64,000 nucleotides of DNA. It comes from Actinomycetes bacterium (GTDB taxonomy: Bacteria > Actinomycetota > Acidimicrobiia > Acidimicrobiales > Microtrichaceae). The DNA lies in the NCBI GenBank assembly GCA_024222295.1, contig JAAEPF010000002.1, positions 1-64,000 on the forward strand, read 5' to 3'. Shown piece after piece: positions 1 through 64,000 of the stretch. The notes beneath the pieces were generated by a model. It was not told where the DNA came from. It ran no database searches and saw nothing but the letters and a program-made list of their open reading frames with translations. Made by a program: the position numbers and the translations under genes. Numbering within the stretch: the stretch's first letter is position 1; each line of letters opens with the position of its first letter.

Positions 1-76
1 CCTCTCAGTCGCGGAGTGCCCTCTCAGTCGCGGAGTGCCCTCTCAGCGGCGGAGTGTCTGCTCAGCTTCGCCGAGT
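1..76. repeat. 19-bp tandem repeat at the window edge
   Basis: Two identical 19-bp units (CCTCTCAGTCGCGGAGTGC at 1-19 and 20-38) are followed by a third with two changes (39-57) and a fourth strongly degenerate unit (58-76). The array runs up to the stop codon of the META lipoprotein on the minus strand and may continue to the left of the window. Units abut without spacers, so this is a simple tandem array. Function is unknown. Confidence 0.75.
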
Positions 77-885
77 CAGCTCTGGCGCGTGAGTGCAACC
101 TGCAGTGCGCCGCTGCCATCACGCATCTCGAGGGTCGAGCCGCTCACCGTGTAGGTGGTTGCGGCGGCCAGGGCAGCCATGAACTGCTGGTCGATCGCGT
201 CGAGTTCGGGTCCACAACTCATCTCGGTGATGGCGCCCTCGGAGATCGTGACCATGTCGCCGTCTGTCTGCCATGTCGCACTGAAGGAGTTGCATCCGCC
301 CGTGCCGACGACGCTGCCGTCGTCGAGGAACTCGATCGTGGCGAGTCCGGTGTTGGCGTTGGTCTCCACCCCGCCCTTGCCGTTGTTGATCCCGGTGGCC
401 TGCCAGGACGTACCCGCAAGGTCCTGGGTGACGGGCGCATACACCAGCGTGACCTGCCCGTCGTCGTCGAGCAGCCGCAGGATGTCGACGCCGCCCTCGT
501 AGGCCACCGCGGAGCCGAGCCCGTCCACAACGGCCCTCTCCTGGTCCGAGGTCACGGGGTCTAGGCACCCCGCCTGCGTCATGGGGCCGAGTGTGACCAT
601 GAGCTCACCATCGGCGCCCTCCCAACGTCCACCGATCCGGTTGCATCCGGTCGAACCCGTGAGCTCGCCGTCAGCACCGAACTCAAGCGCCGCGTCGGCA
701 ACCGCCTCGTTGCTGCCATCCCACGAGGTGAGCAACCACGATGTGCCGGTCAGTCCGGCTGCGGGCTCAGTAGTCGGTGGCGCGCTGGTCTCGCTCGCCG
801 GTTCGGGATCATCGCCGGCGCAGGCCGCGCCGAGAAGGACAACGGCGACGATCGAACCCACCGTGGCGAGGGGATGGAGTCTCAT
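76..885 (-). CDS. Lipoprotein with two META (HslJ-like) domains
   Basis: A 269-residue exported lipoprotein. The N-terminus has a short hydrophobic signal ending in a lipobox (LLGAAC, Cys about residue 22), then a low-complexity Pro/Thr/Glu linker. Two tandem META repeats follow. Each starts with a GTSW motif (about residues 46 and 155) and carries a GCN motif (TGCNRI, GGCNSF) plus a later conserved Cys, the pattern of HslJ/DUF306 domains. Family members are envelope-associated; some are linked to stress or heat resistance, but no enzymatic role is known. The start is supported by a TAGAGT hexamer at 893-898, 7 nt upstream. That hexamer overlaps the stop codon of the upstream chelatase gene, so this gene can probably be transcribed separately from it. 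Confidence 0.85.
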   Translation of the reverse strand: MRLHPLATVGSIVAVVLLGAACAGDDPEPASETSAPPTTEPAAGLTGTSWLLTSWDGSNEAVADAALEFGADGELTGSTGCNRIGGRWEGADGELMVTLGPMTQAGCLDPVTSDQERAVVDGLGSAVAYEGGVDILRLLDDDGQVTLVYAPVTQDLAGTSWQATGINNGKGGVETNANTGLATIEFLDDGSVVGTGGCNSFSATWQTDGDMVTISEGAITEMSCGPELDAIDQQFMAALAAATTYTVSGSTLEMRDGSGALQVALTRQS

Positions 886-895
886 GGCCAGGACT

Positions 896-1321
896 CTAGG
901 GCGGGGATCCGGCCGGTCCCGCGGGTCGGTCGTCGCTGAGCATGTCGGCCAGCATGCCGACCAGTGCTTCGTGCGAACCCAGGTGTGACAGCACCTCGAT
1001 GCTGACCTCAGGATGATCGTCGGCAGCGACCCGGGCGATCGCAGGTATGTCGACCTCGACGTGGTTGCCCGGGTGCAGGAAGCACGGCAGGATCCGGACC
1101 GCCATGGCACCGTTGGCGACCGCGGAATCGATGGCCGTCGCGATGTCGGGATCCGCCATCTCGAGGTAGGCGGCCAGAACCCGGGCGGCATCGTCGCCCG
1201 CGAGCCTTGCCGCAACCGCGTCGACCAGCTGCTCGTGGGCGCGCTGAGCCGCCTCGTTGCGGCTGCCATGCGCCACGAGGATCGTGGCCACGGCCGGGGA
1301 GCCGGCTGGGGGTCTTGGCAC
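896..1321 (-). CDS. CbiX/SirB-like sirohydrochlorin chelatase family protein
   Basis: A 141-residue single-domain protein of the short CbiX type. It has the N-terminal LVAHGSRN motif with the presumed catalytic His, and the second metal-site motif FLHPGNHVEVDIP. Family members insert Co2+ or Fe2+ into sirohydrochlorin for cobalamin or siroheme synthesis. No other tetrapyrrole gene is nearby, so the metal and pathway are undecided. I chose GTG 1321 because a TACCGT hexamer (1328-1333) lies 6 nt upstream, typical of the leaderless starts in this window. An internal GTG at 1291 would also give an intact domain. The gene is divergent from the RNA methyltransferase gene, and the two -10 elements overlap. 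Confidence 0.8.
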   Translation of the reverse strand: MPRPPAGSPAVATILVAHGSRNEAAQRAHEQLVDAVAARLAGDDAARVLAAYLEMADPDIATAIDSAVANGAMAVRILPCFLHPGNHVEVDIPAIARVAADDHPEVSIEVLSHLGSHEALVGMLADMLSDDRPAGPAGSPP

Positions 1322-1327
1322 GGAGCC

Positions 1328-1337
1328 ACGGTACGGT
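1328..1337. promoter_or_regulatory. Divergent leaderless promoters with overlapping -10 hexamers
   Basis: The 10-mer ACGGTACGGT reads as TACCGT on the minus strand (1328-1333) and TACGGT on the plus strand (1332-1337), sharing the central TA. The minus hexamer is 6 nt from GTG 1321 and the plus hexamer is 8 nt from GTG 1346. RNA polymerase should be able to open only one direction at a time here. Confidence 0.6.
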
Positions 1338-1345
1338 GCGCTGCC

Positions 1346-1978
1346 GTGACGGACAATGCAGGCGAGGACGCAAGCCAGGAAGTGGGCGTCGGGCCGCATC
1401 CGCAGCCCTGGCCCGATGACCCGCGGCTGGCCCCGGAGCTGCTCGAGGCAGGAGACCGCCGCAACGTGATCGACCGGTTCCGCTACTGGCGCACGGAGGC
1501 AATCGCCGAGGAGTTGGCCGGTAGCGCATTCCCGTTCCACGTCGCCATCGAGAACTTCCGCCACGACATGAACATCGGAACGGTGGTGCGCAACGCCAAC
1601 GCGTTCGGCGCGGCGGGGGTTCACATCGTCGGCAAGCGCCGCTGGAACCGTCGCGGGGCCATGGTCACCGACCGCTACCTCGATGTCCACCACCACGACT
1701 CGGTGGCCGCGCTCGGCGAGTGGGCCGATGAGGCCGCTCTGGCGTTGGTCGGGATCGACAACCTGGCGGATTCCACGCCGCTGGAGGGCGCGCCACTTCC
1801 GCGTGACTGCGTGCTGCTGTTCGGCCAGGAGGGCCCCGGCCTGTCAGCGGAGGCCCACGCCCTGTGTGCAGAGGTCCGTTCCATCACGATGTACGGCTCG
1901 ACCAGGTCGATCAACGCGGGGGTTGCCTCCGGCATCGCGATGCACAGCTGGCTGGCAGCGCACGCGGGGCACCGGTAG
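1346..1978 (+). CDS. SpoU/TrmH-family RNA 2'-O-methyltransferase
   Basis: A 210-residue SPOUT-class methyltransferase that should use SAM to methylate a ribose 2'-OH in rRNA or tRNA. The three SpoU motifs are present in order: motif 1 around residues 70-90 (HDMNIGTVVRNANAFG), motif 2 (LFGQEGPGLS) and motif 3 (ITMYGSTRSINAGVASGIA), which form the trefoil knot and SAM site. The target cannot be named from sequence. About 70 residues precede the catalytic domain and lack the usual L30e-like substrate domain. The GTG start lies 8 nt after a TACGGT hexamer, without a Shine-Dalgarno sequence. The gene ends 5 bp before the convergent VOC gene. Confidence 0.85.
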   Translation: MTDNAGEDASQEVGVGPHPQPWPDDPRLAPELLEAGDRRNVIDRFRYWRTEAIAEELAGSAFPFHVAIENFRHDMNIGTVVRNANAFGAAGVHIVGKRRWNRRGAMVTDRYLDVHHHDSVAALGEWADEAALALVGIDNLADSTPLEGAPLPRDCVLLFGQEGPGLSAEAHALCAEVRSITMYGSTRSINAGVASGIAMHSWLAAHAGHR

Positions 1979-1983
1979 GTCAC

Positions 1984-2439
1984 TCAGCCGGCGTTGGCCA
2001 CGGTGATGCCGACCTCCTGGCCGTATGCCAGCTCGAGGTTGTGGCCGTCGGGGTCGGCGATGATCCCCCAGTAGCCCACGGGCGGGCCCGCATCGAAGGG
2101 GCCGAGCGCGTCGAAACCCGCAGCGACAGCCCGTTGGAGTCCGTCGTCGACCGCCTGGCGCGACTCCACGCCGATCCCGAGGTGGGACCATCCGCCGAGA
2201 CGGTGGTCGACACTGCGCTCCAGCAGCACCACCACGAATGGGCGGGTGCGGTCGGAGATCCACGCCACGCGTTCGCCGGGTTCGCCTCGCTCATGCACCA
2301 CCTCCATCGACGCATACTCGGCGTAGAACCCGAGGCTCGCGTCCATGTCGCTCACCGGCAGCGCCACATGGGTCAGGCCCAGGTCGACCGGGTGCTCACC
2401 CGGGTGCAGGTGCTCGGGTCTGTGTTGCTGTTCGCTCAC
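1984..2439 (-). CDS. VOC-superfamily (glyoxalase/bleomycin-resistance fold) protein
   Basis: A 151-residue protein with the paired beta-alpha-beta-beta-beta modules of the vicinal oxygen chelate fold. The first strand reads LTHVALPVSDMDASLGFY, with the first metal-ligand His. The C-terminal module has WGIIADPDGHNLELA, which contains the usual PDGN/H and final Glu ligand. VOC proteins include glyoxalase I, dioxygenases, epimerases and drug-binding proteins, so substrate cannot be assigned. It is encoded just downstream of the ferritin-like gene on the same strand (9 bp gap). A TAGCTT hexamer lies only 4 nt before the ATG, which is closer than the leaderless spacing seen elsewhere. Confidence 0.8.
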   Translation of the reverse strand: MSEQQHRPEHLHPGEHPVDLGLTHVALPVSDMDASLGFYAEYASMEVVHERGEPGERVAWISDRTRPFVVVLLERSVDHRLGGWSHLGIGVESRQAVDDGLQRAVAAGFDALGPFDAGPPVGYWGIIADPDGHNLELAYGQEVGITVANAG

Positions 2440-2448
2440 ATGTCCAAG

Positions 2449-3537
2449 CTAGGCCGCACGTTGCGGGGCGAGGTGGAGGAATCCCTCCCAGATCTCTTCC
2501 CCGTTGGAGCGGCCGTCGAGGGCGTGGAGGACCTCGGCGCCGATGGTCTGCTCGAACTCGTCGCGCCGTGGGCCGATCGCGTCGGCGCGGGCCCGGTCCC
2601 AGATGGTCCGGATGATCTGACTGCCGGCGTGGTGGCGGCCGCTCGCACCGACGACGGTTCGGTCGCGCAGTTCGGTGAGCGCGGCTCGCAGGTACTCGAC
2701 GTGTGGGGTCTCGTCCGCCCGGATGCAGCTCACGAGGAAGGCCGCCTGGCCCTCGCCGCCGACAAGGTCGGTGTCCGACAGGACATCCTCGGCCCACGAG
2801 AACGTGTGGAATGCAGAGATCTCGATCATCAGCAGGCGGATCATCCGCTGCAGCAGCATTTCGAGCACGGGGTCGACGTCGTCATCGAGCAGGCGCTCCG
2901 GTGTCGCCGCGGGCCCGGCGCCGCCGCCGGGGCCCACTATGCCCATGCGCTGAAGCATCAGCTGGGTCTGGTCTTCGGTGGCCGGGGAGTCGAACGCCAC
3001 GTCGCGTGCCGCGAACCACATGTCGCGGTGGCCGGCCTCGGTGGGCGTGTCGCCGTCGCCACCCCAGCCCGCCTCGTCGCGGGCGTGGGCCTCGATCAGG
3101 CCCTGGTCGAGGTGCGCCAGCGCGGTGCCCTCGATGTCCTCCACGATCAGGGAGCGCAGGTCGGGCACCTCGGTGTAGCGCAGGAAGGAGCCGAAGCCCT
3201 CGACGGTGCCGATGCGCGTGAGGCTCGCAACGATCGGCTCGGCGACCTCGTGCTGGAGCAGGAAGCGCGTCTGGGCGACCGAGGGGTAGTTGGCGGGCCA
3301 GTCGTCGATCCCGATGTCGATCAGTGCGGTGTCGAATTCGGCTGTGTGGTTGCGCTGCCACGCCTCGATCGCAGGGGTGCGGTGCAGCGTGCGCGGAGAC
3401 ACGTAGCTGCCGTCGGAGGCGATACCGCCGTGGCACAATACGCCGCCCACGACGAGCGGTTCGGCCACCGGCGCGGTGGCGAGGAGTTCCTCCTCGGTGA
3501 AGGTCAACTGGTCGGTTCGCTTGGCATCCGGGCTCAT
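2449..3537 (-). CDS. Conserved protein of unknown function, possibly ferritin-like
   Basis: A 362-residue cytoplasmic protein with no signal peptide or membrane span. I do not recognise a named family with certainty. The C-terminal half is rich in helices and carries EISAFHTFSWAEDVL (residues about 255-270) and IRADETPHVEYLRAALTEL (about 290-308). The E...H and DE..H pattern resembles the iron-ligand pairs of ferritin-like four-helix proteins. The N-terminal half has further acidic and His-bearing helices (LLQHEVAEPIVASL). This supports an inference of a metal-binding helical bundle, not an enzymatic role. The start is fixed by AAGGGGG upstream of ATG 3537. It lies 9 bp upstream of the VOC gene and may be co-transcribed with it. 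Confidence 0.6.
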   Translation of the reverse strand: MSPDAKRTDQLTFTEEELLATAPVAEPLVVGGVLCHGGIASDGSYVSPRTLHRTPAIEAWQRNHTAEFDTALIDIGIDDWPANYPSVAQTRFLLQHEVAEPIVASLTRIGTVEGFGSFLRYTEVPDLRSLIVEDIEGTALAHLDQGLIEAHARDEAGWGGDGDTPTEAGHRDMWFAARDVAFDSPATEDQTQLMLQRMGIVGPGGGAGPAATPERLLDDDVDPVLEMLLQRMIRLLMIEISAFHTFSWAEDVLSDTDLVGGEGQAAFLVSCIRADETPHVEYLRAALTELRDRTVVGASGRHHAGSQIIRTIWDRARADAIGPRRDEFEQTIGAEVLHALDGRSNGEEIWEGFLHLAPQRAA

Positions 3538-3658
3538 GGCCCACCCCCTTGGTGACCCAAGACTAAGCACCTGCCCAGCGGGGCGGCCCGTGCAGTGCTG
3601 TGATATGCGCCCGGGTGGGGTGAAGCCCACGACTGCGTCGCTGGTACTTTCGGGCGCC

Positions 3659-4444
3659 ATGTCAAAGCCGAACTCCCACAGCGTGCTCCCGACCAACCAG
3701 CTCGAGGGCAAGGTGGCGATCGTCACCGGCGCGTCGTCAGGCCTCGGCCACCGTTTCGCCGAGGTACTGCATGGTGCCGGTGCCCACGTGGTTGTGGCGG
3801 CGCGCCGCCAGGACCGCCTGGACGAGCTCGCGTCGGCACTGGGTGACCGGGTCACTGCGGTCGCAGCGGACCTGTCGGACACGGCACAGCGCGAGCGCCT
3901 GGTGCAGGAGGCCTTCGACGTGGCCGGCCACCTCGACGTGCTGGTCAACAACGCCGGCTACGGAACCCCGGCGCCTGCCGAAGAGGAGCCGCTCGAACAC
4001 TTCCTGATGACTCTCGAGATCAACCTGGTGGCCGTGTTCCACCTGTCGCAGCTGGCCGGGCGGCACATGCTCGCCGCCGGGCGGGGAAGCATCGTCAACA
4101 TCTCGTCGATACTCGGCATGGTCGGCTCCGCGCCGGTCAAGGAGGTGTCGTACTGTGCGGCCAAGGGTGGCGTGGTCAACATGACCCGCGCCCTCGGAGC
4201 GGAGTGGGCCCGCAAGGGTGTGCGCGTCAACTCGATCGCTCCCGGCTGGTTCCCCACCGAGATGACCCAGGAGCAGATGTTCGACGACGCAGCCGGGATG
4301 GACTTCATCAGCCGCAACACGCCCATGGGGCGCGGCGGCGAGCTGCACGAGCTGGATGGTGCGCTGCTGTTCCTCGCGGGCGACGACTCGACCTACGTCA
4401 CCGGCCAGAACATCGCCGTCGACGGCGGCTGGCTGGCTCGCTGA
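3659..4444 (+). CDS. Short-chain dehydrogenase/reductase (classical SDR)
   Basis: A 261-residue NAD(P)-dependent oxidoreductase with the full classical SDR signature. These are the cofactor loop TGASSGLG (about residues 23-30), the NNAG motif, the catalytic Ser in IVNISS, and SYCAAKGG with the catalytic Tyr and Lys. The C-terminus has the conserved IAVDGGW ending. An Arg pair after the second strand (AARRQDR) favours NADPH. The substrate is unknown; many relatives act on hydroxyacyl or ketoacyl intermediates. A TACTTT hexamer at 3645-3650, 8 nt before the ATG, fixes the start and implies a leaderless transcript. The gene ends 10 bp before a convergent gene. Confidence 0.88.
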   Translation: MSKPNSHSVLPTNQLEGKVAIVTGASSGLGHRFAEVLHGAGAHVVVAARRQDRLDELASALGDRVTAVAADLSDTAQRERLVQEAFDVAGHLDVLVNNAGYGTPAPAEEEPLEHFLMTLEINLVAVFHLSQLAGRHMLAAGRGSIVNISSILGMVGSAPVKEVSYCAAKGGVVNMTRALGAEWARKGVRVNSIAPGWFPTEMTQEQMFDDAAGMDFISRNTPMGRGGELHELDGALLFLAGDDSTYVTGQNIAVDGGWLAR

Positions 4445-4454
4445 ACGGCTCGGC

Positions 4455-4937
4455 TCAGCCTGCGGCCGGGGAGCCCGCGAACGCCACGGGGTCACCCGGC
4501 TTGGGGTACGCGGGGCGATTCCATGCGAGCACCTTCGCCAGGTCGTCGGTGATCGGGCGCCACCGCGCGGGATCCCAGCCGTCGGCTTTGCCGACGATCT
4601 CCTGGTTGGTGCCGACCACCACGAGCGACGGGATCTGTTCCACTCCCAGTGCCTCGACCGCCTTTCGCTCAGGATCGGCGAAGGTGAGGTACTCCTCGGC
4701 CCAGGGGCCGAGGAACGTGAGCGCATCCTCTTGGGGACCGGTGACCAGCCACGCCACACGGCAGTCGGCCTCTCGCAGCTCACTGAGGATTCGGGCCGCC
4801 GTGCGCAGCAACCAGGCGCTCTCGTCGGTGTACGGGTCGATGACGACCGCCACCAGGTGGAACAGCTGGGTCTGTTCGGCAAGGGTCAGCGGTTCTCCGC
4901 CGACCGGGTGCAGCTCTACATCGGTGTCAAGTGCCAC
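4455..4937 (-). CDS. Thioredoxin-fold protein without a CXXC site
   Basis: A 160-residue soluble protein. The C-terminal part resembles the second half of a thioredoxin fold: KAVEALGVEQIPSLVVVG matches the helix, cis-Pro and beta-strand of thioredoxins. The usual CXXC is absent and the only Cys is at EADCRVAWL. A redox role is therefore unlikely, and a binding or structural role is more probable, though this is an inference. The GTG start at 4937 is supported by TAAGTT (4944-4949) 6 nt upstream. It is convergent with the SDR gene. Confidence 0.6.
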   Translation of the reverse strand: MALDTDVELHPVGGEPLTLAEQTQLFHLVAVVIDPYTDESAWLLRTAARILSELREADCRVAWLVTGPQEDALTFLGPWAEEYLTFADPERKAVEALGVEQIPSLVVVGTNQEIVGKADGWDPARWRPITDDLAKVLAWNRPAYPKPGDPVAFAGSPAAG

Positions 4938-5013
4938 GCGCCGAACTTAGCGCGGGCCCGCCGTTGCGCTGTAACGGCCACAGAGCGCCACTGCCACGAC
5001 CTACCATTCGGCC

Positions 5014-5640
5014 GTGCATCCGATCGAGCGGCTTCGATACGTGGCCAGGGCCCAGGGAGTGCCGGGCGACGTGCTGGCTGCCGAGGCGACAGCGGCCCTC
5101 ATGACGTTCTCCGAGGATCCGGCGGCCCTCGTGGCCGGCTGCCGCCGGGTCTTGTCGCGTCAGGTTGGCTGTGGCCAGCTCTGGTGGGCCTGTGCACGCC
5201 TGCTCACCTCCGAGCGGGTCCACGAGGCTGCCCGGGCCACCATCGAGGCGCTCGAGGGTGACACGACAGGCGCAGCGTTGTCGTTGTCGCTCGACCTGGA
5301 TCCTGACTCCGACGCGGTGCAGCCGATCGTGGTCGACGCTCATGCGATCGGCGACGGCGGCGCCATCGTCGACGCCTACGCGGCCGAGGACCTCGATGCC
5401 CCGTTCGACGACGACCACGCACCGCAGCGCTGGCTCGTGGCCGGCGTGGGCGTGCAGCTGAGCGCCCCGATGTGGGGGTCGCTGGTGGAACACTGGTCCG
5501 CTGAGCCACGATCGGGTGAGGACCTGGTGCCGCTCGATCGCTTCACGCACTTCGTCGGCCCCGACGGGCCGTTGCCCCTCGTGGCCCTCGGTGAGCCCGA
5601 TTGTCCGGTTGCTCCGGAACTGTTCCGCCTCGTCGGCTGA
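5014..5640 (+). CDS. Conserved hypothetical protein
   Basis: A 208-residue soluble protein that I cannot assign to a characterised family. The N-terminal third is helical, with an IERLRYVARAQG opening and a Cys/Trp-rich stretch (LVAGCRRVLSRQ, GQLWWACARLL). The remainder is acidic, with beta-like segments (IVVDAHAIGDGGAIVDAY, RWLVAGVGVQL). There is no signal peptide or membrane span. The GTG start lies 6 nt after a TACCAT hexamer (5002-5007), which makes the gene very likely to be real and transcribed leaderlessly. It stands alone between a divergent gene and the dienelactone hydrolase operon. Confidence 0.65.
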   Translation: MHPIERLRYVARAQGVPGDVLAAEATAALMTFSEDPAALVAGCRRVLSRQVGCGQLWWACARLLTSERVHEAARATIEALEGDTTGAALSLSLDLDPDSDAVQPIVVDAHAIGDGGAIVDAYAAEDLDAPFDDDHAPQRWLVAGVGVQLSAPMWGSLVEHWSAEPRSGEDLVPLDRFTHFVGPDGPLPLVALGEPDCPVAPELFRLVG

Positions 5641-5736
5641 GGTGGCCCGGTCGGCCTGCACGGCCGGCGTGTGCACCGGCCCCGACGGCGTCGCTTGTCA
5701 GCGGAGCCCGGCGGGGCTCTGGTACCTTGCCGCCCC

Positions 5737-6423
5737 ATGGGTGAACTGATCGACTTCCCTGTCAACGGCTCGACCTGCCCGGGATACTTCGCTGTGTCAG
5801 CCACCGGCTCCGGTCCCGGCGTGCTCGTGATCCAGGAATGGTGGGGTCTCGTGCCGCACATCACCGATGTGTGTGATCGCTTCGCCGAGGCCGGGTTCAC
5901 CGCCCTCGCACCGGACTTGTACCGGGGTGAGACCACAACCGAGCCCGACGAGGCCGGCAAGCTGATGATGGCCCTCAACGTCGAGGCTGCATCCAAGGAC
6001 ATGGATGCCGCAATCGACTACCTGACCGGCCGCGACGAGGTGAGCTCGCAGCGCGTCGGGGTGATCGGGTTCTGCATGGGTGGTGGTCTGGCCCTGGTCG
6101 TAGCTGCCAATTCGGCGTCGAAGGTGGGCGCGGTGGCGCCGTTCTACGGCCTCATCCCCTGGGAAGACGCAAAGCCGGACTTCTCAGCAATCGAAGCGCC
6201 CATCCGGGGGCATTTCGCCGAGCTCGACGGCTTCTTCGGACCCGAGGCCGCCGCAGCCCTCGAAGAGGAACTGAGGGGGCTCGGCAAGGACGCCGCCATC
6301 ACCGTCCATGAGGGTGCCGACCACGCCTTCTTCAACGACACGCGACCCGATGTCTACGCGGAGCCAGCCAGCCGGCGCGCCTGGGACGAGACGGTCTCGT
6401 TCTTCCGCGAAGCCCTGGCCTGA
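5737..6423 (+). CDS. Dienelactone hydrolase family protein
   Basis: A 228-residue alpha/beta hydrolase of the dienelactone hydrolase class. The triad is visible: nucleophile Cys113 in GFCMGGG, Asp164 in AELDGFFG and His196 in GADHAFFN, with an oxyanion segment at IQEWWGL. Family members open lactone rings in chlorocatechol degradation, but many act on other esters, and no aromatic-degradation genes lie nearby. It heads a three-gene run: the GH36 gene starts 6 bp after its stop. TACCTT at 5723-5728, 8 nt before the ATG, marks a leaderless start. Confidence 0.87.
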   Translation: MGELIDFPVNGSTCPGYFAVSATGSGPGVLVIQEWWGLVPHITDVCDRFAEAGFTALAPDLYRGETTTEPDEAGKLMMALNVEAASKDMDAAIDYLTGRDEVSSQRVGVIGFCMGGGLALVVAANSASKVGAVAPFYGLIPWEDAKPDFSAIEAPIRGHFAELDGFFGPEAAAALEEELRGLGKDAAITVHEGADHAFFNDTRPDVYAEPASRRAWDETVSFFREALA

Positions 6424-6429
6424 CCACGC

Positions 6430-8130
6430 GTGGAGGTACACCGCCACCGCACGAGCGTCGACGCGGCGGAGCCCGAGGCGATCTCGGTCTCCATGCGCGC
6501 AACCGCCCGCGGGTTCGCGTGGCGAATCGCCAACACTTCCGCGGCGACAGCCGCCGTCAACTCGGTGACAGCCGCTTGCACCATCGAAGGGATTTCGGGG
6601 CGCCTTCGGATGTACCGAAATGGGTGGCAATCGTGGAGCGAGACCGGTGTGGCCACCCTCGGGGTCGATACCGATCCAGCGCTCACGCCGGGGGCCCTCG
6701 AGTTGCAGATCATGTCGCACCACGCCGACAGTTCACTGCCTGCTCCGGGTCGCCTGCGCTCGGAGATGGTTACCGTCGTGAGCGACGATCGCGGCGCCGT
6801 GCTGGCCGGATTCCTTGGTGGAGACCTGCACGAGGGAACGATCTGGCTGGCGCATGGACCCACGGGCCAGGAACTCCATGTGCAGGCCTTCCTCGGCGGC
6901 GCCGAGCTGGCCCCGGGCGAGGAACGGGACCTCCATGAGGTGCGCCTCGAGACAATCGGCGACGCCAACGATGCCCTGGCTGACTGGGCAGGCGAATACG
7001 GCCGCCGATCCCTGGCCAGGGTGCGCGCTCCATACCAGCTCGGCTGGTGCTCCTGGTACCACTACTTCGAGCATGTACGCGAGATCGACATGCGCGAGAA
7101 CCTGGCAGCGGCATCCGACTGGCCAATCCAGGTGTTCCAGCTGGATGACGGGTTCCAGTCTGAAGTCGGTGACTGGCTGAGCACCGACGAGACCTTTCCC
7201 TCGGGTCTCGGTGCGATCGCCTCCGCAGTCGACCGCGCAGGGATGCGCCCCGGCCTGTGGCTGGCCCCGTTCCTGGTGGCGCCGGGCTCGAGGCTCGCGC
7301 AGCGCAACCCCGACTGGATCGCCCGGTACGCCGACGGTACGCCCCTCATCGCGATGTATAACGACCACTGGGGTGGTTTCGTGCACACGCTCGACACGTC
7401 GCGCCCCGACGTGCAGGAACACCTCGAGGGCCTTGCCCGGTCGGTCGTCCAGATGGGGTTCACCTACCTGAAGCTCGACTTCACCTATGCGCCCGCGATG
7501 CAGGGCATCTACTCCGACGCCTCGATGACGCCGGCGCAGCGTGTGCGTGCCGGTTATGACGCGATCCGCCGGGGTGCGGGCGACAGCGCGTTCCTGCTCG
7601 GCTGCGGTGCGCCATTGGGTGCGACGGTCGGTGTGGTTGACGGGATGCGCATCGGCGCCGACGTGGCGCCGTGGTGGTCGCCGCTGCGTGACCTCTGGGA
7701 CGTGCCCGGCTACATGGGCACGATCCCCGCGACGGTCAACGCGTGGCGCAACACGCTGAGTCGCTCATTCATGCACCGCAAGCTCTGGCTCAACGACCCG
7801 GACTGCCTGATGCTCCGGCACACCGACACCGACCTCGACGAGGGTCAGGTGCGTGCGTGGGCGATGGCGGTGGCGGTCAGCGGTGGCATGGCGGTCATCA
7901 GCGACAACCTGGCCACGCTCGACCGGCGTTCCGCTGCCCTGCTCGATGAGGTCCTGGAGATCGGTGCCCGTTCCGACGCTGCCGCCGCCGAGGGTCACGC
8001 GGCGCGCTGCAATGACCTGATGGTGTCGCCGCTGCCCACGCGCCTGAGTGCGGCCGGAATGCTGCTCGAAGGGGAGCCGGAGCGCGGCTTCGTACGCCTC
8101 ATTGCCGAGTCGGGCGACGTCTCGGAGTGA
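6430..8130 (+). CDS. GH36-family alpha-galactosidase
   Basis: A 566-residue glycoside hydrolase, shorter than typical 700-residue GH36 enzymes because the N-terminal beta-sandwich is compact. It has RNGWQSWSE near residue 60 and the barrel start LGWCSWYHYF. The nucleophile Asp350 is in YLKLDF and the acid/base Asp411 is in GMRIGADVAP. It should release terminal alpha-galactose, or a related alpha-linked sugar, from oligosaccharides. No signal peptide is present, so it acts in the cytoplasm on imported substrate. The GTG start is 6 bp downstream of the hydrolase gene, and a mannosyltransferase-like gene follows 4 bp after its stop, indicating one transcription unit. No sugar transporter is in the window. 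Confidence 0.88.
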   Translation: MEVHRHRTSVDAAEPEAISVSMRATARGFAWRIANTSAATAAVNSVTAACTIEGISGRLRMYRNGWQSWSETGVATLGVDTDPALTPGALELQIMSHHADSSLPAPGRLRSEMVTVVSDDRGAVLAGFLGGDLHEGTIWLAHGPTGQELHVQAFLGGAELAPGEERDLHEVRLETIGDANDALADWAGEYGRRSLARVRAPYQLGWCSWYHYFEHVREIDMRENLAAASDWPIQVFQLDDGFQSEVGDWLSTDETFPSGLGAIASAVDRAGMRPGLWLAPFLVAPGSRLAQRNPDWIARYADGTPLIAMYNDHWGGFVHTLDTSRPDVQEHLEGLARSVVQMGFTYLKLDFTYAPAMQGIYSDASMTPAQRVRAGYDAIRRGAGDSAFLLGCGAPLGATVGVVDGMRIGADVAPWWSPLRDLWDVPGYMGTIPATVNAWRNTLSRSFMHRKLWLNDPDCLMLRHTDTDLDEGQVRAWAMAVAVSGGMAVISDNLATLDRRSAALLDEVLEIGARSDAAAAEGHAARCNDLMVSPLPTRLSAAGMLLEGEPERGFVRLIAESGDVSE

Positions 8131-8134
8131 CGCA

Positions 8135-9268
8135 TTGCGCGTAGTCGTCATCACCAACGACCTGCCGCCCCGCGTGGGGGGCATCCAGTACTACGTCGAC
8201 CAGCTCTGCCGGGGCCTGTGCGCCACCGGAGACGAAGTGGTGCTCTTCGGTTCCAGCTCGCCGGGCGACCGTGAGTTCGACGCCTCGGCGCCCTACGGCG
8301 TCGTGCGCGAGCCCACCTCGATCCTGTTGCCGACCCCCCGGGTGCGCCGCCACGCCGTGCGCCTCACCGAACACATCGACGCCGACGTGGTCGTGTTCGG
8401 CGCAGCGTTCCCCCTGGGAATCCTGGCCGACTCGATCAGGCGCGCGACCGGAGCGCCGAGCCTCGCGTTCACGCACGGACTCGAGGTCTCCGCCGTGCGA
8501 GGGCCTGGGGGACGGGCCGTGCTCAACCGGATCGGCAACGGCCTCGACGCCGTCACATACGTGTCGGGCTGGTGTCGCAGCCACCTGGAGTCGGCATTCG
8601 GCCCCAACCCGGTGCACTCGATGCTCCCGCCGGCAGTCGACGTGGCCGAGTACCACGCCGGCGTCGACGGGTCGCTGGTGCGGCAACGATGGGGGATCGG
8701 TGAAGACCCGCTCGTGGTTTGCGTGTCGCGGCTGGTGGAACGCAAGGGCCAGGACCGCCTGATCGACTCGCTGGCTCAGTGGCGTTCCAGCACGCCGGGG
8801 ACTCGGCTCATGATCGTTGGCGACGGACCGCACCGCAGCGCGCTCGAACAGCGCGCCAGCGATGCCGGGGTCAGTGAGCACGTCGTGTTCACGGGCCAGG
8901 TGCCAGAGGACGAACTCCCTGCGCACTTCGCCGCCGCCGACGTGTTCGCCATGCCCTGCCGCGAACGCATCGGCGGATTCGAGGTGGAGGCCTTCGGGAT
9001 CGTGTTCATCCAGGCACAGGCGGTGGGGGTGCCGGTTGTGGCCGGGGCCATCGGCGGCGTGCCCGACGCCGTGCGCGATGGCGAAACGGGCCTGCTCGTG
9101 GACGGCACCGACGGAGGCGCAGTGGCCGACGCCGTGGAAGCACTGCTCACAGATGGTCCGAGGCGCGAGGAGATGGGCCGCTCCGGGGCGGCCTGGGTCG
9201 CGCAGCGATTCAGCTGGGCGGAGCGCACGCGGCAGCTACGGGTGCTGCTCTCGGACCTGGCCGGCTGA
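8135..9268 (+). CDS. GT4 glycosyltransferase, PimB-like
   Basis: A 377-residue GT-B fold glycosyltransferase. The N-terminus LRVVVITNDLPPRVGGIQ is typical of the PimB'/MgtA group, which transfers mannose from GDP-mannose to phosphatidylinositol mannosides or glycolipids at the inner face of the membrane. The C-terminal donor site shows SRLVERKGQDRL and the E-x7-E type segment (EVEAFGIVFIQAQAVGVPVV) followed by GGVPDAV. The start is TTG 8135, preceded by GGAG at the end of the GH36 gene with 7-nt spacing. Translation is therefore probably coupled. The pairing with a galactosidase is unusual, and acceptor and donor remain inferred. Confidence 0.82.
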   Translation: MRVVVITNDLPPRVGGIQYYVDQLCRGLCATGDEVVLFGSSSPGDREFDASAPYGVVREPTSILLPTPRVRRHAVRLTEHIDADVVVFGAAFPLGILADSIRRATGAPSLAFTHGLEVSAVRGPGGRAVLNRIGNGLDAVTYVSGWCRSHLESAFGPNPVHSMLPPAVDVAEYHAGVDGSLVRQRWGIGEDPLVVCVSRLVERKGQDRLIDSLAQWRSSTPGTRLMIVGDGPHRSALEQRASDAGVSEHVVFTGQVPEDELPAHFAAADVFAMPCRERIGGFEVEAFGIVFIQAQAVGVPVVAGAIGGVPDAVRDGETGLLVDGTDGGAVADAVEALLTDGPRREEMGRSGAAWVAQRFSWAERTRQLRVLLSDLAG

Positions 9269-9282
9269 ACCAGCCTCCGGCG

Positions 9283-9747
9283 TCAGGCGCCGAGCTTCGC
9301 GAGGGACGCCTGGAAGTCGTCGATGGAGCGGGTGTCCCCGAGTCCCCCGGTCTGGTGGACGTCGGCCACCTTGCCCTCGGCGTCGATCATCACGGTGGCC
9401 CGCCACGCGCAGCCCATGTCCTCGTTGAACACGCCGTAGGCGGAGCACACGGCGCCGTGGGGCCAACCATCGGACAGCATCGGGAACTCGTAGCCCTGCT
9501 GGCGGCGCCACTCGGCGAGCGACGGGTGACGGTCACATCCGATCATGATCACCTGCACACCGGCGTCGGTGAACTGCGAGTAGTTGTCGCGGATCGCGCA
9601 GAGCTCTCCCTCACAGCCGCCGGTGAACGCGAACGGTATGAACACGAGTGCCACTGGCTTGCCCTCGTAGTCGGCCAGGGAAACCTCGCTCTTGTCGGTG
9701 TCGGGCAGGGTGAACGCGGGCGCCTCGGCGCCGATCTCGATGGTCAT
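9283..9747 (-). CDS. AhpE-type peroxiredoxin
   Basis: A 154-residue peroxiredoxin that reduces hydroperoxides through a cysteine. The peroxidatic Cys45 lies in FTGGCEGELC, at the same position as in mycobacterial AhpE, and Cys50 could serve as resolving cysteine. Conserved Pro and Thr precede it (PFAFTGG) and the family Arg lies in CAWRATVMID. The electron donor in actinobacteria is often mycothiol/mycoredoxin, but this is not shown here. AGGAG upstream of ATG 9747 acts as ribosome-binding site. The gene follows the epoxide-hydrolase-like gene on the same strand after 46 bp. Confidence 0.88.
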   Translation of the reverse strand: MTIEIGAEAPAFTLPDTDKSEVSLADYEGKPVALVFIPFAFTGGCEGELCAIRDNYSQFTDAGVQVIMIGCDRHPSLAEWRRQQGYEFPMLSDGWPHGAVCSAYGVFNEDMGCAWRATVMIDAEGKVADVHQTGGLGDTRSIDDFQASLAKLGA

Positions 9748-9793
9748 TGTTGCGGGGTCTCCTGGGTTCGCGTGCTTGTGTGCATGAACCCTG

Positions 9794-10810
9794 TCAGCCG
9801 AACCGCCTGGTAAGCCAGTCGACGAGGATCGCGTTGACCTGCTCGGGGCACTCCTGCTGCACCCAGTGGCCCGCACGCTCGACCATGTGTGTCTCGAGGT
9901 CCGAGCACACGTTGCCCATGTTCGCGGCCAGCGCCGGTGGCAGGGCGGGGTCCCACTCGGCGGTGATCATCAGCGTGGGGATGCCGAGCGGCATCGTGCC
10001 GGCCTCCGGAAACGCCGCGGCGTTGGCATCGAGGTTGCGGTACCAGTTGATGCCCCCTCCGAAGCCGGTGCGCTCGAAGACCTCGACGTAGTGGTCGACC
10101 TCCTCGGGTGTCGCAATCGGATCACCCATCGGCTCCAGTTCATCGATCCGTCGGAACGGGTTGAGGTCCATGCCGCCGTCGCGGGCAACGCCTGCCTCCA
10201 GCAACTGGGCCGGGTCCACACCTCCGACCATGAGCTTCTCGAACATCGTCCTCGCCCTCGGGTCCATGACCGACTCTGGTTCCTCCGGGCGTTGGAACCA
10301 GAGCATGTACATCTTCTCGTCGTCATCGAACATGGCCCGCAGCATCTCGGTGGGCGGGAAGGGTGTGTAGGGCGTGCACACACCGACGACGGCCTCGACC
10401 CGGTCGGGGTGCAGCGCTGGCATCGCCCAGGCCACGAAACCACCCCAGTCGTGGCCGACGAAGATGGCCTTGTCGATCTCGAGGGCGTCGAGCATGTCCG
10501 CCAGGTCCCCGCAGAGCTGGCCCAGGCCGTAGTTCCCGGCGCCCTCGGGTGCCGATGACGCGCCGTAGCCGCGCTGGTCGGGCGCGATGGCACGGAACCC
10601 GGCGCCGGCTACCGCCGGCAACTGCCGGCGCCACGAGTATCCGAGTTCGGGGAATCCGTGGCAGAACACGACCGGCGGCCGTCCTTCACCACCCCCTGTG
10701 TCGTGCACTGCGAGGGTAATCGGAGGTTCGGGAGCGCCATCGGGGTCGTATGAGCCGCCGAGCTCGACCATCACGGCGTCGGGGAACTGCGTGCCGGGGG
10801 ATTCAGCCAT
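9794..10810 (-). CDS. Alpha/beta hydrolase, epoxide hydrolase-like
   Basis: A 338-residue hydrolase with the features of soluble epoxide hydrolases. These are the oxyanion motif HGFPELGYSWR, the nucleophile Asp in VGHDWGGFVA, a lid domain rich in aromatic residues (MYMLWFQRPEEPE, INWYRN), an acid in ITAEWDPALP and the catalytic His in ERAGHWVQQE. It should open an epoxide ring by forming an alkyl-enzyme ester; the substrate is unknown. The start at 10810 is supported by TACGGT (10817-10822) 6 nt upstream. Longer in-frame starts exist but lack this signal. It is divergent from the secreted peptidase gene. Confidence 0.85.
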   Translation of the reverse strand: MAESPGTQFPDAVMVELGGSYDPDGAPEPPITLAVHDTGGGEGRPPVVFCHGFPELGYSWRRQLPAVAGAGFRAIAPDQRGYGASSAPEGAGNYGLGQLCGDLADMLDALEIDKAIFVGHDWGGFVAWAMPALHPDRVEAVVGVCTPYTPFPPTEMLRAMFDDDEKMYMLWFQRPEEPESVMDPRARTMFEKLMVGGVDPAQLLEAGVARDGGMDLNPFRRIDELEPMGDPIATPEEVDHYVEVFERTGFGGGINWYRNLDANAAAFPEAGTMPLGIPTLMITAEWDPALPPALAANMGNVCSDLETHMVERAGHWVQQECPEQVNAILVDWLTRRFG

Positions 10811-10940
10811 GGCGGCACCGTATCCGCCTCCTCCCGGCCCTGCCGACTGGCCGTTCGGGCGGAAGGTCATGGCCCGTCCGGGATGATCTACCCATGGGGG
10901 GTCCCTGGGTTTCGGGCCGTTGCTCGCGTACCGTCGAGGT

Positions 10941-12752
10941 GTGGCCCGGCTCCCCCGAACCCTCGTGCTACCCCTCGCCCTTGCGGCGCCGGCTGCCCTC
11001 TGGCCCACAGCCGCACTGCAGGCCGATGAGAACGGTTTACCCGAACCCACCCCGGTGGGGATGTCAGCGGTCTCGCCGGTGCCCGCGGGAGGTCCTGCTC
11101 CTGACCCCGTGGCTCCACCGTCCGGACAGGACAGTGAGGCCGCTTCGGCCGAAGCGATCGAGGACCTCGAGGCACAGCCGGACGCCGTGCAGGTGGCCTG
11201 CGCCGAGGAGGGCGACGCCGAGGTTTGCATGCGTCGCCGCACCGCCGGTCAGAAGACTGCTGCTTTCGACCTAGAGGAGGCGGGGCTGATCGACTCGGGA
11301 CACGCAACCGGCGCCGATGTGCGCGCCGAGCAGGTGGCCCCCGAGTTGCTGGCCGTGTCGGCGGTCGCCCCGGAGTACATCCCCCCTGTGTGCGAAGGCA
11401 CGGGCTCGGGCATGTGGCGGGTGCAGCCGGTCTATGCACACACCTCGGCAACGGCCGATTCCGCCCAGGTTGCGAAGATCGCTGCAGCGCTCAACAACAT
11501 CGACTGGGCATTCACGCAGTCGGCAGCCCGCACCGGCGGCGACCGGCAGCTGCGCTGGGTGACCGACCACGGATCTGCCGATTGCCGGCGCCTGCTGAGA
11601 ACCGCGAACATCGGAACCGGGGGGGCGGCCAGCTACGACGGCCTGATGGATGAACTGGTGGCGCTAGGAGCCGTCACGCCGCAGGGCGGCTCCGACAGGG
11701 TCAAGTACATCGTGTTCACCGAGGGCTCCATCAGCCCCGACCGGCCGTCCACCTGTGGCCTGGGGGAGGCCTGGACCGACGACCGCCCGTGGGGTCCCGG
11801 TGACCAGGTGGCCAATCCGAGCAACCTCAACCAGTACACGTCGCGAGCTGCAGTAGACGAGCGGTGCTGGGAAATCAACGGCGGCGGGTCAACGTCCGCC
11901 CACGAGATCATGCACACGCTGGGAGCGGTTCAGGAGACGGCACCCAACGCGGGCAACCACGGTCACTGCCACGACGAATACGACCTCATGTGTTACGGCG
12001 AGGACCTTCGCTACGAGTGCCCGACGGTCACCGACGACGCGTTGTTCGACTGCGGCAACGACGACTACTTCAACACCGACCCCCTGCGTGGCAGCTACCT
12101 GTGCGACTACTGGAACACCGCTCGCAGCAGCTACCTCGTGGGCCACGACGACCAGCAGTCGGTCCACGCGGTCGCGTCGGTGACTGCGACCGACACAGGC
12201 AACTCGCTGCGGGTCGACTATGGCCCCACCCGGTCATGCCAGGACGCCGACTTCTACCGGGTGCAGGTGGCCGGCGTCGGGTCGGTCGACACGACCGGGC
12301 TGGTGGCCAACTTCAACGCCGTGCCGGGCACCTACACCGTCACGGTGACCCCCTGGCGCAACGGTTCCCCCGGTCCATCAAGCCAAACGCAGGTCGCGGT
12401 GAAGACCACCGTCCAGGTGGCCGGCGCCGGCGCAACCAACAGCCTGCCCTATGGCGGGATCGTCCTTTCGGCCACAGATGGGCGCGGCTACGGGATGCTT
12501 GCATGGGCGCTCGACCCCGAGACCAATGCCCCGGTCCGCACCCGCGTGGTGATTCCCGGGGTGCTCAACCGCGAGTTCGACTGGAACTACTGGTGGGCCG
12601 ACATGCCCGCCTTCACGGGCACCAACCGCCACGAGTCGCTGGTGGTCCTCGCGCAGCTCCCACCCGGAACCCATGACGTGTGCTTCGACGCACTGGATCC
12701 GCAGACCGGCGGATGGACTCGCCTCGACTGCCGCACCCATACAGTCAAGTAG
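10941..12752 (+). CDS. Secreted metallopeptidase-like protein with C-terminal GWxxDP-type domain
   Basis: A 603-residue exported protein. The signal peptide (RLPRTLVLPLALAAPAALW) is followed by an acidic pro-like region to about residue 130. A catalytic-like domain contains SAHEIMHTLGAV at about residues 318-329. This HEXXH is the zinc site expected of metallopeptidases, with further Cys and His residues downstream (HGHCHDEYDLMCYG) that could complete the zinc site and disulfides. The C-terminal 200 residues are beta-rich. They include MLAWALDPETNAPVRTRVVI and a PPGTHDVCFDALDP segment, resembling repeats in the cysteine-rich protein at 38.1 kb. TACCGT at 10929-10934, 6 nt before GTG 10941, fixes the start. 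The stop codon lies inside a short tandem repeat. Confidence 0.75.
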   Translation: MARLPRTLVLPLALAAPAALWPTAALQADENGLPEPTPVGMSAVSPVPAGGPAPDPVAPPSGQDSEAASAEAIEDLEAQPDAVQVACAEEGDAEVCMRRRTAGQKTAAFDLEEAGLIDSGHATGADVRAEQVAPELLAVSAVAPEYIPPVCEGTGSGMWRVQPVYAHTSATADSAQVAKIAAALNNIDWAFTQSAARTGGDRQLRWVTDHGSADCRRLLRTANIGTGGAASYDGLMDELVALGAVTPQGGSDRVKYIVFTEGSISPDRPSTCGLGEAWTDDRPWGPGDQVANPSNLNQYTSRAAVDERCWEINGGGSTSAHEIMHTLGAVQETAPNAGNHGHCHDEYDLMCYGEDLRYECPTVTDDALFDCGNDDYFNTDPLRGSYLCDYWNTARSSYLVGHDDQQSVHAVASVTATDTGNSLRVDYGPTRSCQDADFYRVQVAGVGSVDTTGLVANFNAVPGTYTVTVTPWRNGSPGPSSQTQVAVKTTVQVAGAGATNSLPYGGIVLSATDGRGYGMLAWALDPETNAPVRTRVVIPGVLNREFDWNYWWADMPAFTGTNRHESLVVLAQLPPGTHDVCFDALDPQTGGWTRLDCRTHTVK

Positions 12753-12803
12753 GGCACGGTCAAGTAGGGCACAGTCACAGGCAGGGCACGGTCAGGCAGG
12801 GCC
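12744..12803. repeat. Short tandem repeat over a stop codon
   Basis: Two nearly identical 15-bp units (GTCAAGTAGGGCACG at 12744-12758, last base changed at 12759-12773) are followed by two degenerate copies (12774-12790 and 12791-12803). The first unit contains the TAG stop of the peptidase gene. The array occupies the space between two convergent genes, where a terminator would be expected. I see no clear hairpin. Confidence 0.6.
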
Positions 12804-12814
12804 GGCCGGGAGCG

Positions 12815-13354
12815 TCACTCCCAGATCGACGTCCAGACGTCGCCCAGCCAGTTGCCGATGGCACCACCGAACAGGATCGCGACCACCGAGGCCGACACCA
12901 CGAGCACGCCCATGACGATCCACGTTGACAGCGGGATCTTGCCGTCCTCTGGAATTCCGGGGATGCGCCGTCGGATGGCGAGGATCGTCCGCTCCGCCCA
13001 CGCGAAGGGGAGCAGCGAGAGGCCGAAGATGATCACAAGCCAGCCCGGCCCCGGAAGTGGCAGAAGCGCGATGCCCAGGCCGATGACGACGAAGCCTCCG
13101 ACTGCACGGATCGTGCGGCGTATCGCCCCGGCCCGGGCCTCCTCGAGGGTCTCCTCCTGGCGGCCGGTAGCGATCTCGGCTTCGAGTGCCGCTTCGGCGA
13201 GCGTCTGGCCGGCGGATCGGAGCGGGTGGCCGGGGTCGGGTTCATGCGCCGGCACCTCGGGCGGGTCCGGGGGTGGCGGCGCGTCCACGCGGTCTTGCGG
13301 ATCCGGCGCGGGACCGTCGCCCGGATCGGTGAAGTCGTCCTCAGAGCTGCTCAC
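12815..13354 (-). CDS. PGPGW-type transmembrane protein
   Basis: A 179-residue membrane protein. The first 60 residues are Pro/Asp/Glu-rich and disordered, followed by a charged helix (AEAALEAEIATGRQEETLEEARAG, described here as about residues 55-78). Two hydrophobic spans flank a loop with the family hallmark LLPLPGPGWLVIIFGL, and a third span sits near the C-terminus (STWIVMGVLVVSASVVAILFG). The PGPGW motif defines a small actinobacterial membrane family of unknown function. The start is GTG 13354. It is convergent with the peptidase gene, with a repeat between them. Confidence 0.75.
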   Translation of the reverse strand: MSSSEDDFTDPGDGPAPDPQDRVDAPPPPDPPEVPAHEPDPGHPLRSAGQTLAEAALEAEIATGRQEETLEEARAGAIRRTIRAVGGFVVIGLGIALLPLPGPGWLVIIFGLSLLPFAWAERTILAIRRRIPGIPEDGKIPLSTWIVMGVLVVSASVVAILFGGAIGNWLGDVWTSIWE

Positions 13355-13390
13355 CCGGCCCAGTGTCGCACCTCCGGGTGGTCGTTCGCG

Positions 13391-15115
13391 CTACCGCGCG
13401 CCGGCGTCGAGTTCCTCGGCCACGCCGTGCACGATCGGCCTGAGGCTCTCGTCGACCTTCTCGATGTGGCCGTCGAGTTCGTCGGAGAACCGGAGTCGCT
13501 CGCGGTCGGCGACGGCGTCGGCGGTCGGCATCCACGCAGAGTGCAGCACCACTGGCACGCACTCACCGTTGGGGCTCGACAACGTGGCGACAGGTCCAGC
13601 CGACACCTTTGCCGCATCGAACACCTCGACACGGAAACCGCTGTCGTTGAGCACCGGCATGACCACGTATCCGTCATGGCCGCCGGGGTGGGACCCTGCG
13701 TAGCGGCTGCGGTCGGGATAGGTGCCCGAGGCGTTGGGATCGCGCGGGGCGAACGACGGGGAGGTGATGTGGTCGTTGGTGTCGCCGTACTCCCAGGTCC
13801 CCTCGATGTCGAGCGACCCGCGGTGCAGCGAAGCCAGCACCCCGGGCGTGTCCTCGGAAGGCATCGGATCGAGGCGGTCCCCGTAGTTCTCGACCGCGCG
13901 GTGGGTGACTGCGCCCGGCCGGAACCCCTGGTAGGCGATGTGGTGCAGCGTGGGTGCACGCAGCGCCTCGCTCGACCAGTCCATCGCGGAGAGCTGCAGG
14001 TTCCAGGTCCACTCCGGGTCGCGGAGCAGCGCATCCTGTCGCGATGTGCCTGATTCGGGGTCGAACACGACCTCGGAGCACGAGTTGGCGGCCATGGCGG
14101 TGTTGTAGAAACCGACCAGCGCCGGGTCGATCGGGTCGCCGTTGGCGTCCAGGTCACCCGCCTGGAGCTTGTAGCCGAGGTCCATGCGGTCCATGTGCTC
14201 GAAGATGATCGAGATGCCGTCGGCATCGCCCCACCTGGCGTAGAAGTGACCGGTGGTGGGCGCCACCCGGGAGGTGACGGGCACGAGCGTCTGGCCGATG
14301 GGCGTGGACTCGATCGCTTCCTTGCGCAGGATGTAGACCGCAGCGTCGTCATCGATGGTGACCGAGCGATTCTCGCCCGACATCTCCCCGAGATCGGTCT
14401 TGAAGTTGCCGGAGTCGATGAGCACCAGGAAGTTCTCGGTCTGGGTGATCGTGTGGGAACCGCCGAACACGGCGCCGCCCTCGACCGGCCACACCTTCAC
14501 CTCGGTGCCGTCCCCGCTGTACTGAACGACATGGAGCATCTGGGCCCCGCTGGCGATGTCGAGCCCGAGCTTCACGGTCCACAGGCAGTCGCGGTCGGGG
14601 TCTACCACGGGATGCGCAGATGACAGGTAGAAGGGCAGTACGCCCCCCATGTCGATGCTTGGCTCACCCCAGCTGTCGCGGTGGCCGATCTCTCCGAGGA
14701 AGTCGAGGGTGTTGGGGTCGACCTCGGCGGGCCGACCGACGTCCCAGGTGGCGAACAGCCGGTCGCCCCACGGCAGCGGGGCGGTGTTGGCCTGGTTGGG
14801 CGGACCGAAGGGTGAGGTGTAGCCGGTGGGTCCGGCATTGAAGTGCTCGGGGGCAGCCGCCAGTAGCCGTTCCGACGGGCTCTCGACGACCCGGGTGCGC
14901 CATGCCCACCGATCCGACGCTGCGCCGTTGGTGCCGGGCCGCAGGGACAGTTTGCAGACCGTTCCCGAGCCGAACAGGGCGTACGGGAGGCCTTCTTCGA
15001 TCCGCGGGGAGCTCAACACGAACTCGCCGGCCAGGTCCTCGGGCCACTCGCCGGAGGTGAGCTCCAGGTCCATGTCCTGGTGCTGGGTGCTGGCTATCGA
15101 TCGCGGAACTGGCAT
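13391..15115 (-). CDS. Carotenoid oxygenase (RPE65/CCD family) protein
   Basis: A 574-residue non-heme iron oxygenase of the carotenoid cleavage dioxygenase family, which splits conjugated double bonds in apocarotenoids or in stilbenes and related phenylpropanoids. The four iron-ligand histidines of the seven-bladed propeller can be located in GGSHTITQ, TTGHFYARW, LHHIAYQGF and VLHSAWMP, the last near the C-terminus. Length is slightly above the usual 480-550. The start is fixed by GAGGGG upstream of ATG 15115. No carotenoid biosynthesis genes are in the window, so whether the substrate is endogenous or environmental is open. Confidence 0.82.
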   Translation of the reverse strand: MPVPRSIASTQHQDMDLELTSGEWPEDLAGEFVLSSPRIEEGLPYALFGSGTVCKLSLRPGTNGAASDRWAWRTRVVESPSERLLAAAPEHFNAGPTGYTSPFGPPNQANTAPLPWGDRLFATWDVGRPAEVDPNTLDFLGEIGHRDSWGEPSIDMGGVLPFYLSSAHPVVDPDRDCLWTVKLGLDIASGAQMLHVVQYSGDGTEVKVWPVEGGAVFGGSHTITQTENFLVLIDSGNFKTDLGEMSGENRSVTIDDDAAVYILRKEAIESTPIGQTLVPVTSRVAPTTGHFYARWGDADGISIIFEHMDRMDLGYKLQAGDLDANGDPIDPALVGFYNTAMAANSCSEVVFDPESGTSRQDALLRDPEWTWNLQLSAMDWSSEALRAPTLHHIAYQGFRPGAVTHRAVENYGDRLDPMPSEDTPGVLASLHRGSLDIEGTWEYGDTNDHITSPSFAPRDPNASGTYPDRSRYAGSHPGGHDGYVVMPVLNDSGFRVEVFDAAKVSAGPVATLSSPNGECVPVVLHSAWMPTADAVADRERLRFSDELDGHIEKVDESLRPIVHGVAEELDAGAR

Positions 15116-15215
15116 CTTGGATCCCCTCGGAGGTTGACGGTGTTAACCGGGGCCACATTCAATCACGCCCACAGAGGTGCGACACGCCCGCACGCTGTGC
15201 ACTAGAACGGGTCCC

Positions 15216-16472
15216 ATGGGTGAACAGAGCACACAGAGCGGGTCGGCCCGGGGGGCCGCTGGACAGCCCGGCGTGACTGCGCCCCCCAGCGGCAAGCCCG
15301 ATGGGGGGGCGCGCCGATGGGCGGTGTGCGCCTCGGTCACCGATGAGCTGCTCAACGACCTCGCGCTGATCGGACTGGGAGACGGAGTCGCTCTGGAGGC
15401 GGTCGAGCACGAGGTCAACCTGCCCGCGATGGGTGAGGTGCGCCTGCGGCTGGCACTCACGGTCACCGCTGTCACGTTCGACCTCCGCCCGGATGACGAC
15501 GGGCGCGCACGAGTCACCGTGATCGGTGCCGGCGATGTGTCGGTGAAGGGATCCGACTACGAGGGCGACACGATTTCGGACTCGGCCATGGGCATGGAGA
15601 CGCCGCCTGCGCCGCTCCCGGTGTCGCTGACGGCCCTGGCCGATCCGTACTTCGAGCTGCGCGACGACCACACGCTCTCGTTGGGCCTCGACCTGCGCGA
15701 TGCCACGCTGGTGTCGCTCGATGTCGACCACGAGGCCGAGCTGCCCGACGGGGTGGAAGACGACGCCTGGACCGGGGTCCTGCAGATGACCTCAATGATG
15801 TTCAACATGATGGGCCACGAGCTGTTCGCCGGGCTGGGTGAGGCGGTCGGCTCGGTTGGCCTCGACCTCGGTGACGACATCGGCATGATCCTCGCCGACC
15901 TCGGTGTGGAACCCGGCGTTGCCGATGCCACCGTCGGCTCCGGCGTTCTCTCCATCGGCCTGCCGGCCGCCGGCCATGTCGACGGCCGTGCCATGCCCGT
16001 CCCGGTTGCAGGGCGCCGGCTCGGGGTCAGCCTCGCAAGCTCGGGGATCGACCGTCTCGCCGGTGGCCTGTTCGAGCGCGCGGTGGGAGGTCTGCCGTTG
16101 CCGTTCGAGCTGGAGCTCGACCTCGGTGAGCGCAAGGTGGGCGGAGCGCTTCGCCAGCCGCGTGTGATCTCTGACCGGTTCCCCGACCTACGCAGCACGG
16201 TTCACACCGATGTGGCAGTGCGGCTGGCGCGTGGGCGACTCGAACTGGCCGTCACAGCGGCTTGGCTGGAGCTGCCCGGAATCGTGCCGTCGTTCGTCAA
16301 CCGGCTCAACCGCAAGCTCGGGAATCTGTGGTCGATCGCACCTCTGAGGTTCCGGTTCCCGGCCACCCTCCAGGTGCCGCTCGTCCCGGGTAGTGATGAC
16401 ACGGTCGGCGTACGCGTCGATGACCTGAGGGTGTCGCCCGACGGCGTCGGTGTGGCGCTGGCCCTCGCCTGA
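15216..16472 (+). CDS. Protein of unknown function, beta-rich
   Basis: A 418-residue soluble protein with no family I recognise. After a Gly/Ser/Pro-rich N-terminal 30 residues it alternates amphipathic strands. Duplicated-looking segments near the start (MGEVRLRLALTVTAVTFDL) and near the end (LARGRLELAVTAAWLELPG) suggest two related beta-barrel halves, as in lipid-binding TULIP-like proteins. That comparison is only an inference from pattern. Met-rich helix TSMMFNMMGHELFAG lies in the middle. There is no signal peptide. The ATG lies 7 nt after TAGAAC (15203-15208), a weaker version of the leaderless hexamer. Confidence 0.55.
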   Translation: MGEQSTQSGSARGAAGQPGVTAPPSGKPDGGARRWAVCASVTDELLNDLALIGLGDGVALEAVEHEVNLPAMGEVRLRLALTVTAVTFDLRPDDDGRARVTVIGAGDVSVKGSDYEGDTISDSAMGMETPPAPLPVSLTALADPYFELRDDHTLSLGLDLRDATLVSLDVDHEAELPDGVEDDAWTGVLQMTSMMFNMMGHELFAGLGEAVGSVGLDLGDDIGMILADLGVEPGVADATVGSGVLSIGLPAAGHVDGRAMPVPVAGRRLGVSLASSGIDRLAGGLFERAVGGLPLPFELELDLGERKVGGALRQPRVISDRFPDLRSTVHTDVAVRLARGRLELAVTAAWLELPGIVPSFVNRLNRKLGNLWSIAPLRFRFPATLQVPLVPGSDDTVGVRVDDLRVSPDGVGVALALA

Positions 16473-16512
16473 ACGCCGGAATAGACCGCCGCGCGGATCA
16501 GTTGACACCAAC

Positions 16513-16965
16513 ATGCTCTCTACTGGTGACAAAGTCACTGACTTCACACTCGAAGACCAGGCCGGCGAGGCCCGCTCTCTTTCATCGCTCCTCGAGGCCG
16601 GCCCGGTGGTGCTGTTCTTCTACCCGCGGGCCATGACCACCGGGTGCACCAGGGAGTCATGCCACTTCCGTGATCTCGCATCCGAGTTTGCCGACGTGGG
16701 CGCAACCCGTGTGGGTATCTCCGGTGACTCCGTTGACCGCCAGGCCCGGTTTGACGAGAAGAACGGGCTCGGGTTCCCGCTGCTGGCCGACCCCGCACGT
16801 ACGGTGTCCAAGCAGTTCGGCGTGAAGCGACCCGGTCCGCTCGGCTACAAGCGGGCGACGTTCGTGATCGGCACCGACAGCCGGGTGCTCGGCGCGTTCA
16901 CGAGCGAGATGAACATGGAGGCCCACGCCGATCAGGCGCTCGAGGTGCTGCGCAACGCCACCTGA
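16513..16965 (+). CDS. bcp: Bcp/PrxQ-type thiol peroxidase
   Basis: A 150-residue atypical 2-Cys peroxiredoxin of the bacterioferritin comigratory protein class, which detoxifies hydroperoxides using thioredoxin. Peroxidatic Cys45 and resolving Cys50 are seen in MTTGCTRESCHF, the CX4C spacing of this class. Other family features are FFYPRA before the active site and GISGDSVDRQ after it. The gene starts 40 bp after the preceding unknown gene and ends 27 bp before lacZ, which has its own promoter signal. Confidence 0.9.
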   Translation: MLSTGDKVTDFTLEDQAGEARSLSSLLEAGPVVLFFYPRAMTTGCTRESCHFRDLASEFADVGATRVGISGDSVDRQARFDEKNGLGFPLLADPARTVSKQFGVKRPGPLGYKRATFVIGTDSRVLGAFTSEMNMEAHADQALEVLRNAT

Positions 16966-16992
16966 GTGGCCGGCGCCCCCTAACCTGCCCGG

Positions 16993-19900
16993 ATGCTGTT
17001 CGACGGAACGCGTCCCTGGCTGGATCCGGCCGCCACAGGCCTCAACCGGCTGCCGGTAAGGCCCGCCACGGTACCGTGCCCCGATGCCGTCACTGCGCGA
17101 CGGCTGGATCCCGCCGAGTCGCCCTGGTGGCTGTGCCTCGACGGCACCTGGGAGTTCCGGATGCTGGCCGGTCCGGGGCAGCTCACGCGGGGTCACCTGG
17201 GCTCCACGTCCGCCCCGGACAGCATCGACGTGCCTGGAGCATGGACCACCCAGGGCTTCGGCAACCCGCACTACACGAACGTGGTGATGCCGTTTCCCGG
17301 AGAGCCTCCGTCGGTGCCCGACGACAATCCCACCGGGGTGTACCGCCGCGAGGTGAAGGTGCCGCGCGGCTGGGCCGGCCGTCGCTGCGTGCTGCGCGTG
17401 GGTGGGGCCGAGTCGATGGTGTTCGTGTACGTCGACGGGGAGGCTGTCGGCTATTCAACCGACTCCCGACTGCCCGCCGAGTTCGACCTCTCGCCCCACG
17501 TGCGCGCCGGTCACAGCCACACCCTTGCGCTCGTGGTCGTCAAGTGGTCGGCACAGAGCTGGGTGGAGGACCAGGACCAGTGGTGGCACGGAGGGCTTCA
17601 GCGCAGCGTCACGCTGCACAGCACCGCCGAGTCGCACCTCGCGTCGGTCGCACTGACCCCCGGCCTCGTGTCGCTGCCGCGCGCAAGCCGCGCAGCGGTT
17701 GGCAGCCTGGCGGTGGAGGTGGCCGTGGACGGTCCGGCTCGCAGCGAGCCGGGTTGGAGCGTCGAGGTCCGCGTGGAGGGCCGGCGCCGAAACCTGCTGG
17801 CAGGGACCGGTCGGGTTGCTCTGCCGCACTGGGACGACACCTCGAAGCTGGCTCAGCTCGGCGGAGCCATGTTCACCGAGCCGGGCACCCTGCGAACCAC
17901 TCTGGAGGTGCCGGAGGTGGAGCCGTGGTCGGCCGAGTCGCCGGTGCTGCACACAGCCCTGGTGGTGCTTCGTTATCCCGATGGTGCGGTCGTGGAGGTC
18001 AACGCGCTGCGAACAGGCTTTCGCAGCGTCGAGGTGGCGGATCGCGAGCTGCGGGTCAACGGAGCGCCGGTGATCATCCGCGGGGTCAACATCCACGAGC
18101 ACGATCCGCTACGGGGACGGGCTGTGAGCCGGGACCAGACCCGCCGCGACCTGTGCATGATCAAGGCCGCCAACCTCAACGCGGTGCGGGCGGCGCACTA
18201 TCCCCACGACGAGCACTTCGCGGAACTCTGTGACGAGCTGGGGCTCTACGTGGTCGACGAGGCCAACGTGGAGAGCCACGCCCGCCAGTGGTCGCTCTGC
18301 CACGACAGCCGTTACGTGCGCACGATCACCGAGCGGGTCGAGCGCATGGCTCGCCGCGACGTGCACCACCCGAGCGTCATCCTGTGGTCGCTCGGCAACG
18401 AGTCCGGCTACGGGCCGGCCCACGACGAGGCGGCTGCCTTCCTGCGGCGCTTCGACCCGAGTCGGCCACTCCAGTACGAGGGGCCCTTCATGTACGACCT
18501 GGATGCGGAGGCGCCCGTGAGCGACGTGGTGTGCCCGATGTACACCTCGCCCAGCGAGATCGTTGACTGGGCAGAGCGCGCCCGGGACCCGCTCAGGCCG
18601 CTCATCCTGTGCGAGTACTCCCACGCAATGGGCAACGCCTGCGGTTCCCTGCACGAGTACGACGACGCCTTCGAGTCCCAGGCCGGGTTGCAGGGCGGGT
18701 TCATATGGGAGTGGGTCGAGCACGGTCTGGCCCTCGGGGAGGACCGGGGCCCCGACGGTGCGCCGAGCTGGGGCTACGGAGGCGACTTCGGCGACGACCC
18801 CGAGGAGGGCAATTTCGTGCTCGACGGCCTTGTGGGCGCGGACCGTGAGGAACGGCCGGTACTCACCGAGGTGCGTTGGCTGGGCCGACCCGTGAGGTGT
18901 GTGCAGAGCGAGGTGGCGGAGCGCTCGGCTGCGCTCACGCTCGCCAACACGCGCTGGTTCACCGACACCTCCGACCTCGTGGCGGACTGGGAGCTGACAG
19001 CCGACGGCGAAGTTGTCGCAGCCGGTGACGTGAGCGGCAGGCCGATCGCCCCTCGTTCACAGCGCACGGTGAAACTCAGGTGGCCGGCGTCGGCCAGTAG
19101 GCGCGGTGCCGAACACCACCTGACGCTGCGGTGGCGCCAGCTTCGGGCCACACCATGGGCACCCAAGGGCGCACTGGTGGGTTGGGAGCAGCTCGAGGTG
19201 CCGGTGGCCGGTCCACCGGTCAGCCGCAGCGGTGACGATCAGGTGGAGCACGCGTCGTCGCGCCGTGTGCGCCGCGACCTGCCGGCCGGTTTCGAGACTG
19301 AATGGACGCCCACGTTGTTCAGGGCGTTGACCGACAATGACGGGATCTCGCAGGGTTGGATGCGTGGCCTCAACGGGTCGCTGAATCGCTGGGTCAACGA
19401 CCTCGGCCTCGACCGCTGCCGGTGGGAACCGGAGGCCGGGGAGCTGCGGCCCGCAGTCGATGCACCACCGATGGGGGTGGACCTCGAGGTCGAGGAGCTC
19501 GTGGACTCGTGGCATCGGTACCGCTTCGTGTTCGAGCTGCCGACAGAACTGGCCGACCCGCCCCGGCTCGGGGTCGTGTGGCGCTTGCCGGCGGCACTGG
19601 ACCAGCTGAAGTGGTTCGGTGACGGACCCGCCGAGTCGTATCCCGACCGTCGTTGCGGCGCCTTGGTGGGACAGTGGAGCTCCACGGTGGCGGATCAGTA
19701 CGTGGGCTATGGCATGCCCCAGGAGCACGGCCACCACACGGGCATGCGTTGGGTTGCGTTGCAGGGCAGCGGCGTGGGCGTGCTGGTGGGCAGCAATGGC
19801 ACCGGAGGCTTCTCGGCGCGGCACCACAGCGACTCCGAGCTCTGGGAGGCCCGCCACACAGGTGAGCTGGCCGGCGCCGCAGATGCAGCCTCTACATGGC

Positions 19901-20100
19901 TGGCAGTCGACGTGGCACAGCGCGGTCTGGGTCAGTCGTCACTTGGTGAGGAGACGCGTGCGAAGTACCGCATCGCCGCCGGTAGCCACACCATGGACCT
20001 GCTGGTGCGCGGGCTGGGCCCGCGCGAAGACCCGGCGGTCGTGTGGGCAGGGCGGCCGCGCCTCAGAGGGGCTGGCCGATCCTCTCGGCAGCCTCGCTGA
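16993..20100 (+). CDS. lacZ: Beta-galactosidase, GH2 family
   Basis: A 1035-residue protein of the same length and layout as E. coli LacZ (1023). It has an N-terminal jelly roll with GAWTTQGFGNPHYTNV, immunoglobulin-like domains, the TIM barrel and a large C-terminal beta domain. The acid/base Glu470 is in LGNESGYG and the nucleophile Glu541 in LCEYSHAMGN, with GGFIWEWVEHG following. It should hydrolyse lactose or other beta-galactosides in the cytoplasm; no signal peptide is present. TAACCT (16981-16986) lies 6 nt before the ATG. Its last 38 bp overlap the end of the convergent CoA-transferase gene, so the C-terminal tail (about RSSRQPR) is encoded on both strands. No permease or LacI-type regulator is adjacent. 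Confidence 0.93.
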   Translation: MLFDGTRPWLDPAATGLNRLPVRPATVPCPDAVTARRLDPAESPWWLCLDGTWEFRMLAGPGQLTRGHLGSTSAPDSIDVPGAWTTQGFGNPHYTNVVMPFPGEPPSVPDDNPTGVYRREVKVPRGWAGRRCVLRVGGAESMVFVYVDGEAVGYSTDSRLPAEFDLSPHVRAGHSHTLALVVVKWSAQSWVEDQDQWWHGGLQRSVTLHSTAESHLASVALTPGLVSLPRASRAAVGSLAVEVAVDGPARSEPGWSVEVRVEGRRRNLLAGTGRVALPHWDDTSKLAQLGGAMFTEPGTLRTTLEVPEVEPWSAESPVLHTALVVLRYPDGAVVEVNALRTGFRSVEVADRELRVNGAPVIIRGVNIHEHDPLRGRAVSRDQTRRDLCMIKAANLNAVRAAHYPHDEHFAELCDELGLYVVDEANVESHARQWSLCHDSRYVRTITERVERMARRDVHHPSVILWSLGNESGYGPAHDEAAAFLRRFDPSRPLQYEGPFMYDLDAEAPVSDVVCPMYTSPSEIVDWAERARDPLRPLILCEYSHAMGNACGSLHEYDDAFESQAGLQGGFIWEWVEHGLALGEDRGPDGAPSWGYGGDFGDDPEEGNFVLDGLVGADREERPVLTEVRWLGRPVRCVQSEVAERSAALTLANTRWFTDTSDLVADWELTADGEVVAAGDVSGRPIAPRSQRTVKLRWPASASRRGAEHHLTLRWRQLRATPWAPKGALVGWEQLEVPVAGPPVSRSGDDQVEHASSRRVRRDLPAGFETEWTPTLFRALTDNDGISQGWMRGLNGSLNRWVNDLGLDRCRWEPEAGELRPAVDAPPMGVDLEVEELVDSWHRYRFVFELPTELADPPRLGVVWRLPAALDQLKWFGDGPAESYPDRRCGALVGQWSSTVADQYVGYGMPQEHGHHTGMRWVALQGSGVGVLVGSNGTGGFSARHHSDSELWEARHTGELAGAADAASTWLAVDVAQRGLGQSSLGEETRAKYRIAAGSHTMDLLVRGLGPREDPAVVWAGRPRLRGAGRSSRQPR

Positions 20101-21370
20101 GCTCGCTGCGGAAGTCAGGGTGGGCGATGGCCACCAGGGCCTGCGCACGCTCGGTCACGGTGAGTCCCGACAGCTCCGCGGTGCCGTACTCGGTGATGAT
20201 GACGTCGACCTGGTGGCGCGGCGTGGTGACTGTCATCTCTGGCGCGAGGTTGCCGGTGATGCGGCTCGCCCGGCCCTCGGAGAGAACGGAGGACGATCGC
20301 AGGCAGAGCAGGGACCGGTCCTCGACCCGCAGCCCTGCGCCGGCGAGGAAGTCCTCGTGGCCGCCGGTGCCGGAGTGCTGCTGGCCGCCGATCGTGTCCG
20401 CTGCCACCTGGCCGTAGAGGTCGACCGCGGTCGCACCGTTGATCGAAACGAAGTGGTGGTTCGCCGCGATCTTGCGGGCGTCGTTGACGATGTCGACCGG
20501 CAGGAAGCGGACCTCCGGGTTGCCGTCGAGCCAGGTGTAGAGCTCGGGCGTGCCCGCAGCGAACGTGGTGATCGAGTAACCGTCGTACTCGCCCTTGTTG
20601 GAGTTGGTGACCTTGCCGGCCTCGTGCAGCTTCATGAGCCCGTTGGTGAACATCTCGGAGTGGACTCCGTAGCCACCGCCCGGGCCTTCGGCCAGCAATG
20701 TGGCGATCAGTGAGGGAATCGCACCGATTCCGGTCTGCAGTGTTGCCCCGTCGGGAATGAACGCACGGGCGTGTCCTGCGATGACGCGGTCGGCATCAGA
20801 CCCTGCCGCGTCGGGCAGGTTCACCGGCTGGCCTTCGCTCTCGAACGCGATGTCGACCTCGTCGAGGCTCAGGCTGTGGGTGTGCTCCGGCGGGAGACCC
20901 AGCGTGCGGGGAAAGTGCTCGGAGTACTCCACGATCAGCAGCCGGTCGGGGTCGGCCGCGCAGCGGTGGAGCTCGTCGACCGTGGCCCCCGCGTGCAGCG
21001 ACAGCGACATTTTGCCGTCGGCGTCGGGTGGAGCGGCGGCGGTGGCCATCACCCTTGGAGCCAACTGCTGCACGATGGGTCCGAAGCGGCGGAAGTCGGC
21101 CGGGACGTAGTCGATGTCGGCGCCCGAATCGCGCAGGAACCGCTCGGCTGGGCCATAGAAGCCGCTGCGGTAGCGAACGTTGGGTTGGGTGAAGATCGAG
21201 TAGAGGTCGGTGAGCAACGCCCCGAAGACCTGCAGGTCCACCCAGTCGTCGCGGTCACCGAGTGCGTGGAGAAACGCCGGCGGGTGGGCAGGTCCGAGCC
21301 CCAGTGCAAGTACGTCGGCGGAGCCGAGTGCTGCAACTGCCTCGGCGGGTGAGTCGACCGTTTTCGCCAC
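20063..21370 (-). CDS. Acetyl-CoA hydrolase / 4-hydroxybutyrate CoA-transferase family protein
   Basis: A 435-residue class I CoA-transferase-like enzyme, similar in length to acetyl-CoA hydrolases and 4-hydroxybutyrate CoA-transferases. It has the C-terminal domain signature GYGVHSEMFTNGLMKLHEAG with the catalytic Glu (GVHSEM), and LQTGIGAIPSLIATLL before it. The motif SGTGGHEDFLAGA near residue 345 is also typical. It should exchange or hydrolyse acyl-CoA thioesters. The start is GTG 21370 with GGAG nine bases upstream. The neighbouring divergent gene encodes an acyl-CoA ligase, so the pair may handle the same acid. The 3' end overlaps lacZ by 38 bp. Confidence 0.82.
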   Translation of the reverse strand: MAKTVDSPAEAVAALGSADVLALGLGPAHPPAFLHALGDRDDWVDLQVFGALLTDLYSIFTQPNVRYRSGFYGPAERFLRDSGADIDYVPADFRRFGPIVQQLAPRVMATAAAPPDADGKMSLSLHAGATVDELHRCAADPDRLLIVEYSEHFPRTLGLPPEHTHSLSLDEVDIAFESEGQPVNLPDAAGSDADRVIAGHARAFIPDGATLQTGIGAIPSLIATLLAEGPGGGYGVHSEMFTNGLMKLHEAGKVTNSNKGEYDGYSITTFAAGTPELYTWLDGNPEVRFLPVDIVNDARKIAANHHFVSINGATAVDLYGQVAADTIGGQQHSGTGGHEDFLAGAGLRVEDRSLLCLRSSSVLSEGRASRITGNLAPEMTVTTPRHQVDVIITEYGTAELSGLTVTERAQALVAIAHPDFRSELSEAAERIGQPL

Positions 21371-21448
21371 TATTGTTCGCTCCGTCCGTTGGGGCCCGGT
21401 GTCGGGCCGTTGCACGGCGAACGTAGCGGACCGACACGGAGGATACGT

Positions 21449-23077
21449 GTGAATCTGGCCAATGTCTGGGAGGCAGTCGCGGACGAACTCGGTGAGCTTC
21501 CTGCCCTCGTGCACGCAGAGCAGGCGACGAGCTGGGCCGATTTCGAACGACGCTCGGCCCGGGTCGCGGCACACCTCGCCTCGGCCGGCGTGGGCGCGGA
21601 TTCGAAGGTGGCGTTGTACCTCTACAACTGTTCCGAGTATGCCGAAGCCACGTTCGCGGCATTCAAGCGCCAGGCGGTGCCGGTCAACGTCAACTACCGG
21701 TACCTGGCCCACGAACTCGAGTACCTGCTCGACAACTCCGACGCCGAAGCCGTAGTGGTTTCCGCCGAGCTCGTCGAACGGCTCGCCGAGGTGCTGGTGA
21801 ACGTGCCAAGGGTGTCGACGGTCCTCGTCGTCGGCGCCGAGCGGGGAACAGACCTGCCCGAAGGGATGCACAGCTTCGAGCAGGTGGCGACGTCAGGCAC
21901 TCCGGCCACGCGGGTCGAGGGTGAGATGTCACAGCTGTGGTTCCTCTACACCGGCGGCACCACGGGGATGCCCAAGGGCGTGATGTGGCCACATTCCAGC
22001 CTGCTCACTGCGTCGGCTCCCACGTTCAGGATCGTGGGCGCTGACGTGCCGACCACGCCGGCGGAGGCTGCCGAGGCCGCCAGGCGGTTCGCCGACGCGG
22101 GCCGCTCGGTGCGGATGCTGGCCGCCGCGCCGCTCATGCACGGCACTTCGGGCATCCCGATGATCGGCGTACTCAGCGCGGGCGGCACGATCATCACGCT
22201 CACGTCGCACTCGCTCGATGCAGAGGAGCTCTGCGCGGCGGTGCAGCGTGACCGGCCCGGTCAGCTCAACATCGTCGGCGACGCGTTCGCCAAGCCGATC
22301 GTGGCCGAGCTCGAGCGGGCAAGGGCTGTCGGCAAGCCGTGGGACTTCTCATCGCTCAAGGTGGTCGTCAGCTCGGGCGTGATGTGGGCACGAGAGACCA
22401 AGGAGGCCCTGCTCGAGCACTGCGACGCCGCGCTCGCGGACCTGCTCGGCTCTTCGGAGGGGTTGGGTATCGCAAGCTCCGTGTCCAGGCGCGGTGCGAG
22501 CACCGCCACCGCGAAGTTCACGCTGGGGGACAACGCCACGGTGCTCACCGACGACGGCCGCGTGGTCGAGCCCGGCTCCGGCGAGCAGGGCGTGCTGGCG
22601 GTGGGCGGCCCGATCCCGGTCGGCTACTACAAGGACCCCGCCAAGACGGCCGCGACCTTCCGCGAAGTCGACGGCAGGGTCTGGTCGGTGCCCGGCGACC
22701 ACGCAACCGTGGAGGCCGATGGCACGATCACGTTGCTCGGGCGTGGATCGGTGTGCATCAACACCGGCGGGGAGAAGGTGTACCCCGAGGAAGTCGAAGA
22801 GGTGCTGAAGGAGCACGAGGCCGTGCACGACGCGAACGTCGTGGGCATCGCCGACGACAAGTGGGGTCAGATGGTGTGCTCAGTCGTGTCGCTGGAGCCC
22901 GGCAGCGGTGCCGATGAGGCCGATCTGCAGGCGTGGTGCAAGCAGGAGCTTGCGGGCTACAAGTGCCCCAAGGTCATCGAGGTCGTCGATTCGGTACAGC
23001 GCGGCCCCAACGGCAAGCCCGACTACAAGTGGGCGCGTTCGGTGCTGGCCGCGGCGGGCACGGGTGAAGCCGGCTGA
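21449..23077 (+). CDS. Acyl-CoA synthetase (AMP-binding, FadD-like)
   Basis: A 542-residue ANL-superfamily ligase that activates a carboxylic acid with ATP and CoA through an acyl-AMP. The P-loop LYTGGTTGMPKGVMWPH (about residues 172-188) is intact. The later motifs are LLGSSEGLG in place of the usual YGSTE, VPGDHATVEADG and the hinge region LLGRGSVCINTGGEKVYPEE. The catalytic Lys is in RGPNGKPDYKWA near the C-terminus. Chain-length preference is unknown. GGAGG 6 nt before GTG 21449 sets the start. It is divergent from the CoA-transferase gene. Confidence 0.88.
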   Translation: MNLANVWEAVADELGELPALVHAEQATSWADFERRSARVAAHLASAGVGADSKVALYLYNCSEYAEATFAAFKRQAVPVNVNYRYLAHELEYLLDNSDAEAVVVSAELVERLAEVLVNVPRVSTVLVVGAERGTDLPEGMHSFEQVATSGTPATRVEGEMSQLWFLYTGGTTGMPKGVMWPHSSLLTASAPTFRIVGADVPTTPAEAAEAARRFADAGRSVRMLAAAPLMHGTSGIPMIGVLSAGGTIITLTSHSLDAEELCAAVQRDRPGQLNIVGDAFAKPIVAELERARAVGKPWDFSSLKVVVSSGVMWARETKEALLEHCDAALADLLGSSEGLGIASSVSRRGASTATAKFTLGDNATVLTDDGRVVEPGSGEQGVLAVGGPIPVGYYKDPAKTAATFREVDGRVWSVPGDHATVEADGTITLLGRGSVCINTGGEKVYPEEVEEVLKEHEAVHDANVVGIADDKWGQMVCSVVSLEPGSGADEADLQAWCKQELAGYKCPKVIEVVDSVQRGPNGKPDYKWARSVLAAAGTGEAG

Positions 23078-23107
23078 CGCGGACGCTTGATGGCCTGCCG
23101 CGCCGAC

Positions 23108-25108
23108 TCAGACGAAGGCGTGCTCCAGCTCGGCGACGCGCCGGGAGACGTCGTCGAGTGGAACCGGCTCGGACAGCAGGAATCCCTGTGCCAGATCGCA
23201 CCGCATCGAGCGCAGGGCCGAAAGCGTGGGTTCGTCGGCGACGCCGAGGGCGGTGACCTCGATGCCGAGCTGGTGGCAGAACTCGATGGTGGACTGCACC
23301 ACCGTGGCGTCCGCCGGAATCGATGTGAGCGTCGCGATGTAGCTGCGGTCGATCTTGAGCCCGTCGACCGCCAGATCCGACACCGTGGAGAGCGAGGTGT
23401 AGCCGGCGCCGAAGTCGTCGATCACCACGGCGAGGCCGATCGAGCGCAGCCGCTCGACGAGCTCTGCGCCCCGAAGTGGGCTGTCGGTGAGGGCGGTCTC
23501 GGCGACTTCCACTTCCAGGCGTCCGGTGACATCGATGCCGTCAGCGTGCAGCAGCCGGATGAAACCGTCGAGGTCCTCGCCGTTGCCGAAGGCCGACAGG
23601 TTGATCGCCACCTTGAGCCCGTCGTGCAACCCGCTGAGCGCGTTGGCGGCAGTGGCCGCTTCGCCGATCACCCAGCGGGGGAGTGAGTCGACCACACCCG
23701 ACTGGCTGGCGAGTTCGAGCGCTGACAACGAGTTGTCGGCCGATCCGCCCCAGCGCAGGAGAGCCTCGACCTTGGCCACGCGGCCTGTTCGCAGGTCGAT
23801 GATGGGCTGGTAGCGCAGCTCCATGTCGCCCGAGCCGATGCTGTCGCGGACCTGGTGGAACAGCCCGCTCGGGAGCTGGCGGCCACCCTCGGAGTGAAGT
23901 GCCCAGGTGCGATCCTCCGCGGCGGCGCGCCGGGCTGCGGATTCGGCATCGCGCAACAGGCGCTGTGGAGCGTCGCTCGTGGCGGCGGCGGAACCGCCCA
24001 CCACTGCGTCGACAGCCACCGCATCGCCGTCCACATCGAAGGCGATCGCGAGCGCTGCTGCAGCGGTCTGTGCAAGGCCCCCCAGCTCGTCGGCGTGTGA
24101 CAACGGCGGAGGCAGCACGGCCAGCCGGCACTCGCCGACGCGGGCGATGAGCGCCCCCGGGGTCATCGTGCCCTCGAGGCGGCGGGCGACCTCGCGGATC
24201 ATCTGGTCGTCGGTATCCGTGGTGCGCATGTCGACGGCCAGCATGCCGATCGTGGCCGCCTCGCCGTGGGCCAGTTCGACCAGGCGGTCCTCAAGCATCG
24301 CGAGGTTGGCCAGGCCGGTGCGCTGGTCGTGCAGGGCCCGGTGGCGCAGGTGCTCCTCGAGCTCGGCCTGCTGGGTCACATCGCTGAGGCGCAGGGCCAC
24401 CGACCCGTCGGACAGCCGGCTGAGCTCGGCATCGAGGAGGCGGCCGGGGAACTCGGCCATCTGAAGGCGCCCGAACTCGATCGACTCGCCGGTGTGGGCG
24501 ACGTCGAAGGCAGAGTTGCGGATCAGGTTGAGCGACACGTCGCCGAAGATCTCGTCGAGCAGCCCGACGCTCTGGCGGCGGATCAGCTCCGCAGCGGAGC
24601 CGTTGAGGTCGATCACCGACACGGATGCGAGGTGGGCCTGGTCCTCGAGGGTGAGTATCAGCAGTGCGTCATGCGATTTGTCGAGCAGTTCCTCGGCCCG
24701 CCGACGGCGGCTGCGTGCAGTGGTGTCGTTGGACACGTCGACCAAGGTGAACGTGAGCGGGCGGTCGGGGCCCGAGTCCTTCACCCCGAAGCGGAACGAG
24801 TGGTAGGTGCCGTCGGCATGGCGCAGGCGTACCACCGCGGCTTCGCTGGATGGGTCACTCGCCGCGGTGCGGAATTCGGGCAGGTCCTCGACGTGCACGA
24901 TTGCCCGCAGTGTGCCCGGGGTGAGGAACGCCGCTGGATCCCAACCGAGCAGATCGAGCACGGACCGTGACATGTGGTGGTTGTCGGCGCCCGCGGCGGT
25001 TTGCTGCACGAGAACGACTCCGGAATCGGTGAGGCTCTGGTCGTATGCCGACCTGACCGAATCGAGGTGCCGCGCCGCCGTCCGCCTTCGCATCAAAGGG
25101 AATCCCAC
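23108..25108 (-). CDS. PAS-GGDEF-EAL signalling protein with degenerate active sites
   Basis: A 666-residue soluble sensor. Two PAS-like segments (about residues 20-130 and 150-270) precede a GGDEF-like domain (about 275-420) and an EAL domain (429-666). The GGDEF signature is replaced by VGECRL, so diguanylate cyclase activity is unlikely. In the EAL domain EALLRW (Glu448), NLSA, IDDFGAGYTSL, LKIDR and DLAQG are kept. The usual EGVE is LGVA (about residues 621-624), removing an expected catalytic Glu. It is probably a c-di-GMP effector or weak phosphodiesterase. The start GTG 25108 lies 7 nt after TATTGT (25116-25121); upstream in-frame codons lack this support. Confidence 0.8.
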   Translation of the reverse strand: MGFPLMRRRTAARHLDSVRSAYDQSLTDSGVVLVQQTAAGADNHHMSRSVLDLLGWDPAAFLTPGTLRAIVHVEDLPEFRTAASDPSSEAAVVRLRHADGTYHSFRFGVKDSGPDRPLTFTLVDVSNDTTARSRRRRAEELLDKSHDALLILTLEDQAHLASVSVIDLNGSAAELIRRQSVGLLDEIFGDVSLNLIRNSAFDVAHTGESIEFGRLQMAEFPGRLLDAELSRLSDGSVALRLSDVTQQAELEEHLRHRALHDQRTGLANLAMLEDRLVELAHGEAATIGMLAVDMRTTDTDDQMIREVARRLEGTMTPGALIARVGECRLAVLPPPLSHADELGGLAQTAAAALAIAFDVDGDAVAVDAVVGGSAAATSDAPQRLLRDAESAARRAAAEDRTWALHSEGGRQLPSGLFHQVRDSIGSGDMELRYQPIIDLRTGRVAKVEALLRWGGSADNSLSALELASQSGVVDSLPRWVIGEAATAANALSGLHDGLKVAINLSAFGNGEDLDGFIRLLHADGIDVTGRLEVEVAETALTDSPLRGAELVERLRSIGLAVVIDDFGAGYTSLSTVSDLAVDGLKIDRSYIATLTSIPADATVVQSTIEFCHQLGIEVTALGVADEPTLSALRSMRCDLAQGFLLSEPVPLDDVSRRVAELEHAFV

Positions 25109-25249
25109 GCCGGTCACAATAGGTCGTGGACCGGGTCCCGGCCGAGTTATGGGGCGACTTGTCGGCAGGGTCCACCGGCGCCGCGGGCCGGCCGGATAGC
25201 TTTTTGGTGCGGACGGAATCCGGGGCCATTCACGCGCACAGGTGGCCCA

Positions 25250-25420
25250 ATGAACAAGATCGTCCAACTCATTGCCGTGCTCGCCGCTTCAGTGGTCGTG
25301 GTGGCGCTCTGGCGCAGCCCGGCCGCTGCCGCAGGTGATGTCGGCGAAGTGATCGGCTGGGCAGCAGGGCTGGTACAGGAAGCGGTCGGACGGTTCGCCG
25401 ACTTCCTCGCCGAGTTCTGA
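25250..25420 (+). CDS. Small exported or membrane-anchored protein
   Basis: A 56-residue protein with an N-terminal hydrophobic segment (IVQLIAVLAASVVVVALW), an AAAA cleavage-like stretch and a short amphipathic mature part ending in RFADFLAEF. No family is recognised. AGGTGG sits 5 nt before the ATG, and TAGCTT at 25197-25202 may be the promoter. The stop is 3 bp before the PH-domain membrane protein gene, so the two form an operon and the peptide may assist that protein. Confidence 0.6.
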   Translation: MNKIVQLIAVLAASVVVVALWRSPAAAAGDVGEVIGWAAGLVQEAVGRFADFLAEF

Positions 25421-25423
25421 CCC

Positions 25424-26020
25424 ATGTCCGGTCAACAAGACAGCTACGCGACACGGATGTCGCTTCGCGACCGCGTCCAGTCGTGGCATCCCGACGAGTT
25501 CATCCGCGACCTGATGGTCGAGGGCGAGGACCCGTACGCCATCGAGAAGCCGGAGTGGCGGCTGGTGGTGCTCGACCAGACGCCACTGGCTCTGGGAGGG
25601 GTGTTGCTGGCAGTCGTCGCCGGATCCGTGGTGGGTGCCGGACTGGGGTTGGTCGTTGGTGTGGTGCTGCTGGGCGCAGTCGCCTGGAGGGCCCTCGATG
25701 CCTGGCACACGCGCTATGTGCTGACCGGATTCAGGGTCATGAGGGTCTCGGGAGTGCTCGATCGCAACGCAGAGTTCATCCCCTGGCGCAAGGTCACCGA
25801 CGTGAGCCTGCGCCGTTCGTTCTGGCAGCGGATGGTCGGTGCGTCGACGATCCGCATCGAGTCCGCCAACGAAGCGTCGCAGTTCCGCGAGATGACCGAC
25901 GTGAGCAACCCGCGCGCGTTCTTCCGCACCCTGCAGGACCTCACAGCTGCTTACAGCGGCAATGTGGAAGTGGAAGGACTCGAGCCGATCGACTTCACCA
26001 GGTTCTCTCCGCGGCGCTGA
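25424..26020 (+). CDS. Membrane protein with bacterial PH (bPH2-type) domain
   Basis: A 198-residue protein. The N-terminal 40 residues are charged and cytosolic (WHPDEFIRDLMVEGEDPY). Two hydrophobic spans follow (PLALGGVLLAVVAGSVV and GLVVGVVLLGAVAW). The C-terminal domain starts RYVLTGFRVMRVSGVLDRN and continues with PWRKVTDVSLRRSFWQRMVG, the pattern of YdbS/YdbT-like PH folds that sit on the inner membrane surface. The biochemical role of the family is unclear. It is co-transcribed with the small protein upstream and convergent with valS (7 bp gap). Confidence 0.75.
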   Translation: MSGQQDSYATRMSLRDRVQSWHPDEFIRDLMVEGEDPYAIEKPEWRLVVLDQTPLALGGVLLAVVAGSVVGAGLGLVVGVVLLGAVAWRALDAWHTRYVLTGFRVMRVSGVLDRNAEFIPWRKVTDVSLRRSFWQRMVGASTIRIESANEASQFREMTDVSNPRAFFRTLQDLTAAYSGNVEVEGLEPIDFTRFSPRR

Positions 26021-26027
26021 ACAGGGC

Positions 26028-28643
26028 TCAGTCGGCCTCTGCCAGGTCAACCTCGACCGTGGCCGGGTCACCTTCGACCGCTTCCATGCGCTCGACGCGC
26101 CCGGCCTCGTGCACGTCTGAGGACACGAGCGCCAGCAGGGCGAGTCGTTCGGCGGTATCGGTGACGGTGACCAGGCGCACCGGGTTGCGCATGCCGACCT
26201 TTGCGGCCGACTTGGCGCCGCGGATGCTGCCGAGCACCGAGGCGGCGATGTCGAGGGCCTCGTTGTCGGCGTCGCCTGCGAGCGACGCCAGAGCTTCTGC
26301 GTCGGGCCATTCACTTCGGTGCACCGACCCCTGCATCCACCACGACCAGACCTCTTCGCAGGTGAACGGCATGAATGGTGCGAACAGGCGCAACACAGTG
26401 GACAACGCGATGTCGAGCGCCGCGCGCGCTGACGCCGTGGCGTCGGGATCGGAGCCGTTCTCGCCGTAGGCGCGGACCTTGACCAGTTCCAGGTAGTTGT
26501 CACAGAACGACCAGAACCAGGCTTCGGTGCGTTCGAGCGCACGGGCATAGTCGAAGTCCTCGAAAGCGGCGGTGGCCTCACCCACCAGCTGGGCGAGGCC
26601 GGCCAGCATCGACCGGTCGAGCACCTCGGCCACCTCGGCCGGGTCGGACAGCGTCGTTTCGCCGGTCTCGCGATCGGTGGCGAAGCCCAGAGCGAAGCGC
26701 GAGGCGTTGAGCAGCTTGATCGCGAGGCGACGCCCCACCTTCATCTGCGCCACGTCGAAGGCGGTGTCGGTGCCGGGTCGGGCTGATGCGGCCCAGTAGC
26801 GAACGGCGTCGGGGCTGTGTTCGTGGAGCAGCTCGGTGGGCACCACGACGTTGCCCTTCGACTTCGACATCTTCTTGCGGTCGGGGTCCAGGATCCATCC
26901 CGAGAGTGCCGCGTTTGACCACGGCACGCAGTCGAACTCGTAGTGGCTCCGAAGCACCGTGGAGAACAGCCAGGTACGGATGATGTCGTGGGCCTGTGGG
27001 CGCAGGTCCATCGGGAAGGTGCGCCCGAACAGGTCGGCGTCGTCTTCCCATGCGCACGCGATCTGTGGTGTGAGCGACGACGTCGCCCAGGTGTCCATGA
27101 TGTCGGGATCGCCCACGAAGCCACCGGGTTCGCCGCGCTGGTCCTCGGTGTAGCCGGGTGGGCACTCGGCCTGGGGGTCCATCGGCAACGTGTCCTCGGC
27201 GGGCACGATCGGGTCGTCGTAGTCCGGGTTGCCCTCGGAATCGAGGCGGTACCAGATGGGGATCGGAACCCCGAAGTAGCGCTGGCGCGACACGAGCCAG
27301 TCGCCGTTCAGTCCGCCCACCCAGTTGTCGAAGCGGTGCCTCATGTAGTCGGGGTGCCACGCCAGCTCGTTGCCGCGCTCGATGAGCTCACCACGTAGCT
27401 CGTCTGACCGGCCACCGTTGCGGATGTACCACTGACGTGAGGTCACGATCTCGAGGGGCTTGTCGCCCTTTTCGAAGAACTTGACCGCGTGCTGGATCGC
27501 CCGGGGTTCGCCGACCATCTCCCCGGTCTCGGTGAGCATCTCCACCATCTGCTGCTGGGCCCCGCCGGCCCCCTTTCGTGCGATGCGGGCGTAGCGCTCG
27601 CGCGCCTCGTGGGATTCGAGCCACTCGGGCGGGTCCTGTTCGAACCTTCCGTCACGAGCCAGGCACGCGCGCGTCGGCAGGTCGAGCTCGCGCCACCAGG
27701 TCACGTCGGTGGTGTCGCCGAACGTGCAGATCATCGCTATGCCGGTGCCTTTGTCGGGCTCCGCGAGCGCATGCGCGTGCACAGGCACCTCGACGCCGAA
27801 CACCGGTGTGCGCACGGTCGTGCCGAACAACGGCTGGTACCGCTCGTCGTCGGGGTGCGCGACCAACGCGACACAGCTCACCACGAGCTCGGGGCGTGTG
27901 GTGTCGATGAGAACCGGATCCGCCCCGTCGGGCCTGGCGAACGCGAGCTTGTGATACGCGCCCGGGCGTTCACGGTCCTCGAGTTCTGCTTGGGCGACAG
28001 CGGTCTGGAAGGTGATGTCCCACAGGCACGGTGCATCGCTGGAGTAGGCCTCGCCGCGCCCGAGGTTTCGCCGGAACGCACGCTGGGAGGTGCGCCGGCT
28101 CCGTTCGTCGATGGTGGCGTAGGTCATCGACCAGTCCACCGACAGCCCGAGGTGGCGCCACACGTCCTCGAACGCCTGCTCGTCTATGACCAGGAGGCGC
28201 TCGCAGAACTCGATGAAGTTGGGGCGGCTGACCCGCACGAAGTCGCCACGCTTCTTGGGCGGTTCGTCAGGCGGCTCGAGGCCTTCCACGTAGGGCACGC
28301 CTGGATCGCAGAGGACCCCGAAGTAGTTTTCGACCCTGCGCTCGGTGGGCAGGCCGTTGTCGTCCCAACCCATGGGGTAGAAGACTTCCCTGCCCCGCAT
28401 TCGCTGGTAGCGCGCGATCGCGTCGGTGTGCGTGTAGCTGAACACGTGACCCACGTGCAGCGAGCCCGACACAGTGGGCGGAGGCGTGTCGATCGAGAAC
28501 ACCTCGCTGCGCTCCGCGGTGCGGTCAAAGGCGTATGTCTTCTGCTCGTCCCAGACGGCGGACCACCGCTCGTCGAGGCCGTCAACGGTCGGCTTCTTCG
28601 GAACCGACCGGTCGTTGAGGAACGTGGGGGGCTGCGAACGCAT
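26028..28643 (-). CDS. valS: Valyl-tRNA synthetase
   Basis: An 871-residue class Ia synthetase that charges tRNA(Val). The HIGH motif is HVGH (about residues 62-65) after PPPTVSGSLH and the KMSKS loop is KKMSKSKGN. An editing domain lies between them, with TTRPELV and an extended insertion. The C-terminal anticodon-binding domain ends with MRNPVRLVTV and short helices rather than a long coiled coil. Length matches the shorter actinobacterial form. It lies divergent to an SDR gene with only 15 bp between the two start codons. TACCTT (minus strand, 28653-28658) is the only -10-like hexamer in that gap, 9 nt before ATG. Confidence 0.95.
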   Translation of the reverse strand: MRSQPPTFLNDRSVPKKPTVDGLDERWSAVWDEQKTYAFDRTAERSEVFSIDTPPPTVSGSLHVGHVFSYTHTDAIARYQRMRGREVFYPMGWDDNGLPTERRVENYFGVLCDPGVPYVEGLEPPDEPPKKRGDFVRVSRPNFIEFCERLLVIDEQAFEDVWRHLGLSVDWSMTYATIDERSRRTSQRAFRRNLGRGEAYSSDAPCLWDITFQTAVAQAELEDRERPGAYHKLAFARPDGADPVLIDTTRPELVVSCVALVAHPDDERYQPLFGTTVRTPVFGVEVPVHAHALAEPDKGTGIAMICTFGDTTDVTWWRELDLPTRACLARDGRFEQDPPEWLESHEARERYARIARKGAGGAQQQMVEMLTETGEMVGEPRAIQHAVKFFEKGDKPLEIVTSRQWYIRNGGRSDELRGELIERGNELAWHPDYMRHRFDNWVGGLNGDWLVSRQRYFGVPIPIWYRLDSEGNPDYDDPIVPAEDTLPMDPQAECPPGYTEDQRGEPGGFVGDPDIMDTWATSSLTPQIACAWEDDADLFGRTFPMDLRPQAHDIIRTWLFSTVLRSHYEFDCVPWSNAALSGWILDPDRKKMSKSKGNVVVPTELLHEHSPDAVRYWAASARPGTDTAFDVAQMKVGRRLAIKLLNASRFALGFATDRETGETTLSDPAEVAEVLDRSMLAGLAQLVGEATAAFEDFDYARALERTEAWFWSFCDNYLELVKVRAYGENGSDPDATASARAALDIALSTVLRLFAPFMPFTCEEVWSWWMQGSVHRSEWPDAEALASLAGDADNEALDIAASVLGSIRGAKSAAKVGMRNPVRLVTVTDTAERLALLALVSSDVHEAGRVERMEAVEGDPATVEVDLAEAD

Positions 28644-28658
28644 AACGTGCTCAAGGTA
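28644..28658. promoter_or_regulatory. 15-bp divergent intergenic region between valS and an SDR gene
   Basis: Only 15 bp separate the ATG of valS from the ATG of the SDR gene. TAACGT (28643-28648, plus strand) and TACCTT (28653-28658, minus strand) are candidate -10 elements located 10 and 9 nt from their respective starts, facing each other. At least one promoter must have its -35 region inside the opposite coding sequence. Confidence 0.4.
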
Positions 28659-29495
28659 ATGGAACTCACTTCGGGGTCAGCCATCGTTACCGGTGCAGCA
28701 GGGGGGATCGGGTCGGTGATCTCCGCCCGTCTCGCGTCGCAGGGCATGTCGGTCGTGATGGCCGACCTGGACGCCGAGGGGCTGGAGCTGGCGCGGGCGG
28801 CGATCCTCGAATACCGCCCGGATGCCGATCTCGTGGCCCTGGTCGGCGACGTGTCCGACCCGGCGTACAACGCTGAGTTGATCGCCGCGGCCGAGGACTC
28901 CCGCGGTCTGCGCCTCAGCGTGCTCAATGCCGCCGTGTCCCTGCCCGGCCTGTCCTGGGAGGAGCCGATCGATCGCTGGGAGCTGACGGTGAACGTCAAT
29001 CTGTGGGGCGTCGTGCATGGAATGCGTGCCGCCCTGGCCACGATGGTGCCCCGTGGTGATGGTTGGGTCGTGGCGATTTCGTCGGGCGCAGGCCTCGTGG
29101 CCACACCGGGGCTGGCGCCGTACGTGGCGACCAAGCACGCAATCGTGGGGTTGATGGAATCGACGCACCACGAGCTTGCGCGGGTGGGTTCCGACGTGGG
29201 CGTGTCCGTGATCTGCCCCGGCAACATCGACACGGCCACCGACGACAAGCCGGCAATGGCGGGCATCGACGCCGCGGATGGTTCAGCGTTCCCCGAGGTG
29301 ATCGACGCGATCCAGGCCACTACCCGACGCGGGGTCGAGTCGGGCGCGGACCCCTCGACGGTTGCGGATGCCCTGGTGGCCGGAGTTGGCGTGGGCCGGT
29401 TCTGGGTCCTGCCCCAACCGGAGCTGGCATGGGCCGCCACGGACCGCATGCGGCGACTCGCTGAGGGCGAGGACCCGGTGGACCTGCTCGGATGA
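28659..29495 (+). CDS. Short-chain dehydrogenase/reductase
   Basis: A 278-residue SDR with cofactor motif TGAAGGIG (about residues 11-18) and Asp-bearing second strand (VVMADLDAEG), which favours NAD(H). The catalytic Ser is in VAISSGAG and the catalytic Tyr and Lys in YVATKHA. The usual NNAG is NAAVS. The C-terminal region (DAIQATTRRGVESGADPSTVADALV) is longer than in the classical SDR at 3.7 kb, in line with relatives that have an extended substrate loop. The substrate is unknown. An in-frame GTG at 28647 is an alternative start. AAGG lies just before the chosen ATG. Confidence 0.85.
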   Translation: MELTSGSAIVTGAAGGIGSVISARLASQGMSVVMADLDAEGLELARAAILEYRPDADLVALVGDVSDPAYNAELIAAAEDSRGLRLSVLNAAVSLPGLSWEEPIDRWELTVNVNLWGVVHGMRAALATMVPRGDGWVVAISSGAGLVATPGLAPYVATKHAIVGLMESTHHELARVGSDVGVSVICPGNIDTATDDKPAMAGIDAADGSAFPEVIDAIQATTRRGVESGADPSTVADALVAGVGVGRFWVLPQPELAWAATDRMRRLAEGEDPVDLLG

Positions 29496-29530
29496 TGCCC
29501 CGGTGCTGACAGGGTCGGGCTGAATCGGCC

Positions 29531-30217
29531 ATGGCGCTGCGCACCAAGTTGCTGCTGGCGGTAGGAGCGATCGTGGTGGTGCTCGTTGGCGCCGCCGCAC
29601 TCGGCTGGTTCGTATGGGCGCCCTCGTGGCGTCCGACGCTCGAGGCCGGAGAGGTGTACGGCGTCGATGTGTCCCACCACCAGGGAGTTGTCAACTGGCA
29701 GGACGTTCATTCCGACGGCATCCAGTTCGCCTACCTGAAGGCCACCGAGGGCGGTGACCACGTGGACGGTTCATTCGAGGCCAACTGGGAGGGGGCCACG
29801 GCTGCCGGTCTCGACGTCGGTGCGTACCACTTCTTCACCCTGTGCACGACCGGCCGGGAGCAGGCTGACAACTTCCTTGCCGAGTTGCCCGAGGGTGGCG
29901 CGGGCATGCCGCCGGCGGTCGACCTGGAGGTTGGCGGCAACTGCGCCTCACGCCCACCGCAATGGTGGCTGCACCAGGAGCTGGCGGTCTTTCTCACCAC
30001 GGTTTCGAGGTCGACCGGCCAGGACGTCCTGTTGTACGTGGGTGATGCCTTCGACGACCTCTACTCGGTGACCGGAGAGTTCTCCGAAGGGCTGTGGCAG
30101 AGGCGGATCCTGCGCCGACCCGACACGAACCGATGGGTGGTGTGGCAGGCGAGCTACTTCGCGGCCGTGAACGGGATCGATGGCCGGGTCGACCTCGACG
30201 TGCGCCGCGGCGGCTGA
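29531..30217 (+). CDS. GH25 lysozyme (muramidase), membrane-anchored
   Basis: A 228-residue exported GH25 enzyme, expected to cleave the N-acetylmuramic acid to N-acetylglucosamine beta-1,4 bond of peptidoglycan. Residues 6-30 form a signal anchor (LLLAVGAIVVVLVGAAALGWF). The catalytic domain opens with YGVDVSHHQG (Asp46) and the catalytic pair is in AVDLEVGGNC (Asp131, Glu133), with GAYHFFT between. At this size it consists of the catalytic barrel alone, without cell-wall-binding repeats. It follows the SDR gene after 35 bp and converges on the GGDEF-like gene (15 bp). Confidence 0.88.
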   Translation: MALRTKLLLAVGAIVVVLVGAAALGWFVWAPSWRPTLEAGEVYGVDVSHHQGVVNWQDVHSDGIQFAYLKATEGGDHVDGSFEANWEGATAAGLDVGAYHFFTLCTTGREQADNFLAELPEGGAGMPPAVDLEVGGNCASRPPQWWLHQELAVFLTTVSRSTGQDVLLYVGDAFDDLYSVTGEFSEGLWQRRILRRPDTNRWVVWQASYFAAVNGIDGRVDLDVRRGG

Positions 30218-30232
30218 GCGGACGAGTCCGGC

Positions 30233-31483
30233 TCAGTCAGGGGCGACGGCAACCCGGTTGCCGCCGTTGCCGTGGGCGAGCTTGGCCGCACGCGTGGCGC
30301 GGTCCATCAGGTCGTCGATCGACGTTGCCTTGTGCGACTCCACGACGCCCGCGGAGAAGGTGAACGGGGCTCTGTGGTCCATCGACAGCGTGAGGGCCAG
30401 CGCTTCGCGGACGCGTTCGAGTGCCAGTGACGCGTGGGTGGCGCCGCAGTTGCCGAGCACGACCGCGAAGCGCCCGCCGTCGAGGCGGCAGACCAGGTCC
30501 TCCGGACGCAGGGTTAGTCGCAGGGAGTCGGCGAGCACCCGCAACGAGTCGTTGGTGTCGTCTTCGCCGTGGTGACGCCGTAGGCCCGCGAAGTCGTCCA
30601 CGTCGACGAGCGCCACGCAGAACGGCACGAGCGAGCGAATCGAGTCGCGCAGCTGGCGGTCGAGCGCCTGGGGTCCGGGAAGTCCTGTGATGTCGTCTTC
30701 CCTTGCGATGACCGAGCGCCCCTGCAGGCGCCGCTGTTCACTCACGCGCACCGCGGTGCGCTCGACGATCCACTCCAGCAGGGCGATGGTGTGGTCATCA
30801 GGGGACTCGCCGGGGGCGTCCATCATCGACACTGCACCCAGGAGTCGGTCGTCCAGTCGCATCGGAATGCAGATCGACGCGACGGCCATGTCGAGTGCCG
30901 TCACGTGGGCGCAGGCATCCAGGGAGGATGAAGTGGTGGAGGTGGTTGTCGCGGAGGCCAGCGCCGCACACCCGGGTGTGTCGGGAACCGGTCGCGCCGG
31001 TTCGAGTTCACCGTCGACGAGCCGCACGGACCAGCCGACCTTCGGCTCATCGGGTACCGACAGCAGCAACGCTGTGTCGGTCTCGGGTCGCAGTTCGGAA
31101 ACGGCGCGCAACAGGCAGCGGATCGCCGCCGGTTCTGACTCCGTTTGTGCCAGTGCACGCTCGAAGCTGGAACGGAAGTCGACCTCGGTGCGTGCCACCA
31201 GAGCCTTGCCGTGTGCGTCGGCCGCAGCGACCCTCGCAGCGGCCACCTGGCCCATGAGTGAGCGCACGACCGTGCTGATCACCACGGCAACTGCCAGCAC
31301 CCAACCAGCGATCCGGATTGCCGTCGCTGCGGTGCCGGTGAGCGACGCCGCAGCGATGACCAACTCGGCCAGCACGGGCGGACCGGCCACTGCTGCGGCA
31401 ACGCGCAGGGGTTCTGAGCCATGGATGGTGGGCGGCGTCCAGGGGGTGGCGGCCTCGGGGCGCTGGTTGTCGCTGTCGGGCAC
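30233..31483 (-). CDS. Membrane GAF-GGDEF-like protein with degenerate GGDEF motif
   Basis: A 416-residue protein with two hydrophobic spans near the N-terminus (about residues 35-90), a GAF-like sensory region (about 105-260) and a GGDEF-like domain. The domain begins with DDITGLPGPQALDRQL, but the signature reads CRLDGGRFAVV instead of RxGGDEF. The metal and substrate acidic residues are therefore missing and cyclase activity is unlikely. I chose GTG 31483 because AAAGGGG precedes it by 5 nt. An in-frame ATG at 31513 is possible. TACGGT at 31533-31538 (minus strand) is a likely -10 with a leader of a few tens of bases. It is divergent from cysS. Confidence 0.75.
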   Translation of the reverse strand: MPDSDNQRPEAATPWTPPTIHGSEPLRVAAAVAGPPVLAELVIAAASLTGTAATAIRIAGWVLAVAVVISTVVRSLMGQVAAARVAAADAHGKALVARTEVDFRSSFERALAQTESEPAAIRCLLRAVSELRPETDTALLLSVPDEPKVGWSVRLVDGELEPARPVPDTPGCAALASATTTSTTSSSLDACAHVTALDMAVASICIPMRLDDRLLGAVSMMDAPGESPDDHTIALLEWIVERTAVRVSEQRRLQGRSVIAREDDITGLPGPQALDRQLRDSIRSLVPFCVALVDVDDFAGLRRHHGEDDTNDSLRVLADSLRLTLRPEDLVCRLDGGRFAVVLGNCGATHASLALERVREALALTLSMDHRAPFTFSAGVVESHKATSIDDLMDRATRAAKLAHGNGGNRVAVAPD

Positions 31484-31600
31484 CGTCACCCCTTTCGTCC
31501 CCGGTGCCGGCATGGCTGTCGGCCCTGGATCGACCGTATCGCCGGGCGGGCCAAAAAATGCCGGGCCTGTGGCCATGGCCGACACCGGTAGGATCGCAAC

Positions 31601-32959
31601 GTGATCCGCCTCTACGACACGGTGACGCGCAGCGTTGAGCCGCTCGAGCTGCGCGAGCCGGGCAAGGTCGGCATGTATGTGTGCGGACCCACTGTCTACG
31701 GGCCGGCGCACCTCGGCCATGCCCGCATGGCTCTCGTGTTCGATGTGCTTCGCCGGTACCTGGAATGGTCGGGGCTCGAGGTCACGTTCGTGTCCAACAT
31801 CACCGACATCGAGGACAAGATCATTGCCCTGGCCAACTCCCAGGGTCGTTCCGAGGCCGAGGTGGCCGGTGAGTGGGAGGCCGCCTGGTACTCCACGATG
31901 GACGCGCTCGGGGTAGCGCGCCCCGACTCGGATCCGCACGCGACCGACTATGTCGACGCAATGGCCACGCTCATCTCGGAGCTGGTCGCCAACGACCACG
32001 CCTATGTGACCTCCGACGGTGTGTACCTGGAGGTCGAGAAGGTGCCCGACTACGGGCTGCTCGCGCACCAGTCCCTCGACGAGATGCTCGCAGGTGGCGG
32101 TGATCGCCAGATCATCGGCGAGGAGAAGCGCAACCCGGCTGACTTCGCGTTGTGGAAGTTCGCGAAGGAGGGCGAGCCGAGTTGGCCTGCGGAGTTCGGT
32201 GCCGGCCGCCCGGGGTGGCACACCGAGTGCGTGGTGATGAGCCTCGACCTGCTCGGAGACGGATTCGACCTGCACGGAGGCGGCATCGACCTGGCGTTTC
32301 CCCACCACGAGAACGAGCGCGCCCAGGCTGTTGCGGTCGGCAGGCCGTTTTCGCAGCGCTGGGTACACAACGGATTCGTGGAGGTGGGCGGCGAGAAGAT
32401 GTCGAAGTCGCTCGGCAACTTCACGACGGTCGACGACCTGATCGAGCGACACGACCCCCGCGCGTTGCGCCTGCTGATCCTGCAGGCCCACTACCGCTCG
32501 CCGGTGGAGGTCACGCCGACGTCGATGGGCAACGCCGAGGCGGCGCTGGAACGTCTGGACACGCTCGCCCGCAGGGTTTCGGGGTTGGCCGACTCAGAGC
32601 CCGACGGCGAGCGTCTGGGGGCATTTCGTGAGCGCATGGACGACGACCTCGATACGCCGGGGGCGATGGCCGTGTTGTTCGCAACAGTGACCGAGGCGAA
32701 CCGGGCTCTCGACTCGGGCGACGAGTCTGCAGCCGCTGGCCTGGTTGCGGCGTGGCGGGCGATGCTCGCCGCCGTCGGGTTGCCTGTGGAGGGCGACGGA
32801 GCGGACCTTCCCGAAGACGTTCTGGAGTTGTGCCGCCGCCGTGATCAGGCGCGCGCCGACAAGGACTGGGGCAGCGCCGACTCGATCCGCGACGAACTCG
32901 TTGTCCTCGGCTATGTGGTCGAGGACACGCCCTCGGGCACCGCGGTACGGCCAAGCTGA
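31601..32959 (+). CDS. cysS: Cysteinyl-tRNA synthetase
   Basis: A 452-residue class Ia synthetase that charges tRNA(Cys). The zinc ligand Cys28 is in MYVCGPTVYG, followed by HLGH (residues 37-40). Further zinc ligands are in GWHTECVVMS and in the HGGGIDLAFPHHENE loop, and KMSKSLGN is the KMSKS motif. The C-terminal anticodon-binding helix bundle is complete. I considered the related mycothiol ligase MshC, but the full C-terminal domain and length favour CysS. TAGGAT (31589-31594) lies 6 nt before GTG 31601, so the mRNA is probably leaderless. Confidence 0.93.
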   Translation: MIRLYDTVTRSVEPLELREPGKVGMYVCGPTVYGPAHLGHARMALVFDVLRRYLEWSGLEVTFVSNITDIEDKIIALANSQGRSEAEVAGEWEAAWYSTMDALGVARPDSDPHATDYVDAMATLISELVANDHAYVTSDGVYLEVEKVPDYGLLAHQSLDEMLAGGGDRQIIGEEKRNPADFALWKFAKEGEPSWPAEFGAGRPGWHTECVVMSLDLLGDGFDLHGGGIDLAFPHHENERAQAVAVGRPFSQRWVHNGFVEVGGEKMSKSLGNFTTVDDLIERHDPRALRLLILQAHYRSPVEVTPTSMGNAEAALERLDTLARRVSGLADSEPDGERLGAFRERMDDDLDTPGAMAVLFATVTEANRALDSGDESAAAGLVAAWRAMLAAVGLPVEGDGADLPEDVLELCRRRDQARADKDWGSADSIRDELVVLGYVVEDTPSGTAVRPS

Positions 32960-33081
32960 GGACTCGGCGCCGGCTCCCTCGGCCGCGTCGTGTGACCGCG
33001 ATGCCACGGGCGAGTGCTGGCGGACTTCATGAGGTGCTCGGCGAACCTGTCGATGCAACGGGTTCGTGCTTGGCCTCCGTG

Positions 33082-33097
33082 GTTACCGCTGGGTAAC
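33082..33097. promoter_or_regulatory. Palindromic operator GTTACC-N4-GGTAAC at the acyl-CoA dehydrogenase promoter
   Basis: Perfect 6-bp arms with spacer GCTG, extended to 7-bp arms by flanking G and C. A third half-site GGTAAC follows at 33107-33112. The likely -10 TAACCT (33094-33099) overlaps the right arm, so a bound protein would block transcription. The same 6-4-6 design occurs at 53916-53931 upstream of a TetR gene, the probable binding protein. Confidence 0.65.
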
Positions 33098-33161
33098 CTA
33101 CTGACTGGTAACAAGAGCTGTGGCCAGTGGCCGCGCTGCCGCCACCCAACGAGGACGTCCG

Positions 33162-34391
33162 ATGACCGAATTCTCACTTGCACTGAACGAGGACCAGATC
33201 CAGATCCAGAAGTGGGTACACGACTTCGCCGAAGGCGTCGTGCGCCCCGTGGCCGAGGAATGGGACGAGAAGGAAGAGTTCCCCTGGCCGGTCGTGCAGG
33301 AGGCCGCCCAGATCGGCCTCTACGGGTGGGACTTCATGGCCCAGTCGATGATGGGGGACTCCACTGGTCTCACAATGCCGCTCGCAGTCGAGGAACTCTT
33401 CTGGGGCGACGCAGGCATCGGCCTGTCGATCTTCGGATCCGGCCTCGCCGCAGCGGGTATCGCCGGTGTCGGCACCACCGAGCAGGTAATGGAGTGGATC
33501 CCCCAGTGCTACGGGGATGCCGACAACGTCATGCTCGGCGCGTTCTGCGTGTCCGAGCCCGACGCCGGCTCCGATGTGAGTTCGCTTCGCACCCGTGCGG
33601 TCTACGACGAGGCCAAGGACGAATGGGTGCTCAACGGCACCAAGGCATGGATCACCAACGGCGGCATCGCGGATGTCCACGTGGTCGTGGCCGCCGTCGA
33701 TCCCGACCTTCGCAGCCGCGGCCAGGCCAGCTTCGTGATTCCGCCCAATACGCCGGGCCTGTCGCAGGGCCAGAAGTACTCGAAGATGGGCATCCGTGCG
33801 TCGCACACCGCAGAGGTCGTGCTCGACGACGTTCGCATCCCCGGCTCCTGCCTGCTCGGCGGCAAGGATAAACTCGACGACAAGCTCGCCATCGCCCGAG
33901 AGGCCGAGAAGAACCCCAAGATCTCATCCGGCAAACAGCCGGCCATGTCGACCTTCGAGGCCACTCGCCCTACGGTCGCAGCACAGGCGGTCGGAATCGC
34001 ACGTGCCGCCTATGAGTACGCCCTCGACTACGCGCAGGAGCGCCAGGCGTTCGGCAAGCCGATCATCCAGAACCAGGCGATCTCGTTCATGCTCGCCGAC
34101 ATGGCCACCCAGGTCGAGGCGTCACGCCTGCTGGTGCACCGTGCGGCCTGGCTGGGCAGCAACGGCAACTTCGAGAAGGCCGAGGGGTCGATGTCGAAGC
34201 TCCACGCAGGCCGCACCGCCGTCTGGGTCACCGAGCGTGCGATCCAGATCCTCGGTGGATACGGCTACGTCAAGGAGTACCCCGTCGAGCGCTGGCACCG
34301 CGACGCGAAGATCTACGACATCTTCGAGGGAACCGAGCAGATACAGCAGCTCGTCATCGCCCGTGCGATCTCCGGTCTGCGCATCGAGTAG
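33162..34391 (+). CDS. Acyl-CoA dehydrogenase
   Basis: A 409-residue flavoprotein that should introduce an alpha,beta double bond in an acyl-CoA and pass electrons to ETF. The signatures are CVSEPDAGSDVSS (flavin-binding loop), WITNGG, and the C-terminal QILGGYGYVKEYPVERWHRDAKIYDIFEGTEQIQ, broken here only for description as the GGYGY and IFEGTEQIQ motifs. The latter carries the catalytic-base Glu of the short/medium-chain type (EGTE). Substrate length is not determined. GAGGA before ATG 33162 is the ribosome-binding site. The promoter carries a palindromic operator (33082-33097), so it is probably repressed by the TetR protein encoded at 53.3 kb. The leader is about 55 nt, unlike the leaderless genes around it. 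Confidence 0.92.
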   Translation: MTEFSLALNEDQIQIQKWVHDFAEGVVRPVAEEWDEKEEFPWPVVQEAAQIGLYGWDFMAQSMMGDSTGLTMPLAVEELFWGDAGIGLSIFGSGLAAAGIAGVGTTEQVMEWIPQCYGDADNVMLGAFCVSEPDAGSDVSSLRTRAVYDEAKDEWVLNGTKAWITNGGIADVHVVVAAVDPDLRSRGQASFVIPPNTPGLSQGQKYSKMGIRASHTAEVVLDDVRIPGSCLLGGKDKLDDKLAIAREAEKNPKISSGKQPAMSTFEATRPTVAAQAVGIARAAYEYALDYAQERQAFGKPIIQNQAISFMLADMATQVEASRLLVHRAAWLGSNGNFEKAEGSMSKLHAGRTAVWVTERAIQILGGYGYVKEYPVERWHRDAKIYDIFEGTEQIQQLVIARAISGLRIE

Positions 34392-34512
34392 CTCGACCAC
34401 GGATCCACATTTCATTGCGGGCCCGTCCTGTCCGGCGCAGTGGTTTGTCCTCGGCGCCAGGCGAGGTCCGGGATCGTCCCATGGCAGCGACTCATGTTGC
34501 TTGCCCGCGCGA

Positions 34513-35142
34513 TCATTCCCCTTCCGGGTTGTCCGTGGGCGACCGCTTGCGTGGCGACTCGACGACATGGGTGAGCGTGATGAGCGGGATCACCAACCAG
34601 ATCAGGTAGTCGGCTTCTGCTGGCCAGATGGCGATCAGTCCGGCCACCATCGCATAGCAGGCAGCGCGCCACAGATCCATGGTGACGACGAAGTCACCGG
34701 GTTCGGCAGACGGGCTGATGAGCGACTTGCGCGACCTGCTGTAGAGGGTCATGAAGACCTTCACGAGGGTGATGAGCGCCAGCAAACTCAGGTAGGCGAT
34801 CCCCTGACCGTGCTCCAGGCCCCTGAACGTGAAGCCGGCGATCACCGGGAACAGGCTCAGCAGGAGCAGCCAGATCGTGTTCAACCAGAGCAGCGGATAG
34901 TTGTAGTCGTCCATCAGCTCCCAGAACCTGTGGTGGCCGGTCCAGATCCACACCATCAGGAGGAACACCGCTACATAACTGATCAGCTGGCTGGAATAGG
35001 TGGTGAACAGGTCCGCCACGGTGTCGCCTTCCTGGACCAGGTCGGCGATGGGCAGAATCAGAAGTGTCACGGCCACGGCGACTACGGCGTCGGTGAAGTT
35101 GACGAGTCGGTCGATCCCTCTGTCTGTGGTTACTCGCGGCAT
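34513..35142 (-). CDS. TMEM175/DUF1211-type membrane protein (putative K+ channel)
   Basis: A 209-residue integral membrane protein with six predicted spans. The first contains the family signature RLVNFTDAVVAVAVTLLILP, equivalent to the FSD motif of TMEM175 channels, where a hydrophobic ring selects K+. Bacterial members are about this length with one six-helix unit and assemble as tetramers. Span 3 contains WIWTGHHRFWELMD. The ATG at 35142 is chosen because it precedes the signature directly, as in family members; no strong ribosome-binding site is seen. It lies downstream of the FAD dehydrogenase gene on the same strand, separated by a strong palindrome. Confidence 0.8.
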   Translation of the reverse strand: MPRVTTDRGIDRLVNFTDAVVAVAVTLLILPIADLVQEGDTVADLFTTYSSQLISYVAVFLLMVWIWTGHHRFWELMDDYNYPLLWLNTIWLLLLSLFPVIAGFTFRGLEHGQGIAYLSLLALITLVKVFMTLYSRSRKSLISPSAEPGDFVVTMDLWRAACYAMVAGLIAIWPAEADYLIWLVIPLITLTHVVESPRKRSPTDNPEGE

Positions 35143-35320
35143 GATCAGGTACCCGGCGGTCCGCTTGGCCCGCCGATCCGAGCGGAGAAGATCGAGGCTC
35201 CCGGGTCGTTCATGTCGGAAGGCTTGCACAATCGGTTGGTGCAGTAGTGGCGACCGTGCGCAGAGTGAGCTCGTCCACGTCCCACTCTCGCGCGTGGCAA
35301 CAGGCCTTCGGGGCGAAGAG

Positions 35321-35346
35321 CGTTGGTTCACCCGGGTGAACCAACG
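35321..35346. repeat. 26-bp perfect palindrome between two minus-strand genes
   Basis: CGTTGGTTCACCC is followed directly by its exact reverse complement. It lies 13 nt downstream of the stop of the FAD dehydrogenase and about 180 bp upstream of the TMEM175-type gene. As RNA it would form an 11-bp stem with a CCGG loop, but there is no T-run on the minus strand. It could be a Rho-independent-like terminator without U-tract or a regulator-binding site. Confidence 0.7.
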
Positions 35347-35359
35347 AGGTGTAACCGAT

Positions 35360-36862
35360 CTAGCGCCGTGCCGGCGGGCCAGCCGTCGCGGCCGAGCGAC
35401 CGGCGCGGCGGCCGAAGTAGGTGCCATCAGCGAGCGAGATGCCGCTCACGTAACCAGCGCCAGCGATCCCGGCAGTCGTTCGTCCGGCCGCGAACAGGCC
35501 GGGAACCGGCTGCCCCGACTCGTCGAGCACGGATCCGTTGGCGGACGTTTGCAGGCCGCCGAGCGTGAAGGAGGCGTAGAAGCTGCCCTCCACGGTCATG
35601 TCGACCGCTCCGAACGGCGGCTCGAGGGGGATGACCCACTCGGGGTCCTTCTGGTACTCGGGGTCCTCGCCATGTTGGGCATGCGAGTTGTATCGCTCGA
35701 GCGTGTCAACGAGTGAGCCGTCGGGCAGGCCCATCTCGGCCTCGAGTTCCGCGGCCGACTCGGCGACCCACCTGGGCTTGTAGCCGGCGATGTTCACCGC
35801 GAACGTCTCGTCGGAGTGGATGAAGAACATCTGGCCATCGTTGTCGAGCAGCGAGGCCTTGCCTACCCGGCCCGCATAGGTGTCCTCGTTGATGAATCGC
35901 TTGCCTTTGCCGTTCACGAGGACGCCGCGCACCAGTGAGCGCGGTGGGGTGAGCGGCAGACCGACTTCGATGTGTGCCATGCCGGTCGCCACGGCGCCCA
36001 CTCCCTGTGCCATGCGGATGGCCGCACCATCGTCGAACTCGGTGCCGATCGGCACGTTGACCCGGGACACTGCTGGGCAATGCTGCGCCACCATCTCGGG
36101 GTTGAACGTGAATCCGCCGGCGGTGAGCACGACGCCCAAGCGCGCCCCGACTGTCGAGGCCTCGCCGTCGATCGTGGCTTGCACGCCCACGACCTCTCCC
36201 TTGTCCACAGCGAGGCGATCGACGCGGGCGTCGGTGATCACCGACACCCCCGCGGCGCGTACCGCCTCGGTGAGCCGCTGCATGAGGAAGCCGCCAGCCG
36301 CATCGGGGAACTTCGGGTGGTGGCCGCGGGGCGCGGGTGGCGCGATGTCGTTGAACGGCCAGGAGTCCTCGCCGCCCGAGTAGCACAGCCCCGAGTCGTC
36401 GTCGGGTTCCCGGTCGTGTTCGGGGTGGTAGCGGGGCTCGAAGGGAACGCCGTGGTCGACCAGCCAGTGGAAGTGCCCGACGCTGTCGCGGCAGAACTCA
36501 TGCACCTTTGCCTCGTTCACGCCCGGTCCGCAGGCAGCGGTCAGGAAAGCCTCCATGGCCTCTGGTGTGTCGTCGAACCCGCAGGCATTCTGGATGGGCG
36601 TGCCGCCGCCCATATAGATGATCCCGCCCGACATTGCCGAGGTGCCGCCACCTATGGCGGCTGCCTCGAGTACGAGCACCTCGGCCCCTGCTTCGGCAGC
36701 CTCGATCGCTGCGCATGCACCCGCGCACCCGAGACCCACGACCACCACATCGGCGCTCAGGTCAGCGCCGGAATCGGCTGCCGCTGTACCCGAAGCCTCT
36801 GCTGGCGGAATCGGCAGGGTCAGGCTCGCCGACGGGTCGCCCGGTAGTCGCTCGCCTGCCAT
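35360..36862 (-). CDS. FAD-dependent oxidoreductase, fumarate reductase/ketosteroid dehydrogenase-like
   Basis: A 500-residue flavoprotein. The N-terminal dinucleotide fold is VVVVGLGCAGACAAIEAAEAG (about residues 39-59; GxGxxG with Ala/Cys) ending in VLVLEAA. It is followed by GGGTSAMSGGIIYMGGG, typical of the succinate dehydrogenase/fumarate reductase flavoprotein group that includes 3-ketosteroid dehydrogenases. The C-terminal FAD motif is LFAAGRTTAGIAGAGYVSG. The first 35 residues are a flexible Ser/Ala-rich extension, not a clear signal peptide. Substrate is not assignable; actinobacterial relatives often act on steroid or unsaturated-acid intermediates. TAGCAT at 36869-36874, 6 nt upstream, fixes the ATG. 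Confidence 0.82.
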   Translation of the reverse strand: MAGERLPGDPSASLTLPIPPAEASGTAAADSGADLSADVVVVGLGCAGACAAIEAAEAGAEVLVLEAAAIGGGTSAMSGGIIYMGGGTPIQNACGFDDTPEAMEAFLTAACGPGVNEAKVHEFCRDSVGHFHWLVDHGVPFEPRYHPEHDREPDDDSGLCYSGGEDSWPFNDIAPPAPRGHHPKFPDAAGGFLMQRLTEAVRAAGVSVITDARVDRLAVDKGEVVGVQATIDGEASTVGARLGVVLTAGGFTFNPEMVAQHCPAVSRVNVPIGTEFDDGAAIRMAQGVGAVATGMAHIEVGLPLTPPRSLVRGVLVNGKGKRFINEDTYAGRVGKASLLDNDGQMFFIHSDETFAVNIAGYKPRWVAESAAELEAEMGLPDGSLVDTLERYNSHAQHGEDPEYQKDPEWVIPLEPPFGAVDMTVEGSFYASFTLGGLQTSANGSVLDESGQPVPGLFAAGRTTAGIAGAGYVSGISLADGTYFGRRAGRSAATAGPPARR

Positions 36863-37010
36863 CGGCGGATGCTACCCAGCCACCTGGTCGACGAGTGGCC
36901 TTGGCGCGGATCCGGCCCCGGACCTCGGCCATGCGAGGTCCAGGTGCGGGCCCATGTGTTCACTGGACGCCGGCCGTCCTTGGGGAGTTCTCTCTTCCTG
37001 TCGAACCGCG

Positions 37011-37024
37011 AGGGAGTACTCCCT
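37011..37024. promoter_or_regulatory. 14-bp perfect palindrome upstream of the macro-domain gene
   Basis: AGGGAGTACTCCCT is fully self-complementary. It lies in the 221-bp region between the divergent FAD dehydrogenase and macro-domain genes, 60 bp before the latter. No other feature is evident in this region. It may be an operator; I found no second copy. Confidence 0.35.
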
Positions 37025-37083
37025 GTGGGATGGACTCCTGTCGTCGCCCCGCTCGTGTGCTCGGGGCTGGGAGAGTGGTGGGC

Positions 37084-37599
37084 GTGCAGATCGGGACATT
37101 CCTCGGCGACATCACGACATTGACCGTGGACGCGATCGTCAACGCTGCGAACGAGCGCCTCACTCGGGGCGGAGGAGTGTGCGGAGCCATCCACACAGCG
37201 GCGGGCCCACAGCTCGCGCTGGCATGTGCGGAAATCGGTGGCTGCGACACCGGGTCAGCGGTGGCCACGCCCGGTTTCGATCTCGCGGCGAGGTGGGTGA
37301 TCCACGCAGTCGGGCCTGTGTGGGATGGCGGCGACCGGGACGAACCCGAACTGCTGGCGTCGGCCTACCGGCGCAGCATCGAGATCGCCGACGAGTTGGG
37401 AGCCGAGTCGATCGCGTTCCCGGCCATCTCGACAGGCATCTACGGCATGCCGCTGGAGGTCGGTTGTGACGTGGCGGTCCGGACACTTGTGGCGCTGGAC
37501 CCCCGCTCGACGCAACGCTGCGTTCTGGTTGCCTTCGATGCGCCGACGCTCGACGCGCTGCAATCCGCTCTGGCTCGGGGCGGGCACAGTTCGGACTGA
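37084..37599 (+). CDS. Macro-domain protein (ADP-ribose/O-acetyl-ADP-ribose hydrolase type)
   Basis: A 171-residue single macro domain, as in the YmdB/MacroD group that removes ADP-ribose from proteins or hydrolyses O-acetyl-ADP-ribose. The binding loops are GDITTLTVDAIVNAANERL, GGGVCGAIHTAAG and AISTGIYGMP, all matching the family. The GTG start follows GGGAGAG by 8 nt; in-frame GTG codons at 37075 and 37078 are alternatives. It is encoded just upstream of the Mau-like operon, but that operon has its own -10 element, so a functional link is not implied. Confidence 0.88.
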   Translation: MQIGTFLGDITTLTVDAIVNAANERLTRGGGVCGAIHTAAGPQLALACAEIGGCDTGSAVATPGFDLAARWVIHAVGPVWDGGDRDEPELLASAYRRSIEIADELGAESIAFPAISTGIYGMPLEVGCDVAVRTLVALDPRSTQRCVLVAFDAPTLDALQSALARGGHSSD

Positions 37600-37643
37600 C
37601 CGCCCTCCGCACATGGGGTGCGATCCGTCGCTATGTTGGCCGC

Positions 37644-38141
37644 GTGGTTCTGGTGGTGGTGTCGATGGTCGGGGCAGGCCTTCTGGTCGCGGCAGGGGTG
37701 TCCAAGCTCGTCGCGGGCGGTGCTGGCCGGGTCGATGGCCTTCCTGATCTCGTGCCACAGGGCCCGTTGCTCGGAATGGTCGAGGTCGGCATCGGGGCTT
37801 GGGCGCTGGTGGCTCCCGGCACGGTGTCGCTGGCCGTTCTCGGGTCCACGTATGCCCTTCTCGCGGCCCTGACCGGTTGGCAGCACAGCATGGGCGTGCA
37901 GGACTGCGGGTGCTTCGGTTCCGCACCCGTGCGGCCGAGCATTTTCCACACGGTCATGAACGCCGGATTCGCGGTCGCTGCGGGCCTCTCGGTGATCGCG
38001 GGTTGGCCCGAGTTGACCGCCGCAGCCCAGGCGGGCGCGGCACTGCTCGCCGTGATGGCCGGCTTCCTCATCTCTGCTGTGTTTTCCGAGGCTGCGGAGG
38101 TGTCTCGCCTCGTGGCCGAGTCCGAGTCGGTGCGCGGCTGA
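37644..38141 (+). CDS. MauE/DoxX-like membrane protein
   Basis: A 165-residue membrane protein with four predicted spans, like MauE and the DoxX-related redox membrane family. The loop after the third span has MGVQDCGCFGSAP; the DCGCFG motif is the hallmark of MauE-type proteins, thought to assist disulfide formation in the methylamine dehydrogenase light chain. TATGTT (37632-37637) is 6 nt before GTG 37644, so this is the first gene of the operon. Its stop overlaps the ATG of the cysteine-rich protein gene (TGATG), coupling their translation. I infer that it shuttles electrons or disulfides for that protein. Confidence 0.8.
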   Translation: MVLVVVSMVGAGLLVAAGVSKLVAGGAGRVDGLPDLVPQGPLLGMVEVGIGAWALVAPGTVSLAVLGSTYALLAALTGWQHSMGVQDCGCFGSAPVRPSIFHTVMNAGFAVAAGLSVIAGWPELTAAAQAGAALLAVMAGFLISAVFSEAAEVSRLVAESESVRG

Positions 38142-40027
38142 TGCGCACCATGGGTCGTCGGCGCACCGAGACCGCGGAGGAGTCCAAGCGGCGCGGCGCC
38201 CTCGCCGGTGGCGGGCTCGCCGACAGGGTCGCCGGGCTGATGGGCCGCGGCATCGACCGACGCAAGCTCCTTCGGCGAACTGCGATGGCCGGCACCGCGA
38301 TGACCGTCGCGCCAGGCACGTTCGTGCTGCGCCCGGGCACCGCCTACGGGGCGATCTGTGCACCGGGGGCCCTCTGCTACGACGGCTACACCGAGTTCTG
38401 CTGCACGCTCTACGGGGCCAACCGCTGTCCGCCCAACTCTGTGCTCGGTGGCTGGTGGAAGGTCGACGGCCATGAGTTCTGCGGCGGCGGCCCGCGCTAC
38501 TACATGGATTGCCACGGCACCTGCGGTGGCTGCGGCTGCCCGGGCAACGGGGTGTGCAGCGGAGGTTGTGCCGACACCACTTGCGGTTGCGCCTGGGGCG
38601 ACTGCAACAACCGCAAGGCCGGTTGCACCCACTTCCGCTATGGCCAGTGCAACCAGCACATGGCGTGCCTCGGTCCGATCAAGTGCCGTGTGGTCTCCTG
38701 CACGGAACCGTGGAAGCTCGATGGTTCGTGCACCCAGGCGGTGCGCACCGACAACGTCACCCGCTACCACCACCGGCCGTGCCTCATGGTCGACGCAGTC
38801 GGCAACCTCGACGCGATCGACGTGGTGCCCGGCGGCGTGCGCCTCCGGGGCTGGACCCTCGACCCCGGCACCGTGGGACCCAACACGGTCAACGTCTACT
38901 CCTGTCTCAGGCCTGCCGGCTCCTTCCAGGCAGCCCTGCCGCGCGCGGATGTCGGATCGGCGTGGCCGAGCCACGGCCCCAACCACGGCTTCGACATCTT
39001 CCTGCGACTCTGCCCGGGTGAGCAGTTGGTCTCGGTCGCCTCCATCGACACCTCGGGGCAGGGGTCGACGTGGATCGGCCACCAGATGGTCAACATCACC
39101 GGCCAGGGCTTCGGCCACTTCGACGTCGCCACCGCCGATGTCGGGCAGATAACGGTGGGCGGCTGGGTGATCGATCCCGATGCCTACGCCTCGTCGGGCA
39201 TCGACATCACCGTCGACGGCCAGCTGGTTCGCAGCGTGGTGGCCGACCGCTACCGGTCAGACCTCGAAGCGGCATATCCGCACCTCGGCGGCAACTACGG
39301 ATTCGAAGAGGTGATCCCCGCCACACCCGGTGAGCACACGGTCTGCATCGTCGCCCGCAACGCCAACGCAGGCGTCGACGTGGATCTCGGCTGCCGCACC
39401 GTGACGGTGGGGACCCATCCGCAGGGGGTGCTCGAGTCCGTCACTTCGCCGGGCCCCGGGCAGGTCCGCCTCGTTGGCTGGGCGTCCGACGACGATTCCC
39501 GCGCCGCGATCGATGTCGACGTCACAGTGGCCGGCATCTCGGTCGGGCGGTTCACCGCCGATGCTGCGCGGGGCGACGGACACGACGGCCATGGGTTCGA
39601 CATCACGCTCAACTCCGTGGGTTCCGGTGACCAGGAAGTCTGCGTGACCGCACTCAACGTCGGCCAGGGTGCCGATGTGCAGCTCGGCTGCTCGCCGGTA
39701 CTCGTGGCATCGGTGGCTGCCGGCGAGGTCACAGAGCTCGCAGCGATCGAGGCCGGCGTGCGGGTGACTGCGACCGGTGTGTTGCAGGTGGGCGGAGCCG
39801 ACCCGGCGACGCTGAGGCTGCTGGTCGACGGCGGCTACCGCGCATCGTTTCGCCCGGGACCCGATGGAGGCACGTGGGACTTCGATGTGCCCCCGGGCGA
39901 GCATGAGGTCGCGGTGGTCGCAAAGGTCGATGGCCCGGCGACGGTGCCGGTGGTGATGGCCACAGCCAGGCTGACCGTGCCCGGCGCACCGGTGGCGGCG
40001 CCCGCCGAAGCTGGTGTGCAGCCATGA
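38141..40027 (+). CDS. Tat-exported cysteine-rich protein, MauA-like domain plus GWxxDP-type repeats
   Basis: A 628-residue exported protein. DRRKLLRR (Arg40-Arg41) followed by a hydrophobic stretch is a Tat signal. Residues 73-214 contain 22 cysteines, with CC at 87-88 and RCPPNSVLGGWW at 95-106. The CPP...W pattern, Tat export and the MauE/MauD-like neighbours resemble the methylamine dehydrogenase light chain, in which two Trp form the TTQ cofactor. Trp105/106 and Trp152 (CAWGDC) are candidate partners, spaced about 46 residues against 51 in MauA. From residue 225 on there are three to four beta-rich repeats opening with GWTLDP, GWVIDP or GWASDD, each ending in a conserved CxxA segment. 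No heavy chain is encoded nearby, so enzymatic function is unproven. Confidence 0.7.
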   Translation: MRTMGRRRTETAEESKRRGALAGGGLADRVAGLMGRGIDRRKLLRRTAMAGTAMTVAPGTFVLRPGTAYGAICAPGALCYDGYTEFCCTLYGANRCPPNSVLGGWWKVDGHEFCGGGPRYYMDCHGTCGGCGCPGNGVCSGGCADTTCGCAWGDCNNRKAGCTHFRYGQCNQHMACLGPIKCRVVSCTEPWKLDGSCTQAVRTDNVTRYHHRPCLMVDAVGNLDAIDVVPGGVRLRGWTLDPGTVGPNTVNVYSCLRPAGSFQAALPRADVGSAWPSHGPNHGFDIFLRLCPGEQLVSVASIDTSGQGSTWIGHQMVNITGQGFGHFDVATADVGQITVGGWVIDPDAYASSGIDITVDGQLVRSVVADRYRSDLEAAYPHLGGNYGFEEVIPATPGEHTVCIVARNANAGVDVDLGCRTVTVGTHPQGVLESVTSPGPGQVRLVGWASDDDSRAAIDVDVTVAGISVGRFTADAARGDGHDGHGFDITLNSVGSGDQEVCVTALNVGQGADVQLGCSPVLVASVAAGEVTELAAIEAGVRVTATGVLQVGGADPATLRLLVDGGYRASFRPGPDGGTWDFDVPPGEHEVAVVAKVDGPATVPVVMATARLTVPGAPVAAPAEAGVQP

Positions 40028-40797
40028 CGGTCGTCGTTGCGGTCCTTGCAGTCGTCGTCGTGTTGTTGGCCGTTCTGGTGGTCAGCCTGCTGCGTAGCCA
40101 TGCCGAGATCCTGCGCGCACTCAATGAGATGGGTGTCGACATGGACCCATCCACCCCCACCGCCGCGGCGGCGGACGGCAGCCAGGAGTCGCCGGTCGGC
40201 CGCACCGCCGAAGGAGTCCCCGAGCCCGGCGACGCGCTCGGCCGGGTGGCCGGGGACATAGTGGGGCCCACACCCCAGGGTGATGCGGTGGTGCTGTCGA
40301 TGGCGGTCGGCGACTCGCCCACGCTGATCGCGTTCCTGAGCACGGGATGCATGACCTGTCGGGGCTTCTGGGAGGACATGTCACCGCAGCGTTCGGGGGC
40401 GGCTGAGGGTACGCGCACGGTGATCGTCACCCAGGGACAGGAAGCGGAGTCGCCCTCGGTAGTCGCCGATCTGGCGCCTGACGGAATCCCCGTGGTCATG
40501 TCGACCGATGCGTGGGAGGCCTACGGCATCCCGATCGCCCCGTACTTCGTGCTCGTCGAGCGCGGGCTGGTGGTCGGAGAGGGCGCAGCCGCGGGCTGGG
40601 ACCAGGTGAGGGGACTGCTGGAGCGGGCCCGCCACGACACGGGCCGGTCCGTTCACTCGCGCCGCGAGCTGCTCGGCGGCAACCGGGCGCGCATCGACGC
40701 AGAGCTCAGCGCGGCGAGGATCGAGCCCGGCGACCCGCGTCTGCATCACGACGCGCACGGGTCGGGCGACGACCCGGGTGAAGGGCGCGAGACGTGA
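40024..40797 (+). CDS. MauD/TlpA-like thioredoxin-fold protein, membrane-anchored
   Basis: A 257-residue protein with one N-terminal span (VVAVLAVVVVLLAVLVVSLL), a linker rich in Pro/Ala and a thioredoxin-like domain facing outside. The active site is FLSTGCMTCRGFW (CMTC), close to the CPVC of MauD, and the cis-Pro loop is YGIPIAPYFVLVERG. MauD is needed for correct disulfides in the methylamine dehydrogenase light chain; the same job for the upstream cysteine-rich protein is a reasonable inference. About 60 residues follow the domain, charged and His/Asp-rich at the end. Start and stop overlap neighbouring genes by 4 bp on each side (ATGA, GTGA). Confidence 0.8.
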   Translation: MTVVVAVLAVVVVLLAVLVVSLLRSHAEILRALNEMGVDMDPSTPTAAAADGSQESPVGRTAEGVPEPGDALGRVAGDIVGPTPQGDAVVLSMAVGDSPTLIAFLSTGCMTCRGFWEDMSPQRSGAAEGTRTVIVTQGQEAESPSVVADLAPDGIPVVMSTDAWEAYGIPIAPYFVLVERGLVVGEGAAAGWDQVRGLLERARHDTGRSVHSRRELLGGNRARIDAELSAARIEPGDPRLHHDAHGSGDDPGEGRET

Positions 40798-40865
40798 CGG
40801 CGCTCATCCTGATCGGAATGGCGACCGCTGTGCTCGGAGCCGTCCGGGCCAGCTGGTCGCCTTGA
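40794..40865 (+). CDS. 23-residue membrane micropeptide
   Basis: GTG at 40794 overlaps the stop of the MauD-like gene (GTGA). The frame encodes 23 residues, mostly hydrophobic (TALILIGMATAVLGAVRA), ending at a TGA that is itself part of the GAGGAG ribosome-binding site of the next gene. The overlaps at both ends argue for real, coupled translation, either to make a single-span peptide or to pass ribosomes on to the membrane protein gene. No homologue can be named. Confidence 0.5.
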   Translation: MTALILIGMATAVLGAVRASWSP

Positions 40866-40874
40866 GGAGAGTCG

Positions 40875-41477
40875 ATGCTGTCGAGCATCACGCCGCTCGG
40901 TGAGCGTGCGAAAGGCAACTCATGGGCTCTGACCACGGCCGCGTACGTGGCCGGATCGGCGTTTGGCGGTGCCGCGCTCGGGGTCCTGCTGGCGCCTCTC
41001 GGTGAGCTCATCGGCCGGGTCGCGGGCACCGACGTCCGGCTGGCCCTCACCGCTGCTGTGCTGGTGCTCACTGCCGTGTTCGAGGCCACAGGTGTGCCGA
41101 TTCCCACGATCCGCCGGCAGGTCGACGAGAACTGGCTGCATGCCTACCGGGGCTGGGTGTACGGAGCCGGCTTCGGGCTCCAGCTCGGGTTCGCCCTGGT
41201 CACGATCATCACGTCCTGGTCGACCTGGGCGGTGCTCGCGGTGGCCGTGCTGAGCGGTACCTGGTGGTCTGCGCTGGCCATCGGGGCGACGTTCGGGCTT
41301 GCACGCGGGCTGGTGCTGCTCGCCGCGCGTCGAGCCGACACGCCCCAGCGCCTGGCGGACCTGCATGCTCGCATTGCCTCGTCGGCGGCCCCCACGGCCC
41401 GCGCTACGCGCACGGGCCTCGTCGTGCTGGCGGCGGCCACGGCCGCGGTGGCTGTCGTGTCCGGGGCATCGGCATGA
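40875..41477 (+). CDS. Multi-pass membrane protein of the Mau-like operon
   Basis: A 200-residue protein with about five predicted spans, starting MLSSITPLGERAKGN and continuing into AYVAGSAFGGAALGVLL. A cytosolic loop, IRRQVDENWLHAYRGWVYG, precedes the third span. No cysteine is present, which argues against a CcdA/DsbD-like electron carrier. I do not recognise the family. The last 40 residues form a further hydrophobic segment. GAGGAG 6 nt before ATG 40875 is a strong ribosome-binding site. Its stop overlaps the next start (ATGA). By context it may export, anchor or scaffold the cysteine-rich protein; this is inference. Confidence 0.7.
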   Translation: MLSSITPLGERAKGNSWALTTAAYVAGSAFGGAALGVLLAPLGELIGRVAGTDVRLALTAAVLVLTAVFEATGVPIPTIRRQVDENWLHAYRGWVYGAGFGLQLGFALVTIITSWSTWAVLAVAVLSGTWWSALAIGATFGLARGLVLLAARRADTPQRLADLHARIASSAAPTARATRTGLVVLAAATAAVAVVSGASA

Positions 41478-41941
41478 CCTACCGGCTGGCGGCGCACGGC
41501 CTGTCGATCGTGGTCCCCACGGGTTGGGAGGCGTCCATCACCCTCACCCATGGCGACGGCCCCGGAGAGAACGGCGCCGAGGGCACTGACCACGCCGTGT
41601 TGCACCTGGCCAACTTCGCGCTGCCCAACCCGCGCGGTGACTTCGGTGGCAGTCCGATCGACACGATGGCGTCCAACCAGATCTTCCTGGCTCTGGTCGA
41701 GTTCGACTCGGCTGCGGCCTCGGCGCCGCTGTACCGCCAGCGCGGCCTTGCCACCATCACGGCCGACGGATTCAGGCGCGAGACGATGCACCGCCCGGTG
41801 CCCGGCCAAGCGGGACACCAGCAGTTCTTCAACGAGGCGGGCCGGGCGTTCTGCCTCTACAGCGCGGTCGGTAGCTACCGCCGCCGCCAGCAGCTCGCGA
41901 CCGGCGTGATGATGGTCATGTCAACGCTGCGGATCGACTGA
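41474..41941 (+). CDS. Small protein of unknown function, last gene of the Mau-like operon
   Basis: A 155-residue protein without signal peptide or membrane span. It begins YRLAAHGLSIVVPTGWEASI, a short beta hairpin with PTGWEA, then VLHLANFALPNPRGDFGG and a region with paired aromatic residues (QQFFNEAGRAFCLYSAVG). PxGWE openings occur in LpqN/PsbP-like folds that bind at membranes, but the match is too short to assign. One Cys is present. The start overlaps the stop of the preceding gene by 4 bp. It is convergent with the DNA methyltransferase gene (16 bp). Confidence 0.6.
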   Translation: MTYRLAAHGLSIVVPTGWEASITLTHGDGPGENGAEGTDHAVLHLANFALPNPRGDFGGSPIDTMASNQIFLALVEFDSAAASAPLYRQRGLATITADGFRRETMHRPVPGQAGHQQFFNEAGRAFCLYSAVGSYRRRQQLATGVMMVMSTLRID

Positions 41942-41957
41942 CCGGGGTAGCCGCAGG

Positions 41958-43517
41958 TCAGGAGTCGAGGTCGTCGGTCGACCAGAAACCGGGGATCGGC
42001 TCCGGGGAACCCTTGCTCGATGCGTACTGGGCCAGGCGGGCCAGGCCGGCGGGCTCGTGCAGCTCGATCACATCGAACACGGCTGCTGGTCCGGCGGCAC
42101 GAAGTGCCTTGTCGCTCGCCGAACCTGGCGGTGGCAGCGCCGGCGTGAGAACGATCGGCGGCGGAGCGTTGTGGTGAGCGCCGAGCACGCTGAGGCGCCC
42201 GAGCATGCGCCAGACGGCGTCGGCACGTTGGAGGCCCGGCCGGGCGCTCGTGAACGAGCCGCCCAGTTCCACATACCAGGGGTTGCCATCGGCGGTGGTC
42301 ACCTCGAAGTCGGCCTCGAGTGCGCCGCCGGGGTGCTTCACCGAACTGCGCACGTCGCCGAAGCCAGCCTCGTTGAGCCGTGCAGTGGCGATGTCGGCCA
42401 CCTTCATCGATTCGCTCACAGCGAGCGACCAGAAGTGCTCCAGGCGGTCCTCGTGGGTTAGCTTCTCGAACGCCGCTGCGCGCAGCTCGGGATCCGGGTC
42501 ATCCAGTGACTCGGCCAACGCTGCAACGCCGTCGATCCGGGCGACCTCCGTACCGATGCGCTCCTCTGCAAGTGCCACATAGTTGGGATCGAGGTCGTAG
42601 CCGACCCCCACACGGCCGGTGCGTGCCGCGGCGACGAGGGTGGTGCCGGACCCGGCGAACGGGTCAAGCACGAGGTCGCCCACGTAGGTGTAGAGGTCGA
42701 TCAGGCGCCGCGGGAGGTCGACCGGGAACGGGGCGGGATGGCCGATTCGGCTGGCCGACTCGGGATCCATACGCCAGACGTCGCGGGTGACCTCGACGAA
42801 TTCGTCGTTGGTGATGGTCGACACGTGAGGCAGCCCCGCTTCTTCGCGCTTCGGTGCGCTGATGGCACGCGAGAACCGCCCCTTGCTGGCGATCACGACC
42901 CGCTCGGTCATGTCGCGCAGCACCGGGTTGGATGCCTTGGCGAACGAACCCCAGGCGCACGATCCCGAGGAGGCCTCTGACTTCTCCCACAGCACCTCGC
43001 CGCGCAGCAACAGGCCGAGGTCGTCCTGGAGGATCCCGACCACATCCGCGCTGAGGCTGCGGTACGGCTTGCGGCCGAGGTTGGCCACATTGACCGCGAT
43101 GCGCCCGCCCGGCTCGAGCACGCGGACGCACTCGGAGAACACGTCGCGGAGCATCTCGAGGAAGTCGATGTACGTGGAGGGGATCCCGCTGTCGTCGGAC
43201 CCACCCGTGACAGCCAGCTCGTATTCCTTGCCGACGAAGTAGGGGGGTGAGGTCACCACCAGCGCCACGCTGTTGTCGGGCAGCTGGGACATGTCGGTGG
43301 CCGAGGCATTGAAGACCCGGCCGATACCCAGCTCGTCGATCAACTGGGGTGGTCGGCTGACGGTCTCGTCGTCGCTGAGCTCGGGAGGCGAGAACCGGGC
43401 GTAGAACTCCGAGGCGTCGTGGCCTTCGCGGCGACCGGCGCCGAATGCAGAGGTGGACGTGCGCCCGCGGCCGGTGGACTTCTGGCCACCTGAGTTGTCG
43501 CTGGAGCTGCTACCCAC
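41958..43517 (-). CDS. DNA methyltransferase (N4-cytosine/N6-adenine type) with extra C-terminal domain
   Basis: A 519-residue protein. The catalytic motif TSPPY (about residues 89-93) comes before the SAM-binding motif DPFAGSGTT (about 285-293), the beta-class order. TSPPY is more typical of N4-cytosine enzymes than DPPY. Residues 340-519 form an additional domain with GALEADFEVTT and NPWYVELGG, which looks like part of a PD-(D/E)XK nuclease fold but without the final Lys. No restriction endonuclease or specificity gene is adjacent, so it is an orphan or a fused system. TATGCT at 43525-43530 is 7 nt before GTG 43517. A longer start at ATG 43529 would lie inside that hexamer. Confidence 0.85.
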   Translation of the reverse strand: MGSSSSDNSGGQKSTGRGRTSTSAFGAGRREGHDASEFYARFSPPELSDDETVSRPPQLIDELGIGRVFNASATDMSQLPDNSVALVVTSPPYFVGKEYELAVTGGSDDSGIPSTYIDFLEMLRDVFSECVRVLEPGGRIAVNVANLGRKPYRSLSADVVGILQDDLGLLLRGEVLWEKSEASSGSCAWGSFAKASNPVLRDMTERVVIASKGRFSRAISAPKREEAGLPHVSTITNDEFVEVTRDVWRMDPESASRIGHPAPFPVDLPRRLIDLYTYVGDLVLDPFAGSGTTLVAAARTGRVGVGYDLDPNYVALAEERIGTEVARIDGVAALAESLDDPDPELRAAAFEKLTHEDRLEHFWSLAVSESMKVADIATARLNEAGFGDVRSSVKHPGGALEADFEVTTADGNPWYVELGGSFTSARPGLQRADAVWRMLGRLSVLGAHHNAPPPIVLTPALPPPGSASDKALRAAGPAAVFDVIELHEPAGLARLAQYASSKGSPEPIPGFWSTDDLDS

Positions 43518-43587
43518 GAACACGAGCATAGAAGTGGGGAGTGACAGTGGCCGGTTACCCCGCTCCGACGGCCCGGCGGGCGGCGGC

Positions 43588-45591
43588 TCAGGCGGATTCC
43601 AGGCCCTCGTGCAGGTGCGCGATCGCCTCGGACCGGGTGCGGGTGCGTCGCATCGGTGCCAGTTCGTCGAGGATCGCCTTGCGGTAGGACTTCTCTGCCA
43701 GTCGTGGATCCAGCACCGCCACGAGACCCCGGTCCGACGCGGTGCGGATCAGCCGACCGGTGCCCTGCGCCAGTAGTGACGCCGCCCTGGGCACCTGGAC
43801 TTCGAGGAATGCCTTGAAGCCGGCGTCGGATTCCGGCGTCCCGGCCTCCACCAGCCTCCGCCGGGCCGCATCGGCTCGTGCCTGCCACAGCGGGTCGTCG
43901 GGCCTGGGGAAGGGGAGTTTGTCGACGATGACGAGGCTCAGCGACGGGCCCGCCACGTCCACGCCCTGCCACAGCCCCATTGTCCCGACCGCGACCGTGT
44001 GCTCGTCGTCCGCGAACTCGGCCAGCAGCTTCGGCTTGGGCATCTCACCCTGCAGCAGCACGGGCCACGGCAGCTCGTCGCGGGCTCTCTCGGCAAACTC
44101 CCGCGCGTTGCGCATCGATGTGCAGAGAAACAGGGTGCGTCCTTGAGCGGCGTCGATCAGCTCGGCCGCCTCGGCCCAGGCCTCGTCCATCCACTCGGGG
44201 TGGTTGGGGTTGCGGTCGCGGGGCGGGTCCGAAGACAACAGCGGCGGCACGTAGAGCATTGCGGCGTCGCGGTGGTCGAACGGGCTGCCAACGTCTTCGA
44301 ACTCCGCCCTCGACCCGAGGCCGAGTCGGCCCATCATCGGCGCTGACACCGTCGCCGACGTGAGGACAACCGCGGCGTCGCCCCATGCCGTCATCTGGAG
44401 GCGGTCGCCCACATCGATCGGCACCCGGCGCATCGTGGGGCCTGGATCGCCCACCCAGATGGCGTCGTCGGTGCCATCGGCAGCGAGCCGGTCGATCATT
44501 TCGGCGAGCCGGTCGGCACTGCGGCGTGCTGCTTCGGCACGCGGGTCGTCGCCGTCAGCCTTCACTGCGTCGCGGGCCGCCGACTGTGCCTCGGCCGCGA
44601 CTCCCGCGGCCCGGGCGATGGTGGCAGCGATGCCTCCCGAGTCGGGGAAGCCCTCGCGGAACACCTCGTCGGCGTGCTCGCCCAGCTCGGTGTCGACCAC
44701 TGCGGCCGTGCGACGAAGCGAGCTCCGTAGGTCCTCTGTGTCACCCATGGCGACGCGGATGTTGCGTTCGACGCGCAGCAGGTCATCACCTCGCAGTTCG
44801 GCACCGAAGGCGGAGGCGAGGATGTCCTCTGCCTCGTGGGCCTCGTCGATCACGTAAGCCTGCGCGTCGCCGAGCAACGCGCCTTCGAGGGCCAGGTCGG
44901 CGCCGAGCAGGGCCGTATTGACCAGCACCACCTGTGCTTCGCGGGCCGCGGCGATCGCCGACTCGGCGAAGCAGTCGGCGCCCTGCGCGCACTTGTCGGC
45001 GCCGGGGCATCCGTCGGGTCCGGTGGCCACCCACGGCGCGGTCCGCCGGTCGATTTCGAAGGGCAGCTCGGACAGGTCGCCGGTGACGGTGCTGTCGGCC
45101 CAGTCGGTGATCGTCTCGAGACGGTCCTCCGAGGCCCCCGACAGGTCCGCTGGCGTGCCGGGGGTGGGCTCGGTCTCGAACAGTTCGTCCTGCGCACCGG
45201 GTGGGGGTTCCCCCGCGAGCACGGACTGCGCCTCGGCGAGCCGCGCCAGGCACAGGTAGTTGGATCGTCCCTTGAGCACCGCCCAGTGCAGGTCGCGGTG
45301 TGCGGCGACGAACGGCAGCTCCTTGTCGGCGTACTGGTCCTGCAGCGCCTTGGTGGCTGTGGCGATCACCGTGCGCACCCCGGTGGTCGCCACGGCTGCG
45401 AGCACGGCGAGGCTCTTGCCCGTGCCGGTGCCGGCCCGCACGGCCAGTCGCCCGCCCGTGGGAAGCGCCTGCGCGACCAACGCCGCCATGTCCGCCTGGC
45501 CGTCACGGGTCTCGCCGCCGGATGGCAGCGATTCGACGAGCTCGTCGAGCAGGCGCCGTGCATCTGCTTCGGGATCGTGCTCGCCGGCCAT
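43588..45591 (-). CDS. dinG: DinG/XPD-like ATP-dependent DNA helicase
   Basis: A 667-residue superfamily 2 helicase with the features of DinG/XPD iron-sulfur helicases: Walker A AGTGTGKS (53-60), DEAH box VIDEAHEAEDIL (DEAH at 249-252), and four cysteines between them (114, 195, 201, 207; CPGADKC) that should hold a 4Fe-4S cluster. Later motifs VVLTSATVSAP, GTMGLWQGVDV and QGTGRLIRT complete the core. It should unwind DNA 5' to 3' during repair. It lies upstream of the methyltransferase gene on the same strand, 70 bp apart. TACCGT (45598-45603) lies 6 nt before ATG 45591, a leaderless start. Confidence 0.9.
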   Translation of the reverse strand: MAGEHDPEADARRLLDELVESLPSGGETRDGQADMAALVAQALPTGGRLAVRAGTGTGKSLAVLAAVATTGVRTVIATATKALQDQYADKELPFVAAHRDLHWAVLKGRSNYLCLARLAEAQSVLAGEPPPGAQDELFETEPTPGTPADLSGASEDRLETITDWADSTVTGDLSELPFEIDRRTAPWVATGPDGCPGADKCAQGADCFAESAIAAAREAQVVLVNTALLGADLALEGALLGDAQAYVIDEAHEAEDILASAFGAELRGDDLLRVERNIRVAMGDTEDLRSSLRRTAAVVDTELGEHADEVFREGFPDSGGIAATIARAAGVAAEAQSAARDAVKADGDDPRAEAARRSADRLAEMIDRLAADGTDDAIWVGDPGPTMRRVPIDVGDRLQMTAWGDAAVVLTSATVSAPMMGRLGLGSRAEFEDVGSPFDHRDAAMLYVPPLLSSDPPRDRNPNHPEWMDEAWAEAAELIDAAQGRTLFLCTSMRNAREFAERARDELPWPVLLQGEMPKPKLLAEFADDEHTVAVGTMGLWQGVDVAGPSLSLVIVDKLPFPRPDDPLWQARADAARRRLVEAGTPESDAGFKAFLEVQVPRAASLLAQGTGRLIRTASDRGLVAVLDPRLAEKSYRKAILDELAPMRRTRTRSEAIAHLHEGLESA

Positions 45592-45652
45592 CCGGCAACG
45601 GTACTGCCGGTCGTCTGGGACAATGGACGACCGGTCCGGCAACGGAGGTGCG

Positions 45653-46276
45653 GTGGCTGATATCGAGGTGTTCGCCGACGTGGGATGCCCATTCACCCAT
45701 GTCGGGTTGCTCCGTTTCGTCGAGGAGCGGTCCCGTCACGGCCGTGAGGACCTGGGCCTCGTGGTGAGGGCTTGGCCCCTCGAAGTCGTCAACGGCAAGC
45801 CGCTCGACCCCGCCTTCATCCGCGAGGAGGTCGACGAGATCCGCTCGCAGCTCGGCGGCGGCTTGTTCTCGGGATTCGACGAGGCGAGCTTCCCGCACAC
45901 CTCCATCCCGGCGATGTCACTTGCAGCCAGCGCATATGAGTCCGGTACGTCGGTGGGCGAGGCCGTGAGTCTCCGGCTGCGCGATCTGCTGTTCGAACAG
46001 GGATTCGACATCTCCGACGACGACCTCCTCGCCGGGCTGGCCCGGAGCCACGGAGTCGACTGGGACCCGTCCGAGCACGATGCCCATGAGGCCCAGGTGG
46101 CAGCGGACCACGAGCGGGGTGTCGATCTGGGTGTGGTCGGCTCGCCGCACTTCCTCACCGGGGCCGGCGGCTTCTTCTGCCCGGCGCTCGATGTCTCGCG
46201 TGGTGACGACGGCCACCTGCGGGTCACTGCCGACCGGGAAGGGTTCGACCGGTTCCTGGCCGCCGCACTGGAATGA
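45653..46276 (+). CDS. DsbA-family / 2-hydroxychromene-2-carboxylate isomerase-like protein
   Basis: A 207-residue thioredoxin-fold protein with a helical insertion. The active-site segment is FADVGCPFTHVGL, with one Cys (CPFT) in place of CXXC, and the cis-Pro loop is VVGSPHFLTGAGG. This pattern matches DsbA-like proteins such as FrnE and kappa-class GST/HCCA isomerases, which are cytoplasmic; there is no signal peptide. Its reaction is unknown. GGAGG precedes GTG 45653. It is divergent from dinG with 61 bp between starts. Confidence 0.78.
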   Translation: MADIEVFADVGCPFTHVGLLRFVEERSRHGREDLGLVVRAWPLEVVNGKPLDPAFIREEVDEIRSQLGGGLFSGFDEASFPHTSIPAMSLAASAYESGTSVGEAVSLRLRDLLFEQGFDISDDDLLAGLARSHGVDWDPSEHDAHEAQVAADHERGVDLGVVGSPHFLTGAGGFFCPALDVSRGDDGHLRVTADREGFDRFLAAALE

Positions 46277-46371
46277 TTGCGTAGCGCAGTAGTTCCCGAA
46301 ACCCTTGGCGACGCTTGCGCTACAGCCGGCCTGCCAGCAGGATGGGGCCAGCGATTTCGAGGGGGATTCTC

Positions 46372-48441
46372 ATGTCTTTGCCCGTCAGGCGCCGCGGCGC
46401 CCGTCTTGGCCTATGCGCAATGGCGCTCGCCGCGGCTCTGCTGTTCGCGGCGTGCGCACCCACATCGGGAGGCGGTGGCGGAGGCGGACCGACCGTGACC
46501 GCGGTGCCTCCCCATGGCGGGTTCATGATGGTCGCGAACCGCGCCGGTGGGTTCTTCTCGCTGCCGTGGCCCAACGACATCCGCAAGTACACCAACGGCA
46601 CCCTCGACATGCGCGGCCTGCCCGGCCTCGCACGCAACCCGCTGGTCGACCCGATCCCGGCGGTGCCGTTCCTTGCCGAGTCGGTCGGCAAGGCCGCCGC
46701 GGCAGTGACCGACTTCGGCACCAACACCGCCGTGTTCTTCCAGGCGAACGTGGACATCGACCCCTCGACGCTTCCCTCGGGCGCGACCGACAGCCTCTCG
46801 CCGGATGCCAGTGCGATGCTGATCGACCTCGACAACGGCAACACGCTTCACCCTGTCATCGCGGTGTATGAGCCGACAGGTGACCGCTACAGCCCCAACC
46901 GGCTGCTCACGCTCGTGCCCTACCCGGGCCACCCCCTGAAGCCGGGGACCAACTACGCCGCGGTGCTGTTCAACGGCATTCTCGACAGCCAGGGCGCGCC
47001 GATCGAGCAGGCCCCGTTGATCAGCCAGCTCGACAGCGTCTGGACCGACGAGCACGGCGTCGACGAGCCCACATGGGCGAACCTGCAGGCCCAGCGGGCA
47101 TCAGTCACCGCAGCGGTATCGGCAGCCACCAACTGGGATCCGGCAGACATCGCGGCCTTCTCGGTGTACCGCACCCAGGACACAGGCGCCGAGATCGACG
47201 CCATTGAGGCGGCACACGCCGGCCTTGCTGCGCCGACGATCACGGTCGACAGCCAGGCCCCATGTGCGGTCGACAACACCGCTGGGGGCAACGGCGCCAC
47301 CAACAGCCTCGTGACCGCCACGATGTCGGTGCCCGACTACCAGATCGGGACCTACCCGTACCTGCAGAACGGTGGGGGCATGGACCTGACCGGTGGCATC
47401 GCCGTGGTGAAGAAGAACCGTGACGTGCCGGTGCGGATGCGCATCCCCTGTGGGGCGGCACCGCTCGACGGGTGGCCCACGGTCGCCCACATCGGATCCA
47501 TCGAGTCCGAAGGTGACAGCGACAACTACCCGCCGCCGTTCTCATATGACGGCCACCTGTTCGCCGAGATCCCGGCCCACATGGCCGGTGCAACAGACCC
47601 GGCCCTCACCGCGGTCAACATCGCGGCTGCTGACCAGCCGGGCCTGCTCTACGCGAACTTCATCAACCCGAAGTCGGGCCGGGCCAACCCGCTGCAGCAG
47701 GCGTCCGACCACATCTCGCTGCTGAGGGCCCTCGAGTCGTTCAGCGTCGACGGCGCGACTGTTGGTACCACCGGCACCGTGCAGACCGACGAGGCCTCCA
47801 CCGTGGCTTCCGGTCACAGCCAGGGCGCTTGGTCGCTGCCGTTCGTGGCCAAGGCGGCGACCGGCGTGGAGGCCGTCTACTCGAGCTCGGGCTCCGGTGG
47901 CCAGTACCACTCGCTCGCCCACACGTTCCAGCGCTACAACCTCGCCCTGTTCACCGCAGACGAGGTGCCGCTCGACGAGCTCAACCCGCTCGTTCAGCTC
48001 GTGCAGACCGCCACCGAGGCATCCGACGGCATCAACGTCGGTGCCGCCGGCCTTCCCTCGGGGCTGCACTACGTGAACGTCACCGGAGCCAACGACGGCT
48101 GCGTGTCACTGGAAGCATCGCGGCACTTCGCAACAGCGATGGGTCTCGGGCTCGCCAACAAGCAGTTCCCGAGCAGCTTCTACGGCTCTCCGACGCTCGA
48201 TCCACCGGTGGTCGGGCTGCCCGCTTCGGCCAACGGAGCCGGCGGAGCCACGAGGGTGCAGCTCGAGACCAACGGCGACCACGAGCAGGCGCTGGCCAAC
48301 AGCGGGCTCGGTACCTCGGTGCTGGGCGACGTTGCGGCCGGTGTGGCCCCCACGGTGCCCAACGACGTCTGGAACAACACCTACGGCGTCTGCGGCTTCC
48401 GCTACGACTTCCTCGGCGGAGACCCCTTCGGGCGGTCCTGA
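46372..48441 (+). CDS. Secreted lipoprotein with lipase/esterase-like alpha/beta hydrolase fold
   Basis: A 689-residue exported protein. A signal peptide ends in a lipobox (LLFAACAPTS, Cys about residue 27), followed by a Gly-rich linker. An N-terminal beta-rich region (residues 45-350) contains FSLPWPNDIRKY. The hydrolase part shows the nucleophile elbow VASGHSQGAWS (GxSxG), an acid region GANDGCVS and a candidate His in TNGDHEQAL. It should act on lipids or esters outside the cell. No substrate can be named. GAGGGGG before ATG 46372 is the ribosome-binding site. A 22-bp palindrome lies 36 nt after the stop. Confidence 0.78.
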   Translation: MSLPVRRRGARLGLCAMALAAALLFAACAPTSGGGGGGGPTVTAVPPHGGFMMVANRAGGFFSLPWPNDIRKYTNGTLDMRGLPGLARNPLVDPIPAVPFLAESVGKAAAAVTDFGTNTAVFFQANVDIDPSTLPSGATDSLSPDASAMLIDLDNGNTLHPVIAVYEPTGDRYSPNRLLTLVPYPGHPLKPGTNYAAVLFNGILDSQGAPIEQAPLISQLDSVWTDEHGVDEPTWANLQAQRASVTAAVSAATNWDPADIAAFSVYRTQDTGAEIDAIEAAHAGLAAPTITVDSQAPCAVDNTAGGNGATNSLVTATMSVPDYQIGTYPYLQNGGGMDLTGGIAVVKKNRDVPVRMRIPCGAAPLDGWPTVAHIGSIESEGDSDNYPPPFSYDGHLFAEIPAHMAGATDPALTAVNIAAADQPGLLYANFINPKSGRANPLQQASDHISLLRALESFSVDGATVGTTGTVQTDEASTVASGHSQGAWSLPFVAKAATGVEAVYSSSGSGGQYHSLAHTFQRYNLALFTADEVPLDELNPLVQLVQTATEASDGINVGAAGLPSGLHYVNVTGANDGCVSLEASRHFATAMGLGLANKQFPSSFYGSPTLDPPVVGLPASANGAGGATRVQLETNGDHEQALANSGLGTSVLGDVAAGVAPTVPNDVWNNTYGVCGFRYDFLGGDPFGRS

Positions 48442-48477
48442 GTCACAGTCTGCACAACCGATCTCCAGTCTCCGAGG

Positions 48478-48499
48478 GGGGTGCGCCGCGGCGCACCCC
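48478..48499. repeat. 22-bp perfect palindrome between lipase and LLM oxidoreductase genes
   Basis: GGGGTGCGCCG is followed directly by its reverse complement. It lies 36 nt after the lipase-like gene and covers the place where a -35 box for the downstream TACGGT (48509-48514) would be. There is no T-run. It may act both as transcription end hairpin and as a control site for the next gene. Confidence 0.6.
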
Positions 48500-48520
48500 G
48501 CCGCGCTGTACGGTCCCGGC

Positions 48521-49396
48521 ATGAAATTCGGGATGCTCTTCGCCAACACACTCGGCTTCGCCACACCGCAGGGGGCCGCAGAGATGGCCCGCGCAGCGGA
48601 CGACGCGGGTTTCGAGTCGCTCTGGACCGTCGAACACGTCGTGTACCCCGACGGCTACGAGTCGTCGTATCCATACGACAAGTCCGGGAAGATGGCCATG
48701 GCGGCAGACACTCCGTTGCCCGATCCGCTGATCTGGCTCACCTGGGTGGCCGCCAACTCCCAGCGGCTTCGCCTCGCCACCGGCATACTCATCCTCCCCC
48801 AGCGCAACCCCATCGTGCTCGCCAAGGAACTCGCCACGCTCGACGAGATCTCCGGCGGCCGCGTCGAGCTCGGGGTCGGCGTCGGCTGGCTCGAAGAGGA
48901 GTTCGACGCCCTCGGCATACCCTTCGAGGCGAGGGGCCGGCGCACCGACGACTACATCGAGTCGATGCGGGCGGTTTGGGACAACGACCACGCCGTGCAC
49001 GACGGCGAGTTCATGCAGTTCTCCGGGATCTCCGTCAACCCGAAGCCGGTCAATGGCCGGGTGCCCATCCACATCGGTGGCCACACCAAGGCCGCGGCCC
49101 GTCGTGCCGGTCGCCTGGGCGACGGCTTCTTCCCCGGCGAAGGTGACCTCGGTGAGCTGCTCGATGTGATGCGTGCGTCCGCGGATGATGCCGGGCGTGA
49201 TGCCGATTCGATCGAGATCACGTCGTCGCACCCCGGCCTGTGGGGCGACGATCCGCTGGCCGCGGTCGAGAAGATGGCTGCCAGGGGAGTCGACCGCCTC
49301 GGTGTGCCCGGCTTCATCTTCGCCCTGGCGCCAGACCCCGCCGCTGCCCTGGCCGAGTTCGGCGAGAAGGTGATCGCGCCCTCAGTCGACCTCTAG
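48521..49396 (+). CDS. LLM-class F420-dependent oxidoreductase
   Basis: A 291-residue luciferase-like monooxygenase-fold enzyme. It has MKFGMLFAN at the start, ESLWTVEHVVYP, the non-prolyl cis-peptide region TGILILPQRNP, GRVELGVGVGWLEEEF and GHTKAAARRAGRLGDGFFP. These are typical of F420-type TIGR03619-like actinobacterial enzymes that oxidise or reduce small organic substrates. The substrate is unknown. TACGGT at 48509-48514 is 6 nt before the ATG, so the transcript is probably leaderless. A second LLM enzyme is encoded 1.1 kb downstream on the other strand. Confidence 0.87.
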   Translation: MKFGMLFANTLGFATPQGAAEMARAADDAGFESLWTVEHVVYPDGYESSYPYDKSGKMAMAADTPLPDPLIWLTWVAANSQRLRLATGILILPQRNPIVLAKELATLDEISGGRVELGVGVGWLEEEFDALGIPFEARGRRTDDYIESMRAVWDNDHAVHDGEFMQFSGISVNPKPVNGRVPIHIGGHTKAAARRAGRLGDGFFPGEGDLGELLDVMRASADDAGRDADSIEITSSHPGLWGDDPLAAVEKMAARGVDRLGVPGFIFALAPDPAAALAEFGEKVIAPSVDL

Positions 49397-49415
49397 GCCT
49401 GTGCCCGGCGGCGGG

Positions 49416-50498
49416 TCAGAACAGCTCGAAGGTGTGGGCTTCGAGGGCGTGCCGGGCGGAACGCTCGGCCATGGCGCAGAACATGGCGTCGCCGCGATCG
49501 GTCTGGCCCACGACCTGTGACGCTCCGATGGCCATCACGAGCCCATCGAGGGCATACCGGCGGTGACCGCGCTCGACGGTCTGGGCATCCACCTGCACGC
49601 CGTGCACCAGCAGCGCGGCTCGGTATCGGTCCAGCATCTCGCGCTCGTGCGCGACCCGCTGCTCGGTGACCAGTGCGCCGCCGAGGAAGTAGGAGAGGTC
49701 AGCGAGCGCCGCGCCGGCGTTGACCGTCTGCCAGTCGACCACCGTCACGCCGTCGTCGTCGACCAGCAGGTTGTCGGGCCTGAAGTCGCGATGGACGAGC
49801 GCCACCGGCCCTTCCCGGTTGCCCAGGTAGTCACTCGCGCGCTCGACGAGGTTCTCGGCGACCTCCATCACCTGTGGGCCGATGCGTTCGGCATAGCGCT
49901 CCGAGAACCCTGGAAACAGCATCCCGAGCAGGGCGGCATGGGCGTTGGGGTCGCCTTGCTCGCCAAGCACCTCGCCGGTGTGCGGCGGAGGGGCCTCCCA
50001 CCAGGTCGCGTGCAGTGCCGCCAACTGGTCGAGCGCCGCCGCGGCTGCGTCGGGGTCCATCCCGTGGATCTGGTCGGCCTGGGTGCTGTCGGCCATGTCC
50101 TGCAGTACGAGGATGAAGTCATCGCCGGCCTCGTTGACCGCCGCGAGGTGGCACTGCGGGGTGCGCACGGCGCAATCGGGGGCGAAGCGGCTGTAGAAGC
50201 CGGTCTCGATCTCGCCGTGGCGCAGCGCTGCCGACGTGGCCCGGCTCACCGGATCCGCCGAGGCCACCTTCGCCACGACCGACTTCGGCGCACCCTCGAT
50301 GTCGTGGGCCATGCGCACCCGCAGGCACGAGGCGACCTGTCCGGTGCCCACGGGTTCCACGTGGACCGCCTCGGGTTCTGCACCACCGAGGGCTCCGTCC
50401 AGCACCTCGGCCCAGAACGCGGGCGTCTCGAGAGCGGCGAGCAACAGGTCGTGGTCGGCCAGCCAGCGGGACGCGAAGTCCTCGGGTGCGCTTGTCAC
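49416..50498 (-). CDS. Aminoglycoside phosphotransferase/choline kinase-fold protein
   Basis: A 360-residue small-molecule kinase-like protein. It has the Brenner motif VALVHRDFRPDNLLVDDDG (catalytic Asp in HRDFRPDN) and the metal-binding DW in VTVVDWQ. An N-lobe Lys is in SVVAKVAS. Such proteins in actinobacteria phosphorylate antibiotics, sugars, choline or unknown alcohols; the FADE/ACAD-associated group is often linked to acyl-CoA metabolism. Its GTG start overlaps the stop of the LLM oxidoreductase gene upstream by 4 bp (GTGA), so both are co-translated and may share a pathway. Confidence 0.82.
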   Translation of the reverse strand: MTSAPEDFASRWLADHDLLLAALETPAFWAEVLDGALGGAEPEAVHVEPVGTGQVASCLRVRMAHDIEGAPKSVVAKVASADPVSRATSAALRHGEIETGFYSRFAPDCAVRTPQCHLAAVNEAGDDFILVLQDMADSTQADQIHGMDPDAAAAALDQLAALHATWWEAPPPHTGEVLGEQGDPNAHAALLGMLFPGFSERYAERIGPQVMEVAENLVERASDYLGNREGPVALVHRDFRPDNLLVDDDGVTVVDWQTVNAGAALADLSYFLGGALVTEQRVAHEREMLDRYRAALLVHGVQVDAQTVERGHRRYALDGLVMAIGASQVVGQTDRGDAMFCAMAERSARHALEAHTFELF

Positions 50499-51556
50499 TG
50501 CAATCCCCTGATCGTGCGGTACTGCTCGACCACGGGTGCCAATTCTGACGGCGTGCAACCGTGCATGATCACCCCGGACACGCCCAGGTCGAACTGTGCG
50601 CGCACCGCGGCGGCACACTGCGCGGGTGACCCGGTGCCGGACGGGGCCAGCCACTCCCCGGGCACCACTTCGGCGATTGCCTCGAGTTGGGCTGTGGTGG
50701 CGTTGGCATCGATGGCGGAGAGGAACTGCCCGACGGTGGGGTCTGCGCGGAACCGTTCCAGCAACGCCGGATTCCAGTCGTTGGTTCGCACCAGAAGGTC
50801 GCCATAGCCCTGCAGGTACGTGGCCATGCGGCCGACTGTCTTGCGGAGTCGCACGTCTTCGTCGAGGTGGTCGCCCACCGTTGCGAAGCACGACCAGACC
50901 TCGACGTCGTCGGGGTCGCGGCCAGCCAGTTCGGCTGCTGTGCGCACGGTCTCCACGGCGCGTCGCGTGGTCTCGTCGGTGAAGAACGTGTGCAGCACCA
51001 CCGCATCGAAGCAACGGCCGGCGAGGGCGAGGCTGTTGGGGCCGAACGCGCACAACAGCACGGGGATGTGGTCGTCGAACTCACTGCCGAGCGCGAGCAG
51101 CGGCCACGCGCCTGCCGGACCGTCGTGGCCGACCACTGCCTCGCCGCGCCACAGCCGTTTCATGAGGCCCGTGAAGTCCTCCATCTGGGCAGTCGTGATC
51201 CGGGGGATCGCGGACATGTCGAAGATCACGTCGATTCCCCTGCCCAGCCCCAGGGTGAAGCGGCCTCCACCCATGCGATGCAAGGTCATTGCGGCACTTG
51301 CCGTCACGAGTGGGTGGCGTGTGTTGTGGTTCGTGGCGGCGGTGGCGATCTGCAGTGACGACGTGACGGCGGTGGCGGCCCCGCTCAGGGTCATCGATTC
51401 CTTCACGTTGAATCGTTCGGAGATGAAGGCGGTCCCGAAGCCCAGTGTCTCGGCGGCTCTGGCTTCCTCGCCGATGGCGGAGGGATCCGCTGCCGCGCCT
51501 GCGAGCAGGTAGCAGCCGAGTTCTTCCATTGTCGCCGAGCCCGGGGTTCCAGCCAT
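50495..51556 (-). CDS. LLM-class F420-dependent oxidoreductase
   Basis: A 353-residue luciferase-like enzyme, distinct from the one at 48.5 kb. Motifs are LGFGTAFISERFNVKE, ATAATNHNTRHPLVTASAA and RFTLGLGRGIDVIF. The C-terminus ends with FDLGVSGVIMHGC. It resembles the TIGR03857 group of mycobacterial F420-type oxidoreductases. Substrate unknown. TATCGT (51563-51568) is 6 nt upstream of ATG 51556, supporting a leaderless start. It forms a two-gene operon with the kinase-fold protein downstream. Confidence 0.85.
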   Translation of the reverse strand: MAGTPGSATMEELGCYLLAGAAADPSAIGEEARAAETLGFGTAFISERFNVKESMTLSGAATAVTSSLQIATAATNHNTRHPLVTASAAMTLHRMGGGRFTLGLGRGIDVIFDMSAIPRITTAQMEDFTGLMKRLWRGEAVVGHDGPAGAWPLLALGSEFDDHIPVLLCAFGPNSLALAGRCFDAVVLHTFFTDETTRRAVETVRTAAELAGRDPDDVEVWSCFATVGDHLDEDVRLRKTVGRMATYLQGYGDLLVRTNDWNPALLERFRADPTVGQFLSAIDANATTAQLEAIAEVVPGEWLAPSGTGSPAQCAAAVRAQFDLGVSGVIMHGCTPSELAPVVEQYRTIRGLQ

Positions 51557-51626
51557 GGCCGCACGATAGGGCGCCCCGGCGCCGCCTCGCGGCCGCCTGC
51601 CCACGCGGGGGGTACGGTCGGGTCCG

Positions 51627-52685
51627 ATGGCCGAGCCCGATGAGGACACATCTGAACCGTCGGGCGATGAAGACCCAGCCGAGGGAGGCGACGGCGAGCC
51701 ATCAGAGGCCGGCGACGGTGGCCCCAACCTGATTGACCGGACGCTGGACCGCGTGGATGCGATCCAGAGGGGGATCCCGCCCGTTGCCGTGGTGCACGCG
51801 GTGCTCAAGAAGTACGGAGAGGACCGATGCGGCCAGTTGGCGATGATGCTGTCCTACCGCGGCTTCTTTGCGATCTTCCCGTTGCTTCTGGCGTTCGTGG
51901 CCGTCGTGTCGTTGTTGCTGCAGGACAACCCCGATCTGCGTGACCAGCTGATCGACTCCACGCTGTCGGCGGTTCCGGTAATCGGCTCCGAGATACAGGA
52001 CGCCGCCTCCGTGCCGAGCGGAAGCGTGGTTGTGGTCGTCGGCTCGGTCCTCGTCTCGATCTGGGCGGGGCTGGGGCTGCTCGAGGTGCTCCAGGAAACG
52101 CTCAACACGATCTGGGGTGTGCCCCTGTACGAACGGCCTCCGTGGATCATCCGTCGCCTCCGTGCACTGCCTGGCGCCGTTCTCATCGGAGCCTGCCTCG
52201 TGCTGTCCGGAGCATCGGCGTGGATCTTCTCCGACGGCGACCTGCCATGGGTGCAACGCGCCGCCGGCTACTTGCTGCCGTTCCTGGCCGGCGCCCTCTG
52301 CTACCTCGGCCTGCACTGGCTGCTGTGTGTGCGCAAGGTGCCCTTCACCTCGCAGCTCTGGGGCGCCGGGTTCGTCGGGGCAGCCTGGTTTGGGCTCCAG
52401 CTGCTCGGCACCTGGTACGTCAACCGCTATGTGTTGCAGGCATCGGACCGTTACGGGATCTTCGTGGTGGTGTTCGGAATCCTGTCGTGGGCCTACCTGC
52501 TGGGCCTTCTGTACCTGTACGGCAACGAGTTGGCCTCGGTGATGCACGACCGGCGGTGGCCGCGCAGCCTCACCGGCCGCAACCTCGGGCCGGCGGACGT
52601 GGAGGCCCAGGCACGGGTGTTGCGCCGCGAACTGCGCGTCGAAGGAACCGGTCTCGACGTCGAGGTGCCCGAGCTGCCGCGATGA
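51627..52685 (+). CDS. YihY/BrkB-type inner membrane protein
   Basis: A 352-residue membrane protein with about six spans. The first 35 residues are strongly acidic. The family motif around the first span, CGQLAMMLSYRGFFAIFPLLLA, corresponds to the A-x-x-L-S-Y-x-x-x-x-S-L-x-P-L of YihY proteins. LQETLNTIWGVPLYERPPW and the late YGIFVVVFGILSWAYLLGLLYLYGNELASV region also match. The family was once called ribonuclease BN in error; its true role is unknown. TACGGT (51613-51618) lies 8 nt before the ATG. Divergent from the LLM operon with 70 bp between starts. Confidence 0.85.
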   Translation: MAEPDEDTSEPSGDEDPAEGGDGEPSEAGDGGPNLIDRTLDRVDAIQRGIPPVAVVHAVLKKYGEDRCGQLAMMLSYRGFFAIFPLLLAFVAVVSLLLQDNPDLRDQLIDSTLSAVPVIGSEIQDAASVPSGSVVVVVGSVLVSIWAGLGLLEVLQETLNTIWGVPLYERPPWIIRRLRALPGAVLIGACLVLSGASAWIFSDGDLPWVQRAAGYLLPFLAGALCYLGLHWLLCVRKVPFTSQLWGAGFVGAAWFGLQLLGTWYVNRYVLQASDRYGIFVVVFGILSWAYLLGLLYLYGNELASVMHDRRWPRSLTGRNLGPADVEAQARVLRRELRVEGTGLDVEVPELPR

Positions 52686-52713
52686 GCGGTGGTTCGGGTG
52701 ACCGGGGTTCTGG

Positions 52714-53202
52714 CTAGCCGTACGCTGCGCGGGCGGCGGCGATCGCCTGGATTGCGGCTTCCTTGCCGGACCAGTCGCCGATCACGGCTTCCTTGCCCGG
52801 GTCGAGGTCCTTGTAGACGGTGAAGAAGTGCCTGACCTCCGCGAGGAGGAACTCGTCGACGTCACCCACGTCGGTGATCTGTGACCAGCGGGGGTCGTCG
52901 GCCGGCACGCACAACACCTTGAGGTCGCGGCCGGCCTCGTCGCTCATCTCCAGCACGGCGACGGCGCGGGCTTTGATGTGGCAGCCCGGGAATGTCGGGT
53001 CCTCGAGCAGCACGAGGGCATCGAGAGGATCGCCGTCCTCGGCGAGCGTGTGGGGGAAGAACCCGTACTCAGCCGGGTACACAGTGGCGGCGAACAGGTG
53101 CCGGTCGAGCCAGACCTCCCCGGTGTCGTGGTCGATCTCGTACTTGTTCATCGAGCCCTGCGGGATCTCGACGATCACCTCGAACACGTCGCTATCGGTC
53201 AC
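52714..53202 (-). CDS. ppa: Inorganic pyrophosphatase
   Basis: A 162-residue family I soluble pyrophosphatase. The metal-binding signature is EDGDPLDALVLL (Asp56, Asp58, Asp61) and the active-site residues include KYEID (Lys20, Glu22) and RHLFAATVYPAEYGFFP. It removes pyrophosphate produced by biosynthesis and drives reactions such as the aminoacyl-tRNA and acyl-CoA ligase steps encoded elsewhere in the window. TAGGGT (53209-53214) lies 6 nt before GTG 53202, so the mRNA should be leaderless. Confidence 0.95.
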   Translation of the reverse strand: MTDSDVFEVIVEIPQGSMNKYEIDHDTGEVWLDRHLFAATVYPAEYGFFPHTLAEDGDPLDALVLLEDPTFPGCHIKARAVAVLEMSDEAGRDLKVLCVPADDPRWSQITDVGDVDEFLLAEVRHFFTVYKDLDPGKEAVIGDWSGKEAAIQAIAAARAAYG

Positions 53203-53282
53203 AGCATGACCCTACCGGCGGATCGCCGGAACTCGGTGGTGGCCACGCGATGGTCGCGCCGGTCAGCGGGTGGCTCGGCGGT

Positions 53283-53873
53283 TCAGCCCTGGGCTTCGGC
53301 GTCCAGGCCCCGCATGCCGGACCAGGCGAGGCCTGCCACGGCTTCGGAGAGCTCGTCGACGTCGGGTGTGCGGTCGTGCTGCAGCCAGTAGCGGCTGGCC
53401 GCCTCGGTCATGCCAACGATCGTGTGTGCGAGGAGCACGCGGTGCTCGGCAGGCTGGCCGTCGACCACGATCAGCTCTGCGATCGCCTCGGCGATCGATG
53501 CCTCGACCGAACGGGTGAGCGAGGCGAACTCGGGGTCGCGGCGAGCCCCTGCGCCGAACAGCACCTTGAACGCATCGGTGTTGTTGGCCACGTAGCGGAA
53601 GTAGGCCCCGAATCCCATCTCGATCTGCTGGCGGGGGCCTTCGGCATCAGCTGTGGCCTTGGCGATCGTGTCGCGGAGCTGGTTGCCGATCTCGGTCAGC
53701 AACTCCACGAAGAGGTCCCTCTTGGAGGAGAAGTGCTGGTAGAGCACCGGCTTGGTGACGCCCGCAGCGTCGGCCACGTCGTTCATCGACGCGGCATGGA
53801 AGCCCTGCTCTGAGAACACGCCGATGGCGGTCTCGATCAGCTGTGCTCGTCGTTCTGCTGCGGGTAGTCGCAT
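53283..53873 (-). CDS. TetR-family transcriptional regulator
   Basis: A 196-residue regulator. The N-terminal helix-turn-helix reads RAQLIETAIGVFSEQGF then DVADAAGVTKPVLYQHFSSKRDLFVELL, as in TetR. The C-terminal ligand domain is all-helical (FGAYFRYVANNTDAFKVLFG, RVLLAHTIVGMTEAASRYW), the type often seen in regulators of lipid metabolism. A GTTACC-N4-GGTAAC palindrome at 53916-53931 covers its likely -10 (TACCGT, minus strand, 53924-53929), so it should repress itself. The same palindrome at 33082 suggests that it also controls the acyl-CoA dehydrogenase. ATG 53873 is the best start but has no clear ribosome-binding site. Confidence 0.88.
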   Translation of the reverse strand: MRLPAAERRAQLIETAIGVFSEQGFHAASMNDVADAAGVTKPVLYQHFSSKRDLFVELLTEIGNQLRDTIAKATADAEGPRQQIEMGFGAYFRYVANNTDAFKVLFGAGARRDPEFASLTRSVEASIAEAIAELIVVDGQPAEHRVLLAHTIVGMTEAASRYWLQHDRTPDVDELSEAVAGLAWSGMRGLDAEAQG

Positions 53874-53915
53874 GTCGGTGGTTGGGTCGGGCTCCGGACC
53901 ATCCGGCTTCCTCTG

Positions 53916-53931
53916 GTTACCCAACGGTAAC
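53916..53931. promoter_or_regulatory. Palindromic operator GTTACC-N4-GGTAAC upstream of the TetR gene
   Basis: Perfect 6-bp arms with spacer CAAC. The minus-strand -10 candidate TACCGT (53924-53929) lies inside the site. It also lies 55 bp upstream of the plus-strand -10 of the sucrase/ferredoxin-like gene and could influence it. The site at 33082-33097 has the same arms and spacer length. Confidence 0.65.
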
Positions 53932-53997
53932 AAAGGGCCGTGTCCACTCGGGAATCCTCGCACGAAGCAGCCGCTGGTGGCCCCGTAGGATGAGGCC

Positions 53998-55020
53998 ATG
54001 GACCATGCGGAGGGCCTGCGGCTCGAAAAGGTGAGGTGTGCCGGCGCGCACCGCGCCGAAGATGCGGACCCCGCCGGTACGGCGCCGCAGTGGGACGCCG
54101 TGCTGGTGGTCGAGATGGCCGGCCCGTGGCCACGCGACATCTCGATGGCGGAGCCGTTCGCGTCGCTCACCGACGCCCCGGCGGCGACGATCGTCGGCGC
54201 CGATGGCCGCATGTGGCGCCCGCAGGGCGTGCTGCCCGAGTCCGCCGACGGCTCCGTTCGGGTGATGGCCTTCGAGCGGGCAACTTCAGGGTGCGGCCCC
54301 TTCGCTCGTCGCGAATGGCGGCTGCCCGGCGGCGACCCTGTCCGGTTGCGCCAACTGTGCACCGCCTTGCTCGCCGCTGACAGCGACGCGGTAGGTGGCT
54401 TCTCGCAGTGGCGCGACGACCCGTCCGAGGGGACTGTTGACTTGCTGTTGTGCACCCACGGCAACCGCGACGTCTGCTGTGGCGGGTCAGGTGCTGCGCT
54501 GCACGCCGCCGCGGTGACAGCCCTGGGCGGCGCTGACACGCAAGGCGCGAGCGGCGGCCGTCGGCGGCTCTGGAGGACATCGCACGCCGGTGGTCACCGG
54601 TTTGCCCCCACGGGCGTGTCGTTCCCCGATGGGGTCTCCTGGGCACACATGGACACTGCAGATGTGCTGGCAATCCTCGACCGCGCGGGCGACCCCCGGG
54701 TGCTCGGAACGCACTGGCGTGGTGCGGTGGCCATGGAGCCCGGCCCCGCTCAGGTGGCCGACCGGGAGGGCTTCTCCGAGTTCGGCTGGAACTGGCTCGC
54801 CGCGGACCGCAAGCCCGTGCTCGTGGCACATGATCGCAACTCGCTCGACACGACCGTCGACGTGCTCGCCGAGGACCGCAGATCGGGAGTCCGTTCGGTG
54901 CGGGTGTCAGTGGCACTCGAGCGCCACATCTCGATGCCCACCTGCGGCGCCGTGGACGAGCCCGAGCTGAAGACCGAGCCCGTGTGGATGATCACCAAGA
55001 CCGAAACCGGCACCGACTGA
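53998..55020 (+). CDS. Sucrase/ferredoxin-like (thioredoxin-like 2Fe-2S) family protein
   Basis: A 340-residue protein of the sucrase/ferredoxin-like family. Its core is LLLCTHGNRDVCCGGSG, with the cysteine cluster expected to hold a [2Fe-2S] centre, followed by WRTSHAGGHRFAPTGVSFPDG. An early Cys (RCAGAHRAED) is conserved too. The family name comes from an early misassignment; actinobacterial members are of unknown physiological role. TAGGAT (53986-53991) is 6 nt before ATG 53998, giving a leaderless transcript. It is divergent from the TetR gene with an operator between them, so it is a possible third target. Confidence 0.85.
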   Translation: MDHAEGLRLEKVRCAGAHRAEDADPAGTAPQWDAVLVVEMAGPWPRDISMAEPFASLTDAPAATIVGADGRMWRPQGVLPESADGSVRVMAFERATSGCGPFARREWRLPGGDPVRLRQLCTALLAADSDAVGGFSQWRDDPSEGTVDLLLCTHGNRDVCCGGSGAALHAAAVTALGGADTQGASGGRRRLWRTSHAGGHRFAPTGVSFPDGVSWAHMDTADVLAILDRAGDPRVLGTHWRGAVAMEPGPAQVADREGFSEFGWNWLAADRKPVLVAHDRNSLDTTVDVLAEDRRSGVRSVRVSVALERHISMPTCGAVDEPELKTEPVWMITKTETGTD

Positions 55021-55199
55021 CCCGCTCACGGCTCCGGCCAGTAGGTGAAGGATCCGCCGCGGTCGTTTCACCCCGAACAGCTACTGCTGTGCCGGCCTCC
55101 GCAAGCAGCGCACGAACTGGGTGGGACCGCCGCTTGGGGGCGTGCGGCCCCCACCCGCGATCGCGACGCCCGGACCCCGAAATGCCGTAGCCTGTCGTC

Positions 55200-55403
55200 G
55201 TGCTGTCCCATCGCAGCTTCCGTTCCGTGCTGTCGGCCTGGTCTGCTGGCTCGGTCGCGTCGGCCGGCTCCGCGCTCAGCGCCGGAAGCCTCCTGTCGAT
55301 CGGATCGGCCGGGTCGATCCTGTCCATCGGCTCGACCGGCTCGATACTCGGCATCGGCTCGACCGGCGGCTGCTGCAGGATCGGCAGCGGTCGCAGCGAC
55401 TGA
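55200..55403 (+). CDS. 67-residue GS-repeat protein
   Basis: A small protein beginning LSHRSFRSVLSAWS. Residues 17-55 consist of about six hexapeptide-like units of the form (A/I/T)GSxxS, such as AGSALS, AGSLLS and TGSILG. The tail is GGCCRIGSGRSD with a Cys pair. The regular hydrophobic/Ser/Gly spacing suggests a beta-solenoid or self-associating strand. No family can be named with confidence. A TAGCCT hexamer (55188-55193) lies exactly 6 nt before GTG 55200, the same layout as at many conserved genes here, which supports real expression. The DNA is internally repetitive: a 16-bp segment recurs at 55325 and 55352. Confidence 0.6.
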   Translation: MLSHRSFRSVLSAWSAGSVASAGSALSAGSLLSIGSAGSILSIGSTGSILGIGSTGGCCRIGSGRSD

Positions 55404-55556
55404 CTCAGGGCGTGAGCGCAGACGGTGCCGGCTGCGCAGACGATGCCGGCTGCCGTGCGCCGTCGCCCGGTGCCCGCCTCCTCCTGTCGGAGTGGCGCTT
55501 CTCCCACCTGCGCCCTGCGTCGGTCACCATCGGGTAAGGATGAGAACAAGCGACTG

Positions 55557-55772
55557 ATGGAGATATTCGCGGAGGCTGGAACCACCGACGGCACCGTCGC
55601 TCACTATGTGTTCGGCGACGGCAGCGGCGGTGTCGTGATCGGCGAAGCAGATGAGGCGGGCACCGGATACCGGAACATCCTCAACTACGGGGAGTTCGTG
55701 GAGTACGAAACCAAGGTGCTGCTCTCCATCGACGATGCCGTGCCACACATCATGGACGCTCTGGCCGACTGA
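55557..55772 (+). CDS. Short DUF3303-like protein, possibly N-terminally truncated
   Basis: A 71-residue reading frame with AHYVFGDGSGGVVIGEADEAG and a C-terminal FVEYETKVLLSIDDAVPHIMDAL. This resembles the second half of small DUF3303-like ferredoxin-fold proteins of about 90 residues. The frame is open upstream (KDENKRL precedes the Met) but contains no convincing start. A five-codon minicistron (ATG 55540, stop 55555-55557) overlaps the ATG as TGATG. It may be a real short protein translated by coupling, or a remnant. Function unknown. Confidence 0.45.
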   Translation: MEIFAEAGTTDGTVAHYVFGDGSGGVVIGEADEAGTGYRNILNYGEFVEYETKVLLSIDDAVPHIMDALAD

Positions 55773-56062
55773 GCCGAGAAGCCGGGCCGGCGGAGCGACG
55801 GGCGCACCCGCTGCTCTGGCACCGGCCCGGCGTGTCGGGTGAAACCGAGGTCCCCGCCCAACCGATTCAAACGAGGCAGCGTCGTCGAGGCTGAGGCCAC
55901 GCACGGCCCCCAGTGACACGACTCAACGAGCGAGGACTGCTAGGGGGAGTGATGCCTTTAGCGGTGCAATGAGCCGGCGTCGCTTCACGCTGCGACTCGG
56001 GCGAGGCGTCGGAGTCAGGAGACCTGCTCTTACCGATGTAGGCGACAGTGGTGGAGGTCTTC
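55773..56062. other. Non-coding stretch without recognised features
   Basis: A 290-bp convergent intergenic region. I found no plausible gene, clear hairpin with T-run, or repeat in it. It is the largest gap in the window. Confidence 0.5.
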
Positions 56063-56425
56063 TCAGCGCCAGCCTTCTCGGTCGTCATGGTCGTCCAACT
56101 TGTCCGCCGCCTTGGCTGCGTAGGAGAAGATGATCGCGGGCAGCAACACGATCGAACCGGCGACCATGAGAACGACGATCGTGGTCACGAGCCACTGCGG
56201 GAACTGCAGCACCAGCCCGATGAAGAACAAGAGCATCGAGAGCGCGAAGCACGTGTAGCCAAAGCGCTGACCGAGGCTCGTCGCCCGCAGGATCTGCGCG
56301 CGTCGTTGCACAACAGGGTCGTCGGGTTCGAGCTCCATGCCAAGAGCCTGCCGTACCTGCCGGTTCGTCGCCGCATCCCGGGTCCCCGGGGCCTGGGTCC
56401 CGCGATGACCCCCCTTGGGCCGCAT
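56063..56425 (-). CDS. Small membrane protein of unknown function
   Basis: A 120-residue protein. A basic N-terminal tail (RPKGGHRGTQ) leads to a cytosolic helix (ELEPDDPVVQRRAQILRATSLG). Two hydrophobic spans follow (YTCFALSMLLFFIGLVL and WLVTTIVVLMVAGSIVLLPA), and then a charged C-terminus (KLDDHDDREGW). The family is not recognised; gene order next to FHA and WXG100 genes is the only clue. AGAAGG 6 nt before ATG 56425 selects this start; an internal ATG before ELEP is an alternative. It is divergent from the FHA gene. Confidence 0.6.
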   Translation of the reverse strand: MRPKGGHRGTQAPGTRDAATNRQVRQALGMELEPDDPVVQRRAQILRATSLGQRFGYTCFALSMLLFFIGLVLQFPQWLVTTIVVLMVAGSIVLLPAIIFSYAAKAADKLDDHDDREGWR

Positions 56426-56507
56426 CACGTGCCTTCTCATACACTGACGAGCGAGGAAGACGCCCGGCTGTCGCAGTCCGCGTGACGGGCAGGAATGGGA
56501 GAGGTTC

Positions 56508-56957
56508 ATGGCGGGTCGGCTCTACGTTGACTTCTGTGGCGAGCAGCTGAAGCTCGCACCCGGTGACTCGGCGACCTTCGGTCGCGACGCAGACCTGGTG
56601 ATCGACGACAACCCCTACCTGCACCGCGTGCTGGGGCGATTCGAGCACCGCGACGGGCATTGGTGGCTCGACAACACCGGCAGCTCCACGGTCATCAACC
56701 TGCATGACCGCAACTCTGCGAACACCGCTGTGGTGGCACCGCGCGGCACGGTGGTGCTCACGATGGCGGACGTGGCGGTCAGCTTCGTGGCCGGCCGAAG
56801 CCGCTATGAGCTCGACGCCGCCGTGGAGGACGCTGTCGACCAGGTCGAGGTGGCCGCCGCTCCCGCCGAGGGCCGTCGCACGCTCGAGTGGGGCACGGTC
56901 GACCTCAATGACGACCAGCGTCCGAGGCCTGGATCTGCTGTTCGGCTTCCTTGGTGA
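56508..56957 (+). CDS. FHA-domain-like protein
   Basis: A 149-residue protein with an FHA-type beta sandwich: TFGRDADLVIDDNPYLHRVLGRFEHRDGHWWLDNTGSSTV. That run is described here by its motifs FGRDADL, LHRVLGRF and WWLDNTGS, matching the GR, SR/H and LxDxxS positions of FHA phosphothreonine readers. The last 50 residues are acidic and end in LNDDQRPRP. FHA proteins in actinobacteria often regulate type VII secretion or cell-wall synthesis. GGGAGAGG lies just before ATG 56508. Its final 53 bp overlap the end of the convergent WXG100 gene, an odd arrangement for two proteins that may work together. Confidence 0.75.
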   Translation: MAGRLYVDFCGEQLKLAPGDSATFGRDADLVIDDNPYLHRVLGRFEHRDGHWWLDNTGSSTVINLHDRNSANTAVVAPRGTVVLTMADVAVSFVAGRSRYELDAAVEDAVDQVEVAAAPAEGRRTLEWGTVDLNDDQRPRPGSAVRLPW

Positions 56958-57180
56958 TGTGCTTGGCGGCCTGGCGAAGCAGGTCAGCGGCCGACTTGAG
57001 CGCCTTGCGGTGCTGCCCGTCCCACTGGCCGACGAACTGCTTCTGGTCGTTGCCCTGCCACCATGTGGAACGGAGCTTGCCGTCGACCGTGCTGCTGGAC
57101 GCTTCGATGCTTCCGGCCTCCTCCACCATGGTGTTGGCGAGCGCCTTCATCTGCGCCGGATCCAGTCCGAGTTGTGCCAT
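56905..57180 (-). CDS. WXG100-family (ESAT-6-like) protein
   Basis: A 91-residue all-helical protein with the WXG turn at the centre (Trp41-Gln42-Gly43 in STWWQGND), the hallmark of small substrates of type VII secretion. The two helices are about residues 8-36 and 46-82. No YxxxD/E secretion tail is clear; the tail reads EAEQQIQASDAGRH. AGGAGG lies 10 nt before ATG 57180. No FtsK/EccC-type ATPase or other secretion component is in the window, so its exporter must be encoded elsewhere. It is convergent with and overlaps the FHA gene. Confidence 0.88.
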   Translation of the reverse strand: MAQLGLDPAQMKALANTMVEEAGSIEASSSTVDGKLRSTWWQGNDQKQFVGQWDGQHRKALKSAADLLRQAAKHITKEAEQQIQASDAGRH

Positions 57181-57255
57181 CTGGGTTCTTCCTCCTGGTG
57201 AAACCCGCCGCTGGTCGGCGGGATCACCCGAGTGAAACCCGAAGTCTCCGGCTTG

Positions 57256-57927
57256 TCACCGGGTCGCGCGACCCGGTCCCCGACTGCCCAGGCGTGAGGG
57301 GTGCAGGCCAGGGCCCCGCCGTGGAGCCGGGCCCTGGCCGAGGGCTGTCAGCGAGTCCGAATAGGAGCCACGGCCACCTCCGCGGCCGGGCCGGCGGGCT
57401 TGGTAGCGCCGCATCACCGAAGCGGTCACCAGCGCCAGACCGCACAACCAGAGCACGTCGCCGATGGAGATCACCTGGCCCCACGGCAACGGTATGACAT
57501 CGCCGAAGAAGCCCAGCAGTGCACCGTCGGCCACCTCGCGGCCACCGGTCAGCACCATCGAGTCGATGTCTGCGGAGTCCTCCACGATGCCTGAAGCGGT
57601 CAGCGCCGACTCGGCCACCGGCATGCCCCAGTTGATCAAGGTGACCACCAGGCTGAGTCCGACACCCGCGGCTACGAGCACCATCCCGCCGGTGTGGATG
57701 TTGAGCACGGCGAAGGCGAGTACCAGGCCGAGCCCGAGGAGGCGCAACAGCACCGCGGGCGTGCCGAAGAGGCCCGTCACGTCGGCCACCAACCACACCG
57801 TGACGCCACCGAGGCCGATCATCCACCCATCGGGCCGCCAGTCCATGACGTTGCCGAAGTTGCCGCCCCAGCGCAGCCCGAGGCCGACTCCGACGGCCAG
57901 CGCCAGCAACGTGGGGATCAAGGCCAT
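57256..57927 (-). CDS. DUF5317-like membrane protein
   Basis: A 223-residue membrane protein with about six spans and a basic Gly/Arg/Pro-rich C-terminal tail of about 45 residues. Family-like features are NIHTGGMVLVAAGVGLSLVV, LINWGMPVAESAL, GDVIPLPWGQVISIGDVLW. Members are common in Acidimicrobiia and some Firmicutes; their role is unknown. The start is placed at ATG 57927, not 57933, because TAGTTT (57934-57939) lies exactly 6 nt upstream. That hexamer shares two bases with the opposing promoter of the enoyl-CoA hydratase gene. Confidence 0.75.
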   Translation of the reverse strand: MALIPTLLALAVGVGLGLRWGGNFGNVMDWRPDGWMIGLGGVTVWLVADVTGLFGTPAVLLRLLGLGLVLAFAVLNIHTGGMVLVAAGVGLSLVVTLINWGMPVAESALTASGIVEDSADIDSMVLTGGREVADGALLGFFGDVIPLPWGQVISIGDVLWLCGLALVTASVMRRYQARRPGRGGGRGSYSDSLTALGQGPAPRRGPGLHPSRLGSRGPGRATR

Positions 57928-57933
57928 GAACAA

Positions 57934-57943
57934 AAACTAACCT
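57934..57943. promoter_or_regulatory. Divergent leaderless promoters with overlapping -10 hexamers
   Basis: The 10-mer AAACTAACCT contains TAGTTT on the minus strand (57934-57939) and TAACCT on the plus strand (57938-57943), sharing TA. Distances to the starts are 6 nt (57927) and 7 nt (57951). This repeats the geometry at 1328-1337. Confidence 0.6.
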
Positions 57944-57950
57944 GCGTGGC

Positions 57951-58730
57951 ATGTACGGCGACGAACTGCTGCTCGACACCCGTGACGGGGTGGCCACACT
58001 CACGATCAATCGGCCCGAGCGGCGCAACGCCCTCAGCTGGGACGTGATCTCCGGGATGCGTCGTGCTGTGGCCGATGTGCGTGACGATTCCGAGGTGCGG
58101 GTGGTCGTGCTCACCGGGGCCGGCGACAAGGCGTTCTGTGCCGGCGCCGACCTCACCGGCATGAAGGGCGACAGCCATGCCGAGCTGCACGACGCCCGCG
58201 GTGAGTTGGCCCGCCTGTTCGACGACCTCTGGTCGCTCGGCAAGCCGATCGTTGCGAAGGTGCGTGGCTACTGCCTCGCCGGCGGATTCGGCCTCGCGCT
58301 GGCTTGCGACATGGTGGTTGCCTCCGATGACGCCACCTTCGGCACGCCTGAGATCAACGTCGGGTTGTGGCCGTACATGATCACGGTGCCGTTGTGCCGC
58401 TCGATGCCTCCGAAGCGGGCGCTCGAGCTGATGATGACCGGCCGCCGCATCGACACCACCGAAGCCGATCGCTTCGGGTTCCTGAACCAGGTGGTCGCTG
58501 CCGACGAACTCGATGCGGCCGTGGATTCGCTCGCGGAAAGTCTGGCCGCTGCATCGCCCTCGGTCATGAAGCTCGGACGCGACAGCTTCTACCAAACCTG
58601 GGACCTGGGAGCAGCGGAGGCCCTGGCGGTGCTGCACCCCATGCTCACAGTGGGTACGGGCCTGGAGGACGCGGCGGAGGGAATCGCCGCGTTCGCCGAG
58701 AAGCGCGAGCCCCGATGGACCGGCCGCTGA
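57951..58730 (+). CDS. Enoyl-CoA hydratase/isomerase family protein
   Basis: A 259-residue crotonase-fold enzyme. ATLTINRPERRNALSW, the oxyanion loop AFCAGADLTGM and VRGYCLAGGFGLALACDMVVAS are the family motifs. The position of the second catalytic Glu appears as TPEINVGLWP, and the first catalytic Glu region is less clear, so hydration of enoyl-CoA is likely but isomerase or other crotonase chemistry is possible. TAACCT (57938-57943) lies 7 nt before ATG 57951. A second crotonase gene follows after 65 bp. Confidence 0.87.
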   Translation: MYGDELLLDTRDGVATLTINRPERRNALSWDVISGMRRAVADVRDDSEVRVVVLTGAGDKAFCAGADLTGMKGDSHAELHDARGELARLFDDLWSLGKPIVAKVRGYCLAGGFGLALACDMVVASDDATFGTPEINVGLWPYMITVPLCRSMPPKRALELMMTGRRIDTTEADRFGFLNQVVAADELDAAVDSLAESLAAASPSVMKLGRDSFYQTWDLGAAEALAVLHPMLTVGTGLEDAAEGIAAFAEKREPRWTGR

Positions 58731-58795
58731 GCACCGCAGCGGTGCGCCCTCGAGCGGCGCTGCGACGCGTCGCACCAACGGAGTAGAAACGAGCC

Positions 58796-59569
58796 ATGGC
58801 GATTGTCTCCTACCAGTCCTCCGACAGTGTCGGCACGATCACGATCTCGCGCCCTGAGCGCCGCAACGCGCTCAACCACACAGCGCTCGAGGAGCTGCAC
58901 GCGGGTGTGCGCCAGGCGGCGTCCGACGAGTTGCGCTGCCTGGTGGTCACTGGCGACGCAGGCCACTTCTGTGCCGGTGCAGACCTGACCGAGCTCGAGG
59001 ACATGGCCTTCACCGAGGCGCTCCGGGCGACCCTCGATGACCTGGGCGCGCTCGAGTTCCCCACGATTGCGGCAATCGCAGGCTCATGCATGGGCCTTGG
59101 CGTGCAGATCGCGCTCGCCTGTGACCTGCGCATCGCCACGCCCGACGCCCGTTTCGCGGTGCCGGTGGCGAAGCTGGGGCTGATGGTCGACCACTGGACC
59201 GTGCAGCGCCTTGCCCTCAATGCCGGGCATTCCACAGCGCGCTGGATGATGCTCACCGCCGAGCCGATCAGCGCCGGGCACGCGGCCGACGTCGGGCTGG
59301 TACAGCGCCTCATCGAACCGGAGACCGAAGAACCCGGCGCCGAGGTGCTGGCCGACGCTTCGAGGCTCGCCGCCAACATAGCCACGCTCGCGCCGCTGGC
59401 GCTCGCCGGCTCGAAACTGGGTCTCGACCTGCTGGAGCGTCCAGCTGGGGAGGCGGACCCCGACGGTGCCTACCGTGCAGCCTTCGAGCGGGCATGGGCA
59501 TCCGATGACCTCACCGAGGGCCGACGGGCGTTCGGCGAGCGCCGGTCCCCTGAGTTCCGCGGCCAGTAG
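58796..59569 (+). CDS. Enoyl-CoA hydratase/isomerase family protein
   Basis: A 257-residue crotonase-fold enzyme, only moderately similar to its neighbour. Motifs are TITISRPERRNALNH, HFCAGADLTELED and IAGSCMGLGVQIALACDLRIA. At the catalytic Glu positions of classical hydratases it has Met97-Gly (SCMGLG) and Val/Lys (VPVAKLGL). Classical hydratase activity is thus doubtful, and it may be an isomerase, hydrolase or dehalogenase type. TAGAAA at 58784-58789, 6 nt before the ATG, is a near-match to the leaderless hexamer. It converges with the sortase gene (15 bp). Confidence 0.83.
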   Translation: MAIVSYQSSDSVGTITISRPERRNALNHTALEELHAGVRQAASDELRCLVVTGDAGHFCAGADLTELEDMAFTEALRATLDDLGALEFPTIAAIAGSCMGLGVQIALACDLRIATPDARFAVPVAKLGLMVDHWTVQRLALNAGHSTARWMMLTAEPISAGHAADVGLVQRLIEPETEEPGAEVLADASRLAANIATLAPLALAGSKLGLDLLERPAGEADPDGAYRAAFERAWASDDLTEGRRAFGERRSPEFRGQ

Positions 59570-59584
59570 GTCGGCGCTGCCAAG

Positions 59585-60502
59585 TCAGATGGCCGGCAGG
59601 TACCGGTCCATGTGCACGTAGCTGTTCCAGATCATCCAGAGGATGAGCGGCGTGGCGACGACCCAGAACGCCCAGCCGTGCGAGAAGCTCCGCGCCAGCA
59701 GCCACGCGCCCAGGGCCAGCAGTGCCGCTGCTCCTGCATAGCTCAGCGCGATCGGCAACTCCTCGGGTGAGGAGCCCAGCCCCTCGTCGAAGTCCTCGGC
59801 CACCGAGACCTGCACGGCCTCGGGCTCCTGGGCGATTGGTGGGGGCGATTCGACCGGGGGTTGCTCGAGCACCGCGTGCACGATGATGCGCTGCTTCGCG
59901 GAGTACTTGGGGTGACAGGCCGTGAGGGTGACCCGGTTGTCGCCGAAGTCGTCGAGCACCTCGGTCTGTGACGGGGACACCACGTACCAGGCTTGCGCGG
60001 GGTTGTCGGGCGCCGGAATCACCCGGTAGGTGAAGCGACCCTGGCTGGTGGAGAGCGTGATCTCGTCGCCGGGGATCAGCTCGTCGATCCGATTGAATGG
60101 TGCGCCGTAGGTCGTGCGGTGACCGGCGATGCCCACGTTGCCGACCTGGCCGGGGAACGGTGTGCCGGTGTAGTGGCCCGGCCCCTTCTTCAGGTCGTCG
60201 CGCGACGTGCCTTCCACGACCACGCGTGACATGTCGATGGCCGGAACCTCGATCACACCAGCAGGTTCTCCCTGCGTCGGGGTCGGAGGTGGGCCGCCCA
60301 CCTCGCCTGACCCGGCGACGACCTCGGTCAACCCGGCATCGGCGTCGACACCCAGTTCCTCGGCGAACTCCGCGAGTAGTTGGTCCTGCTGGCGGGACTC
60401 CTCGAGACCCGTACCCCAGAGCTGGTACGCCACGAATCCGAGGATCACCACACCAGCGATGATGAGGAGACGCCCGGTGACACCCAGGACCTTCGACAGC
60501 AT
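59585..60502 (-). CDS. Class E sortase
   Basis: A 305-residue membrane-bound transpeptidase that links LPXTG/LAXTG-type proteins to the cell wall. An N-terminal anchor (residues 10-30) and Pro-rich linker precede the catalytic barrel, with His128 in AGHRTTYG, Cys196 in LTACHPKY and Arg205 in KQRIIVHA, the class E triad. C-terminal hydrophobic spans (about residues 245-295) are typical of this class. Likely substrates were not identified in the window: the secreted proteins here lack a clear sorting signal. TACGGT (60509-60514) lies 6 nt before ATG 60502. Confidence 0.9.
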   Translation of the reverse strand: MLSKVLGVTGRLLIIAGVVILGFVAYQLWGTGLEESRQQDQLLAEFAEELGVDADAGLTEVVAGSGEVGGPPPTPTQGEPAGVIEVPAIDMSRVVVEGTSRDDLKKGPGHYTGTPFPGQVGNVGIAGHRTTYGAPFNRIDELIPGDEITLSTSQGRFTYRVIPAPDNPAQAWYVVSPSQTEVLDDFGDNRVTLTACHPKYSAKQRIIVHAVLEQPPVESPPPIAQEPEAVQVSVAEDFDEGLGSSPEELPIALSYAGAAALLALGAWLLARSFSHGWAFWVVATPLILWMIWNSYVHMDRYLPAI

Positions 60503-60573
60503 GGTCTCACCGTAGCGACGGATTCCGCCTGCGGATACGGACCCTGTAGCGTTGCCTGACCCCCCTCACAGCC

Positions 60574-61266
60574 ATGGATGACGCCAACTCGCCCCGACGC
60601 CACGAGCGCGACGAGCCAGCCGGGCACCCCGACCCGCCCGTCGTCAGGCTCCGCGAGGCGGTGGCGGTGCTCGGGCGGTTCCCGGCACTTGCCGGGCTCG
60701 ACCTGCGCGTCGACCGCGGCGAAGTCGTGCTGCTCGCAGGCCCCAACGGCGCCGGAAAGACGACAGTGCTGCAGGTCTGCGCGGGCCTCGTCGCAGTGGT
60801 GGAGGGCGAGGCCGAAGTGCTGGGAGTGGACCTGCGCAACGACCGTCGGTCGATCCGTCGCCGTGTCGGGTTGGTCGGCCACGCAGCAGGGCTGTACCCC
60901 GAGCTGACCGTGCACGAGAACGTGGCGTTCTGGGCGAAGGCCGCAGGCGCCAGCGAAGCGGAGGGAAACGCCGCCCTCGAGCGGTTGGAGATTGCATCAA
61001 GGCTCCGGGACCTACCGGTGCGGGCGCTGTCAGCCGGCCAGCGCCGCCGGGTGTCGTTCGCGTCGGTGCTGGCGAGGCGGCCCGAGTTGTGGCTGCTCGA
61101 CGAGCCCCACACCGGCCTCGACGCATCGGGCCGCGACCTCGTCGACAACCTGATCGCCGAGGCCTCCGCCGCTGGGGCAACTGTGCTGTTCGCCTCGCAC
61201 GAGGCCGACCGGGCGTCGGCGGTTGCCACACGCACCGTGTCACTCGCGGGAGGCGTGGCCACATGA
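60574..61266 (+). CDS. ccmA: Heme exporter ABC ATPase CcmA
   Basis: A 230-residue ABC ATPase, first gene of the cytochrome c maturation operon. Walker A is GPNGAGKTT, the signature is LSAGQRRRVS, Walker B is LWLLDEPHTGLD and the switch His is in FASHEADR. With CcmB it forms the ABC module that, with CcmC-D, releases heme-loaded CcmE. The first 25 residues are charged and extra compared with E. coli CcmA. TAGCGT (60547-60552) is the best -10, with a short leader before ATG 60574. It is divergent from the sortase gene. Confidence 0.88.
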   Translation: MDDANSPRRHERDEPAGHPDPPVVRLREAVAVLGRFPALAGLDLRVDRGEVVLLAGPNGAGKTTVLQVCAGLVAVVEGEAEVLGVDLRNDRRSIRRRVGLVGHAAGLYPELTVHENVAFWAKAAGASEAEGNAALERLEIASRLRDLPVRALSAGQRRRVSFASVLARRPELWLLDEPHTGLDASGRDLVDNLIAEASAAGATVLFASHEADRASAVATRTVSLAGGVAT

Positions 61267-61273
61267 CCGCGGG

Positions 61274-61963
61274 ATGCAACCGATGATCGCAGCAGTGTTG
61301 CGCGACGCGCTGCTGGTGGCCGGCAAGGACCTGCGCCTGGAGCGCCGCTCGAAGGTGGCGCTCGGCCAGATGCTGCCGTTCGCCATGTTGGTGCTGTTGT
61401 TGTTCGCGTTCGCGCTCGATCCGGACCGCGGCGTGCTCGAGCAGGCGACAGCCGGGCTGTTCTGGATGACTGTGCTGTTCACAGCAGTGCTGGCGGTGCA
61501 GCGGTCGTTCGCGGTCGAACTCGAAGAAGGCGTGCTCGACGCGTTGAGGCTCACCGGGATCCCTCCTGCCGCTGTGTACCTCGGCAAGGTCATGGCCCTG
61601 GTGCTGGAGCTGTTCGCACTGGAGATCGTGCTGGGAATCGGCGTTGCGGTGCTCTATGACGCCCGGCTCGAGGGCTGGGGTCTGCTCGTGGTGGTTCTGG
61701 TGGCCGCCACCGTCGGCATCGCTGCGGCCGGGGTCACGTACGGCATCCTCGCGGCCCGACTTCGTCAGGGGTCCGCGTTGCTGCCAATCTTGTTGTTGCC
61801 GCTCCTGGCACCAGTGCTCATCGCCGCAACCCGAGGCAGCGAGGTCGCACTGCGGAGCGAGGCCGGCGGCGGGTGGTCATGGGCCTCCCTGCTCGGCGTC
61901 TTCGCTGTGGCATACCTGGCCCTGGGCACCGTGTTGTTCAAGCCGCTGCTCGACGAGACATGA
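61274..61963 (+). CDS. ccmB: Heme exporter membrane subunit CcmB
   Basis: A 229-residue six-span membrane protein, the usual CcmB length. It has LVAGKDLRLERRSKVALGQMLPFA at the cytosolic start, described here by its KDLRLE motif, and AVQRSFAVELEEGVLDALRLTGIPP after the second span, both typical of CcmB (FxxExxxGxL.xL). It pairs with CcmA. The ATG at 61274 is 7 bp after the ccmA stop; ATG 61283 is an alternative start. Confidence 0.9.
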   Translation: MQPMIAAVLRDALLVAGKDLRLERRSKVALGQMLPFAMLVLLLFAFALDPDRGVLEQATAGLFWMTVLFTAVLAVQRSFAVELEEGVLDALRLTGIPPAAVYLGKVMALVLELFALEIVLGIGVAVLYDARLEGWGLLVVVLVAATVGIAAAGVTYGILAARLRQGSALLPILLLPLLAPVLIAATRGSEVALRSEAGGGWSWASLLGVFAVAYLALGTVLFKPLLDET

Positions 61964-62018
61964 CCGTGACCGACCGACTGAGGGCACAATCCGTGCAAAC
62001 CAAGGGGACTCCGGCACC

Positions 62019-62771
62019 ATGAGCGCCACCGCAGAGCGAGCCAGGCCGGCTCCCACCACCACCGGATCACGAGTCACCATGGTGCTCGGGATCATCTCGC
62101 TGATCGGTCTCGGCGCAGTGGCGCTGTTCGGGCTGGTCATCAGTCCGCCCGACACGGAGCTGGGCGAGACCATCCGGATCCTCTACATGCACGTGCCGAC
62201 GGTGTCGGTCGCCTACCTCGCGTTCGTGATCACAGCGGTGGCGTCGGTCGCCTACCTGTGGAAGCGCACAGAGTTCTGGGACCTGCTCGCTGCCTCGTCA
62301 GCGGAGATCGGTGTGCTGTTCTTCGCACTCACGATCTTCAACGGAATGATGTGGGGAAAGGTCACCTGGGGGGTGTTCTGGCGCTGGGAGCCCCGACTCG
62401 TCACGACGACCGTGCTGTTCATCACCTACATCGGGTACCTGGTCGTGCGCTCGATCCCTGCACAGCCCCGCACCCGCGGCACCGTCAGCGCCGTCATCGG
62501 GATCATGGCGGTCATCAACATCCCGATCACCCACAAGGCGGTTGACTGGTGGCGCGGGCTGCACCAGTCGCGGTCGGTGCTCGGAACGGTGGATCCTGAG
62601 ATGCAGGGCATGCAGTTGTTCACCACCTATCTGTCGCTGGCCGTGTTCATGGTCCTGTTCGCCTGGCTTCTCATGCACCGCTTCCGGTTGGCCTGGCTGT
62701 CCGAACGAGCCGCGGATGTCGGCCTCGAGGGAGCGATCGCTCAGCGGCGAGCAGAAGGAGCCTCGAAATGA
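62019..62771 (+). CDS. ccmC: Heme handling protein CcmC
   Basis: A 250-residue membrane protein with six spans that binds heme and delivers it to CcmE. The Trp-rich motif is WGVFWRWEPRL, where the final residue is Glu in place of the common Asp (WxWD). External heme-ligand histidines are in LYMHVPTVSVAY and THKAVDWWRGLHQ. The first 18 residues are a polar extension. AAGGGGA upstream of ATG 62019 is the ribosome-binding site. Its stop overlaps the start of ccmD by 4 bp. Confidence 0.92.
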   Translation: MSATAERARPAPTTTGSRVTMVLGIISLIGLGAVALFGLVISPPDTELGETIRILYMHVPTVSVAYLAFVITAVASVAYLWKRTEFWDLLAASSAEIGVLFFALTIFNGMMWGKVTWGVFWRWEPRLVTTTVLFITYIGYLVVRSIPAQPRTRGTVSAVIGIMAVINIPITHKAVDWWRGLHQSRSVLGTVDPEMQGMQLFTTYLSLAVFMVLFAWLLMHRFRLAWLSERAADVGLEGAIAQRRAEGASK

Positions 62772-62902
62772 GCACCGGTACGTACATCGCCATCGCCTGG
62801 ACGGTGACCATGGTCGTCGTGGCGCTCTACTCACTGTGGATCATCAAGCGCGGCCGGGAACTCTCGGCCGAGGTCCCGGAGGACCAGCGCCGATGGATGT
62901 GA
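62768..62902 (+). CDS. ccmD: CcmD-like small membrane protein
   Basis: A 44-residue protein with one span (YIAIAWTVTMVVVALYSLWI) and a basic then acidic tail (KRGRELSAEVPEDQRRW). Size, topology and position between ccmC and ccmE match CcmD, which stabilises the CcmC-CcmE complex and is needed for holo-CcmE release. ATG overlaps the ccmC stop (ATGA), and its last 10 bp overlap the start of ccmE in another frame. Confidence 0.82.
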   Translation: MSTGTYIAIAWTVTMVVVALYSLWIIKRGRELSAEVPEDQRRWM

Positions 62903-63480
62903 CCGACGATCCGGAGTCCCCCGACGCCGAACCGGTGAACGGCGAAGGGGCGCCATCCGCTCCCGGGTCGGCCGACTTCGACCTCGCGCCCCGTACGGGG
63001 CCGTCGAGTGCAGCGGCGCCGCGCTCCTCGAGGCGTTGGATTCCGCTCGTCGCAATCGTGCTGTTGTTGGCCGCGCTCGGCTTCGTGCTGTTCCAGGGCC
63101 TCAATGACGCAGCCACGTTCTTCTACAACGTCGATGAGGCCGTCGAGCAGCGCAGTGACCTCGAGGGCGAACGATTCCGGATGCAGGGCAATGTGGTCGA
63201 GGGGTCAGTCGAGCAGACCGACACGGGTGTCGACTTCGTGATCACCTTCGAAGGCGTGGAGATGCCGGTGACTCACACAGGCACCCCACCCGAACTCTTC
63301 GGGTCACAGATCCCGGTCGTGCTCGAGGGCAGCTTCGAGGGCGATGGCTTCGCCAGCGACGAGATCCTCATTCGCCACGACAACGAGTACGACGAGGAGA
63401 ACCCCGACCGCGTTGCCGACGCCGAGCGCGACGCGCAGGCGCTGGCCGGCGACCCAGCCGAGGGAGCCGGGCCGCGGTGA
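62893..63480 (+). CDS. ccmE: Heme chaperone CcmE
   Basis: A 195-residue membrane-anchored OB-fold protein that carries heme covalently to the cytochrome lyase. The N-terminal 45 residues are cytosolic and disordered, and the span is PLVAIVLLLAALGFVLFQGL. The heme-binding motif is RHDNEYDEENP: His162 and Tyr166 have the HX3Y spacing of proteobacterial HDENY, so this is the His type and not the CX3Y type found in some Gram-positives and archaea. The tail is short and acidic. ATG 62893 lies within the end of ccmD. Confidence 0.9.
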   Translation: MDVTDDPESPDAEPVNGEGAPSAPGSADFDLAPRTGPSSAAAPRSSRRWIPLVAIVLLLAALGFVLFQGLNDAATFFYNVDEAVEQRSDLEGERFRMQGNVVEGSVEQTDTGVDFVITFEGVEMPVTHTGTPPELFGSQIPVVLEGSFEGDGFASDEILIRHDNEYDEENPDRVADAERDAQALAGDPAEGAGPR

Positions 63481-64000
63481 ACAGGGCCCTGGGGCTTGCC
63501 GGGGTCGTCATTGCCCTGCTGGCGGCGCTGGCGGGGATCGTCGCGATCCTGTCGGGACTTCGTTCGCAGCGGCCAGGACACCTGCGCTCCGCACGCGGCT
63601 GGGCAGGGCTCGTGCTGCTCGGGGCGTTCGTGGCGTTCCTGGCCATGCAGCGCGCACTGATCACGCGCGACTTCACCGTGGAGTACGTGGCCAACAACGG
63701 CTCCAGCACGACCCCGCCGCTGTTCAACGTGGCCACGCTCTGGTCGGCGCTCGAGGGGTCGATCCTGCTGTGGGTGCTGATCCTCGCCGGCTACCTCTAT
63801 GCGGTTGCGCACCGCTTCCGCCGCCGGCTCACCGATCCGCTCGTCGCCTGGGCGCTGCTCACCATCTTCGTGGTGTCGGTTTTCTTCCTCGTGATGCTGC
63901 TGACCGCAGCCAACCCGTTCGGTCAGTTCGACCCGCCCGTCGGCTACGACGGCCCGGGACCGAATCCGCTGCTGCAGAACCACATCCTCGTGGCCTTTCA
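63477..64000 (+). CDS. ccmF: Cytochrome c heme lyase subunit CcmF (5' part)
   Basis: GTG 63477 overlaps the ccmE stop (GTGA). The frame stays open to the end of the window (174 complete codons). It contains four spans and the CcmF/CcsA-superfamily motif NVATLWSALEGSILLWVLIL followed by NPFGQFDP and GPNPLLQNHILVAF, the start of the LLQ-HP segment that leads to the heme-binding WWD domain. CcmF joins heme to apocytochrome CXXCH motifs. The rest of the gene lies beyond the window. Confidence 0.9.
   Translation, partial: MNRALGLAGVVIALLAALAGIVAILSGLRSQRPGHLRSARGWAGLVLLGAFVAFLAMQRALITRDFTVEYVANNGSSTTPPLFNVATLWSALEGSILLWVLILAGYLYAVAHRFRRRLTDPLVAWALLTIFVVSVFFLVMLLTAANPFGQFDPPVGYDGPGPNPLLQNHILVAF

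Follow-up and report, generated by a model that had tools for sequence, protein, structure and literature searches.

A 64,000-nucleotide stretch of actinobacterial DNA (the window) carries a Mau-like gene cassette in which the UGA at 40863-40865 is, judging from sequence comparison, very probably decoded as selenocysteine (Sec), yielding a MauF-like membrane selenoprotein (Sec-MauF). Together with its neighbors, this protein probably belongs to a Mau-type thiol-disulfide maturation module that is encoded beside its own surface-protein substrate. The coordinates of all features are listed in Table 1.

Table 1. Features of the Mau-like cassette, with positions in the window and the evidence for each assignment.
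Feature	Position	Strand	Evidence
MauE-like membrane protein	37644..38141	+	PF07291, 31 bits (cut-off 27)
CGC motif, only conserved cysteines of the MauE-like protein	37905-37913	+	20/20 homologues
Tat-exported Cys-rich surface protein, probable substrate of the module	38141..40027	+	Twin-arginine leader RRKLLRR; homologues
Cys-rich domain, residues 71-215	38351..38785	+	Alignment of 52 relatives; AF2 pLDDT 87.5
C-terminal repeats, residues 219-628	38795..40027	+	Separate paralogues in the same genome; varied C-termini in relatives
MauD-like membrane-anchored thioredoxin	40024..40797	+	TIGR02661, 27.6 bits
CMTC of the MauD-like protein	40348-40359	+	CxxC in 19/19 homologues
Predicted MauF-like membrane selenoprotein	40794..41477	+	227 residues via TGA; hhalign to MauF; TGA vs TGC/TGT homologues; AF2 pLDDT 95.0
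In-frame TGA, predicted selenocysteine 24 (WSP-U-G)	40863..40865	+	Aligns to the family's sole conserved Cys (43/43)
Predicted SECIS-like element	40866..40910	+	Fold; pairing conservation in TGA sequences
Hairpin 1, GATGCT-GTCG-AGCATC	40874-40889	+	Fold prediction
Hairpin 2, GGU apical loop	40891-40910	+	Fold prediction
Small soluble protein, conserved in the cassette	41474..41941	+	Present in 50/50 well-covered loci

The reading of open reading frames and homologues placed five genes on the + strand between 37644 and 41941. An earlier note on this DNA had described an operon of six genes; its reading frames, coordinates and conserved run stand, and the count falls to five since its peptide of 23 residues and its multi-pass membrane protein form one gene. 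The close junctions that it described are overlaps of 1 nt (38141) and 4 nt (40024, 40794 and 41474). A gene-neighborhood survey found the complete five-gene set in 46 of the 50 well-covered loci, defined as those in which the Cys-rich protein gene is flanked on each side by 4.8 kb or more, which argues that the run did not arise by chance. Neighborhood clustering revealed no further conserved enzyme outside the cassette, where only clade synteny was seen. The hexamer TATGTT, previously proposed as the -10 element of the run (37632-37637), is present, but the promoter scan found no sigma-70 pair upstream of the operon, so that a single promoter is unproven.

The putative peptide (40794-40865) and membrane protein (40875-41477) share a frame, with TGA GGA GAG TCG alone between them, and in the loci read both parts likewise lie in one frame, with a stop 9 nt upstream of the supposed start ATG. 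Alignment with MauF of Paracoccus denitrificans was significant (hhalign 98.9%, E 2.4e-17, 171 columns, 31% identity), and the Sec position falls on the Cys of STWSPCG in the MauF profile match, a Sec/Cys site that is the only conserved cysteine of MauF. Amongst relatives, the codon at this site is TGA in 63 loci, among them L118 of Kineococcus xinjiangensis DSM 22857, and TGT or TGC in 11, and four more carry TYSPC; the homologues with TGT or TGC have an uninterrupted reading frame, which argues against the division into two genes. MauF is thus a third Mau protein of the cassette, overlooked previously because it is split by its own TGA. To our knowledge, MauF has so far had no clear role; that Sec can take the place of its one conserved Cys points to a thiol-redox function.

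If the TGA were a true stop, a separate 23-residue microprotein would be made and the membrane protein would start at the ATG at 40875 by translational coupling. TGA does serve as an ordinary stop elsewhere in the operon, and most loci have an ATG 9 nt past the TGA in question. However, MauF and the Cys-form homologues are unbroken at this site, the stretch between TGA and ATG is kept as G-x-S, the supposed start codon is not ATG in loci L049 and L109, and the TGA form co-occurs with selA, all of which leave this alternative scarcely credible. The idea of the 23-mer as a microprotein or arrest peptide was dropped, as MauF has a continuous STWSPCG sequence.

The host genome encodes tRNA-Sec (tca; anticodon UCA), a selD-like frame, selA and selB in one cluster (G000:C17), with profile scores of 419 bits for selA and 247 bits for selB; selD was named from its own sequence and not by HMM. 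The selA gene was found in 48/50 genomes with the TGA form, compared to 0/9 with only the WSPC form, and in a second genome set in 23 of the 26 TGA genomes compared to none of the three Cys-only genomes. In favor of recoding, the Sec/Cys trait changes at least twice on the tree; its split across 61 rows needs just two changes, however, so that the Fisher p of 4e-9 overstates independence. Additionally, Cys forms are not strictly limited to genomes lacking selA, because genomes G304 and G100, which have selA, each carry both a Cys and a TGA copy, and TYSPC paralogues also occur in selA genomes.

The TGA is followed by a pair of hairpins that is constrained at the RNA level and is a predicted SECIS. 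Pairing in hairpin 1 is kept at 99% in 60 distinct TGA sequences and mostly lost in the Cys forms, and its Ser codon is AGC in all 60; the free energy of the hairpins is modest (z -1.3; median p 0.06 compared to synonymous shuffles). These observations also bear on whether the UGA could be read through as another amino acid (e.g., Cys or Trp, by a near-cognate tRNA), for which some room is left by evidence that is comparative in nature. We regard this as highly improbable, given that Cys codons substitute for TGA at the site, the host has complete Sec machinery with near-perfect selA co-occurrence, and the SECIS-like hairpins are conserved in TGA forms.

Sec-MauF has no Pfam or NCBIfam model and is not among the 119 prokaryotic selenoprotein families of a 2026 list. 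A fold search with the selenoprotein model gave no significant PDB match, and literature searches returned nothing relevant linking MauF to a selenoprotein.

The first gene is MauE-like, as had been proposed, and the thioredoxin with CMTC was likewise recognized as MauD-like. The latter has the CxxC as its only conserved cysteines and scores below the TIGR02661 equivalog cut-off (27.6 vs 188.6 bits), so that it is termed MauD-like only. The small soluble protein had no Pfam or NCBIfam match. In the part of the literature consulted, the disulfide role of MauE and MauD is known from the methylamine system alone, and even there it is in part conjecture (PMC7794033, with reference to van der Palen 1997).

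The Tat-exported protein contains 22 cysteines within residues 71-215, in line with the 22 previously counted in about 140 residues. Its homologues were found in about 20 genomes of the phylum and at 163 places in the genome collection, the 163 with an alignment query, while a single-sequence scan of that collection matched nothing. Twelve cysteines of the domain are invariant in 52 relatives, as are the motifs GWW (Trp105/106), RYxxDC and FRYGxC. Trp191 is present in 51 of the 52 and absent in the short forms L049-L051; Trp152 is not conserved. The C-terminal repeats are swapped for other repeat types in relatives and missing in some short forms. Repeats of similar type are also found in a GH25 lysozyme and in a CHAP protein. 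A PDB sequence search with the Cys-rich domain gave no relevant match.

Related Sec-MauF/MauE/MauD sets lie next to Cys-rich Tat-exported proteins of two further kinds. The class-3 substrate family, with a single Trp in 9/10 members, showed no significant hhalign similarity to class 1 (38/150 shuffles scored as high) or to MauA (8/150).

We consider it probable that the operon is a thiol-disulfide maturation module for the Cys-rich protein, because the five genes co-occur in 46/50 loci, the conserved cysteines of the membrane and thioredoxin components are confined to the Sec/Cys of MauF, the CGC of MauE and the CxxC of MauD, related sets adjoin other Tat-exported Cys-rich proteins, and MauB and MauG are absent. 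Sec-MauF would have a single reactive selenol where its first helix ends and, with MauE and the MauD thioredoxin, may pass oxidizing or isomerizing equivalents to the exported protein. Disulfides would then be set outside the membrane, about six conserved pairs provided that every invariant cysteine is paired, perhaps with assistance from the small fifth protein. The product would be a disulfide-rich domain that variable repeats present at the cell surface, and no methylamine dehydrogenase would be made. The module could instead be a general extracytoplasmic reductase or peroxide-defense system, with the Cys-rich protein as electron donor or acceptor and not a folding client; Sec is characteristic of enzymes of peroxide and thiol redox chemistry (PMC13188914), and the surface location would suit. 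This seems rather unlikely, as MauE and MauD are known as maturation proteins, and the even count of invariant cysteines and the diversity of Cys-rich Tat partners suit clients better.

The earlier note had also considered a stand-alone TTQ-like redox surface protein with a MauA-like domain. On this reading, the Cys-rich domain would derive from MauA and the Mau proteins would make a Trp-derived quinone. As in the MauA light chain (PF02975, TIGR02659), there is a Tat leader, a CPP...W...C...DC pattern and 12 conserved cysteines. Additionally, no relative lacks Trp105/106 and nearly all have Trp191, the hhalign score against MauA exceeds most shuffles (5/300 as high), and a second-look VIA alignment gave TTQ light chains as the sole PDB chains with Z>=2 (2agy_H, 2.1; 1mae_L, 2.0). 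However, a Z of 2 is weak, the hhalign probability is about 3%, PF02975 did not match the domain, and Foldseek with its AF2 model found nothing. The protein also departs from MauA in its fusion to repeats and its tryptophan pattern: the proposed partner of Trp105/106, Trp152, is not conserved, Trp191 is gone in the short forms, and a single Trp in most class-3 members would not suit a TTQ. The dehydrogenase heavy chain MauB (PF06433) was absent from the host, as had been noted, and from all 35 genomes searched, so that the same genes were not seen beside a MauB homologue; MauG, the diheme enzyme for TTQ synthesis (PF03150), was found in 0/26 genomes, with the positive control found in both searches. 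TTQ made by MauG was rejected on that count. Altogether, a TTQ in this domain is unlikely and a TTQ-like protein of MauA descent is improbable; the fold match to TTQ light chains is marginal, and a distant kinship with MauA may or may not exist. Of the two readings originally offered, preference goes to a protein stabilized by disulfides and matured by machinery of its own. As a more speculative idea still, to which we give little credence, Sec-MauF, MauE and MauD might form a transmembrane selenol relay that, besides setting disulfides, builds a Trp-Trp or Trp-Cys crosslink cofactor at the invariant GWW, without MauG, on a family of actinobacterial cell-surface redox proteins.

The earlier description stands in that the maturation set is Mau-like, lacks MauB and acts on an exported (Tat) domain that is rich in Cys and joined to surface repeats. 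Sec-MauF would add a selenoprotein family whose members are polytopic membrane proteins with a single conserved selenol. Standard gene calling breaks its gene in two, a very short peptide and a shortened protein. The MauF/MauE/MauD set occurs independently of methylamine dehydrogenase, and in Actinomycetota it accompanies Cys-rich proteins of at least three kinds that are exported by Tat. TsoB, a rhodanese/DsbD fusion (NF045694), is another bacterial membrane selenoprotein with a predicted redox role and a DsbD-like part, but of a different family; against its model the membrane part here reaches only 8.9 bits, where the cut-off is 805. In candidate RiPP clusters of Streptomyces, MauE, in one family with MauD, lies beside precursor-gene candidates, and the rest of the mau cluster is absent from the genomes; unlike here, neither MauF nor any selenoprotein or Tat surface protein is described in the portion of that report consulted (PMC7794033). 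The mau operon of Paracoccus denitrificans likewise combines MauF, MauE and MauD with a Cys-rich protein exported by Tat, and the cassette described here differs from it in its predicted Sec in MauF, its lack of MauB and MauG, its additional conserved small protein, and a probable substrate that is a long surface protein outside the MauA profile.

Re-checking the operon reproduced the reading frames, coordinates and overlapping junctions reported in the earlier note; its six genes were reduced to five, since the proposed 23-residue peptide and the following membrane protein form a single in-frame gene (Table). Across loci, a peptide of 21-29 residues terminating in WSP-stop lies between MauD and the membrane protein, and its stop falls 9 nt ahead of the presumed ATG, a spacing that preserves the frame. 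At this point P. denitrificans MauF reads ...GLLSTWSPCGYSSISLLRP... where the window has ...VRASWSP-TGA-GESMLSSITPLGE.... The profile built from 43 relatives matched MauF (98.9% probability, E 2.4e-17, 171 columns) and placed the TGA opposite the MauF Cys, the position of the only conserved Cys in the MauF-like family (43/43). Motif-bearing relatives carry TGA (n=63) or TGT/TGC (n=11), with TYSPC in another 4, and two loci have no ATG at the presumed downstream start. The frame-keeping gap, the MauF alignment, the Cys-codon relatives and the ATG-less loci therefore identify one gene, read through the TGA.

Features of the Mau-like operon, the selenocysteine machinery and other probable clients
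Feature	Position or loci	Description
MauE-like gene	37644-38141 (+)	
Cys-rich gene (class 1 client)	38141-40027 (+)	
MauD-like gene	40024-40797 (+)	
MauF-like gene	40794-41477 (+)	227 residues, recoded residue at position 24
In-frame TGA	40863-40865 (+)	
Small-protein gene	41474-41941 (+)	
Sec machinery of the window's genome, one cluster		tRNA-Sec, anticodon tca (66 bits against 47); selD-like frame; selA (419 bits); selB (247 bits)
Class 2 client	L174-L176	VCGQSG...WGWCWYA.GCC...DCC, then cell-wall-type repeats
Class 3 client	n=10 sequences	ten Cys; one Trp in 9/10; GGGWSRCC...DCC

We are highly confident that this TGA encodes selenocysteine. The region directly 3' of it folds into two hairpins, which we take, from sequence, as a candidate SECIS, and the free energy of the fold is only modestly low relative to shuffles. 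Across 60 distinct TGA sequences, 99% of the cells of hairpin 1 pair, whereas slid positions give no more than 55%, and its Ser codon is AGC in 60/60, a codon used for 14 of the operon's 78 Ser. In hairpin 2 the apical loop contains GG; 11 sequences have U-A in place of a C-G pair, a double change, and the register is shifted in the Val class. Both are mostly missing from Cys forms (mean energies -15.9 kcal/mol for TGA versus -9.9 for Cys).

selA was found in 48/50 TGA-form genomes, the other two being small assemblies (1.9 and 2.2 Mb), and in 0/9 genomes having only the WSPC form; a second, more distant MauF class follows the same pattern (23/26 TGA genomes, 0/3 Cys-only genomes). The Fisher p of 4e-9 for selA against the TGA form does not count independent events, because the tree needs at least two Sec/Cys changes overall, and one when the close class is taken alone. 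The TYSPC paralogues, too, are found in genomes with selA. Sec genes adjoin the cassette in two genomes (selA-selB in G294, locus L032, G294:C12; selA in G085, locus L046, G085:C1), neighbourhoods that tie Sec synthesis to the MauF operon. In genomes G304 and G100, a TGA copy and a Cys copy coexist with selA; in G304 (loci L084 and L127) the separate Cys copy retains hairpin 1 and looks like a recent Sec-to-Cys conversion. Genome G134, without selA, has its Cys-form MauF (L177, G134:C19:56967-57629) apart from its Cys-rich cassette (L033).

Of the 50 loci flanked on both sides by at least 4.8 kb, 46 contain all five cassette genes, usually ordered MauE-Cys-MauD-MauF-small protein or MauE-MauD-MauF-small protein-Cys, and no additional conserved neighbour was found around them apart from clade-level synteny. 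Upstream of the operon, positions 36900-37599 of the window hold a frame resembling a macro-domain protein (IVNAANERLTRGGGVCGAIH). Relatives of the Cys-rich domain occur in ~20/296 genomes of the phylum and at 163 places in a species-level genome collection, the labelled ones nearly all Actinomycetota; among the carriers are an Acidiferrimicrobium and the cultured Kineococcus xinjiangensis DSM 22857. The first gene is indeed MauE-like (PF07291, 31 bits, cut-off 27), and the third keeps its MauD-like character and CMTC motif, although its score is far under the MauD equivalog cut-off.

The second gene does have a twin-arginine leader and 22 Cys, within residues 71-215; a MauA-like TTQ protein was one of the two readings proposed for it. 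Its product matched no Pfam or NCBIfam family, including the MauA light-chain family PF02975. Profile-profile comparison with MauA gave a probability of ~3%, although its score was reached by only 5/300 column shuffles and the alignment tracks C..C..CC..CPP..W..C..DC. Foldseek with the predicted structure (pLDDT 87.5) matched nothing; on re-aligning 88 chains to it, only two attained Z 2, both TTQ light chains, a fold resemblance that is suggestive rather than proof. Within the proposed Trp pair, Trp105/106 is invariant and Trp152 is not conserved; Trp191 is present in 51/52 relatives and lost from short forms. MauB, already noted as lacking in the window, was absent across 35 genomes, and MauG across 26, with positive controls detected. 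Given the missing PF02975 match, the unconserved Trp152 and the absence of MauB and MauG, the protein is not assigned to MauA, and TTQ is unlikely.

In the distant Sec-MauF class, MauE and MauD adjoin other kinds of Tat-exported Cys-rich protein. At L174-L176, MauE, MauD and Sec-MauF accompany a client with VCGQSGV.PKC...WGWCWYA.GCCADGALKKICDCC and repeats of cell-wall-binding type. At L164-L169, L171, L172, L178 and L181, a distant MauF (mostly Sec, the preceding motif often FGP or YGP, not WSP) lies beside MauD, often with MauE, and a Tat-exported ten-Cys domain (YHICGHTYTTGSCPHPY...GGGWSRCC...DCC). Because this common module adjoins different presumed Cys-rich clients, disulfide maturation is favoured over a two-Trp cofactor.

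Beyond the observed gene structure, conservation and co-occurrence, we infer the chemistry, direction and surface role of the module. The redox groups conserved in the set, a single selenol or thiol (MauF), CGC (MauE) and CxxC (MauD), would form a transmembrane relay that oxidises or isomerises the client following Tat export. The client would then be displayed at the cell surface through lineage-variable repeats, which by eye are LGFP-like, cell-wall-binding-like or of other kinds; the repeat of the window's client recurs in a lysozyme and a CHAP protein. Taken whole, this disulfide relay acting on a surface client is probable, with appreciable room for doubt. A passage of PMC7794033, citing van der Palen 1997, speculates that MauE aids disulfide formation in the MADH beta subunit and calls the precise role of MauD unclear.

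The read-through MauF-like protein has no model in Pfam or NCBIfam, Sec-MauF is missing from the 119 families covered by a prokaryotic selenoprotein review of May 2026 (PMC13188914), and a search of openly accessible published papers found no MauF-selenium link. The MauF family itself is known; the Sec-carrying MauF is new as a selenoprotein, and its setting is new.
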